Positions 1-64,000 of a stretch of 64,000 nucleotides of DNA are shown piece by piece (within the stretch, counting starts at the first letter, position 1; each line of letters opens with the position of its first letter). The position numbers and the translations under genes were made by a program. The DNA is from Halichondria panicea (Eukaryota; Porifera; Demospongiae; Suberitida; Halichondriidae), in NCBI RefSeq assembly GCF_963675165.1, contig NC_087377.1:12262632-12326631 (forward strand), read 5' to 3'. The notes beneath the pieces were generated by a model. It was not told the origin of the DNA, did not search any database, and worked only from the letters and a program-made list of their open reading frames with translations.

Positions 1-379
1 TACGTACATGTATGCTTGAAAGAAAGTTTCAGTCTCACTTACTCATTACATTATGCACTATCCCCTCCCCCCCCCCCCCAGGACATACAGGGGATTTTGA
101 CTCTAATTTGACTTGAAATGTTACTCCATACTGGGGGATTTGACCTGGCTTTGCGTAGTAATTATAAAGACTGCTTTTATAACCTGTTTGCAACTGCTTG
201 GTGCTCAAACTGACTGGGGATTTGAACACAGAATCCTTCCTCCCACCAGTATGGTCAAATCCCCCATGTTAGCCCGACCCCTCCCAAGGGGGAGAGGGAG
301 AGTGGGGCGAAACATTGATAGGTGCATTACCACTAGATCTATCACATGCCAATATCTACTAAACGTACTGATGCATACT

Positions 380-525
380 CACCAGCTAGCAGCAGCCTCA
401 TGAATTCCTTTGCCAGTTGCTCCTCCTAAGATAATTATGGTCTGCCAGCTCCCTCCATGTTGGTCGTCCAGAGCAACTCTTCCATCCCTCCATTAGTCAA
501 CCACTTCAGTACAGCAGCTGAGACA
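380..525 (-). pseudogene. Relic of a Death-domain exon
   Basis: On the minus strand this stretch closely matches, at the DNA level, the second Death-domain exon of the intact receptor at 31.1-31.3 kb. The shared blocks cover the SCSGQPTWREL region and the EEQLAKE region. Here a TGA/TAA falls early, several bases are inserted before the TW motif, and a one-base shift lies before EEQLAKE, so no continuous domain can be made. A good donor (CTG then GTGAGTATG) survives at its end. It is probably the remains of another Death-tailed receptor whose other exons lie outside the window or are lost. Confidence 0.6.
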
Positions 526-540
526 AAACAGACGGTAAAG

Positions 541-1919
541 ATCCACTACACAATAAACATCAAGTGAGACAAGTTCTGATAAAGGGTCATGCATTCTATA
601 ACCATTATTTAATGGACACATAAAGGGTCATACAATCTACAACCGCGGATGTACATAATCATTACTGGTTGGCTGGTGGCAGTCTCTCCTCTGGGAGGAA
701 CTCCCTCGTAACCATAGAGGCTGACATACACAATAAACAATAAAACGTCTCATGCTTGACATGATACAGGGAACCTCTTGCCTCGATTCCAGCAGCCTGG
801 AATCGAGGCTAGAGAACCTTGAGACAGTAATAAAGAGGTGGATGGTAATTGAAGCGTTTGGGCTGGTAAATCTGGCTATAGGAAAATGGTGATCGTAATT
901 GTCTCTCACAAATGTTCGCTTCATTTGCTAGGAAAAGGATTGGCTATGGATTTTAAGAAAGCTTTGTCCTAAAGCTATGCACGCAGTGGAACATGGGAAT
1001 TACAGGCTCCTTGTGGTATACTGGTTTAATTAGCTCTTATCTATATCGAACAGACATCATTTTTTGTACTGGTCGATCAGCACTTCTTCCTGTTCGTTCA
1101 GGTGTACCACTTGTTTACAATAACGATTAATTACCTGAACAGATCAACTATGCCTCGTGTTACGTTTTGCAAACGATACCAATTATAAGCTTATTAAATC
1201 AATTTCAAGCTTAAATGATGGCCTGCTAATGCAATCGGATGTTGCATCATTTTTTTGTTGTGGTCTGACAGTATCTTGCACCATGTTATAATTTATTGTA
1301 TCACTTAATTGCTGAAATCGTTGATGGTATACGGGTATGAGCACACACGACACCCTTGCCAAAATAATCCATCTTGTGTTCACGAGTGAATATGTACATA
1401 CTTGAGACACTAATTAAGGTGTTGACTTCGAAGCTGATTAGGTAAACATAGTAAACCATCTTACAACCTTGTCCACATTTAAACATCACACATAATTACA
1501 TTGCTAAACTAGTGATTCTTACCACAAGCCAATGGAATAGATGAATAGCCACGAGCAGGTAAGGCACAATGTATTATTGCCTTATGATATGGTAAAGTCA
1601 GAGTGTGTAGCATTTTCAACTTTTCCCGTCCCTCTCTAAACTTTTGTTATCACAGTCACTCATTTGTGTTTTGTTTTCTCTTGTGCCCATAAAGGTCACT
1701 ATGACTGGAGCATATACGGTATAATTTTTTTTATAGAGTTACTCCCTCTCATGGGCAAATAAATACACTTAAAGTGTTGACAGTTTAGACTAACATTAAA
1801 AACCACCAATTAGTTGCTATAGTATTATAGATAAACTAAGCCATCTACAGCAGTTTTAAGCACCTTTGCAACACACACACACAAATGGGTGAACCACAAT
1901 GTTAACCCACAATGTAAAC
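541..1919. other. No gene recognised
   Basis: AT-rich DNA with only short chance ORFs. I see no recognisable protein domain, tandem repeat or clear transposon end here. Confidence 0.5.
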
Positions 1920-1923
1920 ATGG

Positions 1924-2190
1924 ACTAAAGTCTATTTGTGTTGAGTTTGACCTTCATAAAGTTGTCATAACTTTGTCATACTTTACTGAAATTCAAAGTT
2001 TCATATACCATTGGATTCCTTGTTAAGCGCTTCAATCTATATGCTGTAGAGCTGGTAAACTCCAACCAGCTAAAAGTTAGCATTTTCCATGCAGAAGTCC
2101 CAGGCATACTTGTCCACCACATAAAGCATAAATGAAACCATAATTGACCACATAACTTCCGGGATCGAACTCAACGCAAATAGACTTTCA
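1924..2190. mobile_element. Small inverted-repeat element (MITE-like)
   Basis: The left end reads about AAAGTCTATTTGTGTTGAGT and the right end is its imperfect inverse (ACTCAACGCAAATAGACTTT). There is no coding capacity. This is the layout of a non-autonomous DNA transposon; the superfamily is not assigned. Confidence 0.55.
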
Positions 2191-2316
2191 GTAGGACTAC
2201 TTGAGTGGTTTCTTTAAGTTTGCAGTATCAAATAAAAAAATTGGCCAGTGTTGCTATAGATCTAGCAGCTATATAGAGGAGGTTGCTAGCAATTTGAAAT
2301 GTGAACATGTTGACAG

Positions 2317-2602
2317 CAGTGGCGTAGGAAGAGAGTCATCCCTTAGAGCATGGGATAGTAGAAAGAGCTTAGAGGGTGAGCTGATATCGTTGCGCGTATG
2401 CGCACATTAAAGTGTGCCTGCAAGGAGATCTGGGGGTTTTCCCCCAAAAAGATTAATTTTGCATGCTCTGGGATTAACGCAATCTACGCAGGTGTATTTG
2501 GTAAAAGCTTGATTCTTTGATTCATTAAGCTTTGACTAACGCAATTGCAAGCGTGCAGTGTTATATAAAGGGGGGCTGCAGTCCCTGGTTCCTACACCAC
2601 TG
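2317..2602. mobile_element. MITE with CAGTGGCGTAGGAA ends
   Basis: About 286 bp, bounded by CAGTGGCGTAGGAA at the left and its near-inverse TTCCTACACCACTG at the right. The same left end recurs at 39,252 inside the foldback element, so this is a dispersed family. The interior has no coding potential. Confidence 0.65.
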
Positions 2603-3400
2603 CTGTGATAGTTAGGACTTAGGAGAACACTTAAAGATACTGGTACAGTGCGAAGTATGTATACATGCAAGGGTCACATGCACCACAGTAACCACAATTT
2701 ACTATTGTTTCATGCTTGTGTTCATGTGTTTGCAAAGGTGCCACAAATAGACAATCACCTTCCTATCCCCATATGTCCATATGGCTTCTTAGTTACAAGC
2801 CTATTAAATGGGCGTGTCCCTGAAATGCGCATGTGCATTGCAGCTGTTACTATGGAGACAGGTCTGCTTATCTTCTGCGCATGCGCAGACAACCATGTGG
2901 CACTATTGTTTATCAATAAAATGGGTGGATCAAGGCGTGGTTTATCTATTCGGTTATCCAGCCTGCCTCTGGAACCAAGGTTTCGTGGTTGAAGCTATGA
3001 CTACGAATAGAAGCGACCTGGCCTACCTTTACCTGCAGTGCAAGCAGTAACCACGAAAATATTATATCCACAAAATGGTTAAACATTGTTCAACCACGAA
3101 TGTTTTGCCCTATATACGGTATTATATACAGACCAGAACTAGAGTTATCATAACGCCATGATCATGCATGAACAGACATCATGCTAACAGTACGTACTAT
3201 ATAATGTATATAGTGGATACATATCTACACATCACACAAGAACAATAAATCCAGCTAGCTATAGCTAGAGGACACTTATAACAGAACAGTTAATTATAAT
3301 TATAATGGAGGCGTATGAAACACAGTGATCAATGGTTGCTATAATTATATACAAATATGTATCATGAATCAGCCGTGGTCTTCCCAAAAGAAGGCGGCTG
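2603..3400. other. No gene recognised
   Basis: Short ORFs only. A 14-bp hairpin (TCATGAATCAGCCG and its inverse) lies at about 3,363-3,407. Nothing else is supported. Confidence 0.45.
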
Positions 3401-3402
3401 AT

Positions 3403-4250
3403 TCATGAGACTAGTATCATGTATGTTGACTGCTCAGCATTAATGATTATTATGTCAATCAACCAACATGCAGACAGCACTATGAGTATAGCAACAATGA
3501 GAAGCAGGATATTGCGGTAAGGCATTGTATTGGTGTACATGCACCACAGGACACATCTACACAAACAGTTTCTTTGTGAAACCAAAGATGATTTGTTTAA
3601 CTTTAAATTAGTAGTTATAATGCCAACGAATACAGACACCCATTAGTCACATTGACTGCCACTGAACCCACCAACGAGAACCCAGGATCACATTGAAAGG
3701 TAATGACTGATCCCTCGATTAGGTTAATGTTCTGAGAGTTAGTGTTGAGTAATGTTCCATTGAGTGGAGGGACAGGATACAAGGAATAATTATGATTGAA
3801 GTAAAAATGCAACGTTACGCTCATTTGAAGTTCGAACTTTGAGCTTAATAAATTGAGCACACTAAACCAGAAAACTTACTAGAATAATTTCTGCAGACAA
3901 TCTTTCCCGGGTTCTTGTCTCACTCTCTAGTGTCTAGACAGGTGATATTTATTATGCCCTAAGGGAACAGACCATTGTCACACTGGAAGGTCACTTGCAT
4001 ATAATGTGTACCGGGAATAGCTGGTACTGAATGTTCACTGATATAGTGCCATTCCTTGGTGAAGCTCTGCAGTTCATTGGAGCTGTGAGGGGAAAATATA
4101 ATATAAATTTTTTGTATAACCAAGAACTCAACTCAGGTGAGATGGTCACCGTGTAGGTGAGGTCATCTCTACCACCAGTCTCAGCAGGAGGATCCAACAG
4201 TAAAGCTAACTTTATTGGCTCAGAATGGAGCTAGTGTTTTATGGTGGACA
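3403..4250 (-). pseudogene. Ig-FN3-CCP receptor pseudogene
   Basis: Read on the minus strand, this is a decayed receptor of the local family. A piece of FN3 (PAETGGRDDLTYTVTIS, about 4,197-4,140) runs straight into sequence that in relatives is the intron before the second CCP exon. The rest of FN3 and the whole first CCP have therefore been deleted. The following CCP (about 4,087-3,890) has internal stops. A second CCP of the PPLNGTLLNTN type (3,780-3,650) is cut off before its last cysteine. A hydrophobic stretch near 3,510-3,450 could be an old membrane segment followed by a TYMIL motif, but that part is uncertain. Upstream exons were not found. Confidence 0.75.
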
Positions 4251-4284
4251 AATGCAGGGTAATTATATCTATGATTATACAATA

Positions 4285-4350
4285 GCTATTATTACCTCAC
4301 AATAAGTATAAGTATAAGTTATACTTATTGTGAGAAAATAATAGCTAGTG
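4285..4350. repeat. Palindromic hairpin
   Basis: CTATTATTACCTCACAATAA and its near-inverse surround a short AGTATAAGT centre, giving a stem of about 25 bp with one or two mismatches. It lies just upstream of the minus-strand receptor pseudogene. It is probably a small foldback insertion. Confidence 0.6.
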
Positions 4351-4786
4351 TATCCTGCATTCATAACCTTTATTCATGATTGGATATATACGCAGATCGT
4401 ATAATCTCACCTGACTCATGACGTAGTAGCACTGGGTGGGATATACTAATAGACAGTATAGGTTCAAAGCTTCACGGATTTTTTTGAAGCTCTGATGATT
4501 TAGAGACTAGACTGGATATCACAGATCCTCATGACAATGGTAAGTCAGACTATACAGGGTGTCATACATGATTTTGAAGTAGAGGGGGGAAATAGGCAAG
4601 TTTTGAAAAGTAACCAGGAAATTATGCTAAAAAAGGTCAACTGTTATTTTTTATATACCCTGTGTTAGTATGTAGCTACTCAGTAGTACCTGAATGCAAA
4701 TTTTAGGGGAGGAAATTGGAGCCAGAGGGGGGATATCCCCCTTTCCCTCCCTGAACTAGTTAATGAGTCCATTGTAGAGAGCACTG

Positions 4787-5250
4787 AAGTGCTAACCCTC
4801 GGCTGTTTACATGAACACAATAAATACAATAGTAGGCATGTATGAGCATGCGCCTTGCGCATTACGTTAACCTCGAATAGAAGCTGGCTAAGTAGCAATT
4901 ACGTAGTAACAAGAGCAATGAAATTCTAAGTAGACTCTAGAGCCGCTGAGAACGGACATGTATGAGAGACATGCACTGTGGACTAGCAAAGTCAGTCAGC
5001 AAAGAAGCCTAGAGTCTTAGAAATATGGCTCCTGCATGGTATAATTATATATGTTCTGGGAATAGGATAGGGACAAGCAAAAGAAGCAACAACCCTAATC
5101 ATAATTCTAGCTTTTTACTTTAGTGACGCTTTTCCATTGTTCCTGGTACAGGATCGCTTAGCTGTAAATACGTTCGAATAAAGGACGCTTGTAGTAGAGG
5201 TCAACGTGCAGTTTAAGCTTCTTAGCTTTTGCTCGCTTTTATTCGATAAC
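4787..5250. repeat. Dispersed repeat, copy 1
   Basis: Begins GAGCACTGAAGTGCTAACCC and continues through TCGGCTGTTTACATGAA. Related copies follow at 5,389-5,660 (direct tandem), 15,880-16,250 and 57,970-58,010. Non-coding; the family is not identified. Confidence 0.55.
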
Positions 5251-5388
5251 AATTAGGCTTTTAACATAAAAATCTGAAACTATATAATAACTTGTTGCGT
5301 AAAGGCTATCCATGCTGTAAACGCAGTGCTATATGGCATCCAGGTGAGTATATAAACCGACTCAGAAATTACAAACAAACAAACAAAC

Positions 5389-5660
5389 TAGAGCACTAAA
5401 GTGCTAACCCTCGGCTGTTTACATGAATACAATCAATAAAATGCAGTAGTATGTATGAAGCATGGAAGCTGCATGGCTAAGTAGCAAGTGACATGAGCAA
5501 TGAAATTCTATAAAACCTTTCCATGATCACTTTAGCTGTAAATACGTACCTCGAAAAAAGGACACATGTAGCTAGCTAGAGGCCACATGCAAGTTTAGGC
5601 TTTTTAGCTTTTGCTCGCTTTTATTTGACATTAACAACAAAGCTTTAACATCAAAGTCTG
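5389..5660. repeat. Dispersed repeat, copy 2
   Basis: Direct, diverged repeat of the unit at 4,787, starting GAGCACTAAAGTGCTAACCC. It abuts the orphan receptor tail exon at 5,673, which suggests that this repeat marks the break that removed the upstream receptor exons. Confidence 0.55.
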
Positions 5661-5672
5661 AACTAATAGCTT

Positions 5673-5902
5673 TTGTCACGGCAGTTGTGTTCACCATCAT
5701 TGGATTGTTGATGGGACTCTTGATCATGTATTTGCTCATGCGTAAGAAGGCAGTGTACTCCCCGTCAGCTGAAGGTCAAGCTAATGTAGGACCCACTGTA
5801 CCAGCTGGTCCTGTTTATGAAGAGGTGTCACCCAAAGAGGCGATTGAACTGAACACTAACCAGGCTTATGGACCATTAGTAATTTCATCAACAGTTAATT
5901 AA
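5673..5902 (+). pseudogene. Orphan receptor membrane/tail exon
   Basis: Encodes the second half of the family's last exon: membrane helix (IIGLLMGLLIMYLLM), basic anchor (RKKAVYSPSAEGQANVGP) and tail with VYEEVSPKEAIELNTNQAYG. The homology begins abruptly at about 5,673, with a repeat upstream in place of the splice acceptor and extracellular stub. The end also differs: after AYGPL it reads VISSTVN and stops, where relatives end GPVGL. No Ig, FN3 or CCP exon precedes it on this strand within range, so it is a 5'-truncated relic. Confidence 0.75.
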
Positions 5903-6480
5903 TGTAGATGTACATAGCACTATACATCCGTTCATTATCAACAACCTTGCTAAGAACAATGTAAACAATAACATTGTTCATTAAAAAGCCACTACATGTT
6001 TTGTATCAAAATAAGTAATTCAAAGAAACTATAATAATAATAATATGCAGTTCAATATAATTATGTACCTGCAGCCAATGAAATGATAATAGCATGTGGC
6101 ATAAAGTTAAAGCAATTAGGCAGCTGTATATAATAGTATCTACGCGTACGATGGGGTTTTAGAAGCCTTAGAATCGTAAAGGCACTGCTGTATATAGTAT
6201 CCTTAGTGCAGTAAGGGTGGCACAACAAGTGCCTGGGGTGTTTAAATCCCATAGACACCCAAAAAATTGTGTCTAACTCATTTAGATACTGGTATATATG
6301 CGTGCGCAATCTCTCTACATGGCTTCTATAGAAACCGTGATAAAAGCAAGCATAAGTAAAAGCTGTAAACGCTATGTCAAACATTCAAAGAAACTCCCCA
6401 CACAATCTTAACATGCACAAAAAACCAGCCCCTCCCACTCTCTATATATGTAGTACACGATTACCACCTAATAATAATAT
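5903..6480. other. No gene recognised
   Basis: 3' flank of the orphan tail exon followed by AT-rich sequence; no supported feature. Confidence 0.4.
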
Positions 6481-6488
6481 TATAGTAG

Positions 6489-6797
6489 TATGGTGATGTC
6501 GGTGTGTACACTGTATGGTGATGTTGGTGTGTGTACACTGTATGGTGATGTCGGTGTGTACACTGTATGGTGATGTTGGTGTATGTACACTGTATGGTGA
6601 TGTCGGTGTGTGTACATTGTATGGTGATGTTGGTGTATGTACACTGTATGGTGATGTCGGTGTGTACACTGTATGGTGATGTTGATGGTGATGTTGGTGT
6701 GTGTGTGCACTGTATATGGTGGTGATGTTGGTGTGTGTACACTGTATGGTGATATTGTTATGTGTACACTGTACAGTGATGTTGGTGTGTGTACACA
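6489..6797. repeat. Minisatellite upstream of IFC-1
   Basis: About eleven imperfect copies of a unit of about 25-29 bp, consensus near TGTATGGTGATGTTGGTGTG plus TGTACAC. The same unit occurs at 12,786-13,196, in the same position upstream of IFC-2. The long ORFs across it simply reflect the repeat. Confidence 0.9.
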
Positions 6798-6799
6798 AA

Positions 6800-7221
6800 C
6801 ATGAGCTGTTTAAGCAAACTAGACACTTTAATGGATTGCTTTAACTGCTAATGAGACGATGGTTGAAAAATAACAGGTTAAAACTTGTAGGCGATCTTCG
6901 AAGGCGACAAAAAACACTATTTTCTAATCAATATAATTGTTGCTTTATAGATTCACGATCATTCCTTACAATGATGTTATAATGAAGTCATTACGGTAAA
7001 AAGTTATTGTATCCATTTTGCCGCTATGCGCGTACGCGTGCAATGAAGCTCAACGCACAGGGTGAATGCTCTATCAGAATCTTGTTATGATTACATTTTC
7101 TACGAAAACTGGAAGTGTAGTTAAAAGAAGCTATGAATAACTTATCATAAAGGAAGTAAACAAGGCGGTTGTGTAGTAGCAATCACATTGAAACCTTCTC
7201 ATTGTCAAGAAATAATTCGAG
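6800..7221 (+). promoter_or_regulatory. Conserved 5' flank of IFC-1
   Basis: This flank, from GAGCTGTTTAAGCAAACTAG to the start codon, is matched by the flank of IFC-2 at 13,198-13,573. Part of it, up to about CATCTTGTTATG, is also found inside intron 4 of IFC-4. It includes the block AAGTTATTGTATCC and GAAGCTCAACGCACAGGGTG. Since it is the only sequence ahead of two related start codons it presumably holds the promoter; no specific factor site is assigned. Confidence 0.5.
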
Positions 7222-10146
7222 ATGACACTAATAGAGATAATAAAGCTCATTACAGTTCTCCTGATTTGCTTTCTAGCTGGCTTCAGCACTGGTAAGACTG
7301 ACTATTCAATTATAGATTTCCTTACATTGACACTGCATGTTTCATAAAGCACAATATTCAGTGAGTGTGGAGAGACCATGTCCAATGGAAACAGTCATTT
7401 TCACCTGCACTGCTCCTGGAGATTCCTTGAGATGGGTACCATCAGATGTTTCTGCTCCAATCACTATCCTCTCTACTGCTGATCTCAATGTGCCACAAGA
7501 AATGCAGCCAGGTTACACTTTGACACTGATTGCATTCAGTAGCACTACATTAACATCTACTCTGTCAAGAATAGCAGAGAATGGGATCACAGTGTCCTGT
7601 GTGGGGTTTGATCCTACTTTAAATACTATAGGATCTGCAACAATCCAATTAGTTGGTGAGTTGCAGTTAGTGTCTCGGCCATAATTGTAAATGTTACGTA
7701 ATTATAGAACCACCAGGACCACCTTCCAGCAAAAGACACTCGATTCTGAGGATCTCAGCCAATGCAGTCAATGTATCTGTACAGTGGAACCCTCCTACTG
7801 AGACTGGTGGTAGAGATGACCTCACCTACACAGTGACCATCTCACCTCCGGCCCAGCTCTCCGCTATTGTCCTCACATCCACCTCTGTCACTGTGACTGC
7901 TCAATACAATGTGGACTACACTGTCAGTGTTGTGGCTACCAACTGTGCTGGGAACAGTACAGCAGCTGCCTACAATTTTAGAATCGGTTAGTCGAGTCGG
8001 ACGTATATAGTCTTTAAACAGCATACTATTAAAAAACACTGACTCCCTCTTGTGCAGGTGGCTGTCCTGTGTTGAATGGAGCGTTTGGACCAACCACCAG
8101 CAGATTGCCAGGATCTACAGTATTCATCCAGTGTGGCGCTGGGTATGTGTCTGCTGTTACAATGGTGACATGTGAGGGTACACTGATGTGGAGTCCAGAC
8201 CCCGATATTGAGTGTACATTGCAAACCACACCTTCTCCTACACCGTGTAAGTTTTGTTTGCATGTGCATGTAGATGAAATTTAATTTTTGATCTTCTAGT
8301 CCCTCCAATGAACTGTACAGCTTCACTATCCCCACCATGGAATGGCACCATCGGTAATCATTCAGTATCAGCTATTCCTGGTACACAAGTGACCTTCCAG
8401 TGTAACGATGGACTATTCCCTGAGGGCATAATGAATGTCACTTGTCTAGCTACAGGAGAGTGGGACAAGATCCCAGGGGAGATCGTCTGCAGAAATGAGT
8501 CTAGTAAATTTCCTGATTTATGGTTTAGTGTGCTCAATTTATTGAGCTCAAAGTCGAATTACTAAAACTTCAAATGAGCGTATAAATATTCCATTTTTAC
8601 ATCAATCATATAATTATCCTTGTATATAGTTTCGTGTGTCCTGCCTGCCCCTATATAGTCATCCATACACCATTCCTTGCAGTCTTCTGTGTCCTGCCTG
8701 CCCCTCCACTCAATGGAACATTACTCAACACCAACTCTCTGAACACTAACCTAGTCGAGGGCTCAGTCATTACCTTCCAATGTGATCCTGGGTTCTCACT
8801 GGTGGGTGCAGTGACTGTCACTTGTAACAACTCTGGTCTCTGGGATCCTGACCCGGCTCAGTTGGAGTGTGTTTGTACGTATACATATATGAATAGCAAT
8901 AAATCAGCTGGTACAACGATATACCGTAAATGCGCGAAATTTTCGAGGCATGCACTTACCGGAAACACTCCCAGGCCACGCCTTTAATATTTGCACGTTA
9001 TAGCAGATAATTTAGCGAAAATTAAGCCCCTCAAAAATTTGGGGCTATACTGTATAGCTCAAGGTTCCAATTATATATATAGCTAGACTCTCGCTATTCC
9101 GACTCTTTGAAGTACGACCACCTCGATATATACCTGCCATTTGGTTTGGCACGGATTGCACAAATAAACCAGGCTCACCCTGAAATACGGCCACTCGCTA
9201 TATTAATTCCGTATACTCTCAACTAGGTTTTTAATGTATGCCCCAAACTAGGTTTTCAATGTACGTTTACGCCGGACATGGTGTGGTTTGGCTGGATTAC
9301 ACTTAGAGAGCAGAATGATTTCATTATCCTCGAGACAGAACCGCAATATTAGTCATTAGATTCGAGGTAAAGTAGTTTTTAAGCCACAGCTATTTTCTGA
9401 AATACAGCCACCTCGCTATTCCGGCTAAGTTGCACTGTCCCAAGGTTGACCGAATTAACGAGAGTCTACTGTATACTAATTTATTGTTTATTGATTATTG
9501 ATATTTATGGCACTTAATATTAAATTGATATGATAGAGAGGTTAATCTTTTGTTTGGAAGGTTATAATTAGTTTAAGTAGGGAACTTCAGGGAAGGAAGC
9601 CGCTCATGGTATCGAGGCCGCAAAAAAACACTAACTTTTGAGCAAAATTGGCGAAAATAAAATTTAACTCTTGAAAATTAACATGTTCATACACAATTAT
9701 TATACTTGACATAATTTGTATACCTCATACAACACAGTACTCTGATTGTGATAATTGTCTATGATTATACAGGCTTCAAGTTATAGTGCTCTATTTGTTG
9801 TCCTAATAATTATTGCCAATCCTTCACAGCTCCAACTGCTACCACCACCCTATCGACTGGTGTAACTGTTGCCATCGGTGTTACTACTACTTTTGTGTTG
9901 TCTACTCTATTTCTCGCTGGACTCCTAGTGATGTACTCGTCCACGCGTAAGAAGGCAGTGTACTTCACAAGAAAAACAGCATTATCTGTTGTAGAACCCA
10001 CTAAACCAGTTGGTCCTGTTTATGAGGAGGTGTTACCCAAAAAGGATATTGAACTGAACACTAACCAGGCGTACGGACCAGTAGGACCACCCAAAGAGGA
10101 TATTGAACTGCATACTAACCAGGCGTATGGACCATTAGGACTGTGA
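7222..10146 (+). CDS. IFC-1: Ig-FN3-CCPx3 transmembrane receptor
   Basis: Seven exons: 7222-7291, 7350-7655, 7708-7986, 8058-8246, 8300-8503, 8683-8874, 9830-10146. They sum to 1,557 nt, a continuous 518-residue frame. Exon 1 is a signal peptide (LLICFLAGFST). Exon 2 is an Ig-like domain, with FTC, the LRW tryptophan and VSCVGF. Exon 3 is FN3 (VQWNPPTETGG through NCAGNST). Exons 4-6 are CCP/sushi domains with four cysteines and the WSPDP or WDPDP end. The last exon gives a membrane helix, RKKAVY anchor, VYEEV and a duplicated ELxTNQAYGP motif. All junctions are phase 1. Exon 5 uses a weak donor (CTA then GTAAAT) nine bases beyond the GC donor of its relatives. Introns 1-5 are 52-179 nt; intron 6 is 955 nt and holds repeats. 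The domains are clear; a recognition role is inferred. Confidence 0.85.
8921..9053. mobile_element. TACCGTA-type MITE fragment in IFC-1 intron 6
   Basis: Starts ATACCGTAAATGCGCGAAAT with the TTCGAGG motif shared by the elements at 17,497, 23,074 and 30,800. The right end is degenerate (GGGGCTATACTGTA). Confidence 0.45.
9333..9475. repeat. Dispersed repeat in IFC-1 intron 6
   Basis: Closely matches 37,298-37,443 over its whole length (CCTCGAGACAGAACCGCAAT to ACGAGAGTCTACTGTA). Non-coding; probably part of a transposon family. Confidence 0.6.
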
Positions 10147-12050
10147 AACTTCGTGCTACTAACATTTATATCTAGCCAATATAAGTATTACAATATGTAC
10201 CATATCATTATCAGAGTTTCATACAAAAGGCCGCGGGGGGGGCGCCCTGGGATTTCCCACCCCCATGCAGCTAACCCCCCCCCAAAAATTAATGATGTCA
10301 TAAATAAAGTGTACGACTTTTCTCCTTAAAAATGTCTACAATCTCAATGTTTGAAGCACACAAAAGACCCAAATTGCACCTCAGATACCATTCCTCAAAA
10401 AATGTTCCTGGGAGGACCCCCAGGCCCCCCTCAATTAAATGTTTCCCCCTCTCAGCTAAAAATCCTGATGAAACCCTGAACCTCGCTAATCCGTTAGTCT
10501 GAAACCTCGCAAATCCGGACAAATGGCAAACTGAAAAAAAGGAGAGGCTGTCAGTAGAATATAGACTACTGCGCATGCGCACTCTTAACTTTCTTTGCTG
10601 AACCAGAAATAATTTTATTGATAAACTGATCAATAAAGTAAAACCTCGCTAATCAGGACCCCTTTAGTCCGAAACCTCAAAAATCGGGAGAAAATGGTAG
10701 ACTGAAAAAGACCTGTCAGTAGAATAGACTACTGCGCATACGCGCTCTATTGCTGAATGAGCAAACTATAGGCCGTCGTGTTCTCGAGGCCAATAATATA
10801 TCCATAGAGAACGAGCGTAAAAACGGTGCATTAACTGGTTTGTAGTTTGCAGCTTCTTGCAGCTACTAATATACATGCAGCTATCGCTCTAGTATACAGA
10901 GCTAACTACAGGGGCACCCCTCTATAACGGACACCTTTGAAGAACAATATTTGGCCTTTATACAGAGGTGGCCTTTGGTGAGAGGTTATTTTGTACACAA
11001 ACTGTTCATTTGGGACCTGCATGGAGCAACTGGCCTTTATTCGGAGGTGGTTGTTAACAGAGGTTCCACCGTACTAAGTAGAATAGCAGCCTTCTAAGAA
11101 CAGATTTTACTATTCCTGATTCTGGAGAGACTGCAATGGCCTTCAATGTACTAGCTGGTAAGCAAAACTAGCCTTTACTCGAGAACAAAGCCTTTGTTTG
11201 CAAGATAGCATTGCTAGAAGCTTATAGAATCACTTAGCTGTACTTGAATGAGTACTGCAACAGTTGTATAGCTATTATAAAACTCTATGGCTTAAATGAA
11301 TTATTTTGATCACCAACCGTGCTCTAACTATACCCCAGCCACCCCAGCCGTGCTCTAACTACCAAACCGTTCCAAAAATGCCAACCACAGAATAATAGAG
11401 CACGGTCTTGGTTACTACAGTTGTAGATCCTAGCATAGTTTTTCCTTTGATCTATGTGCAAAACTACAATGGTGCAGCAGTTTTATAATTTTGTGACTTC
11501 TGTCTGCCCTTGAAAAAGTGAAATTTTGCACCTCATGAAAATTTCCCACTGTACGGTATTGAGCTGGGCCAAAATTTACAATCTTGACAGCACACCTCAA
11601 AATAATTATCAGCACAGTCTATAGTCTGTACAGTGTCTCACCATATAAGCCTTGGTGTCGCTGGTGAGAGCAGCAGCTGCCCCTCGTCTAACTGAGGGTG
11701 TGCTGTCCTCATGCAAGATTGGCAAAGAACAGTGGGAACAGTTCATATACACACTGAGCCCAAACCACTGAGCCCAAACATAATTATGATAAAGACCGGC
11801 AAGTGAGACAACAATTAAGGGTTGAACTGCATGTATGTGTGGACTTACGTGTGTGTGTGTGTGTGTATGGGTGTTTATCTCAATAGATGCTGGCCTAGTT
11901 TTTTAGATGCATTAAAAGCATTTAAAATGGAATGACAGAGACAAAGGATGATTCATGCATACAAGTGAATCTTACTGGACATGTACTCTAGCTACTGTAG
12001 TGCTTACGTACATGTGTATGTATGTGTATGTTAGAATGAATAGTTTGCAT
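10147..12050. other. Intergenic repeats between IFC-1 and IFC-2
   Basis: Contains two related copies of a CCTCGCTAATCCGG-like repeat (about 10,480-10,530 and 10,640-10,720) and an element-like block at 10,900-11,075 with CTCTATAACGGACACC and an AGAGGTTCCACCGTA end. No coding sequence is recognised. Confidence 0.45.
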
Positions 12051-12059
12051 GGTTTGTAT

Positions 12060-12159
12060 TAGCCTTGGTCCCAGGCCGATTTTTTTTTTAATAGAACGAA
12101 ATTGTAGTAGGCGACCCCTAGCGTTCAATTGGAGACGGATTGGCCTGGGGTCGAGGCTA
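12060..12159. mobile_element. Short TAGCCT/AGGCTA element
   Basis: 100 bp starting TAGCCTTGGTCCCAGGCC and ending GGCCTGGGGTCGAGGCTA. The same termini bound the larger elements at 22,307-22,801, 47,991-49,078 and 49,567-50,337, so this is a minimal member of that family. Confidence 0.6.
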
Positions 12160-12254
12160 GGCTTGTATATGCAGTCGTCCTACTTACTCAATACCACTAG
12201 ATCTACCACATGCCAAATCTAATGTACTGCACACTCACCAGCCTCACAGATATA

Positions 12255-12314
12255 TACACTTTACATGAGCCCACTACCAAAAGAAAAAGAGGTAGTGGGC
12301 TCATGTAAAGTGTA
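12255..12314. repeat. Perfect 24-bp hairpin
   Basis: Perfect 24-bp inverted arms (TACACTTTACATGAGCCCAC plus TACC) separated by a 12-nt purine loop AAAAGAAAAAGA. It sits just ahead of the tandem repeats upstream of IFC-2. It could be a recent inverted duplication or a structured RNA; expression is unknown. Confidence 0.8.
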
Positions 12315-12364
12315 TCTAGAAAGTGAAAGCACTAGGAGAAAGCAGTGATGTCATTGTAATGATG

Positions 12365-12785
12365 TCATGAATCGTGTAATCACCGTAATGGGTGTAATCA
12401 CCGTAATGTGTGTAATCACCATAATGTGTGTAATCACCGTAATGTGTGTAAAATCACTGTAATGTATGTAATCACCGTAATGGGTGTAATCACCGTAATG
12501 CATGTAATGCATGTAATCACCGTAATGAGTGTAATCACTGTAATCACTGTAATCACAGTAATCACCGTAATGTATGTAATCACCGTAATGGGTGTAATCA
12601 CTGTAATCACAGTAATCACCGTAATGTATGTAATCACCGTAATGTGTGTAATCACCGTAATGTGTGTAATCACCGTAATGTATGTAATCACCGTAATGAG
12701 TGTAATCACTGTAATCACTGTAATCACAGTAATCACCGTAATGTATGTAATCACCGTAATGGGTGTAATCACCGTAATGTATGTA
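12365..12785. repeat. 18-bp tandem repeat array
   Basis: More than twenty copies of ATCACCGTAATGTGTGTA and 9-bp half units (ATCACTGTA). It is absent upstream of IFC-1 and so was added after the IFC-1/IFC-2 duplication. It gives long low-complexity ORFs on both strands that are not genes. Confidence 0.9.
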
Positions 12786-13196
12786 ATCATGGTGATGTTG
12801 GTGTATGTACACTGTATGGTGATGTCGGTGTGTGTACACTGTATGGTGATGTTGGTGTGTGTACACTGTATGGTGATGTTGGTGTGTGTACACTGTATGG
12901 TGTGTGTACACTGTATGGTGATGTTGGTGTGTGTACACTGTATATGGTGGTGTTAGTGTGTACACTGTATGGTGATGTTGGTGTGTGTACACTGTATAGT
13001 GATGTTGGTGTGTGTACACTGTATGGTGATGTTGGTGTGTACACTGTATGGTGTGTGTACACTGTATGGTGATGTTAGTGTGTACACTGTATATGGTGGT
13101 GTTAGTGTGTACACTGTATGGTGATGTTGGTGTGTGTACACTGTATGGTGATGTTGGTGTGTGTACACTGTATGGTGATGTTGGTGTGTGTACACA
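12786..13196. repeat. Minisatellite upstream of IFC-2
   Basis: Same unit as at 6,489-6,797 (GTATGGTGATGTTGGTGTGT plus GTACACT), about fifteen copies with occasional short units. Confidence 0.9.
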
Positions 13197-13573
13197 ATGA
13201 GGTGTTTAAGCAAACTAGATACTTTCATGGACTGTTTTAACTGCTTGAGACAGTGGTTGAGGTTGAAATTTGTAGGCGATCTTCAAAGGTGATAAAAAAC
13301 ACTGATATAATCTAGACTCACAGTCATTCCCCATTGATGTTATAATTAAGTCAAAAAGTTATTGTATCCGTTTTTACAGCTGTGTGCATGCAATGAAGCT
13401 CAAAGCACGAGGTGAATGCTCTATGAGCATCTTGTTATGATTATATTGTCTACGAAAACTGGAAGTGTAATTAAAAGAAGCTATGAATAAATTATCATAA
13501 AGGAAGTAAACAAAGAGGTTGTGTAGTCAGCAATCATATTGAAACCTTCTCACTGTCAAGAAAATAATTCGAG

Positions 13574-15149
13574 ATGACAATAATAAAACTCATTAGAGTT
13601 CTTCTGATTTGCTATCTGGCTGGCTTCAGCACTGGTAAGACAATTATAGATTTCCTTACATTGAACATTGCATGTTTCTTTACAGCACAATATTCAGTGA
13701 GTGTGGAGAGACCATGTCCAATGGAAACAGTCACTTTCACCTGCACTGCTGCTGGAAATCTCTTGAGATGGAAACTGTCAGATAGTACTAGTTTTACTAT
13801 CGAGATCACCTCCACCTCTGATCTCAATGTACCCAATTTTGTATCAGGTTACACTGTGACACTGATTGCAGCCAATGACACTACATTAACATCCACTCTG
13901 TCAAGAACAGCAGAGAATGGGATCACTGTGTCGTGTGTGGGGTTTATGCCTGTAAGCACAATAGGATCTTCAACAATCCGATTGGTTGGTGAGTTGCAGT
14001 TATATAAAGTATTTCATTGAGTCTTGTTAACTATAGATCCACCAGGACCGCCCTCCATCATAAGACACTCCACTTCAAGCAGCTCAGCCAATGAAGTCAG
14101 CGTATCTGTACAGTGGGACCCTCCTACTGAGACTGGCGGTAGAGATGGCCTCACCTACACAGTGACCACCTCACCTCTGACCCAGCTCTCTGCTACTGTC
14201 CTCACATCCACCTCTGTCACTGTGACTGCTCAATTCAATGTGGACTACACTGTCAGTGTTGTGGCTATCAATTGTGCTGGGAACAGTACAACTGCTGAGT
14301 ACAGTTTTAGGATTGGTGAGAATTTTTTTTTTTACTGTGTCAACTTTTTCTCAGGAAACTGTCCTGTATTGACCGATCCAATGAATGGAGCATTTGGACC
14401 ACCTACCAGCAGCTAGGTTGCCAGGATCCACGGTAACCATCCAGTGTGACGCTGGGTATGTATCTGCTGTTACAATGGTGACATGTGAGGGTACACTGAT
14501 GTGGAGTCCAGACCCTGAGGCTATTGAGTGTACATTACTAACCACACCTACTCCTACAACTCGTGAGTTAAGCTCTTGGTTGTAGGAAATAAACACAAAA
14601 TATCTATGTTAATCATTACACAGCTCCTCCAATAAACTGCACAGCTTCACTACCCCCACCAAGGAATGGTATTATCAGTGATCATTCAGTACCAGCTATT
14701 CCCGGCACACAAGTTACCCTCCATTGTGACGATGAACTGTTCCCTGAGGGAATAATGACTGCTACCTGTCTAGCTACAGGAAAGTGGGACGAGGAGATCG
14801 TCTGCAGAGGCAAGTGTATTCATACACTTGCTTGCAATAATACTTTTCTCTTAAACAACCTACAGCTGCTCCTTGTAATTGTGCCAGCCTATCTGATGGG
14901 AGTCGATTTGATGCAGCTGTCTCCATCAGCGTGGTTGTCACGACAGTTGCGTTCACAATCATTGGATTGTTGATAGGACTCTTGATCATGCATTTGCTCA
15001 TGCGTAAGAAGGCAGCGTACTCCCCGTCAGCTAAAGGACAAGCTAATGTAGGACCCACTGTACCAGCTGGTCCTGTTTATGAGGAGGTGTCACCCAAAGA
15101 GGAGATTGAACTGAATACTAACCAGGCGTATGGACCAGTAGGACTGTGA
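13574..15149 (+). pseudogene. IFC-2: Ig-FN3-CCPx2 receptor with frameshift
   Basis: Exons 13574-13634, 13686-13988, 14037-14315, 14355-14562, 14624-14809 and 14866-15149 line up with IFC-1 and IFC-4: signal peptide (LLICYLAGFST), Ig-like, FN3, two CCPs, then membrane helix with VYEEV and NQAYGPVGL. Every exon fits phase 1 except exon 4, which is 208 nt. Relative to its paralogues it carries four extra bases (CTAG-like) after PPTSS, which bring in a TAG at 14,414 and shift the frame. The other five exons are clean. Because exon 4 has symmetric phase, skipping it would give an intact Ig-FN3-CCP-TM protein. An internal AG at 14,411-14,412 would also restore frame but lose the first CCP cysteine. 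The junction at 14,810 is a GC-AG intron (AGAG then GCAAGT). It may be a pseudogene or an exon-skipping gene. Confidence 0.75.
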
Positions 15150-15278
15150 AACTTCTATTAATGTGCATGCTCGTGAACGATTTTAACAACTGTAAACAGC
15201 AACATCTGTTCATTAAAAGCCATTACATCTTTTGTACTAAAAAAGAAGCCATATTAAACGAGTGGTGTAAGCTGCGCT

Positions 15279-15453
15279 GTGCTAATGCCTCTCGCTATGT
15301 TTAGCTTCGCTCAAAAACTAGAGTGTTATATAACACTCAAATACAAAGCATACCAATACAAAATGATTATAAAAGAGGTATTAGTTTGCTTTGTATACTT
15401 TTATGTTATTACTATGCCTCGGTGCGTATGCGCAAGCAAGGTATACGATATAG

Positions 15454-15493
<40 letters not shown>

Positions 15494-15780
15494 TTGTATG
15501 TAGACTGCTACGGATCAATAGAGTTCAAGTAAGAGTTTCTATAGGCTTCTGGTAACATTTTCTTGGATTCTGATTCGTGGATTTAGTAATACTTCGTTCT
15601 CGAGTTATGCCTGGTTTTATTACTGGGAATGCCATTGCAGCCTTTTCAGAAGAATGCGTAGCAAAATTTGTCCATGGAGTGTTGCTACTCTACTTAGTAG
15701 TTAGCTCTGCTAAAAAGTTCATCATGATAATCATATCATGTGTACGTATTAGCAATATTAGCTAGTAGCTTTATATTGAC
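15279..15780. repeat. GT-tract element
   Basis: A (GT)n run at 15,458-15,492 is flanked by sequence (CGGATCAATAGAG, AGAGTTTCTATAGGCTT, ACTCGAGAACGAAG on the opposite strand) that recurs, inverted, around the long CA tract at 45.6-46.1 kb. It is therefore a dispersed element carrying a dinucleotide tract. Confidence 0.6.
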
Positions 15781-15879
15781 ACAGCATCAGCACCCGCGGT
15801 ACTGTTGTAATTATTGACAATGAACTACACAGTCATTATAGAAGAGGGAAACAGAAGTCTATCTGATGGCTTGGTGAAC

Positions 15880-16260
15880 TAGAGCACTGAGTGCTAACCC
15901 TCGGCTACTGACATGAATCTATACAAACCTGAAGCGTGTTACACAATAAATGCAGATGTATGTATGAGCATAAAAGTTGGCTAGTAAGCAGCAAGTAACA
16001 AGAGCAATAAAATTAAAGGCATGCTGAAACTTTTGAGAAATGCGTTTTAGTGGTGCATGAGACATGCACTGTGGACTAGAATCACATCAAAGTCAGCAAA
16101 GAAGCCTGGAGTCTTGTGGCTCCTGATATGCTCTGGAGCTAAAGAAGCAACAAACTACAATTCTAGCTTTCTACTGTAGGGACCCTGTTCCATTGCTCTT
16201 GGTAAAGGATCACTTCAGCTGAAAATACGCACCTTGATTAAAGGCCACGCGTATATTCAT
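15880..16260. repeat. Dispersed repeat, copy 3
   Basis: Related to 4,787-5,250 (GAGCACTGAGTGCTAACCCT, later AAGTCAGCAAAGAAGCCTGG). Non-coding. Confidence 0.55.
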
Positions 16261-17200
16261 AATACATGTACACGTACGTGCAAGTGTCTTTGCGATTAAT
16301 GACATCTGTTAATCCGGAAATTTCATATATTTGGATGGAGTCTGGTCTCGCTCTATACCGATTAGCGAGGGTCTACTGTATTAATTTTGCATGCACCTCC
16401 CCATGCACTCTCTTTATGCAGTAAACGATAATTATTATCACCTCTTGAGGCACTTCTCACACGTATAGATCATATAAACTAATGTCTAATATGTAATGAC
16501 ACAATATGCGATTTGACATGGATACATGCAGTCGTCCTAGGCTTTAAGTTGTTGGCCTACATGTAAGTCATGTAGATATTATTTAATGACTCACATTGGA
16601 TTGTTTTGTTTTATTCTCCCTCTGAGGATCATTCTCCCCAGCAGCTGACATAGTGAGGTGAGACTCCAGCATATTGCACCAGACATTTGTGTGTGCATGT
16701 GCATGCATGTGTGTACATGTAAATAACTGGAGTACATTATCAATGTTGAAATTGCATCAAAGTACACAAACAGAAAGTGTTTTGGAGCAAACTTGTATGA
16801 TATTGTAAATAATGGCTTCTAGAGTCATAATAACCCACCAGTCCATGAAATATGGGGAGTCCAAGAACAGCTCGAGGTATCTCTTGAACACTCTCTTACC
16901 CAGTAACTTGGTAAACACTGGAAAATGTGGACAGAGAGAGAGAGAAAGTATTAGAGCAACATCGAACACATGCACTCAAGATACCGTAGTCACAGTACAA
17001 CACGAAATAATTATTTTGTAATGTTCTATGGAATCCACTTTGAAAGTTTCTTACAGTGTCAGCTTTTGAGGACATTAGTCTGTTTCAGTGAAGCACTAGT
17101 GTCTTATAAATGTCAACCCATACACTATCACTAAAGCAACTGGAGAGCTACTTTAATATCATCACCCACACTTGGATTGGTCAGTGTGCATGAAAGATAC
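16261..17200. other. No gene recognised
   Basis: AT-rich sequence with short ORFs on both strands; no domain seen. Confidence 0.4.
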
Positions 17201-17264
17201 AGGAAGTAGTCACGTTACTCTCCGCATACATCTGATGCACAGTATACCTACGTTCGATACTCTC

Positions 17265-17480
17265 TCTCTCTCTCTCTTGATTATGCTTTAATTGCCTCAA
17301 TTTACATCACACAACAAATTCACAAGCTGTACTCAACACTTGGATACTTGGATCCTTGTGTGTCACTAGTAACCACCACATTTATACCACATGCACATGT
17401 ACGAAAGTATACACACATCTATGTACATGATCAGTACACCTAATCTACACAACATACCTTTATCCCATACCCCACTACAC
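17265..17480. repeat. Duplicated block (copy at 21,207)
   Basis: Highly similar to 21,207-21,420 (ACAACAAATTCACAAGCTGT, ACTACACCCTCAATCA). The block is split here by a MITE at 17,497 and resumes near 18,164. A further diverged copy is at about 25,960-26,330. Confidence 0.6.
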
Positions 17481-17496
17481 CCTCAATCATATAGCA

Positions 17497-17724
17497 TACC
17501 GTATAGCGCAAAATTTTCGAGGGGCTTATAATTTTCGCGGATTTCGTGAGTTAGCCACAAACAATTTTCTTTTAATTAGAATTATCTACGCTATAACGTT
17601 GCAAACATTAAAGGCATGGCTTCCGGTAAGCAGTTCTTCCACGAACATTGTGCAACGAAATGCTTTTAGAGGCCATTCCATGAAATATAAGTGCCTCGAA
17701 AATTTAACACTACGTATATACGGT
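17497..17724. mobile_element. TACCGTA-type MITE
   Basis: Left end TACCGTATAGCGCAAAATTT with TCGAGG; right end the inverse, CCTCGAAAATTTAACACTAC then TATACGG. About 228 bp, no coding capacity. Confidence 0.6.
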
Positions 17725-18163
17725 TATAACATTGTGCTTGTTGTGTTTACCGTGTATAGAGTTGTTGTAAAGTTCCAATCTGGAGTTTTCCTACATGTCA
17801 AAAGTAAAGATTGTAACTTAACTTTACAACTTAATTAAGTTAATAGATCTAATAATTATGGTATGCATGTGATGTGTAAAAGTTTATGGTGCAGTGGGGT
17901 ATGGGATAAAGGTAACATAGCTTGAACGTGTGGTAGATAAATAATATGGTGGTAATGTGGTGGTCATTCATAAAATCTATAATTATATACGATAGAAGAG
18001 GAAGAAGGATTGGAAACGGAAGTGATTCACGTGATGTTTTACATTGAAGTCTACAAAGTGGTTCTGGGACCATCCGTATATATGAATCACATGCCCCCTG
18101 GTATAATAGTATAAGGAAGAAAATAAGAGCGCTTCTTCATACTTGTCTATAGTACCTATAATA

Positions 18164-18440
18164 TTTATCCCATACCCCACTATACACCCTCAATCACATA
18201 CAAGTATATCCACACACATCTCACACCCTCACCCCTCACTCTCTCCCACGGCTCTCCTGCATGGCTTGTGATAGTGTGAGTCCATACATCCTCCCCTCAT
18301 GTGAACCACACGAGTACATCTGCTGGTTTGTGTGGGCCGGGTCATCATGGATACAATACATGCACCATCCCAAATACAGCCGGTCCAGTATCAATACCAT
18401 AGGAGCTGAGGAAGGGGGAGGAAGAACAGTAGTAAACTAA
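18164..18440 (-). repeat. Duplicated block with a short open frame
   Basis: Matches the diverged copy at about 26,060-26,290. On the minus strand an open stretch of about 55 codons (around 18,395-18,230, containing RLYLGWCMYCIHDD) follows a possible acceptor. The copy at 26 kb has stops in this frame, so I do not call a gene. Confidence 0.45.
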
Positions 18441-19063
18441 TGTAAGTTGCTTCTTAAAACACAATATCTAAGTCAAATACAAATCTTTCAGACAGCTGTT
18501 CAGTAAGCTCAATGTACAGTAGCTTACAGGGTAACTGATTAGAGAAAGAGATACCGTATAGTGGGAAATTTTCACAGGTGTAAATTTTTGTTATTTGGCC
18601 CTCAGCAGAAATGTCCGTGGGTTCTAATATTCGCGGTTCAATGACTGGAATCACACCCACCACTAACTATCATCCTCTGAGCGTTGCTAATGCAATGTAG
18701 TTTGCATTATATAGCATTCGATAGAGCTACACAGTTAGCTAGACCAGTGGTGATAGCTAGATTAGTTTTATGCAGTTAAAGCAATTCATGAAAGTGTCTA
18801 TATAATAGTTGGCTCAACACAGTCACAAACCGACAGACACACCAATCACTCTATCCCTGTTGTGCATGCATACACAGACGAGGTAACAAGAGTTACGTAC
18901 CTCAACCATGCATGCAGCTCATAATTATGTTGTAAAGAAAACACATGATAGCTATAGCTATAAGTACAAAAGTGTGATAAAAAGAAGGTCACAGAAGGTT
19001 CACTCAGAGTCCATGTTGTAGAAACTCCACAGTTGGGTATAGGCGTGTGTGGGAAGGAGTAAA

Positions 19064-19196
19064 CAGCACTGGGGCTTTCCCAGGGATAGTACCACATGTA
19101 TATACGGACAGCACTGGGGCTTTCCCAGGGATAGTACCACATGTATATACGTACAGCACTGGGGCTTTCCCAGGGATAGTACCACATGTATATACA
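19064..19196. repeat. 45-bp tandem triplication
   Basis: Three near-identical 45-bp units starting CAGCACTGGGGCTTTCCCAG at 19,064, 19,109 and 19,154. A related single unit is at about 20,759. The period is a multiple of three, so the minus strand shows a repeated peptide by chance. Confidence 0.85.
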
Positions 19197-19199
19197 TTA

Positions 19200-21200
19200 G
19201 TTACCTAAACCATGCAGCTCATGTATAGTAAACAACACAAACATTTAGTTTCTGATTCACCTAAAAGTGTGCCCAATGCTTGCAAATAGTGTCATATCAG
19301 TGATCATGCAATCAATATTAGTGGGAAGTGCAAGACACGCAATAACATGGGCCTTAATTACCGGTATATACACTTGAACATAATTCGTATGCAACATGTA
19401 GATCCACACAAGCATCCATTGTCACTAAAACTTTAGACACAGCTATATACACTTATAGCAGCTACACTGTCAAGTATATTACTATAAGAGAGGTGCATGA
19501 AGTTTAAATTTTCCTCTTAGACACAGACAATCCTTCTTTAGCAATTCTACAGCACCAGACAAAATAGTACTTCACTTTATAAAACTGAGCAAATACTGGT
19601 ATACTGCATGTGCATATTTTGTTTGATGTTTGTAAACAGGTGCCCACTCTAAGAATAGGGTTCCTGTGAAAAGGTGCCACCAACCCCATTGATAGTCACC
19701 GTAGTGACGACCAACGGGAAATTCCATCATTGGCAGCGTGGAATTATGAATGGATATGAAGTGTGGACTCTAGCTACCACTTTTATACCAGTAGGTATTA
19801 CTGATTACATCACACACAAAAACACATCATGTGACAGAAGCAAAGCAGTCTATTGGATAGCTATAAGCAAGGGATACCATAACAGTGAGAATGGGCAGAT
19901 GGTATGTCTGTGCACTTAGACAACTAAGTCTTCATAATGACCACTAAATCAATTGTGGGATGTGGGATATCATATAGTAGCAGCCTATGTATAGTGACCA
20001 CTGAACCACACTACCTTTTGGCGCCACTTACTTCGGGACTTTCCTAGGGACAGCCCTCTGTGAATCTTAAAACCACGCAAGTAAAATCAACCTTGGAGAG
20101 AGTATATACATTGAGGGAAATTCCTATATACTGTGTTGTGCTGTGTTATGTTGTATTTGTTATGTGAGGTGTGAACCTATAATTAACTCTTTTTAGCTAT
20201 TAATAGAAATTAGAAATTTAACTTTTGTGTACAAATAAATACACAGACATTAATTATTTTCTCAGAGCCATAAGCATGCCAGCCTAATAGAAGACACTAA
20301 AAGGAAAAACTAAGTGTGACATCAAATTTACCGACGCAGACGAGCAAATAACTAGCACAATAGTAAACAAAGTAGACATGCAGAAATCAACGGACATAAT
20401 TATTATGATAACGATGAGAAAGTGGAAATTATTCACCTGCTTGCAAAGAGTGACCATTGAGGGTAGTGCATGAGGTAGGTATATATAGCATAGCCAATTG
20501 CCACTGCTGAATACATGCACCAAAATGTTGGTGTCATAATAGACTGCACTCAAATAATGCATACATGCGTGTTAGCTATTAAGGCAGGCAAGAACTGAAG
20601 AAAACTTTATTCATTTGACGAAAACATAAGTTGGCATATACGATCCCACACGTCTTCTGGTACATAAATTATGGACAGAGCGAGATTATTTTTTTAACAG
20701 CTAAATATTATATAATGTAAAAACTCATCCACAGCTAGGGTTTGTGGGAAGAAATAAACAGCACCCAGACTTTCCCAAGGATAGTACCAGGCATACCACA
20801 TTCTAGTCTCGTCCCCAGGCCTCGGCTAATCACATTCATGCAAGGGAGATCTATTAACAGTTACCTCAACAGCTTACAGTGCATGTTGTACAGTAACACC
20901 CTTGGATATAGCCGGCGTGTGGGTGTGTAGACACTGGGGCGGATAGTACCATGGTAACTATTATTAACCTAAATTAGCTCATGTTGTCAGCAACAAAGAT
21001 AAAACACATATTAATTCACCCTCTATAGTTAGTCATCTTCAAATCAATGTACATAAATTATAGAGTCAGTCTACATACATGACAACAAGAGTTCCATTAC
21101 AACTCATGATAACAGCTATGCCTATATGAAATAGTGTGCATGTAACATGCATGTTACAGGCAATTACATGCATGTTACCTGTAACATGCATTTTTATAAT
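19200..21200. other. No gene recognised
   Basis: Only short unsupported ORFs; scattered AT-rich repeats. Confidence 0.4.
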
Positions 21201-21206
21201 TATTAT

Positions 21207-21510
21207 ACTTTGCCTCAATTTCATTACACAACAAATTCACAAACTGTACTCAACACTTGGACACTTGTATCACTAGTGACCACCACATTTATACCACAGC
21301 ACATCTACAAAATACCCTTATCACACACATCATTGTACATGATCAGTATACACCTAATCTACACAACATCATCATACCTTTATCCCACACCCCACTACAC
21401 CCTCAATCACACAGCATATCCACACATGCACATCTCACACCCTCACTCTTCTCTTACGACTCTTCTGGCTTATATATATTCAAGCAGCAGCACAAGTTTC
21501 CTACTCAAAC
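21207..21510. repeat. Duplicated block (copy of 17,265)
   Basis: Second copy of the ACAACAAATTCACAAACTGT block, uninterrupted here, running to CTCACTCTTCTCTTACGACT. Confidence 0.6.
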
Positions 21511-22306
21511 TATATATAACCTCGGAACAAAAGGAAAACATATCAATGGCGTAAATATTAGACAGTACGAAAAGTTTTGTAAAAGCATGTGTGTGTGTGT
21601 GTGGGGGGGGGGGTTAGTATTGCATTAAAAGGGAATAATAACTTAAATGAAACAAAGGAAGATTCATGTATGCAGATGAACTATACTGTTGTTGCGTAGA
21701 TGTTGTTAGAATGACCAGTTTGTATGCAGTCCCACTTACTAGAGTCTACCACATGCCAATATCTAATGCACTAATGCACTGACTGCATACTCACCAGCCT
21801 CACACAGATGGTCAGCTTTATGGTGTTCTTCTGTAGTTACACCCGAGGCATAATATAATATCTGCCACCTATATAGTATTAACACTTTATAAGTAGAATA
21901 GTGGATTAGTAAAATATGATTGTAAAATTTGGACAAGGGCATCCACAAAATGGGCATTATATATATATATACTTGCAGTTTTGTGGCAGTAAATGATTTC
22001 CAGAGATCTAACCTTGATTTGGTAAAGAGTGTTAACTAAACATATGCATTGTTCATTAGCTTTTAGGTATTGATTTTTACCACATACCAAAACATATTCT
22101 ACTCATGCACTGGTCTAGCTAACAAAGATTAGCATTACACCCACAACAGTAGCACATGATAATACTTAAAGTAATTCGTTGGAAAGGAGGAACTATATAC
22201 GAGTTATACTTCCCACTCATGAAATGAAAATGCCTAAGAGGTTAACATTAGATTAAGAAATATCACTGAATATAAACTAACCCTAACCCTAACTATACCA
22301 CAAATA

Positions 22307-22801
22307 TAGCCCTATCCTCAGGTCAATTTTCTTTTAATAGAACGGAAGGCCAAGGAGAAAAATAGGCTTGATAATTGCATATACTATCGGATGATCCAAT
22401 GACCACACTAATAGGTAAATTCAGGGAACACCAGTACACTTAAACCTGAGAGCCAGTGAACGAACTAGCAAACCAGAAAGAATAATTAAGGCCACCATAC
22501 ACCAGGCAATTTTCAGGCAATTTTAATTTTTGCCTCCAACATTGTGAATTGCCACAAGTATTGTATGCAATGAGTTGCTTGCAAATTTGCAGGCAATTTG
22601 TTGCTTACAACAGTTGTATATAATAGGCAACAAATTGCCTGAAAAAGTATGCATGGTTGCCATAAGAATAAATGTCATAGCCAGTGGAATGTGTTGGATC
22701 TGAATAAATTACGCCCACATGCATACACGCAATATTTACCCAGTTTATTTTTCTCTTTCCGTTCTATTAATTAAATAAAAATCAGCCTGGGGACGAGGCT
22801 A
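22307..22801. mobile_element. Inverted-repeat element, TAGCCT/AGGCTA family
   Basis: Left end contains TTTTCTTTTAATAGAACGGA; right end CTTTCCGTTCTATTAATTAA then GGGGACGAGGCTA. The arms are imperfect over about 45 bp. A further small repeat of AGGCAATTT motifs lies inside (22,505-22,640). No ORF. Confidence 0.55.
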
Positions 22802-22859
22802 CCACAAACAGATTAGCTTACAATTTCGGTGTTCAATTTACAGATGCCTGTATAGCGCT

Positions 22860-23000
22860 ATAATGTAGTGAACAATACAAAGACAGTTGGCATGATGTCA
22901 ATTGTCATGTGCTTAAAAGCATTCAATTGTCACGACGTATAAGCCGTCAAAGAACAATCAATGGCTATATATATAGCATTCATTTCGATGTTGATGCATT
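22860..23000. repeat. Tandem flank unit, copy 1 of 3
   Basis: The block GACAGTTGGCATGATGTCAA, CATGTGCTTAAAAGC, TATAAGCCGT and TTGATGCATTA recurs in the same order at 25,430-25,575 and 28,560-28,700. The copy at 28.56 kb lies just 3' of the Death receptor, so this unit marks repeated duplication of that gene's 3' flank. Confidence 0.6.
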
Positions 23001-23073
23001 ATGGTAACAATGTGATGACAATGATGGAGCCATAAACTAATATACCCACAGTGTACAGTGCATACAATGTCAT

Positions 23074-23246
23074 ATACCATATAGAGCGGGTAATTTTCGT
23101 GGGCAAGCTGATCTACGAAATTTTCCTCCCAAAAAACGTATAGGCGTTGTTTACTGGAACGCATGCAATGTAGTGCATGTAATGAAGTCAAACGAAATAT
23201 TGAACAAATTTTTACCTCACGAAAATTACCCGCTATATATACGGTA
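23074..23246. mobile_element. TACCGTA-type MITE
   Basis: Left GAGCGGGTAATTTTCGTGGG, right TCACGAAAATTACCCGCTAT followed by ACGGTA. About 173 bp, non-coding. Confidence 0.6.
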
Positions 23247-23702
23247 GAGCAATCTAGATGATCCACTATAATTATAGCTGCTTCATATAGCTCAAGTTAC
23301 AGGTACATGCATGTGAGAGGGCCTACAATTATACTCAACAATAATAATACATGGTAATTTCTTAGGCCTATACAACAGTTTGAGGTATTATAACAGAACA
23401 GCTGGACTTGAGAAAGACAGTTAGGGGTCAATGGTTAAAATAAGCTATGTCTGATGAGCTATGTGTTAATATATATTTGATCATGCCTATCAACTCAGTA
23501 GATGCTATTTGACAATTATTCTACAAATGTTCCTTGGATAATCAAACAATAATTATTGGTAAAGTGATGCAAATGAAATGGAGAAGCCCTAACTTGAATA
23601 AACTCTCTTGACATGCTAAATGTGTAAGCTGACAAATGATTGCAAACTCCATGAATTCGAGTTGATTTTTTTGTGCAAACAATTTAGAAAAAATAATTCC
23701 AT

Positions 23703-23925
23703 ACCACACACCTAGTGCTTGGTGTATTGTTTAGAAAGGCGTGGGGTTCATTGTTAGCCAAATACCAGCCAACACCTTTTCGTTGATGAAAACTTTGTGC
23801 TATACACAACAAACGTACTATAAGACATGGGTGCATCTGGTTTTGTGGCACTCAACTTACAGTTTAGGTGGGCATGAGGAAGGCAGCGTCTTTAGTTTCT
23901 CAGGGCTGTCACCTTGCATGTCAAC
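23703..23925 (-). pseudogene. Relic of the Death receptor's 3' end
   Basis: On the minus strand, about 23,915-23,868 matches the receptor's penultimate exon (DSPEKLKTLPSS then CPPK, ending AAACT before GTAAGTTG). About 23,775-23,719 matches the last exon around its stop (CAAGCACTAGGTGTGTGGTATGG against AAGCACTAGGTTTGTGGTATGG). The last-exon coding part has decayed and lacks the proline motifs. No Death, ITIM or ectodomain exons follow, so only the 3' end was duplicated or survives. Confidence 0.65.
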
Positions 23926-25420
23926 ATGTGAGATAGAGGAGATGGGAGGGGGCGAGGCTTCGTCATGCATACTTGTACATGGTCTTCAGTACAGCATTCA
24001 TGTTCAACTCTATACTGGCAGACGGACCTGTGAGTGAGGCTGAGAATGGAGTCTTAATTGTTACATTTTCTCCACCTCCTGCAAGTGATCACGGTTCTTG
24101 CTTTTGTTGATTATGTGCACACACACAAGGAAATCCATTAATATGATGCATTGCTGGTAAGTTTTGCAATCTTTTAGGTGTCTGCATAGCAATATAAGCA
24201 AACTACGTGTACCTGCATGTAGCTTAAAGCATTAGAAACCCCAAAATACCTATCCCTACATACACCCCTCACCCTCGAACATTTTTCAGTGTCACTGTGG
24301 ACCCATACTGCATAATATTATACCTTATACTGTATAAACGTACCTCCTGAATGATGTCAGATTGCACGGCATTGATAAATTAAAGTCAGCAATCGGATTG
24401 TGAGGGAAAAGAAGATAATTATGATATGAACACACTGTATAAATTATAACCAACAATAAAACATGCATGTTCTGGTAGAGCCTCAATCTAATTACAGCTA
24501 GCTAGATCAAAGGGGGTAATTATGTTGCACCAGAGGATTGAGGCTAACTTGTATAATTATAGGCGACTATACTGACCTAGTTTTTGGTGTTGGTGGACAT
24601 AAAATGTTATTTTTCAGGGAAAATCAAACTTTTTTCTTTGCAAATTTTACTCAGAATCAGAGATACAACTCGATTGCCATTCATCATATAAGACTACCAC
24701 TCGTAACACCAGGCAGAGTGCAGGTGAAGACAACAGTGTCACCAGGACAGGCCTGGCCACAGTGGAGGTGAATATCTAAGCGGCTGAATGACATATCTGT
24801 GCAAACGTTTCTACAATCTGGACAAGGGTGACTACATCTCAGCATCACACACAATTGCATTGCTGTCAGAAAAACCGATGTATTCGAGTAATCTTGAACC
24901 AATGAACTTCTCTATTACATATAGGGAGTTATTCATGGCTAATGTATACACTTATAAATGTGTTTACTGCATGTTGACGCTAACCACTGGCATGTTATTG
25001 CACTGTTATGATAGATTGAACCATGCAGTAAGATAAACTATAATTAACCCCAACTACCGCAAATACACAATCCACCTTCAGAAACGAAAACATTAGACAT
25101 CAGTATTTACTAGTTATAGTGACCTGGTCACTATGCATACACAGTATTATGCACATCATGCATATATATATAATTATATGCTATAAGTATGCATAGCAAC
25201 TAGGAAGCAATATAGGTACACGTAGGCTTCATAGCCTAATATAGCCTCCTTCAACAGGCCTCCTCTTAAAGTGCAGTGGGCGTAGGGACGAGGCTAATCC
25301 TAACATGCATAGGACATTTTAAGGCATGCAGGAAAAACAGACATGCATTTGCGTCAACATACTTGTATGATCCATAGGAAACTGTAAATATAGCACTAAT
25401 TACTTATATAGATCTGCATG
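23926..25420. other. No gene recognised
   Basis: AT-rich DNA between copies of the duplicated flank; short ORFs without domains. Confidence 0.4.
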
Positions 25421-25429
25421 ATCACCCAA

Positions 25430-25575
25430 TATAGACAGTTGGCATCATGTATAAAGTGTGTGGATTAAATTATCATGTGCTTGAAAACTTTGTCACGTAC
25501 GTGTACATATAAGCCGTTATAGTACAATTAGGGGCTATTCCTATCAATGTAGCGTCTATTGAAGCATTACGGCAA
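25430..25575. repeat. Tandem flank unit, copy 2 of 3
   Basis: Diverged copy of 22,860-23,000 (ATCATGTGCTTGAAAACTTT, TATAAGCCGTTATAG). No receptor exon remnant was seen next to this copy. Confidence 0.55.
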
Positions 25576-26441
25576 TATATATTAATAAAAGCCACCCAAT
25601 TAAGCTTCCCGTCAATGTCCAAAACCTAAGTATAAGGTTTTTTAGGTGAATTCCAGACACACCCAGTGGTGTCAATAATATTGGTAATCAATGAACTGTG
25701 TGATGATGTTGACTGTACAATCCGTAGTGCTAGACTAAACACTGATTAATTAAAATTATGCAACATGGTAGCTACTCACATAAATAGCATTATATACTAC
25801 GCATAAACTAATTTCTAGCACAATGGCATTCAATGCTCGGCATCAAAGGGAAATAACAGTACGTTATGCCCATGCATACGTAATGATATAGGCCATATAT
25901 ATCACCTAATTTTCGAATATTGGTCTGTATGAACTGTATGACTACAACTGAATCTTACGTACACCCACTATAATAATCGTTTATCTACCATGTACACCAT
26001 CTTGTACATCTACAAAAGAACTACATTACACACACTTTTGCATACCTAATTAACCTACGTAAGCACACTTTTCCTGATACCCACTTCGACACCATCTGAT
26101 CTCCACACACATAACACACCCTCATGCACCCCTCACTTTTCTCCCAGTTTGTGAGTGAGTCCATATACATCCTCCATTCCACATGTTGGGGTCCATCTGC
26201 TGGTCTGTGTGGGTCGGGTTGTCATAGATACAATGCACCACCCCAAATACACTTAGTCCACCATAAATACCAGAAAGGAGCTGCTAAGAGAGAGGAGGAA
26301 AGGAGGAAACTAAATAAACTTTCCCTTTCCTCATAAATGACAATTACCATACATGGGCTCATTATGAATACACTTATTAGTGTTTACAGCCAGGCCATGC
26401 AGAGGGATAAAACCTTATGATTGAAAGATAGACTTAGTCAC

Positions 26442-28000
26442 TATAACCATAGATGTAGGAGAGAGGGATTGGAAACAGAAGTGGGCCTCGGAAAACATCC
26501 GCGCCTCGCTTTCTTGTCTTCTTTTCTTGCCTCAAATGAGGAAAACTCATTGTAAGCGGTGAAAGAAGAGGGAAAGAGACACAATTAACAGTGCATTGGT
26601 ACATGGTAATAGTAAGGAGAATGTGCAGAGCTATAGTGGTATTGGATACTTGTTTCACAGTAGATATAAAATCATCAGAGGATGCTTAGTTCCCTGAAAT
26701 TGTGAATGTATTTGTGACTGTCAGAGGCTTCTCTTTTGCTGCCAACTTAAAATTAAATGAAAAAGAAAACCATCAAGAAGTCCACTAGTTTGAGGCAATA
26801 ATCATTCACACGACAAGATACATAATACACCATGTAACTTTCTTAATTGTTTTCACTTTTGATGAATCAGTTGTACGAAGTTTCTATATATACTAGGCTG
26901 GTGAGCGTACATTTCAATTTCCAATTCATTAAGTATAATTACATACACTTGGAGACAGCAAAACACTCCACAGCACTGCCAGTTGCTTTCTAAGTGTAAA
27001 ACGAGTGGGATCAAACCGAACAACATTAACAAAAACTTACACGATAAAAATGATTATTACAGCTATAATTATGATTAGTTTAGCACTCTAATCAGACAGT
27101 CTTAGATGGAGAGAAGCTGGTGAGGTATACAAGAGTGTATATATAGCCGGAACAGCCAATAACATTTACGAGGGCGGTGACGTGTAGGGGTGTAGAGAGG
27201 AGGGGTATTCTTCGGTATTCTTCTGTCTTCTTTTCTTCAGCGTACTCAGTAAGTTTTGGCTTGCGAGGTATTGCTATATAAAATATAGATGAAACAGCAT
27301 TTGTAGTAGTTAAATATCTCGGGCCTACAGGCCCTTCACCACAATCTACTACCGGGCCAATAACAATTGTGAGGTAAAAATAGGTGACTACACATTCATG
27401 CACACAAAAGCTATACATCCACCTGATCCAAAACTAATGCTCTTGGGGTGATCACCAATCATAAGGGAATGTATGCCTAAAATTAAAATTTCTGTAACGC
27501 TTAGCATATTCCCAAAAAAGGGATCTTTAGTGATGCTCTTTAATTCAACTTTTTTCTAGCACTAAATTCTACCAGCTGATGTATGACTAATTTTCTTTGG
27601 CTTGGGGTGATACCACATGATTTACCAACAAGCGTATTGAAGTATACGACCTAAACATTAATCATTTCAGAGAAAAAGGGATAAATGTGTACAATACAAG
27701 ATTAAACTTACCTAAATTCAATGAAGAAGATAGTTGCAACGGTAAATAGAGCTTGAATAATGGTTATTCACTATCTATATAAAGCACAGTTGCACTGGAT
27801 ACTGGAAAACTTGACAGAATACTAGTGACAACTCATAAAATCCTAGATTTGCAATAATCTCAGTTACCCGCGAGGTTACTGGGGAATAAATTAGCCCTCA
27901 TTAAGCGAGGCGTGGATGTTTATCGAGGTCATAATTTATGTGAAGTACATTGAAATCTACTTCCGTTTCCAATCCCTCTCTCCTACATCTATGCTATAAC
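26442..28000. mobile_element. 1.56-kb inverted-repeat element
   Basis: Left arm ATAGATGTAGGAGAGAGGGA then TTGGAAAC; right arm is the inverse (GTTTCCAATCCCTCTCTCCT then ACATCTATG). A second inner pair (CATCCGCGCCTCGCTT and AAGCGAGGCGTGGATG) lies in the same arrangement. The termini resemble those of the element at 54,533-55,410. No transposase frame is seen, so it is probably non-autonomous. Confidence 0.65.
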
Positions 28001-28559
28001 CCAACTATCATAAACCAGAGGTCGACATTCATGTGTGCATGCACCAATCACTACAAGTGCTAGCTAGATAGTGCATTGGCCTGCATGAATACTATCACAT
28101 GTCTGCAATGACATCAATGCATGAATTGTGCACCCATGTCGGACCTCCTCTGACCATAAACTGACAATGCATATTCCTATCCCTGAGAAGAGACAGCAAT
28201 TCAACTATATATATAGGCCTCAACAATCCTCTTTTCACCTCACTTGAAATGCAAATCGAGAAACATTATAGCTTCAGTGTACACAGTGGGACCACACTAT
28301 TATAGACTCTGTATACACTAGTCAATACATAATGCTGGCATCCCATGCATTCATAAACAACCAAGAAAATAAAATGGACTTTATAGCCTTAAAATTAAAC
28401 AACTGTTTTTATAGCAGGAAAACTTACTTTCCTATAGAGATACATGTACATGCTATACGTACAGCACCAATGCAGTAGTTATAAATGTATCATTATATAA
28501 TTACGATGACTGTACAGACTCCTAGATATGAATAATGACCTATAACTATTGTAGGGAAC

Positions 28560-28700
28560 AATACATCAAGACAGTTAATTGGCATTGTTTAAAACATATG
28601 CATGTCATTGTGAATTATCATATGCTTGCATGAAAGCTTTGTTATGTACATGTACAGATATAGCTATTAAGTTTCTCCATTGATGCATTACGGAAACTGA
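28560..28700. repeat. Tandem flank unit, copy 3 of 3
   Basis: Copy lying just 3' of the intact Death receptor (GACAGTTAATTGGCAT, ATGCTTGCATGAAAGCTTTG, TTGATGCATTACGGAAAC). Confidence 0.55.
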
Positions 28701-29022
28701 TTAAAAGTAGGCAATAAAAGCCAGGATCATTTAGAACAAGAGCTACAAAACAACTTCACCTGATCACATACATTAAATACAACATGCATGCAATCTAGAG
28801 GATGCCAAAATATATTTCGAGGATAAGCAGCGATAAAAAATTGATGTGTAAAAGTGATTTAAAACAGCAGTAAAATGAACGAATAACAAACTTTGATGTG
28901 TTAAGCATGTAAGCTGAAAATTAAGTGATGGTGACCAAACTACAGCACAAAATAAAAGTGAATTCATGCATGTATTGAGTTGATCTTGTGCTAAAAGAAT
29001 TGTTTAATGCCATACCACAAAC

Positions 29023-32000
29023 CTAGTGCTTAAAGGGGTGTGGAGGTGCCGGGGGTTCGATGTTAGGGGCTGGTTTAGGGGGACGGGCTGGAACCATCTC
29101 ACCAGTTCTGTATTGGGAGAGGAAATAAGGATCATGTAGCTATACACAAGTACATGGCAGCGTCTTGACGTAATTATAGTGAAAATCGCATGTTGTCCTA
29201 TTATTCACTGTGATTCGTACAGTGATTAATCGCGTACCAGTAATCACTGCCTTGACGACCATACTTTCGAATAACGGCCGCGGCAAATTTTTTTACTGAA
29301 ACTGCTGCTAAAAATGTCCTTAAAACTGCATCACAAACGATTAACAATCAATAGTATGGCTATACTCGTGCAATAAGGGATTCATAACAAGCACTGGCAA
29401 GGTTAATATTAGTATCCTTGCATTGCTTGTTACTCATACTTACGGGGGCACTCAGTGCATTTGCATTTGATATAAAAATAAGTAATCTAGTTGCTTTATG
29501 CATGGACACACTACACCAACCTACAGACACCAACACCTCTTTGTTGGTGTCTGTAGGTTGGTGTATTAAGACTTTGGTTGTACTAAGGAACAGCCATAAC
29601 AATTGTAATGGTAAGATATAATTATTATACCATACATACATAATTATGGGTGAACATTAATTTTAGTATTCAACTTACAGTTTTGGAGGGCGTGACGGAG
29701 GAAGTGTATTTAGCAGTACAGGGCTGTCATCGGTCACTGTGGGGAATTGAGAGGGGAGGGGAGAGGTTTTGTCGTACTTATGCAATGTTTTTGGTGCTGC
29801 CAAACAAGAGCTCAACTCCACAGGGAGACAACCTGTGTGTATGTGTAGAGAGTGTACGTGTCATTGGAATGATTCTCACCATTCTAGTATCGTAAATAGA
29901 AAAACTAGCTAAAGTTACAGATCTTTACATCGATCAGCTCTCTAAAATTCAGCAGAATACAACTACTTGCATGTTGTACAACTTAGATATACTGTATACA
30001 GTGGGTATAAATTTGGAAATTTGGCAAATCAAGGCGAGCTGGGTCGCCAAAATTAAAATTCGCCAATGTTTGCCTTCCTACTCAGTCCCAGTATTTCGTA
30101 AGAGATCAATGCATGCAGCATGAAATGATTGTCAAATTAAAAATTGCCAATAATAGTTCAATTGCCTTTTTCGCCAAATTTACCCGCTATACAATAATTA
30201 TATTGTTCTGGAACCTCCACATATCAAAGGGCTAAAGGTGACTATAGGTGAAGTACATCGTGTTGGTGATTGTTCAACATGTGAACTATACGTACATAGT
30301 CTGCGTATATACAGTATACTATAAACTGAGACATGCAGCTACACAGTAGGTTGCAATTGGTATGTCAGCAAATGAATCACACAGTGGACACTGTCAGGTA
30401 CGTAGGTGTATACTATAGTGGTTCCCTAAGTACAAGGAAGCGAGCATACATGTACAATTATGTTTTTTGAAGCCACCACTCTGATTCACTATGAATTGTG
30501 GTGGTATACCACAGGTCAGTCATAGTGAATGTATGTGGTGGCTTAGGACAACATATGCACTATCACTATACACACAACCACTCTTGGGAAAATGTATGTT
30601 TGCAACACTGGATCATCACCTTTTAAGAAAGCATCATAACAATTATTATACATGATGTTAGTGACATCATCAAATAAATTGATAGGCAAGTTAAGAATGC
30701 ATCCTATTTAAGCTGTTCAACAACTATGTATAATATGTGACAATATCAACTATGAAATGTACTGCATAATTTCAACTATGTAACAATATCAATCTTATAT
30801 ACCGTACGGGTGGAAAATTTCGAGGGTGTAAATTTTCGTGCAATTCAATATTCTGTCTTATTTGGAAATTTTCGCGGGTAGTAAATTTCGTGGAGTTAGG
30901 GTGTGGCACTATCTCACATGCGTATACGAAGCCTTCCACGGGTTTTAATTTTCGTGTTCTGCAGCCACCCACGAAAAACGCGAAATTAAAAACACCTCGA
31001 AATTTTCTACCCGTACGGTAGTGCTTAGATAATAGTAGGGCTTAATAAAGCATTGGAGTATCAAATATTATAATTATTCAGAAAAATTAGTGTATATATG
31101 CACTGACTGACTGTACTCACTAATGTCGTAGATAGTCATGAGTTCCTTTGCCAGTTGCTCCTCCCCAATCTTACTGAGATGGTTAGTCAACTCCCTCCAC
31201 GTTGGTTGTCCAGAGCAACTCCATTGGTTAATCACCTCCGTCAAGCAGCCAGCACTGTCATTGCAACATGAATCCTCAATCTATAGTTGAGAAAATGAAG
31301 TATAGTTTTATTTTGCCAGTAGTAATGTGTGACAAAACAATGGTAAAGCAGGGCATGAGAAAGTTACTGTCTACTAAAAGAACATGTAGCTCATACCATC
31401 AACAATTTCAATCTATTAAGAATGATGATGAATCTATGTTTATATCCATCTGCTCACACTTGCAATTGATATCTTTATACATGCAGCATACAATGATTGC
31501 CTCTTAATTGATGGGATTACATATACATACCTGTTCGATCAATGTCTCTGGCAGCCTCATAGTCTCAGCCAGCTCTCTCCACTTGTGTTTCATTGACCTG
31601 ATCTGCACCAAGGCCTGGTCAATGTCCAGGAGTTTGTCCACATCTGCCGAGGCTGAGGCTGTATGTTTATATGGGAATAAAAACACTGTTTCTAAGTTAT
31701 ACGTCCACTACATCAGAATTTATGGCAGTAAACCTCCGAGGATGAGGGCGAAGCTCCGAGGCCAAGGGTGGTTTACGTTTGCCATAAATTTGAATGTAGT
31801 GGACAATAAGTGTTATATACCCACTTGAATTAAAAGTACTTGCTACCTAAGCTACCTCACCTTGGATAAAACTAGCTAACAGTACGTCTCAAAAACGATT
31901 AAAAACGAACAAAAGTTTGTGCGTATAGCTTGTAGCCAGTGCTAAGCTTCTACAGCTCAACGCAATAACTTGTTAATGTCCAAGCAGTGAGCCCCACTCT

Positions 32001-34345
32001 TCCTCCAGCCTTCCTGGTGTTTAGCGATCCCCACCCATCTGTCCTACCCTTGTCAACAAGTGTCTATGTAGATCTAGTATAAAATCAGTGTGCCCTCAAG
32101 GCAAGGGAGTTTATGAGGAATGTGCTCTATATATAGGGCTGGTGTTTATGGTAGTTAAACCCCAGCCAGTTGCTATGATACAAACCCCAAGTGGGGTTAT
32201 AGACACTGCAACAGACATGGACTAGATAAACAATTTCTCTACAGTTTAATCACAATAATGGGAAAACTTATAAGGCTTCTGAATCAATACATTCTCTACC
32301 AGGAACACAGACTATATGCATGTAGCCTGTATACACTGCGATGAGAAGATGTTATCATTATCTTGTACAACTATCAAAACCATGCATCCACAATGAACAA
32401 AGCAATGACACAAACAGACTCACCTGTTGGGCTAGCTGGGATAGTGACTGTTTTAGCTGCTTGTTTTCTGGTGGCATCAGCATCGACAGTGGCATAAGTC
32501 ACCTGATGATGGTCCACTGTGGCAGTCGTGTTGCCTTTCTTGCGGGGCTGGCAGGAGCTAAGGGCAGCATAGATTACCGGCTCCACTGTGGCCTGGAGTG
32601 GCAAGAAACAGACAAAATAAAGAATTACATTTCACTTACAGATATGGTCCCTACACAAGCAGAAGATAGTGTGCATGTCAAACATTTCGTGAAATTACCA
32701 AACACATGTAAAGTCTAGACAAATTAAATACTCTCATAGTACTATTATGACTGGCATTTTACAATAGAAAGCCTACATCAAATTTATCATCCATTTCCAT
32801 ACTGTCATTTGATTTAAGTCTTACACTCTCTGTGAATATAATATTATTCATGATTAATTTGTCAGACGATGAAATAATGTGTCAACTCACCTTCTCTCTT
32901 TCCTCTGAGAACCACCAACAGAACTATCACCACCAGGATGATAAGTACCATGATCACTATACTACCAACAACACCTCCAGCTACAGCAGTAACATTTCCA
33001 GTTTCTGGGTCTATAGGTCATTATAGTTAATTATGCAGCATACAAGTACGTGGACATTAAACTTACATGAGCACTTAAATAGAGCCGGGTCAGGATCCCA
33101 GAGACCAGAGTTGTTACAAGTGGCAGTTGCTACACCCACCAGTGAGAACCCAGGATCACATTGGAAGGTAATGACTGAGCCCTCGGTTAGGCTAGTGTTC
33201 TGAGAGTTGGTGTTGAGTAATGTTCCATTGAGTGGAGGGGCAGGCAGGACACACGAAACTGGGTACAAGGACAATTGAATAGAATTATGTATCTGGTAAT
33301 AAAATCGAATCTACGGTACTAAGAGGGAATCGGTAGTGTACACATGTACACATGTACTCTGTCGACTCACCAATCCTAAAACTGTACTCAGCAGTCGTAC
33401 TGTTCCCAGCACAGTTGGTAGCCACAACACTGACAGTGTAGTCCACATTGTATTGAGTAGTCACAGTGACAGAGGTGGATGTGAGGACAGTAGCAGAGAG
33501 CTGGGTCAAAGATGAGATGGTCACTGTGTAGGTGAGGTCATCTTTACCACCAGTCTCAGCAGGAAGGTCCCAATCAATAGTCACATTAACTTCATTGGCT
33601 GAGCTGCTTGGAGTGGAGTGTCTTATTATGGTGGAAGGTGGTCCTGGTGGTTCTATATAATTATATTAAAGTTAATATGGATGAGACTACAACTCACCAA
33701 CCAATTGCACTGTTGAAGACCCTATAGTGCTTACAGGCACAAACCCCACACAGGACACAGTGATCCCATTCTCTGCTGTTCTTGACAGAGTTGATGTTAA
33801 TGTAGTGTCATTGAATGCAGTTAGTTTCACAGTGTAACCTGATTGCATTAGCGATACATTGAGATCAATGGTGTTGCGAACAGTGATGGGAGCTGAGGTA
33901 TCTGATGGTACCCATCTCAAGGAATCTCCAGGAGCAGTGCAGGTGAAAGTGACTGTTTCCATTGGACATGGTCTCTCCGCACTTACTGAATATTGGGCTG
34001 TGAAGGAACGTATAGTAACTATTTAAAGTGAAGACTCAAATTGGTTAAATAGTGAATTAACTTTGCTCACTGAAGATTGTGCTGTAAAGAAAACAGATTA
34101 TAATATAAAATTCCACAATTTAATATATATAGCTCAAAGCAGAAATGCTAGAACTATAGCAAAGAAGTCTCCACTGCACTGCACTGATGGACGCGGCTCT
34201 ATCAGTGAGGCTACCCCCAAGGGCCCACCACTATCTGAGAGACACTGTTCAGTAGCTTGTTATAGATCTACCATGTACCAGTGATAGCACTCAGAGAAGC
34301 AAAATAGAACACGACCACAATGTCAATGTTCAACTTGAGAGACAT
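29023..34345 (-). CDS. Ig-FN3-CCP receptor with ITIM-like and Death domains
   Basis: Eleven exons read on the minus strand: 34345-34279, 33997-33698, 33652-33371, 33258-33067, 33010-32891, 32650-32640, 32592-32424, 31658-31531, 31280-31121, 29736-29679, 29107-29023. Together they give 1,572 nt, one frame of 523 residues, with GT-AG ends at every junction. In order they encode: signal peptide (VVVFYFASLSAIT); Ig-like domain (FTC, LRW, VSCVGF); FN3; one CCP; membrane helix (GSIVIMVLIILVVIVLLVVL); an 11-nt microexon; two ITIM-type motifs (VIYAAL, VTYATV); a Death domain over two exons (KWRELAETMRLPETLIEQ, then QPTWRELTNHLSKIGEEQL); and a proline-rich end (PSRPPK, ARPPKPAPNIEPPAPP). ITIMs classically recruit SH2 phosphatases or kinases, Death domains pair with Death adaptors, and PxxP binds SH3. 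Acting at the plasma membrane is inferred. The microexon and the last two exons rest on splice sites and phase alone, although the 23.7-kb relic supports the last two. Confidence 0.8.
29512..29565. repeat. Perfect 24-bp hairpin in last intron of the Death receptor
   Basis: TACACCAACCTACAGACACC plus AACA, a 6-nt loop CCTCTT, then the exact inverse. It lies in the intron 29,108-29,678. The arm and loop sizes are miRNA-hairpin-like, but a perfect stem equally fits a fresh inverted duplication. Confidence 0.8.
30800..31020. mobile_element. TACCGTA-type MITE in Death receptor intron
   Basis: Clean example of the family: TACCGTACGGGTGGAAAATT then TCGAGGGTGT at the left, and the inverse ending CTACCCGTACGGTA at the right, 221 bp. 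Inserted in the 1.4-kb intron between the Death exon and the proline-rich exon. Confidence 0.75.
31703..31804. mobile_element. Palindromic MITE in Death receptor intron
   Basis: GTCCACTACATCAGAATTTA then TGGCA at the left and its imperfect inverse ending TGTAGTGGAC at the right, with inner CCTCCGAGG/GCTCCGAGGCC symmetry. About 102 bp, in the intron between the ITIM and Death exons. Confidence 0.65.
34064..34094 (-). pseudogene. Duplicated start of the Ig exon
   Basis: On the minus strand: TTTCTTTACAG then CACAATCTTCAGTGAGCAAA. This is the family's Ig-exon acceptor and first bases (CACAATATTCAGTGAGTGTG), placed about 70 bp upstream of the acceptor the gene now uses. Only the beginning is recognisable. 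If spliced it would break the frame, so it is a remnant inside intron 1. Confidence 0.55.
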
Positions 34346-34433
34346 TACTGTTATACGTTAATGTTAATGTTACTGTACCCAGTCCTTTAATATGATCAAT
34401 CCCAAGTAGCTGGGCGGAGCCTAGACTCTGGCA

Positions 34434-35207
34434 TAGACTCGCAAGCCACTCCCTTTTCTCTGATTGGACGGGGGCGGGAGAAAAGGGACTGGTGACTCCT
34501 GGGCCACAGCTTCTGTCTCTACCAGAATTTGGGTAGAGATTATTCATTGATTTTTCCACGTGATCCAAAAATTGCGTGAGGTTAAGTAGAATTGCGTAGC
34601 CTGCAAAAGTGATTGCGGGCTTCTTAGCTACAGTTTGAGAATGGATGCTAGTGCTAGAAAAGAGAAGATTGATGGAGTAATAACGACATCAGGCATTCAG
34701 CTAGGATATAGTCATCTAAGACACCAGCAGAGATTAGCTGTGTTTCAGTTTTACGTGATGAGAACTGGCAGCCGAAAGTCAGTGTGTTATTGGTTGCCTA
34801 AAGCTTTTAATAACCTGTACAATACAAGACAGATAATGGCAGAGGGCAGCAGTTGAATTGAGAGTAGTCAGACTTGTACAAGCTGTCTTAAATCGCTGCC
34901 ACTCCTAGATCCTCGGTTCAAAGAAGGACTGCCAAGATTTCTATGTTCATCAGCTGTTCCATGCTAATCCACAAGTTGTGGCACAACAGACACTGGTACA
35001 AGGATCTATAATATCAAAAGGCTGGCTAGATAGATCTGTGTACATACATGTACTTGTCTTTAGCTTCTGCTTGACACATCTGGATAATTTGCACGTGACA
35101 TTAATATTTAATAGCATTCCTGAGTTACAGAAGCTGTAGCCCAGAGTCACCAGTCCCTTTTCCCCGCCCCCGTCCAATCAGAGAAAAGGGAGTGGCTTGC
35201 GAGTCTA
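34434..35207. mobile_element. Inverted-repeat element between divergent receptor genes
   Basis: Arms of about 80 bp: TAGACTCGCAAGCCACTCCC, TTTTCTCTGATTGGACGGGG at the left, and the inverse ending GGGAGTGGCTTGCGAGTCTA at the right. It fills most of the gap between the start codons of the Death receptor (34,345) and the Ig-FN3 gene (35.3 kb). A single related end lies at 61,269-61,407. Inside, about 34,700-34,840 encodes QQRLAVFQFYVMRTGSRKSV, which faintly resembles the Walker-A region of RecQ-type helicases but with the motif degraded. Confidence 0.75.
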
Positions 35208-35319
35208 GCAGTCCCCCACATCCGCAACAGCTTTTTGTAAGAGCTAGAGCCTGCCGCAAAGGAAAAGATTTGCAAACTGGCAAAGAGGATACATTAATAA
35301 CAGATCGTCCATAAAGAAC

Positions 35320-36485
35320 ATGACACCAACACCAATGGTAGGTAGATCTGTAATATAATTATGACCGTTTGCTATTCTCTATCTGTGTTCAGATGATTAG
35401 GTCAGTGCTGCTTTTAGGAGTTTGTACATGTTTGATTGTGAATGTGTCCAGTCAGACGATGCTTAGGTCTTCTCTGCAATCAACCAACCAAACTTATGTT
35501 TGTCCTCATGAGATTGTTATTTATGTCTGCAGTGGAGTTGGAGATGTTATCGACCTGTATGCACCACCACATGTTCCATCGGACCTCCCTTTGTCATATG
35601 TGCGTGGATTTGACACTCCGGGGACTGAGTATGTTTTAGGTCCTATTAAAACAAATCTTACTTCAACTATTTTACCTTTGATGGAAGCAGATCTGTTTGT
35701 GCTAAACTCGTCATTGCCGGAGTTTTTTATTATTTGTAGCGTGAGTTCTGAAAATGCTGAAGCCCAGCAGCACAGACCTTCAGGTAAATTGCAGTCTATA
35801 TTAAAACCAATCATAATCCACCCCTAAGACTATTGCCCTAGAGGGCTATCGGGGATATGGTTTAATGCTTAATATTGGAGGGGGTGTTAAAGTAATGTCA
35901 TTTAATATTTCTTTACTATATAGGTCCTCCTTTAGATGTGACTTCTCCTGTGATTGGATCTCTTTTCAGACCAGAGGACTATAACACTGCCAGTGTGGAA
36001 GTTAACTGGGCGCACAATAATGGGAATTATGATCCTAGTTACTACACCGTCCAGTTATTTGAGAATAACACTGAAACTGAATACATCACTATTTCTGCAG
36101 AAAGCAATAGTTTAGTAGCAATATTCTCTGTATCATTTAATGCCGTGGTGGATGTCCATGCAAGGATAATAGTGACGTCCAAATGTAACGAGACAACCAA
36201 GGGAATTTTAACTCGCACCATTCGAATACCAGAGACAACTATACCAGAGACAGCTATACCAGAGACAACTATACCTATATCAGAGATAGCTGTACCAGAG
36301 ACAGCTAGTAAAAGTTAGTATAATTACATACCATTTACGCGTCTATATAAGCCTGTTTATTGAGATCTGATATCTATCTATGTAATGTGACCATACCGTG
36401 GCATCAATACTTTTTTATTCGTGCAGGTAAAAAAACAGCGTACGTGTTCTGGGTAATTCTTTCAGCTGCAGCAGTTGTCCTATAG
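35320..36485 (+). CDS. Ig-FN3 surface protein, probably GPI-anchored
   Basis: Exons 35393-35783, 35924-36313 and 36427-36485 give an 840-nt frame (279 residues) starting at MIRSVLLLGVCTCLIVNV, a good signal peptide. A small upstream exon (35320-35337, MTPTPM, 55-nt intron) would add six residues in frame; which start is used is unclear. Exon 1 continues into an Ig-like domain (YVCPHEIVIYVCSG to FFIICSVSS) lacking the usual tryptophan. Exon 2 is a divergent FN3 (VEVNWAHNNGN, YYTVQLF) followed by a stalk of IPETT/IPETA repeats. The last exon encodes SKKTAYVFWVILSAAAVVL and stops. A hydrophobic terminus after small residues with no cytoplasmic part fits a GPI signal, though a tailless membrane helix is possible. 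Junctions are phase 1, as in the receptors. It is divergent to the Death receptor. Confidence 0.72.
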
Positions 36486-36760
36486 CAATAGAGTAGGACA
36501 GTTAGTGTCAAACTGCTATTAAAGGTAATTATGCTATAGCTAGTAACAGCAGTATTCGAGGTGTATAAATTATACTGTAAAGTCACGTTTTTGAGTGAAT
36601 TATAATACTTTTATATCTGCCTGGTTTGTTACATGCATGAGACTTGATTTTAGTACGCAGTGCATGTTGAGTAATTAGCTATACTATATATACCGTATAT
36701 ATACTGGTAAATTTCGTGGGATTATACCTATAATAGCTAATTGCATGATTGTGTAAGTAT

Positions 36761-36810
36761 CCTAGTCGGCAAAGATGCTGATGTATACTTCAGCATCTTT
36801 GCCGACTAGG
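36761..36810. repeat. Perfect 21-bp hairpin
   Basis: CCTAGTCGGCAAAGATGCTG plus A, loop TGTATACT, then the exact inverse. Lies about 280 bp downstream of the Ig-FN3 gene's stop. Confidence 0.85.
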
Positions 36811-37297
36811 CAGTTGGTAGTATGCTGCCAATGAACTATCATGTATGAACTATCAACTATATATAGGGACCTACACAAGAGCTGTATAGCTACACTCAGA
36901 CACTCAGCAACAAAGGCTTAGACAAGATACATGCAGAGACTCTGCATGGAGGCCACAGGTACACCTACAGCAGGTCAGAGAAACTCAGGTGGGGACCTTC
37001 TGAGCCTGAGATCGCACAGGCACGCCTGCAGGAGGTCAGACTCACAGCAACTTGCAAGGTTAAGGATAGTGTTGGCAACGGATGACATTTACATAGATCA
37101 ATTTTCTTTTTTGCGGCTTCTAACTCCTATGTTATATAATGTTACTATCTCTTGCACATTTTCTAGGCAACTGGATAAACAATTTGGTCAAGCGAATGCA
37201 GAGAATCAGATACAGCGTTTTGAAGAACACTAGCCAAGATCCAATTTTATTTGCTCAACCACACCCAATAAAATAGAGAACAGATTATCCTACATTA

Positions 37298-37443
37298 TCC
37301 TCGAGACAAGAACCGCAAAAGTAGTCATTAGATTCGAGGTAAGGTCGTTTTTAGGCCGTGGCTATTTCCTGAGCTGCAGCCACCTCGCTATTCTGGCCAA
37401 GCTGCATGGTCCCAAGGGTGACCGGATTAACGAGAGTCTACTG
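37298..37443. repeat. Dispersed repeat (copy of 9,333)
   Basis: Near-identical to the block in IFC-1 intron 6 (CCTCGAGACAAGAACCGCAA to ACGAGAGTCTACTGTA). Confidence 0.6.
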
Positions 37444-38121
37444 TACTTCTCTTAGCCCAAGGAGCTAATCCAAACTATATCTTTCCAGAATCACCTACTA
37501 GGTATAGCACACTTCACAAAGCATGCTGCAATAACAACTCACAATTAATAAAGGAACTACTAAAGCATGATGCATGTACTGAACATGCACAATCAACCTA
37601 AAGACGATCAATGGCTATACTCCCTTGCACATAGCGTGCGTGTTTGGACACATACAATGCATAAAGCTTCTTCTTGAAAGTTGTATAGATACAACTTTCA
37701 ATACAGGTAATTTTGTATGAAAAGACCATTATCCTGCATGCATGCTTGGAAAATGCGTTGACCATGCAATGACCTAACTCCATTGACTCATGCACTCACT
37801 GTGTTTCTGATCCAATATATATACTTGGCTAATTGCTGTTGAAATTAATGCCATGCATGTCTGTGGTAAAATTAATGCTACATGCATGTATATTGCATAT
37901 TTTATATCATTTGCATTGTATAAATTATCCACTTATTTCACTGCCAGAAGTGAAAAATAACGAAGATAAAACACCCTAGATCTGGTGAAAGAAAAAGCAA
38001 AAGGCGAACTAAATGGAAAATTCAACAAATCCAAAAGTATACATGGAATGCTTTCTTGCTATATAACAGCCCACCTATATATAGCAATACCTTTATGACA
38101 AGTAAGCTCGTCTATGCATAG

Positions 38122-38459
38122 TCGGGCGCCGCCGCCCTCTACCGTTGCCCGGAAGGAGGTCGGGAATCAAGCCTATCCACAGTTTTGTTCTGTTGTTGGA
38201 AATCCAACAATTCCACCAGCTCCAATCAGATTGCAGTATCTCAAGGGGATTGATCACACCCACTCAACTGTACCACGTGTGAATTTTGCACACGTTGGAT
38301 TGACTGAGAGGCGAGGCCAACACCCACTTTAATAAATGATATTCATCGTTAGCACCCCCATAGAATGAATGATATTCATGATACTATTGCGTAACAGGCC
38401 AGAACAAAACTGTGGATAGGCTTGATTCCCGACCTCCTTCAAGGAGGGCGGCGGCGTTC
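38122..38459. mobile_element. GC-rich inverted-repeat MITE
   Basis: Arms of about 60-70 bp: CGCCGCCGCCCTCT and AAGGAGGTCGGGAATCAAGC then CTATCCACAGTTTTGTTCTG at the left, with the inverse at 38,399-38,458. GTCTATGCAT lies just outside both ends, a likely target-site duplication. The centre is non-coding. Confidence 0.75.
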
Positions 38460-38510
38460 GACTAGTCTATGCATGTATATACTCATGCAGTCTGCTGCGT
38501 ACATGAATGG

Positions 38511-41500
38511 ACATGTAGCCTTATGCCTTTATTATATTAGCCTTATATTATTATGGTGAGCCTTTTGTTTCAAAATGGCGATACAAAATACCATGTGTTT
38601 GTGTCCCAAACTGGAAGGATAAATCGACTCGATGTGTTTTATCAACTCCACTTTATCTGGTAGGGATCGACTCGATGTGTTTTATCAACTCGATTTTATC
38701 GACTTCATCTGGTAGGTATCGACTCAATGTGTTTCATCAACTCGATTTAGCGACTGCTTCTGGTAAGGATCGACTCAATTCCAGGTCACTGGAGGAAAAG
38801 GCGAGTTTCGAGGGCGGCCTGATATGGCTGTATATACTCTAGCGTGCAACAAAGGCGCTAGGCTCAGACAAGACACTGAGACTCTTGAGGCCACAGGCAC
38901 GCCTACAGCAGCTCAGAGTAGTTCAGATGGGGACCTTCTGAGCCTGAGATCACACAGCAGCTACTTGCTATGTTTCATGAACTCAAGAGTCAAGTAGACA
39001 AGCATTTAGTGATTTAATTTACTGTGATCCAGCACAAGTAAGCTGCTGTGACCTTCTGCAGGCGTGCCTGGAAGGTCAGCTATTCTGACCTGCTGTAGGC
39101 CTGCCTGTGGCCTCAAGTACGGTGGCCCTGAGTGCTACTCCAGTTGGTAGTTGGCAGTTGGTAGTTGGCAGTTGGCAGTTGGCAGTTGGTAGTTGGGAGT
39201 TGGGAGTTGGTAGTTTGTACGGTGGCCCTGAGGTACACACCTACTCCATTTCAGTGGCGTAGGAAGCACGGGTGCTGGAGCACCCCCTTATCTCAAGCTA
39301 CCTTACCTACTTGCTCCATGAAGTTCAGAACAGCTAGCTAGAAGTCCAGCTAGTAGCTAGCTATTAGTTACTAAGCTAGCTATACTATACTATTACGTAC
39401 ACAGTACAAAGGTCAGCTAGATGAACCACATCGTAGATATCTCTAGCACATTGCGAACAGCTACTAAAGAGGGTAGCTAGAGGTAGCTAGACTATAGATC
39501 AAGTGTAATTGGATCCTAAAATAGACATGCTGTAGTTAGAACGTTCGTTTTCTTCACTGCGAAGATTGAAACGTTCCTCTGAAGTACAATGACACATGCA
39601 ATGCAATCTTTTTTTATTGTATATTCATACCCACTTAACAGATTCTATAGATTTAAAGTATATCAGAAAAATGTTGATACTGATAATTTTGTACCAAATT
39701 TGCTCAGAATTAATCTCCGGGAATGTAGAGTGCCAAAATTTTCCTGGGGCAAGCCCCAGATTTGTAAAGCACCCCCTTACAAAAACATCTTCCTACTCCT
39801 CTGCATTTTTCATTTGCGGTTCATTTCGCAGTTCAACTACGCTTCTGCAGTTCACTTTGCAGTTCACTTTGCAGTTCACTTTTCAGTTCACTTTTCAGTT
39901 CACTTTGCAGTTCACTTTTGCAGTTCTCTTCTGCAGTTCACTTTTGCAGTTCTCTTCTGCAGTTCACTTTTGCAGTTCAGTTCACTTTTGCAGTTCTCTT
40001 CTGCAGTTTACTTTAATTGCAGTTCTCTTCTGCAGTTCACTTTTGCAGTTCTCTTCTGCAGTTCAACTATGCTTCTGCAATTCACTTTTGCAGTTCGCTT
40101 TTGCAGTTGACTTTTGCAGTTGCTCAATCACAATAATCACGTGACATCACATGACTTGTGCTTTCAAATTCATTGCAGCATTAAAGACAAAATAAATGAA
40201 GAAGTACATGTGTATACTGTATATAGTACAATGTAAAAAACAACAATAATAATTAGTTTGTTGCAACTTAATTCTTTAATAAGAAACAAGCAAGAGAATA
40301 TTATGCTGGCTAGCTATAGCTGTGTGTCTAATATCTCTGCAGTCTGTGTTTGAACGATTAGTTTGTAGGGTCTCCACGAGTAAAAGTATTTTATCAACAG
40401 ATCTGGGGTATTTAATATCTGCATACATCCTACCCTATAGGCTATACCGTTGAGTTGTTGTGTAGATTAATGTGCCATGATAAACGTTAAACACAGACAG
40501 ACACAGCAGAGACATAGCTAGCTATAGCTAGCTATTAGTGCTACATAATAACATTCTCTTACTTGTCTTGTTTCTTATTAAAGCACATGTGATTGAGCAG
40601 AAGCCAGACAACTGCAAAAGCAGAGCGAACTGAAAAGTGAACTGCAAAGTGAACTGAAAAGTGAACTGCAAAGTGAACTGAAAAGTGAACTGCAAAGTGA
40701 ACTGCAAAGTGAACTGCAGAAGCGTACTTGAACTGCGAAATGAACCGCAAATGAAAAATGGAGTAGGTGTGTACCTCAGGGCCACCGTAAGTTTGTGACC
40801 TTTAAACTTTGCAGTTAGCAAATGTTGTATATAGATCTTTGCACCGCCTCTAATCTTTTAACCATAACTTTAAATAGCCTCAATAGAATCTAAAAGTGCC
40901 ATGCAAAACCTGTTTCTATAATTCCCCCCTCCCTGCTGGGATCTGGGAATATAGGTACATGAGGATTAGACTTGAAATGATCTCCCTACCTAGATGTGTA
41001 CATATAAGATTAATTGTGTACATATAAGATTAATATTACCGTCTTAGACTTAGGCCAGCTAGATATCGGTGCCAGTATCATAATTTAAAAGCAGGCTAAT
41101 TATTGTTGCAAAGTTTAAACGTTACGAACTGCCAACTCCCAACTCCCAACTGCCAACTACCAACTGCCAACTACCAACTGCCAACTCCCAACTACCAACT
41201 CCCAACTACCAACTGCCAACTACCAACTCCCAACTGCAAACTACCAACTGCCAACTGCCAACTACGTGTTTGAACTATCAAGTATATAGCAACTGCGAAC
41301 TACCAACTACGCATTTGAACTATCAAGTAGCAACTGTGAACTACCAACTACGCATTTGAACTATCAAGTATATGAACTACCAACTAGAGTAGCGCTCAGG
41401 GCCACCGTACACTCAAGAGTCTCGGTGCCTTGTCTGAGCCTAGCGCCTTTGTTGCAAGAGTACAACCATAGATAGCCTCGATATCAAGCCGCCCTCGAAA

Positions 41501-41758
41501 CTCGCCTTTTCCCCCAGCGGCCTGAAATCGAGTCGATCCTCTCACCAGAAGAAATCGAGTTGATGAAACACATCGAGTCGATCCTTAACAGATGAAATCG
41601 AGTTGATATAACACATCGAGTCGATCCCTACCAGATAAAGTCGATAAAATCGAGTTGATAAAACAAATCGAGTTGATTTTCGGGACACCAACACATGGTA
41701 TTTTGTATCGCCATTTTGAAACAAAAGGCTCACCATAATTATTATATAGGCTACATGT
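38511..41758. mobile_element. 3.2-kb foldback transposon
   Basis: A large palindrome. The outer ends ACATGTAGCC ... TTATGGTGAGCCTTTTGTTT then CAAAATGGCGATACAAAATA are mirrored at 41,690-41,758. Moving inward, both arms carry in mirror order: GACTCGATGTGTTTTATCAA repeats (38.6-38.8 / 41.5-41.7 kb), a CGCCTTTTCC-type block, (G/T)TTGGCAGTTGGTA repeats (39.14-39.22 / 41.13-41.28 kb), GGTGGCCCTGAGGTACACAC, and GCAGTTCACTTT repeats (39.84-40.12 / 40.61-40.72 kb). This matches the architecture of foldback elements. No transposase is seen; ORFs across the arms are repeat-derived. Confidence 0.8.
39252..39803. mobile_element. MITE nested in the foldback left arm
   Basis: Starts CAGTGGCGTAGGAA and ends TTCCTACTCCTCTG, flanked by CATTT on both sides. 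The mirror arm (about 40,753-40,770) reads straight through the same site, giving the pre-insertion sequence. Confidence 0.7.
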
Positions 41759-42043
41759 CATGAGTTCATGCATGTGTATATATTATACAGTTTGCTGCAA
41801 GCTATATGCTCAAAATTAACAGTGTTTTTATTGTGTATACCAGTATAACTATAGTTGCAGGTTCTGACGTGGTTTCCCATCGCATTGATATTGACAAGCA
41901 CCTGCATGCGTTCACTTTTGGAGGTCTTATCTGATGTGTTTTGTAAATGGTTTGAATTTGGAGTTGAAATTCAAATTGAAGGCTCTGAGCTAGAGGTATA
42001 TATAAAGATAATTATCAATGTATAATAATGTCAGCGATTCAGT

Positions 42044-42244
42044 ATGGAAAATCAAGCAGTCCAACAATGTTTCACAGCTATGCTGGTGCATTTTTTCACT
42101 CATGATACAACTTCTACTTGGTCAAGCATCATTAGGGTAGTGCAGTCACGTACTGTTAACTGTCCACATTTAGTGAAGCAACTTATCAATTTGGCCGAAA
42201 AATGTGCTAAATATTATCTTCGTTCCGTTAATTACCGTTGCTGA
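42044..42244 (+). other. Short ORF, possibly Death-like
   Basis: 66-residue ORF. Spacing such as AMLVHFF, TWSSIIRVV and LVKQLINLAEKCA loosely recalls the last three helices of the Death domain at 31.2 kb (EVINQW, TWRELTNHL, LAKELMTIY). No splice sites or neighbouring exons support it, and it may be chance. Confidence 0.2.
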
Positions 42245-43620
42245 TCATAGCTATATAGCTTCAGAATTATGCCAGTATACTAGCTTTCTATTACATGTGG
42301 CATTGCCAATTAGTAATTGCATGCATGACACTGTAAGTTGTAAGTGCATGGTCCTATATATATATATATATAGCCTCGTATAGGCCAAGGAAGGAGGAAC
42401 AGGCAGCACACATGCACCATGCACAGGCAACACAAGCACAATTAATGTATGCATGGTCTATATGAGCTCGATGGCGAGTATATAGTGTCGCGAGGGCTTG
42501 CATAAATACAATAATAGGCTAAGCGTATATACTGGATGTTTTCGTACACTCCAAGATTTCGACCAAAGATCAGCATCTGAGGGGCTGTTTTCTTTCCCGA
42601 GGTGCCTCCAGAGTTTGGCAATCAGCTGCATAAATTATATAGAGTATAGATTCTATATAATTATATATAATTTTTTATACTTACAACTTCCTTGTTCCCA
42701 TGCAAGAAAGGGAAACTGAAAGGAATTATAAGTTGTCCAAAATGGCAGAAACATGTATGAACAAGATGCTCGGAAATCTCCTTCCTTTATATACTGCTGA
42801 GCAATGTGAGGCACGTTATAGTTTTTTCACAGAAACCATATTTGGAATTTACTTTCTCCACGGAGAAACGTGCAAAATTGATATACTTTTGTATGAGAAA
42901 AATCCCTAAAGGAAACATACTTGCAGTTGCAGATATAAGAGCATTCATTCGTCTTCCCTTCAGAAACACTCTTTTGTCGCTTTTTGGATTTTTCAAATGT
43001 GCTGATGTGCTCTATCTTCACGCTTCTTCCTTCTGATTTTGCCTCCTCTTCTATTTCACAGAGTTTTTACGATACGATATGGCCCTTCAATATTATGTGT
43101 ATTTATAGCTAAAACTTATACTTTATGCATGCATGTTGGCTTACAGTTCCTTCCAGTGGTGACAACAGGATAGGTAGCATTTGACTACTTGAGCGGCAAC
43201 ACTTCTGTAGTCATCAGCACTTGGATTTTTTTTATGCATTTACATTACGCTGGCAATCCTGGCCTGAACTACCAAATCCATACATACACTTCAGGTGCAA
43301 ACCTGCTTCAATATCAGAGCGATAATGGGTGGGGAACGGGAACGAATCGGGTCAATCAATATCATCATTCCCAATATTATCACCCCTTTGTAAGGGGTTG
43401 CTGGGTCTATTGTGCCATGGCGGAAGCATCCTGTAGAAAGCAATGGGAGTATAGGTAAATGTGCAAGCATGCATGCATGCAAGGTAACTTATTATCTTTA
43501 AACATAATTATAATAACCATGTAAGAGAAACAGTGTCTCACTTTACTAGGTGTAAGTTACTTTAAATTTATATTCATTCTACAGATAGCATTCCCTATAA
43601 CCATCCTCTAAGTGTATACA
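42245..43620. other. No gene recognised
   Basis: Several short ORFs overlap on both strands; none shows a domain or signal peptide I can name. Confidence 0.35.
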
Positions 43621-43624
43621 GAGG

Positions 43625-43787
43625 TTTTCAGGTAGGTTGAGCTCGAGAGAACGCTTCAGAGTGTAAATTTACTCATGCATATTAAGTTATAAAATATTAC
43701 TGCTGTATTGTAACGTTCAACAGTAATTTATGAGTATATATATAACTTGACACTCTAGCTGAAGCATTCCCTCAACCTACCTGAAAA
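43625..43787. mobile_element. MITE with TTTTCAGGTAGGTTGAG ends
   Basis: 163 bp with perfect 17-bp terminal inverted repeats and further inner symmetry (GCTTCAGAGTGT / ACACTCTAGCTGAAGC). Non-coding. Confidence 0.75.
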
Positions 43788-44519
43788 TCTCGATATGAGG
43801 TGCAAGTGCATGCATGGGAGCACACTTTTGTGTTTGTAACCTGATTGATTGTTGTCAGGGATTTACTGTACAAAAAATTGGCATAATGTTAGAGCACTAT
43901 TTATTATATAGACATTGTTAGACTAGTATATAACACTTCCATGGGTGCATGACTGAAGTAAGTATGTGCGTATCAAGAGAGTAACCTATTCATTAGGAGA
44001 CATTGTTACGAAACGACCGTTTGTATAAACATTATACTTAATTCGCTTGAATGAAGATCAAAGATCTTTGGGTTCTTTTGTGATCGAAATACTTATGGGT
44101 AAAAAGATTATGAGCTTGTAAGCTGCATATGCTACATGATCTGAGGCTAAAGAATGCACGTCGGCAATGAATTTCCTGGTGACGAGGCAATTCATTGCCT
44201 ACAACCAAAATTAGTGTAGGCAATAAATTGCCTGGAAGTTTGAAAATTCCTGGTGCATGTTATTGTATGGTGGCCTTAAAGTGCAGATACTGGCACTGCT
44301 ATATATGAGTTTCCCGTGATTATGCCTGCATGCATACAATAAGTATTCAGCATGATATCATGTGTGTATATATTAGCAATAAGTTTAGTAGCTTTATATT
44401 TATGTTATATATAGCTTTGACACGTACATGTTGAGGCATCAGCACCCGCAGGCAGTGCTTTCATTACAAACGTTCTCAGCAATTAATATTTAATCTTTTA
44501 TTCCTTCACAATCACTTCA

Positions 44520-44968
44520 ACTGATGTATATTTCCATGAGCTGAAGTCCAATATTAGCGTGTATGCTGGGATTATAGAAGCACATTCGTAGCTCAATGTC
44601 ATCAGTAGTTGGAGTTGATAGAGTTTTTGTAAACCACGGAGGATTGTTGTTATTGTAACATGTGCTTGTTGAGGCTAGATTTACCATCCCACAACGCATT
44701 ATCGGGATGCAAACGAAACGGGTTTACATTATAGTTATTAGATGTGGCCACACTATCTATCACAAAAGTAGTTATTTCCGACAAATGGAGGAGAACCAAA
44801 AGTGTTCCCCTCATCACAAGGACAGCGCACGTGAGCGTCAGTATCACCACTGGTTCCATTAAAATAACCACTAGCAAATGTCCAGATATGTGTGCGTGGA
44901 GATTGTCCATGCGTGACACTGAGTCCATCGACATATGCAACATCGATAGTATTCCTACCTGCTATTAA
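44520..44968 (-). pseudogene. Secreted/ectodomain protein pseudogene (3' end)
   Basis: On the minus strand a split frame reads VAYVDGLSVTHGQSPRTHIW, then CPCDEG, PPFVGNNYFC, after a shift LHPDNALWDG, and after another CYNNNNPPWFTKTL with TDDIELRMC, ending MEIYIS and stop. To my recollection this order of motifs belongs to a cysteine-rich extracellular module common in sponges and cnidarians; its function is unknown to me. An internal TAG and two frame changes within about 440 bp mark it as broken. Confidence 0.6.
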
Positions 44969-45589
44969 CTACTACCAAGGGCGTATACAGAGAAGAGGGC
45001 ATGCAACTCACTATGTATCCTACGTACTCATCCGACTTCGTATCAGAGACCGGATATGCTAAAAATAGAATCCAGTATACGGACGTGAACAAGTGGGCGG
45101 TGTTGTTTACGGAGTTATAATTATGGGCGTGTACATCAGAGCTGCCTAGCTAGCTAGCTAACAGTGCAGTATTATTTTAGAGAAGTGTCATGACCAGTCC
45201 TAGTCCAGCCAGGTCCAAGACAACCCCTTCGAGCATGAAGTTGAGTGCTGGGCGCATTGTTAAGAAGTACCAGAGACTCAGGAAGACAGATTATTGTACC
45301 TAGGTTTCATCTTCTTGGAGTTGCAACTGTTGGATGGTTTGCCTTTGCCTTTGACACTGCTAGTACAAGCCATACTGCTGCTGAGAACTAGTTTTACTAT
45401 GCTGCAATCGAGCTAGCTAGCTGGCACAGATATAAAAAATACTTTGATTTACCTTGTGCGGTCAAAGGTTACGCGTGGGCGTTTTTGTGGGCAGTTCTAA
45501 AAATAGCTCAATACGAAGTCGGATGATTCTGAGAATGGGGCGAGTTGCATGCCCTCTTCTCTGTATACGCCCTTGCTACTACTCTGATG

Positions 45590-46080
<491 letters not shown>

Positions 46081-46109
46081 CAGTAACAGTATATTCAAGA
46101 CAATTCACT

Positions 46110-46579
46110 CACCCAGGTTAGGCTCAGACAGGGTCATATCTCCTCCATGTAGTTAGTACAGTACAACAGTAGGACCCGGTTGGAGTGAGCTAGGGGTTGG
46201 TCACTCTGTAGTTTAGTCTGATGATCTGAGAACCATTCCTGTTAATGTAGAACTGGTGTCCTGGTTCACCACCATTGTTCAGTATCACACACCCACCATG
46301 CAGGATATGTCCACTGTCCTAATAGTCCATTACCATTGTTGTCAGCACCATTTCTACAGAAGGTAGTGAGGTCAGTGCGACAGGTGAGAGAAGGGAGACC
46401 ACCAATGATTATGTAACTCTCTCCAGTGTCAGTGATGAAGATCTAAGTCTAGGACCATATCCCATGCAGATCAGGTAGACTGTTCAGTGATTTATAGCTT
46501 CTACCACAGGATTACCTTGCTGTCCCAAACAGGTGGACACAACACACAGTAGCAACACCTTGAGTATTCTCCATTGCAT
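46110..46579 (-). pseudogene. Pseudogene of a signal-peptide-bearing ectodomain
   Basis: Starts on the minus strand at 46,579 with a clean signal peptide (MQWRILKVLLLCVVSTCLGQ) and a possible donor (CAAG then GTAATC). Further on, in two different frames, come ITDTGESYIIIGG, CRTDLTTFCRNGADNNGNG, then VILNNGGEPGHQFYINRNGS and IIRLNYRVTNP before a TAG. The frame changes at the PAW/GGC boundary. This looks like the N-terminal extracellular domain of another sponge receptor type, inactivated. Confidence 0.6.
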
Positions 46580-47138
46580 GCTGCAGCCTTTATATCTGTT
46601 TGGAAGTTTTTCCATTAATGATCCTTACCCACCCAGAGCCAGTCTAGCCTCGAATCCAGGCCGATTAAAATACCTTTTCTCAGAGGGGGGAGGGGGAAGA
46701 CCTCCCTTGATTTTCCCCCGAGCTATTAAGTCTGGCCCCCAGACCAGCCCAGAGCACGCAGCAAAATCTTGGTCCACACCACTCCTCTGAGTCCTCAGAG
46801 ACACCATCACTGTCCCTCACCCGTTGTCCTACAGGTGGTATCTCCATGCACGGCAGCTCAGGCTCCGCTGGATTGGTTTAATAGGTCGGAATTGTCCTCT
46901 TGTGATTTGTCTCATTCATGCGCATCTTCATAATCATGGCATTCTTACACAAACAATAGCAATAGAAGTATATAGTGGTACACAGCAGATCTTTGAACCT
47001 GCAAAAATTAATGCTGAAAAAATAAAACTCGTGAATATTTATTTGTGAGGGACCACAATACGCTTAAATATAATGCTCACTGAAGCATGTAACAATGCAT
47101 GGAGAATTCAAATTTTAGCCCAGTGACAGGAGAAGTCC

Positions 47139-49328
47139 CGGTGTCATAAAATTTTAGGCCCCCCCCCCCGGGCCTAGAATGTTAACAGTTTAGGCCCCCA
47201 GGGGGTCCAATCTGTTAAAATTCTAGGCCCCCAACTGTGAGATTAGGCCCCCCTCTTCTGCTATCCTTTTCTGCACGATAGAACGAAGTCAAAGAGATAT
47301 AATAATATGGTAAGGTTAGCTCTATTAGTTGACAAAGCATCAGAGAGACTGCATGCATGCAAAGACTCTGTATCAAAGTAGCAAAAATGTTTGCATTATT
47401 ATTCTATCATGGAATTCAAAGTGAAGGAAGATTTACCTTTCAAGTTACTCTAGCCTCGAGTTACTCATGCTTATACCTATAAGAGTTAAATGCTTTGATG
47501 CAGCTCTGCAATGTTGGATCTGCCTGTAAGACAATCGATGTTGTGCATAGCTATCGCCATATTTGCAACTTCGTGCTTACTTTCTCAGCCAAATTTTAGG
47601 ACAAAACATGGCGGCGTTATCCCCAAGCGGCTGGCCGCCAAAGGAGGCAAAATTTTGTGAATTCACAATAAAGTATAAAGCACACAATTTTCAGTGCAAA
47701 GACAACAATTCATATCTTCCTCCATGTTCCTCCATAGAAGATGTAAATTGTTGTGGGGATGCTCCAATAGCATCACTGGCTCAGCTCTCAAGTAATGTGG
47801 AATTATAGATAGAAGTCAAGAGAGAAACTGTTGTATCTATGGTGGAATCACAAGCAGTTTCCTTTCGGGACAAGGGTAATCTTGGACAGTCCTGACCAAT
47901 TTGGGACAGTTGGCACCTATACGTGCTTTGTGCTGCATGAGGCCTGATTCATAGAATGACATGGTGCAGTGTGATGGCTGTGGGGGACCATAGCCTCGAT
48001 CCCAGGCCGAGTTTTCGCTTTTATAACGGTTAGGCGAACAACTGGGCCTGGTACTAGTTGTCTGCGCATGTGTCAATCGTTCGTCAGATTCTGACGAATG
48101 GATATTCTCGTTCACTTTTGTGACATTTATATTCGTGTACTATCGTGTACTAGAAGTCAGTTCCCGTTTTATCAGTATTGGAATCGATTGGAATGGCTCT
48201 TAGCTGAAGCTTCTCTCTTCTCTGAAGCTTATTCTGAAGACTGAACAACAAGGGAAGAGGTATAAAGCTTTGTCAAGCTTGTTAAGGTCAGATATTTTTG
48301 TGTGGGCCCTATGGCCGGCTATGCTATCAAGTCTTGTTCATGTTTGGCAAGAATGTAGGTAGACTATAGTTTCATCATTAATATGGTGGATCAAGTGAAG
48401 AGTGTGAGCTAGAGAACTTGGTGCTGCCATCATCAGCTCGTCGACAATGACACTATAACCGAGAAATTTAATATGTATAGATCTACACGTATTTAAAATG
48501 TCTACTTCTCTGTACAGGAGCAATGGCTAATATCCAGCTATCCCAACAGTGCTCCTCTTGGCTATACTAACGGACGAGACTGGACAGTTTGAGGTAAGGG
48601 TTTAACCGTCTTTGGTTTCTTTTAATATTGTCCTATACTCACAGACACAGGACTGGAGTATGACCTGCTCATTCGAGCATTGCTGGGTAGCTCAGAGACA
48701 TCAAGAGAATCTACGTTTTCTCAAGCAATGAGTTACGAGTTGGGGCCTAGAATCAGAGAAGTCCAGCAGCCTGCTAAATCTTTTTGAAACGTAATTTGAA
48801 GGCATTCAATCATCCTGAAGTTGCCCTGGGTCACTGTAATTGTGCTGCAGCACAACTGGCAACTCCCCAGGCCTTTGTGAAGCAGCTCCCTATGTGCATC
48901 TTTTGTGTACTCACTCTGTGCATTTTCTGTGTACAAATTTCTATTATTGATTTATTAAATATTTTTGCCGACCACAAATATACAATGAAAATTTGACGCA
49001 TGCGCAGACAACTAGTACCAGGCCCAGTTGTTCGCCTAACCGTTATAAAAGCGAAAACTCGGCCTGGGATCGAGGCTATGGGGGACCAGTGGTATACTAC
49101 TGTACATGCATGAAATGATGAAATGTGTGTTGTGAGGAGAGCTGCATTCAGTAACTGGCATTGCATAGACTGTGAATACCATCGAAGACTGTATTGGTGT
49201 ATTTTGAGAATGCACTGTCACATAATGTTACCGCTGTTGCGCTGTTAATGGGGGACCTAAACTTTTAAGAGGGGGCCTAAAATGTTAAAATTCTAGGCCC
49301 GGGGGGGCCTAAAATTTTATGGCACCGG
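47139..49328. mobile_element. 2.2-kb inverted-repeat element (outer)
   Basis: Left end GGTGTCATAAAATTTTAGGC then C-rich and GGGCCTAGAAT; right end GGCCCGGGGGGGCCTAAAAT then TTTATGGCACCGG. Repeated AGGCCCCC motifs are in both arms. The interior carries another element (47,991-49,078). No transposase frame is seen. Confidence 0.6.
47991..49078. mobile_element. 1,088-bp element with 10-bp target duplication (nested)
   Basis: About 80-bp inverted arms (TAGCCTCGATCCCAGGCCGA, TTTTCGCTTTTATAACGGTT, AGGCGAACAACTGGGCCTGG and their inverse). TGGGGGACCA is found immediately on both sides (47,981-47,990 and 49,079-49,088). The arms are nearly identical, so the insertion is recent. Small ORFs inside are not recognised. 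Confidence 0.85.
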
Positions 49329-49566
49329 CTTAGAGGCAGGCGGGAGCACGACTGCATGGACATTGCTGCTAACGGTGTTTGTGGTACATTTTTAAATCAG
49401 AAGCTGGTGCAGTGATCACAATGTTGTACAGCTGGGAGTGTGAGGAAGAAGTCAGACTGCTCATTTCCTTGACGGCCAGTAGAGCTCATTTCTGAACTGC
49501 TGACTAGACACAATAATAATAGCGCCGACTCAGCACATTTATAGCTTCTCTGTGTCGGCGCGGCAG

Positions 49567-50337
49567 TAGCCTCGAATCCAGGCTGATTAAAATACCGTAT
49601 ATCTTCTAATTTATCGGAATTTCTAATTACCCCGACACTCTTTTGGGCAATTTTCGTTGTTCTAATAACGGACACTCCAGTACTTTAATATTACATTTGT
49701 TCTAAATATCCGGACAATACCTTGAAAAGTTGAGTTACCATTCATAGACGGCAAGTAAGACTTGGAGTGCTGCAGTTAGATAGCTTTGAGTTTATTCGAT
49801 TTAAAGCGACACTTTTAAATAATTACAAAGCCAGAGGTCGTTTCTTTTGGAGGTTGAAAAATTATGTTGAAGTCCTGGTGTCGCATATTTAGAGGGTCAC
49901 ATCTAATTGGAGGTTATTCTACTGTCCTCGATTATAGGCCGCTTAAATTACATTGTTTCTTGCGGCCTGGAATCGAGGCTGTGGTTTGACCTCTATTTAG
50001 GACCCGACATAAAAAATAATTGTGAACGCTGCAGTCGCTATTTTTAGAGGTCAGAATATTGGGAAAGATCGAGGGTGTCGCATATTTGGAGGGTCACTTT
50101 AAATCGAATAAGTGCGGTACCTAGTTTTAGATAGTTAGTGCAACTATTCAGTGTACCTTGTTCTATTAAAGCTCGCATGCAGCTGCTTGCTCGTTCTAAT
50201 TATTCCGGACACTTGCATGCTCTATAAAAAATCTGTTCCAATTATACCTGGACAATTTCCAAAATAATTATTTTTTGCTGTCCGATAAATTAGAAGATAT
50301 ACGGTACTGTATTTTAATCGGCCTGGTCTCGAGGCTA
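49567..50337. mobile_element. 771-bp element abutting IFC-3
   Basis: TAGCCTCGAATCCAGGCTGA then TTAAAATACCGTATATCTTC at the left and the inverse (GAAGATATACGGTACTGTAT, TTTAATCGGCCTGGTCTCGA, GGCTA) at the right. Inside are paired GGGTCACTTTAAATCGAATA / TCGATTTAAAGCGACAC blocks. It ends 40 bp before the IFC-3 start codon. Confidence 0.75.
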
Positions 50338-50377
50338 GCGTGGCAGCTACACCGACCTTGAGCTAACTCCGACGGTG

Positions 50378-52583
50378 ATGGAATTTCTTGTCCAAAGATG
50401 TCTCCTGCTTTGTCTCTACACAACATCAGCTCTAGGTGTTGCAAGTAAGTTCATGTGGTTGTGTATGAGGCTATAGAGCTGAGGCCTAGACTCTCAGTTA
50501 TGTATAGGTTTAGGCTCAGCATGCAGTCAGCACTAATCAACCACAAAATATATTTAAGAAATATGATTCTTATACCAATCATTCTTGTGTGGATATAAGC
50601 TGGCAATCTAACAGTAAACTATTTTGTTTTCAAGGTATCTATTTAATTTTCAGTCTCAGTCTATTGATTTCTACTAAGTTCAGAATCTACTGAGTAATGT
50701 ATGCATGTGCTATAGATCTATGCAGATATGGTGTGTTTAGCTATTAAACTAATTGAACAAAGAGGGCAAGCTTTTTATCACACATGCTGTTATCGTCTAT
50801 TTTTGCAGCCATTCAGTTGACATCCAGCACTGGTGATGGTGCGGCATGTCCAAATGACCCTGTTGTATTCACCTGCTCTGTGAGTGGAACTGTTTTACGA
50901 TGGATAGCTGATCCTCCACCTGGCTATGTCATATCTGGGCAGGTGACACAACTTTTATTTTCTACTATTACTGTTAATCTCCTGCCTGCTGGAGTTGAAG
51001 GATTCATGTTTCAAGCTGCTGTAACGAATACAAGTAATGGTACTCTTACCTCCACTCTCACCACCATCACTGAGGTGTCCTTGCTGAATGGTAGTGTTGT
51101 CACCTGTTCCAGCGGTGGAACAATGGAGTCACGATCAATTACAGTGGCCAGTCAGTGAGCCAAAACAAAACACTGCATGTATATTATTGCATCTCAAACA
51201 GACTCTCCATCGTCTCCATCAACTCCAATATTGGCTTCACAACATAATGTAGTCAGTTCCACTATTATCACTCTGGACTGGGAATCTCCCTCTTCTACTG
51301 GTGGTGTGTCACTCAGCTATGTCCTCATAATCTCCCCAACACCTCTCTCCGGGTCAACAGTCACTGTGGAGACCACCTCAGCACAGATCATTACTTCTTA
51401 CAATATTCTCTACACTGTGGCCATCAGAGCTGTAAACTGTGCTGGATTTAGTAGTGATATTATGATGACGATGATTCCTTCTATTGGTAATTAGTTGCTA
51501 TACACTAGCTAACCTTGTGTTATTTATTTTCTGCATGCTGCAGTTACCTGCCCCTCTAACCCAACACCTGCAAACAGAGTGACCATCAATGGTGCTCCAC
51601 CACTGCCTGCACTAGTAGGATCAACACTAAGCTTCACTTGCAATGGACAGATGGTACTAGCAACCTGTGAGAGTGATGGACGATGGTCACCTGACTCCAC
51701 CACATATAACTGTCCCTCAGGTTAGATAGATCACTTTCATGACTGTTACTATTTGCCCCCTTCCTTAGAGGTCACCTGTGGGCCTCCTGTCACACCTTCC
51801 AGAGGCAGTGTGGACGTTCAGGGCCAGACATCACCCTTTTTGATGGACTCAGTGATAAACTTTCGTTGTGACAAGGGACTTTTCCCAGCTGGTGATATGT
51901 CCAGTACATGTGACAGTGTAGGAGGAGTGGGAATTTGGAGACCAGACACTAATATAATTTGCAGAGACATACCTGGTGAGCATGCCGTTAACTATATAGT
52001 GTGCATCATAACTATAATTATGTTGCATTCACCACAGTCAACTGCTCTCTACCCAAGGAACCATCCAAGGGTATTATTATAGTGGACTATGAGCTGTTGA
52101 ATGAGACAGTGTTCGCGGGAACAATGCTGACTTACCAGTGTGACAATGGACTCTCACTGGCTGGACCCAACACCATCACTTGCACTAATGCTGGAGTCTG
52201 GAGCACTGAGCCTGAGGCAATCATGTGTGTGTCACCAACTGAAGGTGAAGGCCATCATGTGTGTACTTGAATGTGAGTTATGGTTCGTAATCTCATAATA
52301 CCTCGATTTTACAGGTCCTACTGCCACCTCCCTATCCATTGGTGCAGTTGCTGCTATCAGCGTAATTATTACTTTCTTTGTGGCTGCCATTCTTGGATTC
52401 CTCACTGGACTCATAGTGATGCACCTTTGCTCTCGTAAGAAGGCGGTGTACTCTCTAGCAGCTAAAGGACAAGCTAACGTAGGACCCACAGCACAGCCAG
52501 CTGGTCCTGTTTATGAGGAGGTGTCACCTAAAGAGGAGATGGAACTGAACACTAACCAGGCGTATGGACCAGTAGGTCTGTGA
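50378..52583 (+). CDS. IFC-3: Ig-FN3-CCPx3 transmembrane receptor
   Basis: Seven exons: 50378-50444, 50809-51150, 51202-51486, 51544-51720, 51769-51975, 52038-52244, 52315-52583. Total 1,554 nt, one frame of 517 residues, all junctions phase 1. Signal peptide (RCLLLCLYTTSALG); Ig-like domain (CPNDPVVFTCSVSG, LRW, VVTCSSGG); FN3 (ITLDWESPSSTGG, AVNCAGF); three CCPs, each with paired cysteines (first VTCPSN, second VTCGPP, third VNCSLP); then a membrane helix (AAILGFLTGLIVMHLC) and a tail with KKAVYSLAAK, VYEEVSPKEE and NQAYGPVGL. The extracellular half is well diverged from IFC-1, while the tail is nearly the same. That contrast fits selection for varied recognition with fixed signalling, or tail conversion. 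The exon 2 donor (GCCA then GTCAGT) is weak. Poly(A) signal AATAAA at 52,725. Confidence 0.87.
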
Positions 52584-52724
52584 ACCGTGCATTTTGTTTT
52601 CCACCCAACGTACATTGTCGTTCAGAATACATGTATAATTATAGCTAGCTTTAAGGTATAGTTGAGTTACGTGTTATGCATCTGTTCATTATAAAACCAT
52701 CACATGTTTTGTATCAGTATTATC

Positions 52725-52730
52725 AATAAA
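52725..52730 (+). terminator. Poly(A) signal of IFC-3
   Basis: AATAAA 142 bp after the stop codon, the first canonical signal downstream. Confidence 0.5.
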
Positions 52731-53267
52731 ATAAGCAACAATTAAGAGAAGTCAAACTTGCCCTAAAGGAAATGAATCACAGCACATACATAAATATTGG
52801 TACTGAAACAGCATAATAATTATTATCATGAAGTTAGGATAATAAGTGACTGTATGTAGATCTATGTACAGTGAAACCTCCACCGGCACACAATAGTATT
52901 TGTTTTTGGGACTCGAGATCCGGAAATTCCGGCTACGTGATTTTATTACGCATGCATGTGCACAATCAGCGCTATAAATATTATGTTAAATGAAAGTAAA
53001 ATTTTGGATCTGAGTAAGCCATGCAGTGTATAATTATATATTCCTCAGAGGGCTCTGCTGCTGTGTATCCCACACCATATCATGTTTTTAACCATCACCA
53101 ACATACCTCCTGTCACGATTCCAGGATCCATGCTCACCTTCATTCACTTGCCATGGAGACAGAAATGAAGAACCTCGGCAGTTACTGTAGCAGGTGGTCC
53201 CTTAACACTGGGACTTTTGATTCACTGCTTACATGATCATCTATTCAGCTCTAGGTGGCAGGGATGC

Positions 53268-53550
53268 TGCCTTTGGACGTACAGTATAGCTATATAGTTG
53301 GCTGTTGGAGGTGTTGTTGGCGGTCTGTGTGTGCATGGTGGTACTGATTGTTGTAGAGCTCATAGTTTCACCAAGAAAAGAGTTTATGTTTCACGATACC
53401 TTTCATTTGTCATTATGACAAGTGAGACAATGATCTGTCGAAAGTGATTGAGATTGTGTCTAATGACTATCTTGTCCTATAGAGGCCACAATGATGATCG
53501 AGTTGCAGTCGAATCAAGTTTATGAGAATCAAATATCGGGTAGAGAGTAG
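53268..53550 (+). pseudogene. Relic membrane and tail exons of a receptor
   Basis: About 53,298-53,360 (GCTGTTGGAGGTGTTGTTGG, then CATGGTGGTACTGATTGTTG) resembles the Death receptor's membrane exon (GCTGGAGGTGTTGTTGGTAG, CATGGTACTTATCATCCTGG). After a TATAG acceptor, 53,483-53,550 encodes MMIELQSNQVYENQISGRE and stops, comparable to IELNTNQAY in the IFC tails but with YENQ, a Grb2-SH2-type YxN motif. No ectodomain exon precedes it apart from the complete IFC-3. It could be a decayed receptor or an alternative 3' end of IFC-3. Confidence 0.45.
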
Positions 53551-54532
53551 CTATAAAGCATTAGCTAGCTACTTGATTGCACTGAACTGTTTGTTTGCAT
53601 TCATCTCTATAGTCAACAGTTTGCTTTCAAAAGAATGTATCCTTTTTATGGTTACAGCAGCTGGCTAAACCAACACCAACAGGTTACTTTTCTTCTCAGC
53701 CTATAAAGTAAGCAATTTAGCAAATGTTTCCTTAACGATCATGACTGACGCAGGACCAGAGCTACCCATAATTATTAATTTATACTGACAATAAACCCAC
53801 TGTTCTGGTACGTGCCATGACTGGAGAGGTATATATCTAATCTAGATCTAGTGTATGTCACATTTGCTTATGCACTTTTTTGCCATGTTAAATATTGCGG
53901 TGATCAAGATTTACCGAAGATCGCCAAATCAAATTTAAAAACCGTCAAATTAAAGTTTTCCGGTGGACACAACATCATTGCAGTAGCCACGCCTGAGACA
54001 CCGAATTAAGAAATACCAAGTGCAGGGTGTCACATTTGCTGTATCATTTGTGGACAAAAAAATCAGCATATCAATTTTGTGAACAGGAAAATGATCACAA
54101 TTTAAAAAAGTATTACATCTATCTACAATCAAGCTGTGTATGTACCAGTCTCTGCCAACTATCTCCAAACTACCCTAGACTGTCTCAGATTTAGTTCTAT
54201 CACCCCTGTCCCGAAAAGAAACTGCTATTCACCTCATACATCCCTGATTTTCAAGGTTGCTGCTCTTGAGCGGGGTTATTAAGCTCCAATAAAGCTTAGC
54301 AAGCCTTAAAGGCTTCAAACTACTGCTAAATAATAGTAAATCCTGACAAAATCAGCTTTGAACAAGAAAACTTCTAGAAAACTAGATTATGAATGACAGT
54401 CCAATAAGTGGGCGGGGCTCACTTAGACTAGACGCACTATAACTAAGTGCAGCCACATCCAGAGCTGTGCAGTGATGCTAGCGCTACTGCATGCTGGTCT
54501 ATCTGGGACACCACAATACTCACATCTTCCAT

Positions 54533-55410
54533 CATAGATATAAGAAGGAGAGGGATGGGAAACACTACGTAAATAGCATTGACGATCCGCGTTTCGGTCA
54601 ATGTTTTCTTCTTTATTTCCTCCAACCCATGCTTTTAGCTAGTACTAGGCTATAAACTAGCTACTGAGCTCCATGTATTAGCAATGGCTAGTGGAACAGT
54701 CACAACAAGGTAGCAGAAATAGTTAGTGAGACCCTCCAAGCAGTAAAAAGCAGCTTGGACAGGCAAATTCTTGAGAGGAGCTCTGTCTGTACCGTTGAGT
54801 ATTCCAGTACAGTCACAGACATGATAGAGAATTATGGAAATGTAGCAAAGTTCTGTCGTAAATTACTGTGCCGATACGATGAACCAACTATCAATGAATA
54901 CAAAGAGACATTTACCTACATTCAATCATTGATGTAACTTTCTAAATGGGTACACAAAAAGTCTGCTTTTAAAAACCATCTTACTAAGACAAAAATGAAC
55001 ATTACTTACCAACCTAAAGCCAAGTGGCTTTGATTTTACTTGCATACAATGCCCAGCTACTTAAGAAAGAGGGAATCATTAATATTTTGGGCTGTAGTCA
55101 CAGCCTCTCCTTGTAGAGGTACACAAAGCCACTAGATAGAGCCGAAACGATAATACAACACTCAAAAAACTGCCTTTGAAAGTTTTCAAGCTCTTGGTGA
55201 GATACACAACGCTTCTATATGATGCACAGTAGGTGTGGATGCTCAGCACAGTACTAAGAGTCCCAGTGGGGAGCTGTGAATGATAGTAATAACATTTCCC
55301 GCTGGGTTGGCGGGGTGTCTTGAGCCGAAACGCGGATCAACCTTTGGCATTACACAGAAGTGATTGTGCGCACGTGTTCCGTTTCCCATCCCTCTCCTCT
55401 TATATCTATG
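54533..55410. mobile_element. 0.9-kb inverted-repeat element
   Basis: CATAGATATAAGAAGGAGAG then GGATGGGAAAC at the left with the inverse at 55,377-55,410, plus inner GATCCGCGTTTCGG / CCGAAACGCGGATC. Same end type as 26,442-28,000. It carries an open frame at about 54,712-54,937 (SETLQAVKSSLDRQILERSS, VAKFCRKLLCRYDEPTINEY) with no domain I recognise, perhaps a captured exon. Confidence 0.7.
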
Positions 55411-56006
55411 CTTCCATGTAGGAAAACTTGTATTCCTTGTTGTTTTTGCACTGAAAATCAAATTCACGCTATTAATTGTTGTCTCAGAGTCTGTATGGGC
55501 TTAAATTATTATGAATCCCCAAAATGTGCCTCCTTCAATGGCAGCAGGGCTGTAACGGGCCCATGTTTTTTTCCTAAATCGGGAAGTTGGCACCTATGCA
55601 TTCTTTTACACATTAATTGATTACTAACTTTCATGCTTTAGAAGTCCAAAGGCTGCTTGTAGTATCCACATCTTAGTGAGAGTTTTATTAGCCCTAGGGC
55701 TTGAGGGCTTCTAAGTCATGTAGAAACTAAACAGTGTCTAAGAATTTTATATCATAGTGTCTAGATGGATTTGCTCCTAGCCATGAATTGTTATCTAATC
55801 TTTGCTACATGATTGTTACAGTAAGTGTTTTCTAGTGAAGTACATGATTGTCTTGTACACAATTTTCTAAGTTGGATAGAACACTTCCTGTAACCAATCA
55901 AATTGCACTATTTATGGCTATAAGAACATGCTCTAACATTACATAGATAGTTTGTCTTCTAAACCTATATAGATCTGCAACAATGTCCCTACTTCCATCT
56001 ATATAG
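55411..56006. other. No gene recognised
   Basis: AT-rich spacer with short ORFs only. Confidence 0.35.
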
Positions 56007-58640
56007 GTGAAATATATCAACAGCACAAACGTCGAAAATTACAGACCTCTTCCCTTCTCTCTTCTTACGAATCACTGGCTTCGATCGACCTCAACACATG
56101 GAGCACACTCGATAAGTTGAGCAGAGAAGTGAAAGAATCTTGGTTGGTAGCTAGGTTTGGGTTTGTACTTGTGAATGAGGTGTGCCTTTTACTGCATTCG
56201 ATCTCTGGCAATGTTACTGATTCCGAAAAAAAAAATATCTTGTGTAACTGTGACCTCTCTCTACCTGGTGTCCAACAGGAAAGTATAGAAATGGTGGCTG
56301 AATTTGTCGATAATCACTGCACACACCTTGTACGATCTACTCCGAATAACTATACCTTCCATTGTTGACTCCACCCACAAACACCTGTTTTGACTGTGAC
56401 CGACCATTGGTGTCTAATCATTCTTGCCATGTGAGTTTTTTATTGGCTAAACTATTATTTTTATCCTAAACAATATTTTCAGATAAAGTGTTACTCTCTC
56501 AATGGTTTTGTTAAAGGAAGAAAGTGTACGCTAAGGTGCATGTAAAGTTTGCAACATAACTTATAACTATGCTCACTTTGGAAACAAGTCTGAGAATGGA
56601 TTCCGTATGTACCCAAACTCAAACATATGTTGAAGTGTCTGACACCGTTTATTTTTCAAGGGATTTGTTGGAGTGGCAGTGTAGCCTTGCGTAAGTGAAC
56701 AATGTTTAGTACTTATAATTATAGCAAAACTGTTTCATGAATAAATAATGTCCATCTCAACATAATTATTTGTCCTGTAGTAATCACTCTTGGGTTTCCT
56801 TTCAAGGGTTTGCTGAAAGTTACAATACTGCTTTAGAGATACTACCAGATGAAGGTATATAAATAGAGAAGCAAATAATTTATGTCTAGATAAATAATGG
56901 TGTTCAAGTACAGAGCTTAGTCCCTATATTGTTGGGGAAGCCTTCTATAATGGAGAAGTGGAGAATGAGTTGAGACGAGTCAATAAGATCGACTATCGTT
57001 TCCATAAAGACAGTGAGAGAGAGGAGTGTATGGAAAGGATTGAAGAAGTAAGGCGGCAATCTATATACCACCACAAAGAAGACACTTGTACTGCTGAATG
57101 CAAGAAAAGAGATAATTATAGTGCATGCATGCATGACTGCATGTGTATAATTATTATTGAACCCAATAGGTTGTGGTTCACTGTGGGTTACAGATGGAAT
57201 TTGGAAGACTGTTTTCCCACACTGCATGTTCAAAGTTGAGGTGATGGATGGCAACTTATTCATTTCCACAAACATTATAGTTACATTGTAATTTGTAATT
57301 TCAAAACCTTTGCAGCAAATCAGTGATGGAATTCCAGCTCTCAATTTACCTGATGTGTGTACAAACTCCCCAATTCGCAATAAGGCGTTTTGCGAGGAAC
57401 ACTGTCTTTTGCTACAGAATGAAGCTCCTGATGTGCCTATTGATCTGAGACAGTTTCTCAAATATTGTGGTGCTCAAGCAGTTGGTAATTTAAGATACAG
57501 TGGTACAATTATTTACTTACACGATTTAATTAGAAAATGAAGAGGAGTGTGAGGGTGACACTGATACTGTTGATGCAGTTGTGAACTCTATTAAAGTCAA
57601 TACAAACCAATTTGGAACATCTGCTACCACCTCACAAGGTATATAATTATGTAGAATTCTCTATTTACTTTTATTGAACTTTATCCTAGGTACTGCAGCT
57701 TTAATTGAGAAGCATCCTGAACTAGTACAAAGTACTGTGTATGATGACCCTAATGAACGAGTTTGCAGGAAAGATACGGGTAAATCCAAACGGTTGAGGA
57801 AGTGGTCTAGAGGGCACCAATTTGTCATCAGAGGGGGTGGTCATATTGACACTTGGCAACCATTGTACAGGTACACGCCATGCATTCACATGACCCTTTT
57901 CCTGTATACATTTTAGCATAATAGCTATACATTATACTGAACTGTAATAGCTAGTGCCTATAATTATAAGTACTAACCCTCGACTGTTGACATGAATAGA
58001 AACTATGCATGTATAAAACAAATGCACTCTACACTGTAAAAAAAAAGTGCGGTGAGCACACTAAAACCGTCGCATATAGCACACTTTTTCCAAAAAAGCA
58101 CTTTTTTTCAATCATTTTTTACAGTGTATATATAATTTATATACCTATATAGGTCTGAATCGCCATCACAAGTGTTCTTAATTTTGATTCAATGGCTGCT
58201 GTCTCTAGCTAAGTCTCGTGGTGGTATTGGGAAGCCTATCTCATTGGCCTATGACAACATATGCAATTTAGCAAAGCTGAAGGCTGCTCGTGCTCCTCTA
58301 TATATATATATATAGTATACCATTTACTCCGCCATTGGACCGTTTGTGGCTTGATGTCAACAAAATCATGGATGTGTTTCATTTTCAAAACCATGTGTCT
58401 CCAGATTGTAAATTAAAGTTTTCTCCTGCTGAACTGAAGAGCGAGAATCCTGACTTCAATACACAGGCTGGGGAGCAGACATTTGTTTGGGTACATCGGT
58501 TTAGTCATATTCTGTGCTCAATGAACAAGGTTCACCACCTTTTTTATCTCCACCGAATGGTGTTAAGGCGAAACGAGTATACCAGCAAGTGCTATGCTAG
58601 AGGAAAAAAGCCAATTCTCCCAAAAGGAACTGCAAAGTAA
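56007..58640 (+). pseudogene. KDZ-like transposase gene, broken
   Basis: Candidate exons: 56007-56368 (N-terminal, ends in a stop), 56914-about 57100, 57316-57484, 57534-57638, 57690-57870, 58153-58640. The splice phases of the last four fit. The predicted protein has cysteine pairs (CTAEC; VCTNSP, FCEEHC), then RGGGHIDTWQPLYRSESPSQ, AYDNICNL, VFHFQNHVSPDCK and FNTQAGEQTFVWVHRFSH. That order matches DDE-type transposases of the Kyakuja-Dileera-Zisupton kind, where the Asp in YDN and the Glu in GEQTF would be catalytic. A (TA)n run at 58,299-58,314 puts a TAG in the frame, and the rest continues in another frame. The stop at 56,366 also breaks it. No terminal repeats were found. The family assignment is from memory of motif order. 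Confidence 0.5.
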
Positions 58641-58963
58641 CTGTTTTAAAAGTAAATTGTTTTGCAGTGCTTATACATATGAATGCGTTGAGATATACAT
58701 GCATTTGCAGTCACCTAATTAGCAATTACTATCACTTTACTTTATATGATACCTACATCTAAATTGATTGTAAATATTGGCTGTAATAAATTATTGTTGT
58801 TATAGAAGTGGTGGGTGTAGATATGTTTGAGAAGAGGGCGGAGTTTACTACTGCATGTGCATGGATAATGTGTGCATGACCGTGCTGTGCACAGCATCTA
58901 AAACAGTGTCTCTCTAGCACACTAGTACTGCAAGCTGCTTGTGCACATAGATCGATCAGTTCA

Positions 58964-60474
58964 ATGAGGCTAGTGCAGGAAAACCACAGCATTGGCTACT
59001 GGAAAGGAAAGAGTGGTCCTGCCAGAAAATTCTATAAGCTTACAAATTTCAGTTTGAGGCTATTGAAGCATGTCCGAGCACCAGAGGAGCTACCACATTT
59101 TTCTGGATTTGTAGTGGAAGTGACCCAAAAGCAGAGGTACCATGGTGAAGTAAACGAAAGTTCAAGCGATATCTCAAAAGGGTAATGAATGCATGCATGC
59201 ATTTTTGCTTATTTATAATACAGGTTGGCATTCATACCATGGTACAAGATACCAAACACAGACCAACTTCTGCAATATCTCAGTCCTGCTATTCCATCAG
59301 GGGCATTATCTTCACAACTCTCACTTTCTCAAACAAAGTCATTATTGATGCAGCTGTGTCAAGAGTTTTTTGAGTAAGCTATATTTTTTAGTATAAAGAA
59401 TCCATGCAATGGCTATAAGTATTATAATTATACCTGTGATGATTTTACCGCTACATCTATGAAGTGTTAGACACTAGTTGATAGTATCTATATACATGGG
59501 AAGTATACGTACATGCATGGGAAAAGTGCCTCAGAGCAGGTATATACTATGGGACTTATAGTATATGTATACCTGCAATTTACTTATAGTACACCTATAT
59601 ATATAGTAATCCTTTGTCAAGTAGTATAATTATATAGTCAAGCCTTGAGGGCAAGGTTTGCACATGCATGCGCACTATAGTATCTAGACACTTGCACTCA
59701 CTGTTTTGTCAGTGTCCATGTGATTTAGAAGCCCTTAGCCACTTGTAGTACCCTCGCTATTAGTTGTACTATATTTTGGCATGTGACTTTCATTATTTGT
59801 GCAATTGGCTATAGCCATTGGATCACTTTCCACATGTCTTGTTACTATACATGCTGTGTCATTCCCCCATTGTGTTTTGCAATCCATTCACTACAAGTAC
59901 CTGTATTTGGATATGTTATGTTCTATCTTCAGTGTGCATGAATTTACAAATTCATATAATTACACAATATACTTTTCAATATACCTTTCAATTGTGCACT
60001 CTTATTAAGTCTCCCGTACCCCCTTATATATAATACCTATATATTATGTGTTTAGGTGATTTCTCTCTTGGATGCTAATAAATTAAGTAGCTACTACTGT
60101 ACAGCCATTTTTACCATGAGATAGTTCTTAACTTTCTAATAATATACAAAAAACAAATCAAAACTATAATAATGAGTAATCGAAATACTGTATATTAAGT
60201 AACATTGAAGGCCATTACCTATAAGGCTTACAAACACATACATTATGATTAATATGCATGCATGCACATGAATTATAGGAATGAAGACAGTGATGCAGAT
60301 GAGGATGACACAGAGCCATCACAATACCATCCTGTATTTTGCACTGGGCTTCAACCTGATTCTAAAGTGTTTGTATTTGGACCTGAGGCACAGTTTTCTG
60401 CCAGGTGTTCTCCCATCGTCACGTGCAATGAGTTCGTTATGGAAAAATTGGCTCAAGCAGATGCTCTCGTCTGA
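58964..60474 (+). CDS. Unrecognised three-exon protein
   Basis: Exons 58964-59181, 59224-59373 and 60279-60474 join (42-nt and 905-nt introns, phases 2 and 2) into 564 nt, 187 residues, starting MRLVQENHSIGYWKGKSG. Visible features: KLTNFSLRLLKHVRAPEELP and FSGFVVEVTQK, a leucine- and serine-rich middle (SPAIPSGALSSQLSLSQTKS), an acidic stretch (NEDSDADEDDTEP) and FVFGPEAQFSARCSPIVTC. There is no signal peptide or membrane segment. It follows the transposase-like gene on the same strand, so it may be an accessory or upstream part of a mobile element. I do not recognise the family. The exact phase fit across both introns argues that it is a real spliced gene. Confidence 0.5.
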
Positions 60475-61268
60475 TTTCTTGTTTCCACGCTTTTTTGTGG
60501 TTCCCCTGGCCAATCCTAGCAATTTTCACATTGCAAATGTTTTTCTAGTCGGATATACATATTATGGCCGGGGTGCATGAGGGCCCTGTGAGGTGCATGC
60601 ATCATGGGGTTGCCAATAAAAGTCTGTCAATTGTGAACGCTTATATACTATATATATAGTATAAACTAAATTTGTAATCATTCTGTCAATTGTGAACGCT
60701 TATATCAAACGTATACTATATATATAAATTTGTGATCATTCTGTCAATTGTGAACGCTTATATCAAACGTATACCTTACATGATTCCACAAATAGAAACT
60801 AATTAATTTTGTGAACATTCTGTCAATTGTGAACGCATAATAATAAAGCGAAAATGTTGAATTTTCTACATAATATTACTTTCATGCAATAGAGATCTAT
60901 ATGCATGACGTATTTATCATACACTCCATGATATAAATGGAGGACTTATTATACTCTGAGTTCATGATAGTTTAATAGTGCATGTACTCAGAGTATAATT
61001 ATAGTGGCAGTTTTTCTAAAAAAAAAGTCAACTTTATTTGTTTTTAGACCCTAATACGCTATATATATATAAACTACACATGCATGTCTATCAGTTTGCA
61101 TAATAGCACTATATATAGGCTATAGAGAATTGGAGACAACTCAAGTTCAGGTAGATTCTTCACCAGTTCTGATAGCAGTATATCATGATTGTGATAGTGT
61201 GATAGTATCACAATTTATGCCCCACCAAAAAACCGTCCACAAATCAAACAGTGTATCCTGCTTTGACG
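60475..61268. repeat. Short tandem repeats and spacer
   Basis: Four spaced copies of TCTGTCAATTGTGAACGCTT (about 60,625-60,840) of the form CTGTCAATTGTGAACGC + TATATCAAACGTATAC. A 14-bp hairpin (ATTATACTCTGAGT) is at about 60,948-60,998. No gene. Confidence 0.6.
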
Positions 61269-61407
61269 CAAGAATAAATTGGATAATTTGCACATGACAT
61301 TAATATTTAATAGCATTCCTGATTTACACAAGCTGTAGCCCAGAGTCACCAGTCCCTTTTCTCCCGCCCCCGTCCAATCAGAGAAAAGGGAGTGGCTTGC
61401 GAGTCTA
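61269..61407. mobile_element. Solo end of the 34.4-kb element family
   Basis: Matches the right arm and subterminal region of 34,434-35,207 (TTAATATTTAATAGCATTCC through GGGAGTGGCTTGCGAGTCTA). No opposite arm is nearby. Confidence 0.7.
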
Positions 61408-61478
61408 CAGTTATATTAGATCTGCATTCTTCCTCTGGCCGGCTAGGCTAGACATACGCATACGCGCTGCCAGCACTG

Positions 61479-61900
61479 CAGGGGCGTAGCCAGGGGGGGT
61501 GCTAGGGGTGCTCGAGTACCCCCAACCAGCCTGAGTCAAGTATGAAAATCACAGAGAAATGTATCTGATTATCCAGCTGAGCACCCCTTTTCTTCCAAAT
61601 CTTGCTACAGTTAGGCTGTTAGCTAGCTAGTATAGCAAGGAAAACGATTCAGTCTCTACACTGTGAGGTATTCTGGCTTAAAATCTATAACTCTTTTGTG
61701 ATCGTGGCCAGCTTCTTATGCAAATAAACGTTCAGCCACGCCCAACTTGGCAGATAAGTCAATTGTGACGTCATTAATAAGAGGTGTGGCTTCCGGTCAA
61801 CCAAATTTTGGCGCTGCGCGGCTAAAATCGGACGCTTTGCGCCCTCTTTCATCTGTGACATGATAGCACCCCTTTCTCCAAAATCCTGGCTACGCCCCTG
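61479..61900. mobile_element. MITE with CAGGGGCGTAGCCAG ends, abutting IFC-4
   Basis: Terminal inverted repeats CAGGGGCGTAGCCAG and CTGGCTACGCCCCTG; 422 bp. No exact target duplication is visible. It ends 34 bp before the IFC-4 start codon. CAGGGGCGTA ends are familiar from hAT-type elements, but I do not assign it firmly. Confidence 0.8.
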
Positions 61901-61934
61901 AGCAAGATAGCAGCGAAGTTGTAAGTGAAGGAGA

Positions 61935-64000
61935 ATGGCAATCAAGATGTGGCACTCATGTGTCTTCCAGCTTTTACTGATTGGCGGTAAGAACCTGTAC
62001 TGCTTTTCTAGTTCTTAAATAGCTAGCTCTATTAAATTATGTCATGTCAAGCTAGAATGCTCATGAAGTGCATTATGATATGAATGATCGATCTGTTCAT
62101 CACCCTGTTAGATTCTTCCACTATACACTTCTGGATACATGTAGGTATTCCGTTGGTGTTGGGTGAACTGACTCGTGACTATACTGGGACCCCCTGTACT
62201 GGAGATGTGGTCTCGCTCACTTGTACAGTGCCTGGAATGTTGTTGGGATGGGATATCCCTGATTCAAATAATCACATAGTACTTGACAGTGGAAGTGAAC
62301 TTCCATTCGTAAGAAATCCATACACAGTAACATCACTTGTGATCAATTCCAATATCACCTCCAATTTGATTTTCCCTGCGATGGAGGGGATCACTATTGG
62401 TTGTTTTCCTGTAGGACAGTTGCAGCTGAGGGAAGAACTCACCATACGGACAGTAGGTGAGGTTATATTGAGGTTATTATTACAATATCATGCTCTTTAC
62501 AGATACTCCTTTACCACCAAATGGATTCAGTAAATCAATTCTGAGTAGCTCAGCCGATGTAGTTAGTGTAGCTGTTGGTTGGAACCCTCCTACTGAGACT
62601 GGTGGTAGAGATGACCTCGACTACACAGTAACTATCTCACCTCCGGCCCAGCTCTCTACTACCGTCCTCACATCCACCTCTGTCACTGTGACTGCTCAAT
62701 ACAATGTGGACTACACTATCAGTGTTGTGGCTACCAATTGTGCTGGGAACAGTACAACAGCTGGGTACAACTTTAGGATCGGTGAGTCAACATCGTCTAA
62801 ATTTAAACAGTACACTACACTGACTCCCTCTAGTGCAGGCAACTGTCCTGTGTTGACCGACCCCATGAATGGAGCGTTTGGACCAACCACCAGTAGTTTA
62901 CCAGGATCCATAGTAACTATCCAGTGTGACGCTGGGTATTTGTCTGCTGTTACGATGGTGACATGTGAAAGTACACTGATGTGGAGTCCAGACCCTGACG
63001 CTATTGAGTGTACATCACTAACCACACCTACTCCCACAATTTGTGAGTTTAAGCTCTTGGCTATATATTTACCCCATGTGTGCATGTGCAGCGAGCAGCA
63101 GGGGTGGAGTGATTGGTGTGTGTGTGTCGGTTTGTGTGTGTGTGTGGACACAAAATGAGCTGTTTGAGCGAACTAGACACTTTCATAGGCTGCTTTAACT
63201 GCTCTACTTAAATATAGTTGAAACTTGTAGGCGATCTTCGAAGGTGAAAAACTAATACGAAATATAAGTGCCTCGAAAATTTCGCGCTATACGGTATATG
63301 ATTGTGAATCTATAAAGCAACGATTAGATTGATTAGTTTTTCACCTTTGAAGATCGCCTACAAGTTTCAACTATATTTATTAAGTTATACGCTATACGGT
63401 ATTACCCTAATGATAAAGATGTTACGGTAAAAAGTTATTGTATCCATTTTGCTGCTGTGCGATGAAGCTCAACGCACAGGGTGAATGCTCTACTGAGCAT
63501 CTTGTTATGGAAATAATACTTCCAACAGTATGTTAATTACACAGCTCCTCCAATGAACTGCACGGCTCCACTATCCCCACCAAGGAATGGCACCATCAGT
63601 GATCATTCAGTACCAGCTATTCCTGGTACACAAGTGACCTTTCAGTGTGACAACGGACTGTTCCCTGAGGGGATAATGACTGCCACCTGTCTAGCTACAG
63701 GAGAGTGGGACAAGAATCCAGGGGAAATTGTCTGCAGAGGCAAGTTTATTCATATATAGTCATGCTTCTATATACCTTGAACCACCTACAGCTGTTTCTT
63801 ACAATAGCAGATTATCTGATGGGAGTCGATTTGATGCAGCTGTCTCCATCAGTGTGGTTGTCACGGCAGTTCTATTCACCGTCATTGGATTGTTGATGGG
63901 ACTCTTGATAATGTATTTGTTCATGCATAAGAAGAATGTGTACTCTCTAGCAGCTAAAGAGCAAGCTAACGTAGGACCCACTGTATCAGCTGGTCCTGTT
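61935..64000 (+). CDS. IFC-4: Ig-FN3-CCPx2 transmembrane receptor (3' cut by window)
   Basis: Exons 61935-61986, 62145-62456, 62503-62781, 62839-63042, 63545-63739 and 63792 to beyond 64,000, all phase 1 and in one frame. Signal peptide (MWHSCVFQLLLIG); Ig-like domain (PCTGDVVSLTCTVPG, GITIGCF); FN3 nearly the same as in IFC-1; two CCPs (NCPVLTDPMNGAFGPTTSS; NCTAPLSPPRNGT); then a membrane helix (LFTVIGLLMGLLIMYLF) and the start of the tail (NVYSLAAKEQANVGPT). The intron after exon 5 starts GC (AGAG then GCAAGT), as in IFC-2. Intron 4 is about 500 nt and contains sequence matching the IFC-1/IFC-2 promoter flank. The Ig domain is much more diverged than the rest, so the gene looks mosaic. The stop codon lies outside the window. 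Confidence 0.83.
63150..63515. repeat. Copy of IFC promoter flank inside IFC-4 intron 4
   Basis: GAGCTGTTTGAGCGAACTAG, AACTTGTAGGCGATCTTCGA, AAAAGTTATTGTATCCATTT and GAAGCTCAACGCACAGGGTG occur in the same order as at 6,800-7,085 and 13,198-13,430. A TACCGTA-type fragment and an inverted AGGCGATCTTCGAAGGTG / CACCTTTGAAGATCGCCT pair sit inside. A (GT)-rich remnant of the minisatellite precedes it. Confidence 0.75.

Follow-up and report, generated by a model that had tools for sequence, protein, structure and literature searches.

Several described receptor families each possess some of the features considered here. Receptors of the KIR/LILR type carry ITIMs and are encoded in gene clusters, as is the case here; they are not known to have a Death domain or a CCP domain, and their activating members usually signal via a partner chain. 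UNC5 netrin receptors also have an Ig ectodomain, one membrane pass and a C-terminal Death domain, and they additionally contain thrombospondin repeats, ZU5 and UPA. TNFR-family death receptors (TRAIL-R, Fas) resemble the predicted protein in their single pass and cytoplasmic Death domain, and bear TNFR repeats outside. The Pfam matches listed up to E 10 for the predicted protein include no thrombospondin repeats, ZU5 or UPA and no TNFR cysteine-rich repeats, with CCP instead of the latter.

Other likenesses are drawn from published accounts. Near-alike ectodomains coupled to inhibitory or stimulatory signalling have been described for mammalian paired receptors of the KIR/LILR type (PMC3533184), which the present family would resemble in this respect. 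TRAIL-R is reported to bind SHP-1 at its death domain (PMC10967194), whereas the two ITIM-like motifs described here lie outside the Death domain. The Botryllus fester co-receptors (FcoR, fuhc locus) likewise form a large clustered family of single-pass proteins with Ig and sushi domains, and their tails vary by member, containing an ITIM, a hemITAM or a core YxxI/L/V motif (PMC12065747). However, FcoR carry further Ig domains rather than FN3, and the term ‘death domain’ has 0 occurrences in the main text of that paper (PMC12065747). In amphioxus hybrid innate receptors, domain shuffling has likewise fused receptor modules with death-fold modules within a single protein, although the modules they combine are TIR, NACHT, TNFR, LRR and caspase, and both ‘immunoglobulin’ and ‘CCP’ occur 0 times in the main text (PMC2575513). 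Among the titles and abstract openings of the literature matches listed, a scope outside which most subscription journals and bioRxiv preprints fall, there was no receptor with the architecture described below.

The window analysed is a stretch of 64,000 nucleotides from Halichondria panicea, and on its reverse strand (34345-29023) lies a receptor gene whose 11 exons, all with GT-AG ends, join into one open frame of 537 residues (Table 1). These exons, their splice-site ends and the open frame agree with the original prediction, but the length of 523 residues given there does not. A 12-exon model containing an 11-base exon was rejected because the frame is broken. The predicted protein starts with a signal peptide, which is followed by an Ig-like domain, a probable FN3 domain, a CCP domain and one membrane pass; the tail then presents VIYAAL, VTYATV, a Death domain and finally a stretch rich in proline. 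From the ectodomain onward, this order had been proposed earlier and is supported by the comparisons that follow, with 14 loci keeping the exon series.

Table 1. Exons of the receptor gene and paralogues located in the window.
Feature	Positions	Strand	Evidence or detail
Exon 1: start codon and signal peptide	34279..34345	-	96% identity over 23 residues with paralogue C1:13515687
Exon 2: Ig-like domain	33698..33997	-	122 genome matches; no Pfam Ig match
Exon 3: probable FN3 domain	33371..33652	-	Pfam 15.1 bits, under cut-off 25
Exon 4: CCP/Sushi domain	33067..33258	-	Pfam 34.2 bits, over cut-off 20.7
Exon 5: transmembrane segment, then basic residues	32891..33010	-	Assigned by eye
Exon 6: short juxtamembrane exon, phase 1 to 0	32777..32829	-	
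Exon 7: ITIM-like VIYAAL and VTYATV	32424..32592	-	Motifs kept in 14/14 intact copies
Exon 8: Death domain, first half	31531..31658	-	Pfam, profile and paralogue matches
Exon 9: Death domain, second half	31121..31280	-	Pfam, profile and paralogue matches
Exon 10: proline-rich tail, PSRPPK	29679..29736	-	
Exon 11: proline-rich tail, PARPPK and stop codon	29023..29107	-	
Paralogue with tail A	7349..10143	+	Ig 7349-7654, FN3 7707-7985, CCP 8682-8870, membrane pass and YEEV/YGPV tail 9826-10143
Paralogue with tail A	13685..15143	+	Ig 13685-13987, FN3 14036-14314, tail 14913-15143
Second-ectodomain-class paralogue with tail A	50847..52583	+	Ig 50847-51107, FN3 51201-51455, CCPs to 52228, tail match 52311-52583
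Further paralogue, cut by the window's end	62192..64000	+	Ig 62192-62404, FN3 62502-62780, CCPs

Judged by sequence matches, the ITIM-Death tail (tail B) is carried by a minority of a large clustered receptor family, and the window gene, which the original prediction treated singly, is one of 14 found with this tail. Among 193 ectodomain exon copies counted (exon copies, not intact genes), tail A lies next in at least 120, tail B in 14 and neither in 59, a last figure that partly reflects the scoring of 150 of 274 candidates in the tail A search. This count took in 88 of 122 Ig, 105 of 150 FN3, 149 of 150 tail A and 21 of 21 ITIM matches; short fragments, weak matches and anything on another chromosome were excluded, and a number of copies that are truncated or bear stops stayed in the count. 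Tail A contains an ITAM-like tyrosine pair (YEEV-x13-YGPV), which departs from the canonical ITAM in having a spacer of 13 rather than 6-12 and V rather than I/L at the +3 position. At the sequence level, diverse ectodomains (Ig-like, FN3 and 0-3 CCP) are joined to either of two cytoplasmic tail modules, both conserved. Similar ectodomains with different tail types reside in one cluster, which is the structural hallmark of paired receptors.

Both VIYAAL and VTYATV lie beyond the membrane pass and fully fit the pattern [SIVL]xYxx[IVL], in agreement with the earlier assignment of two ITIM-like motifs. V.YA.L and VTYATV are intact in all 14 tail B copies compared, and in each copy the -2 residue of both motifs is V. 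Two motifs were reached in 118 of 20,000 shuffles, and this conservation makes chance matches unlikely. The 21 matches to the ITIM exon in the genome comprise 14 that are linked to an ectodomain, 1 unlinked, 2 partial and 4 that bear stops. Such tail relics, which also include many Death-exon fragments, mean that not every copy is functional.

The Death domain had likewise been predicted, and a Pfam HMM check bears this out: PF00531 scores 22.9 bits with the whole protein and 27.1 bits with the tail alone (cut-off 22.6), and it is matched by 13 of the 13 family members submitted (E 0.01 or better). The best PDB relatives of a Death profile are FADD death domains (E 7.6e-5), a match for which the profile is needed, as a single-sequence search of the tail returned one match only (E 0.24). 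The same HMM check was mixed for the ectodomain. CCP is matched above its cut-off, whereas FN3 gives a weak match below it (PF00041, with profile positions 10-79 of 84 aligned) and the Ig-like exon has no Pfam Ig match.

Pooled dN/dS values of 0.31 for the ITIM exon, 0.25 and 0.20 for the Death exons and 0.56 for the Ig exon indicate purifying selection that is stronger on the tail exons than on the Ig exon. Stop-bearing copies, copies below 85% length, Ig/FN3 exons below 60% identity, CCP exons below 75% and tails beyond 14 Mb were excluded from this set. Diversifying selection on the Ig exon is unsupported at the whole-exon level, with dN exceeding dS in 21 of 528 pairs.

We hypothesize, with about even confidence, that the protein is a single-pass recognition receptor whose ITIM-like pair recruits an SHP-type brake on tail A and whose Death domain gives an alternative death/NF-kB-type output. 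Ligand contact would cluster the receptors, and a Src-type kinase would phosphorylate the tyrosines of VxYAxL and VTYATV. A tandem-SH2 phosphatase of the SHP type could then dock on the phosphotyrosines and damp tail A receptors of the same cell, while the Death domain could recruit a FADD-like or other Death-domain adaptor. Two outputs would result, with the phosphorylated, phosphatase-bound receptor exerting restraint and the receptor whose tyrosines are not engaged giving a death/NF-kB-type signal. Candidate partners of tail B are encoded by two exon groups, each defined by adjacency of exon matches and not by a gene model. One is of the SHP type, with SH2, SH2 and phosphatase matches in a row (C3:8406287-8404573, -), and the other is of the FADD type, with a DED match followed by a weak Death match (C7:1623085-1623814, +; E 4.8e-4 for Death). 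It may fairly be inferred that an SH2-dependent switch is coupled to a death/NF-kB module in this one receptor.

If the tail works as read, both a brake and a death module would be built into a single receptor. The cluster would then shuffle ectodomains and opposite-looking tails, adding another paired-tail complex beyond those of vertebrates and tunicates. The broadest role might be recognition of self/non-self or of microbes, of the paired-receptor kind, and the gene set could be used to ask how a non-model animal makes these distinctions. The parts open to testing are the tyrosine pair, the single Death domain, the two motifs that resemble SH3 ligands, and two candidate partners, of which one is SHP-like and the other FADD-like. 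A far-reaching and doubtful extension is that about 11.2-14.9 Mb of the chromosome constitutes, in an early-branching animal, a receptor complex of the histocompatibility type. Exchangeable ectodomains would there be placed on ITAM-like (attack) or ITIM-plus-Death (restraint with a built-in death switch) tails, fusing NK-cell and death-receptor logic. Of the ‘early-animal’ label in the original prediction, Wnt exons in the genome uphold the word animal, which is as far as that evidence reaches. TGA codes for W in a nuclear cox1 fragment, a reading that does not tell animal groups apart.

A possible, though unlikely, alternative is that the protein is a plain death/NF-kB receptor with the Death domain as its sole output. 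YAAL and YATV also fit the YxxPhi rule for sorting motifs, and would in that case set the surface level of the receptor by endocytosis instead of mediating inhibition. The strongest constraint falls on the Death exons and FADD-like exons are present in the genome, both of which suit this explanation. However, the invariant V at -2 is required by the ITIM pattern and not by YxxPhi, the motifs form a spaced pair of the kind that tandem SH2 phosphatases prefer, and sister receptors have another tyrosine-pair tail.

Rather improbable is a scheme in which all cluster members activate and differ only in output, with the tyrosine pair and PxxP recruiting Src-type kinases or adaptors and the Death domain serving as an oligomerising scaffold. 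PSRPPK and PARPPK fit class II SH3 ligands, and SH2 exon matches are many (71 in the genome), but both tyrosine motifs fully match the ITIM pattern and the genome holds the SH2-SH2-phosphatase row. T1 and T2, the exons that encode the proline-rich end, were found at 7 and 6, respectively, of the 14 tail B loci (window included), with downstream sequence incomplete for some loci.

Several observations bear on whether ectodomain and tail belong to one gene. All 14 loci, window gene included, lie on the same chromosome, and at each of them ectodomain, membrane pass, ITIM exon and two Death exons share a single orientation. The AG and GT sites of the ITIM and Death exons are in phase at 13 of the 13 loci checked besides the window gene, with the first Death exon beginning two codons further in, still in phase, at 4 of 13. 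Tail B is common to two very different ectodomain classes, alpha (8 loci) and gamma (6 loci). The phase-1 end of the membrane exon is shifted to phase 0 by exon 6 at class-alpha loci, whereas at class-gamma loci the membrane exon is 45-48 bases longer and has a strong phase-0 donor that meets the phase-0 ITIM exon directly. Exon 6 is present in 8 of 8 class-alpha loci and was found in 0 of 6 class-gamma loci because the membrane exon is longer there. Given two different frame-keeping solutions, the ectodomain and tail exons are hard to explain unless they are joined, and a chance join of two genes into the receptor model is very unlikely. A short receptor ending past the membrane pass next to a separate ITIM-Death protein is highly improbable in light of this shared exon series and these splice solutions, even though at one locus (C1:12753841, 12759776) the ITIM exon is separated from the Death exons by 6 kb and nothing in the roughly 2.8 kb of upstream sequence fetched matches an ectodomain.

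A tree shows one later swap or conversion, at locus 13760173, where the ectodomain is of class alpha but the tail falls among those of class gamma (support 0.995). Class-gamma locus 13602481 has FN3, CCPs and a membrane pass, with no Ig match in the sequence fetched. At class-alpha locus 12526621, which has no CCP match, only about 230 bases lie between the FN3 and membrane exons.

The genome (131 Mb; 39 contigs, C1, C2 and so on) was searched exon by exon with the exons of the 11-exon receptor gene in the window (the window gene). The exon carrying both ITIM-like motifs (ITIM exon) yields 21 matches, all on C1, four of which contain a stop and two more of which are partial. With flanks inspected, ectodomain exons, membrane pass, ITIM exon and both Death exons are found in the same orientation at 14 loci including the window gene. 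At the 13 other loci, phase-keeping AG and GT sites flank the ITIM exon and both Death exons, with the first Death exon beginning two codons further in at four of them. This recurrence, with splice phase kept, bears out the original prediction that one receptor joins an ectodomain, a membrane pass, ITIM-like motifs and a Death domain; the finding is real, and is more interesting in the context of its cluster than alone. At one further locus the ITIM and Death exons are separated by 6 kb, and no ectodomain match was found in the ~2.8 kb upstream.

Two ectodomain classes carry this tail. At the seven other loci of the window gene's class (alpha), a strong phase-1 donor closes the membrane exon and the short juxtamembrane exon 6 follows. 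At the six loci of the second class (gamma), the membrane exon is longer by 45-48 bases and closes at a strong phase-0 donor, in register with a direct join to the phase-0 ITIM exon; exon 6 was not found in any of these six.

The Ig exon has 122 genome matches, 121 of them on C1. Class gamma was traced with the FN3 exon of its in-window example, 105 of 150 rows being assigned to the class. From the Ig and FN3 lists, 193 ectodomain exons were drawn, which are exon copies rather than proven intact genes, and 192 lie within 11.2-14.9 Mb of C1. Tails were assigned when located within 8 kb downstream on the same strand. By this rule, the window gene's tail (tail B; two ITIM-like motifs, Death domain and PxxP) stands behind 14 exons (eight class alpha, six class gamma), and an ITAM-like tail (tail A) behind at least 120. 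The remaining 59 have neither among the matches listed, in part because the tail A list does not cover all candidates. Tail B genes favour the minus strand (11/14, versus 43/193 ectodomain exons overall, with 150 on plus; Fisher p 4.8e-6).

An ITAM is a pair of tyrosine motifs with a defined usual spacing and residue rule. Tail A holds a pair of YxxV (or YxxL) motifs 13 residues apart, near an ITAM yet outside that spacing and rule. Of 19 copies read, 10 have GPVYEEVSPKEEIELNTNQAYGPVGL as their exact terminus; the others are close variants, two of them cut by the locus end.

Tail B also stands behind class gamma ectodomains, where its identity to the window gene is 70-75% across the ITIM exon and 84-88% across the first Death exon. 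The Ig exon of these loci (matched at 5/6), compared even with the class gamma gene inside the window, shows just 32-39% identity. Locus 13760173 has a class alpha ectodomain, and its tail clusters with two class gamma tails in the tree of tails (support 0.995). Therefore, at least one exchange between ectodomain and tail took place after the two classes separated, or else the tail underwent conversion.

Pooled pairwise dN/dS per exon is 0.56 for Ig (33 copies), 0.48 for FN3 (34), 0.39 for CCP (13, restricted to at least 75% identical), 0.52 for the membrane pass (8), 0.31 for the ITIM exon (14), and 0.25 and 0.20 for the first and second Death exons (15 each). The strongest constraint in the receptor is in its tail. 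Both predicted ITIM-like motifs, V.YA.L and VTYATV, are intact in 14/14 copies. The Death domain call also held when the HMM check was run, with Pfam Death matched by 13/13 members given. Invariant positions include W26, W62, T69-W70 and G81, and a profile of the 13 members matches FADD death domains best among solved structures (E 7.6e-5), with RIPK1 next (0.016).

The genome holds at least 148 Death matches, which fits a death-fold-rich invertebrate. Distant relatives near 14.43 and 14.51 Mb of C1 carry tandem Death domains, each without the intron that divides that of the window gene; this arrangement is possibly the older form. A weak SVSYAMV match is located close to each of these two loci. 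Second Death exon fragments on C11, C2, C14 and C7 have equal scores, an in-frame stop and E near 3e-9, as would be seen if a dispersed repeat had spread them.

Beyond the observed conserved architecture, two tail types and tail constraint, we propose that Src-type kinases would phosphorylate the tail B tyrosines, on which a candidate SHP-like phosphatase could dock, so that tail A receptors would be restrained by the tail B receptor. A FADD-like adaptor may be recruited by the Death domain, and the receptor would switch between restraint and Death-domain states. Candidate partners are tabulated; their domain orders resemble those of an SHP-type phosphatase and of FADD, as read from adjoining exon matches rather than gene models. 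Alternatively, this could be a plain death receptor whose tyrosine motifs are sorting signals, or all receptors of the set could be activating. The C4 phosphatase array adds a second lineage expansion, this one among phosphotyrosine-related genes.

A literature search returned no description of this architecture in titles or abstract openings among the matches listed. Nearest in kind are the Botryllus fester co-receptors, which are encoded in a cluster, have Ig and sushi domains and end in ITIM or hemITAM tails; the term 'death domain' is absent from the available text (PMC12065747). In TRAIL-R, which has no ITIM, SHP-1 binds to the death domain (PMC10967194), and amphioxus hybrid receptors show comparable shuffling of different modules (PMC2575513). 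Amphimedon has greatly expanded death-like domains joined to TRADD-N (PMC8195603), and Ig-TIR and TIR-Death genes are reported for Dysidea avara, the term 'ITIM' being absent from the available text (PMC12909245). The paired-tail receptor complex, to which this finding belongs, is of a known kind, and the Death domain on the inhibitory-type tail is the added feature.

Coordinates of receptor relatives, candidate partners and minor features
Feature	Location	Strand	Content
Class gamma example	window 50847-52583	plus	with tail A
Nearest paralogue of window gene	C1:13515687-13520961		identity 90% (Ig exon), 93 and 96% (Death exons)
Distant relatives (two loci)	C1:14426-14431 kb; 14505-14509 kb		CCPs, membrane pass, two tandem Death domains
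SHP-like candidate	C3:8406287-8404573	minus	consecutive SH2, SH2, phosphatase exon matches
FADD-like candidate	C7:1623085-1623814	plus	DED match, then weak Death match (E 4.8e-4)
Tyrosine phosphatase array	C4:0.04-2.6 Mb		tandem, many exons; most of matches listed among 176 Y_phosphatase matches
Receptor fragments	window 3630-4227; 5648 onward	minus; plus	fragmentary CCP and FN3 matches, one interrupted by stops; tail A exon, no nearby ectodomain among matches listed
Small matches downstream of window gene	window 23863-23919; 24708-24749	minus	match to proline-rich tail exon; match to an Ig exon
Small match at window's start	window 437-478	minus	second Death exon fragment
Nuclear copy of mitochondrial cox1 (locus L075)	C1:5280527-5280718		fragment; TGA read as W
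Dinucleotide tract	window 45694-46156		long CA/TG
Short-repeat array	window 12351-13205		repetitive open frames on both strands

The receptor fragments in the window are likely pseudogene remains, and the small matches are perhaps decayed copies. Wnt matches are present on three contigs, and the genome is therefore that of an animal.
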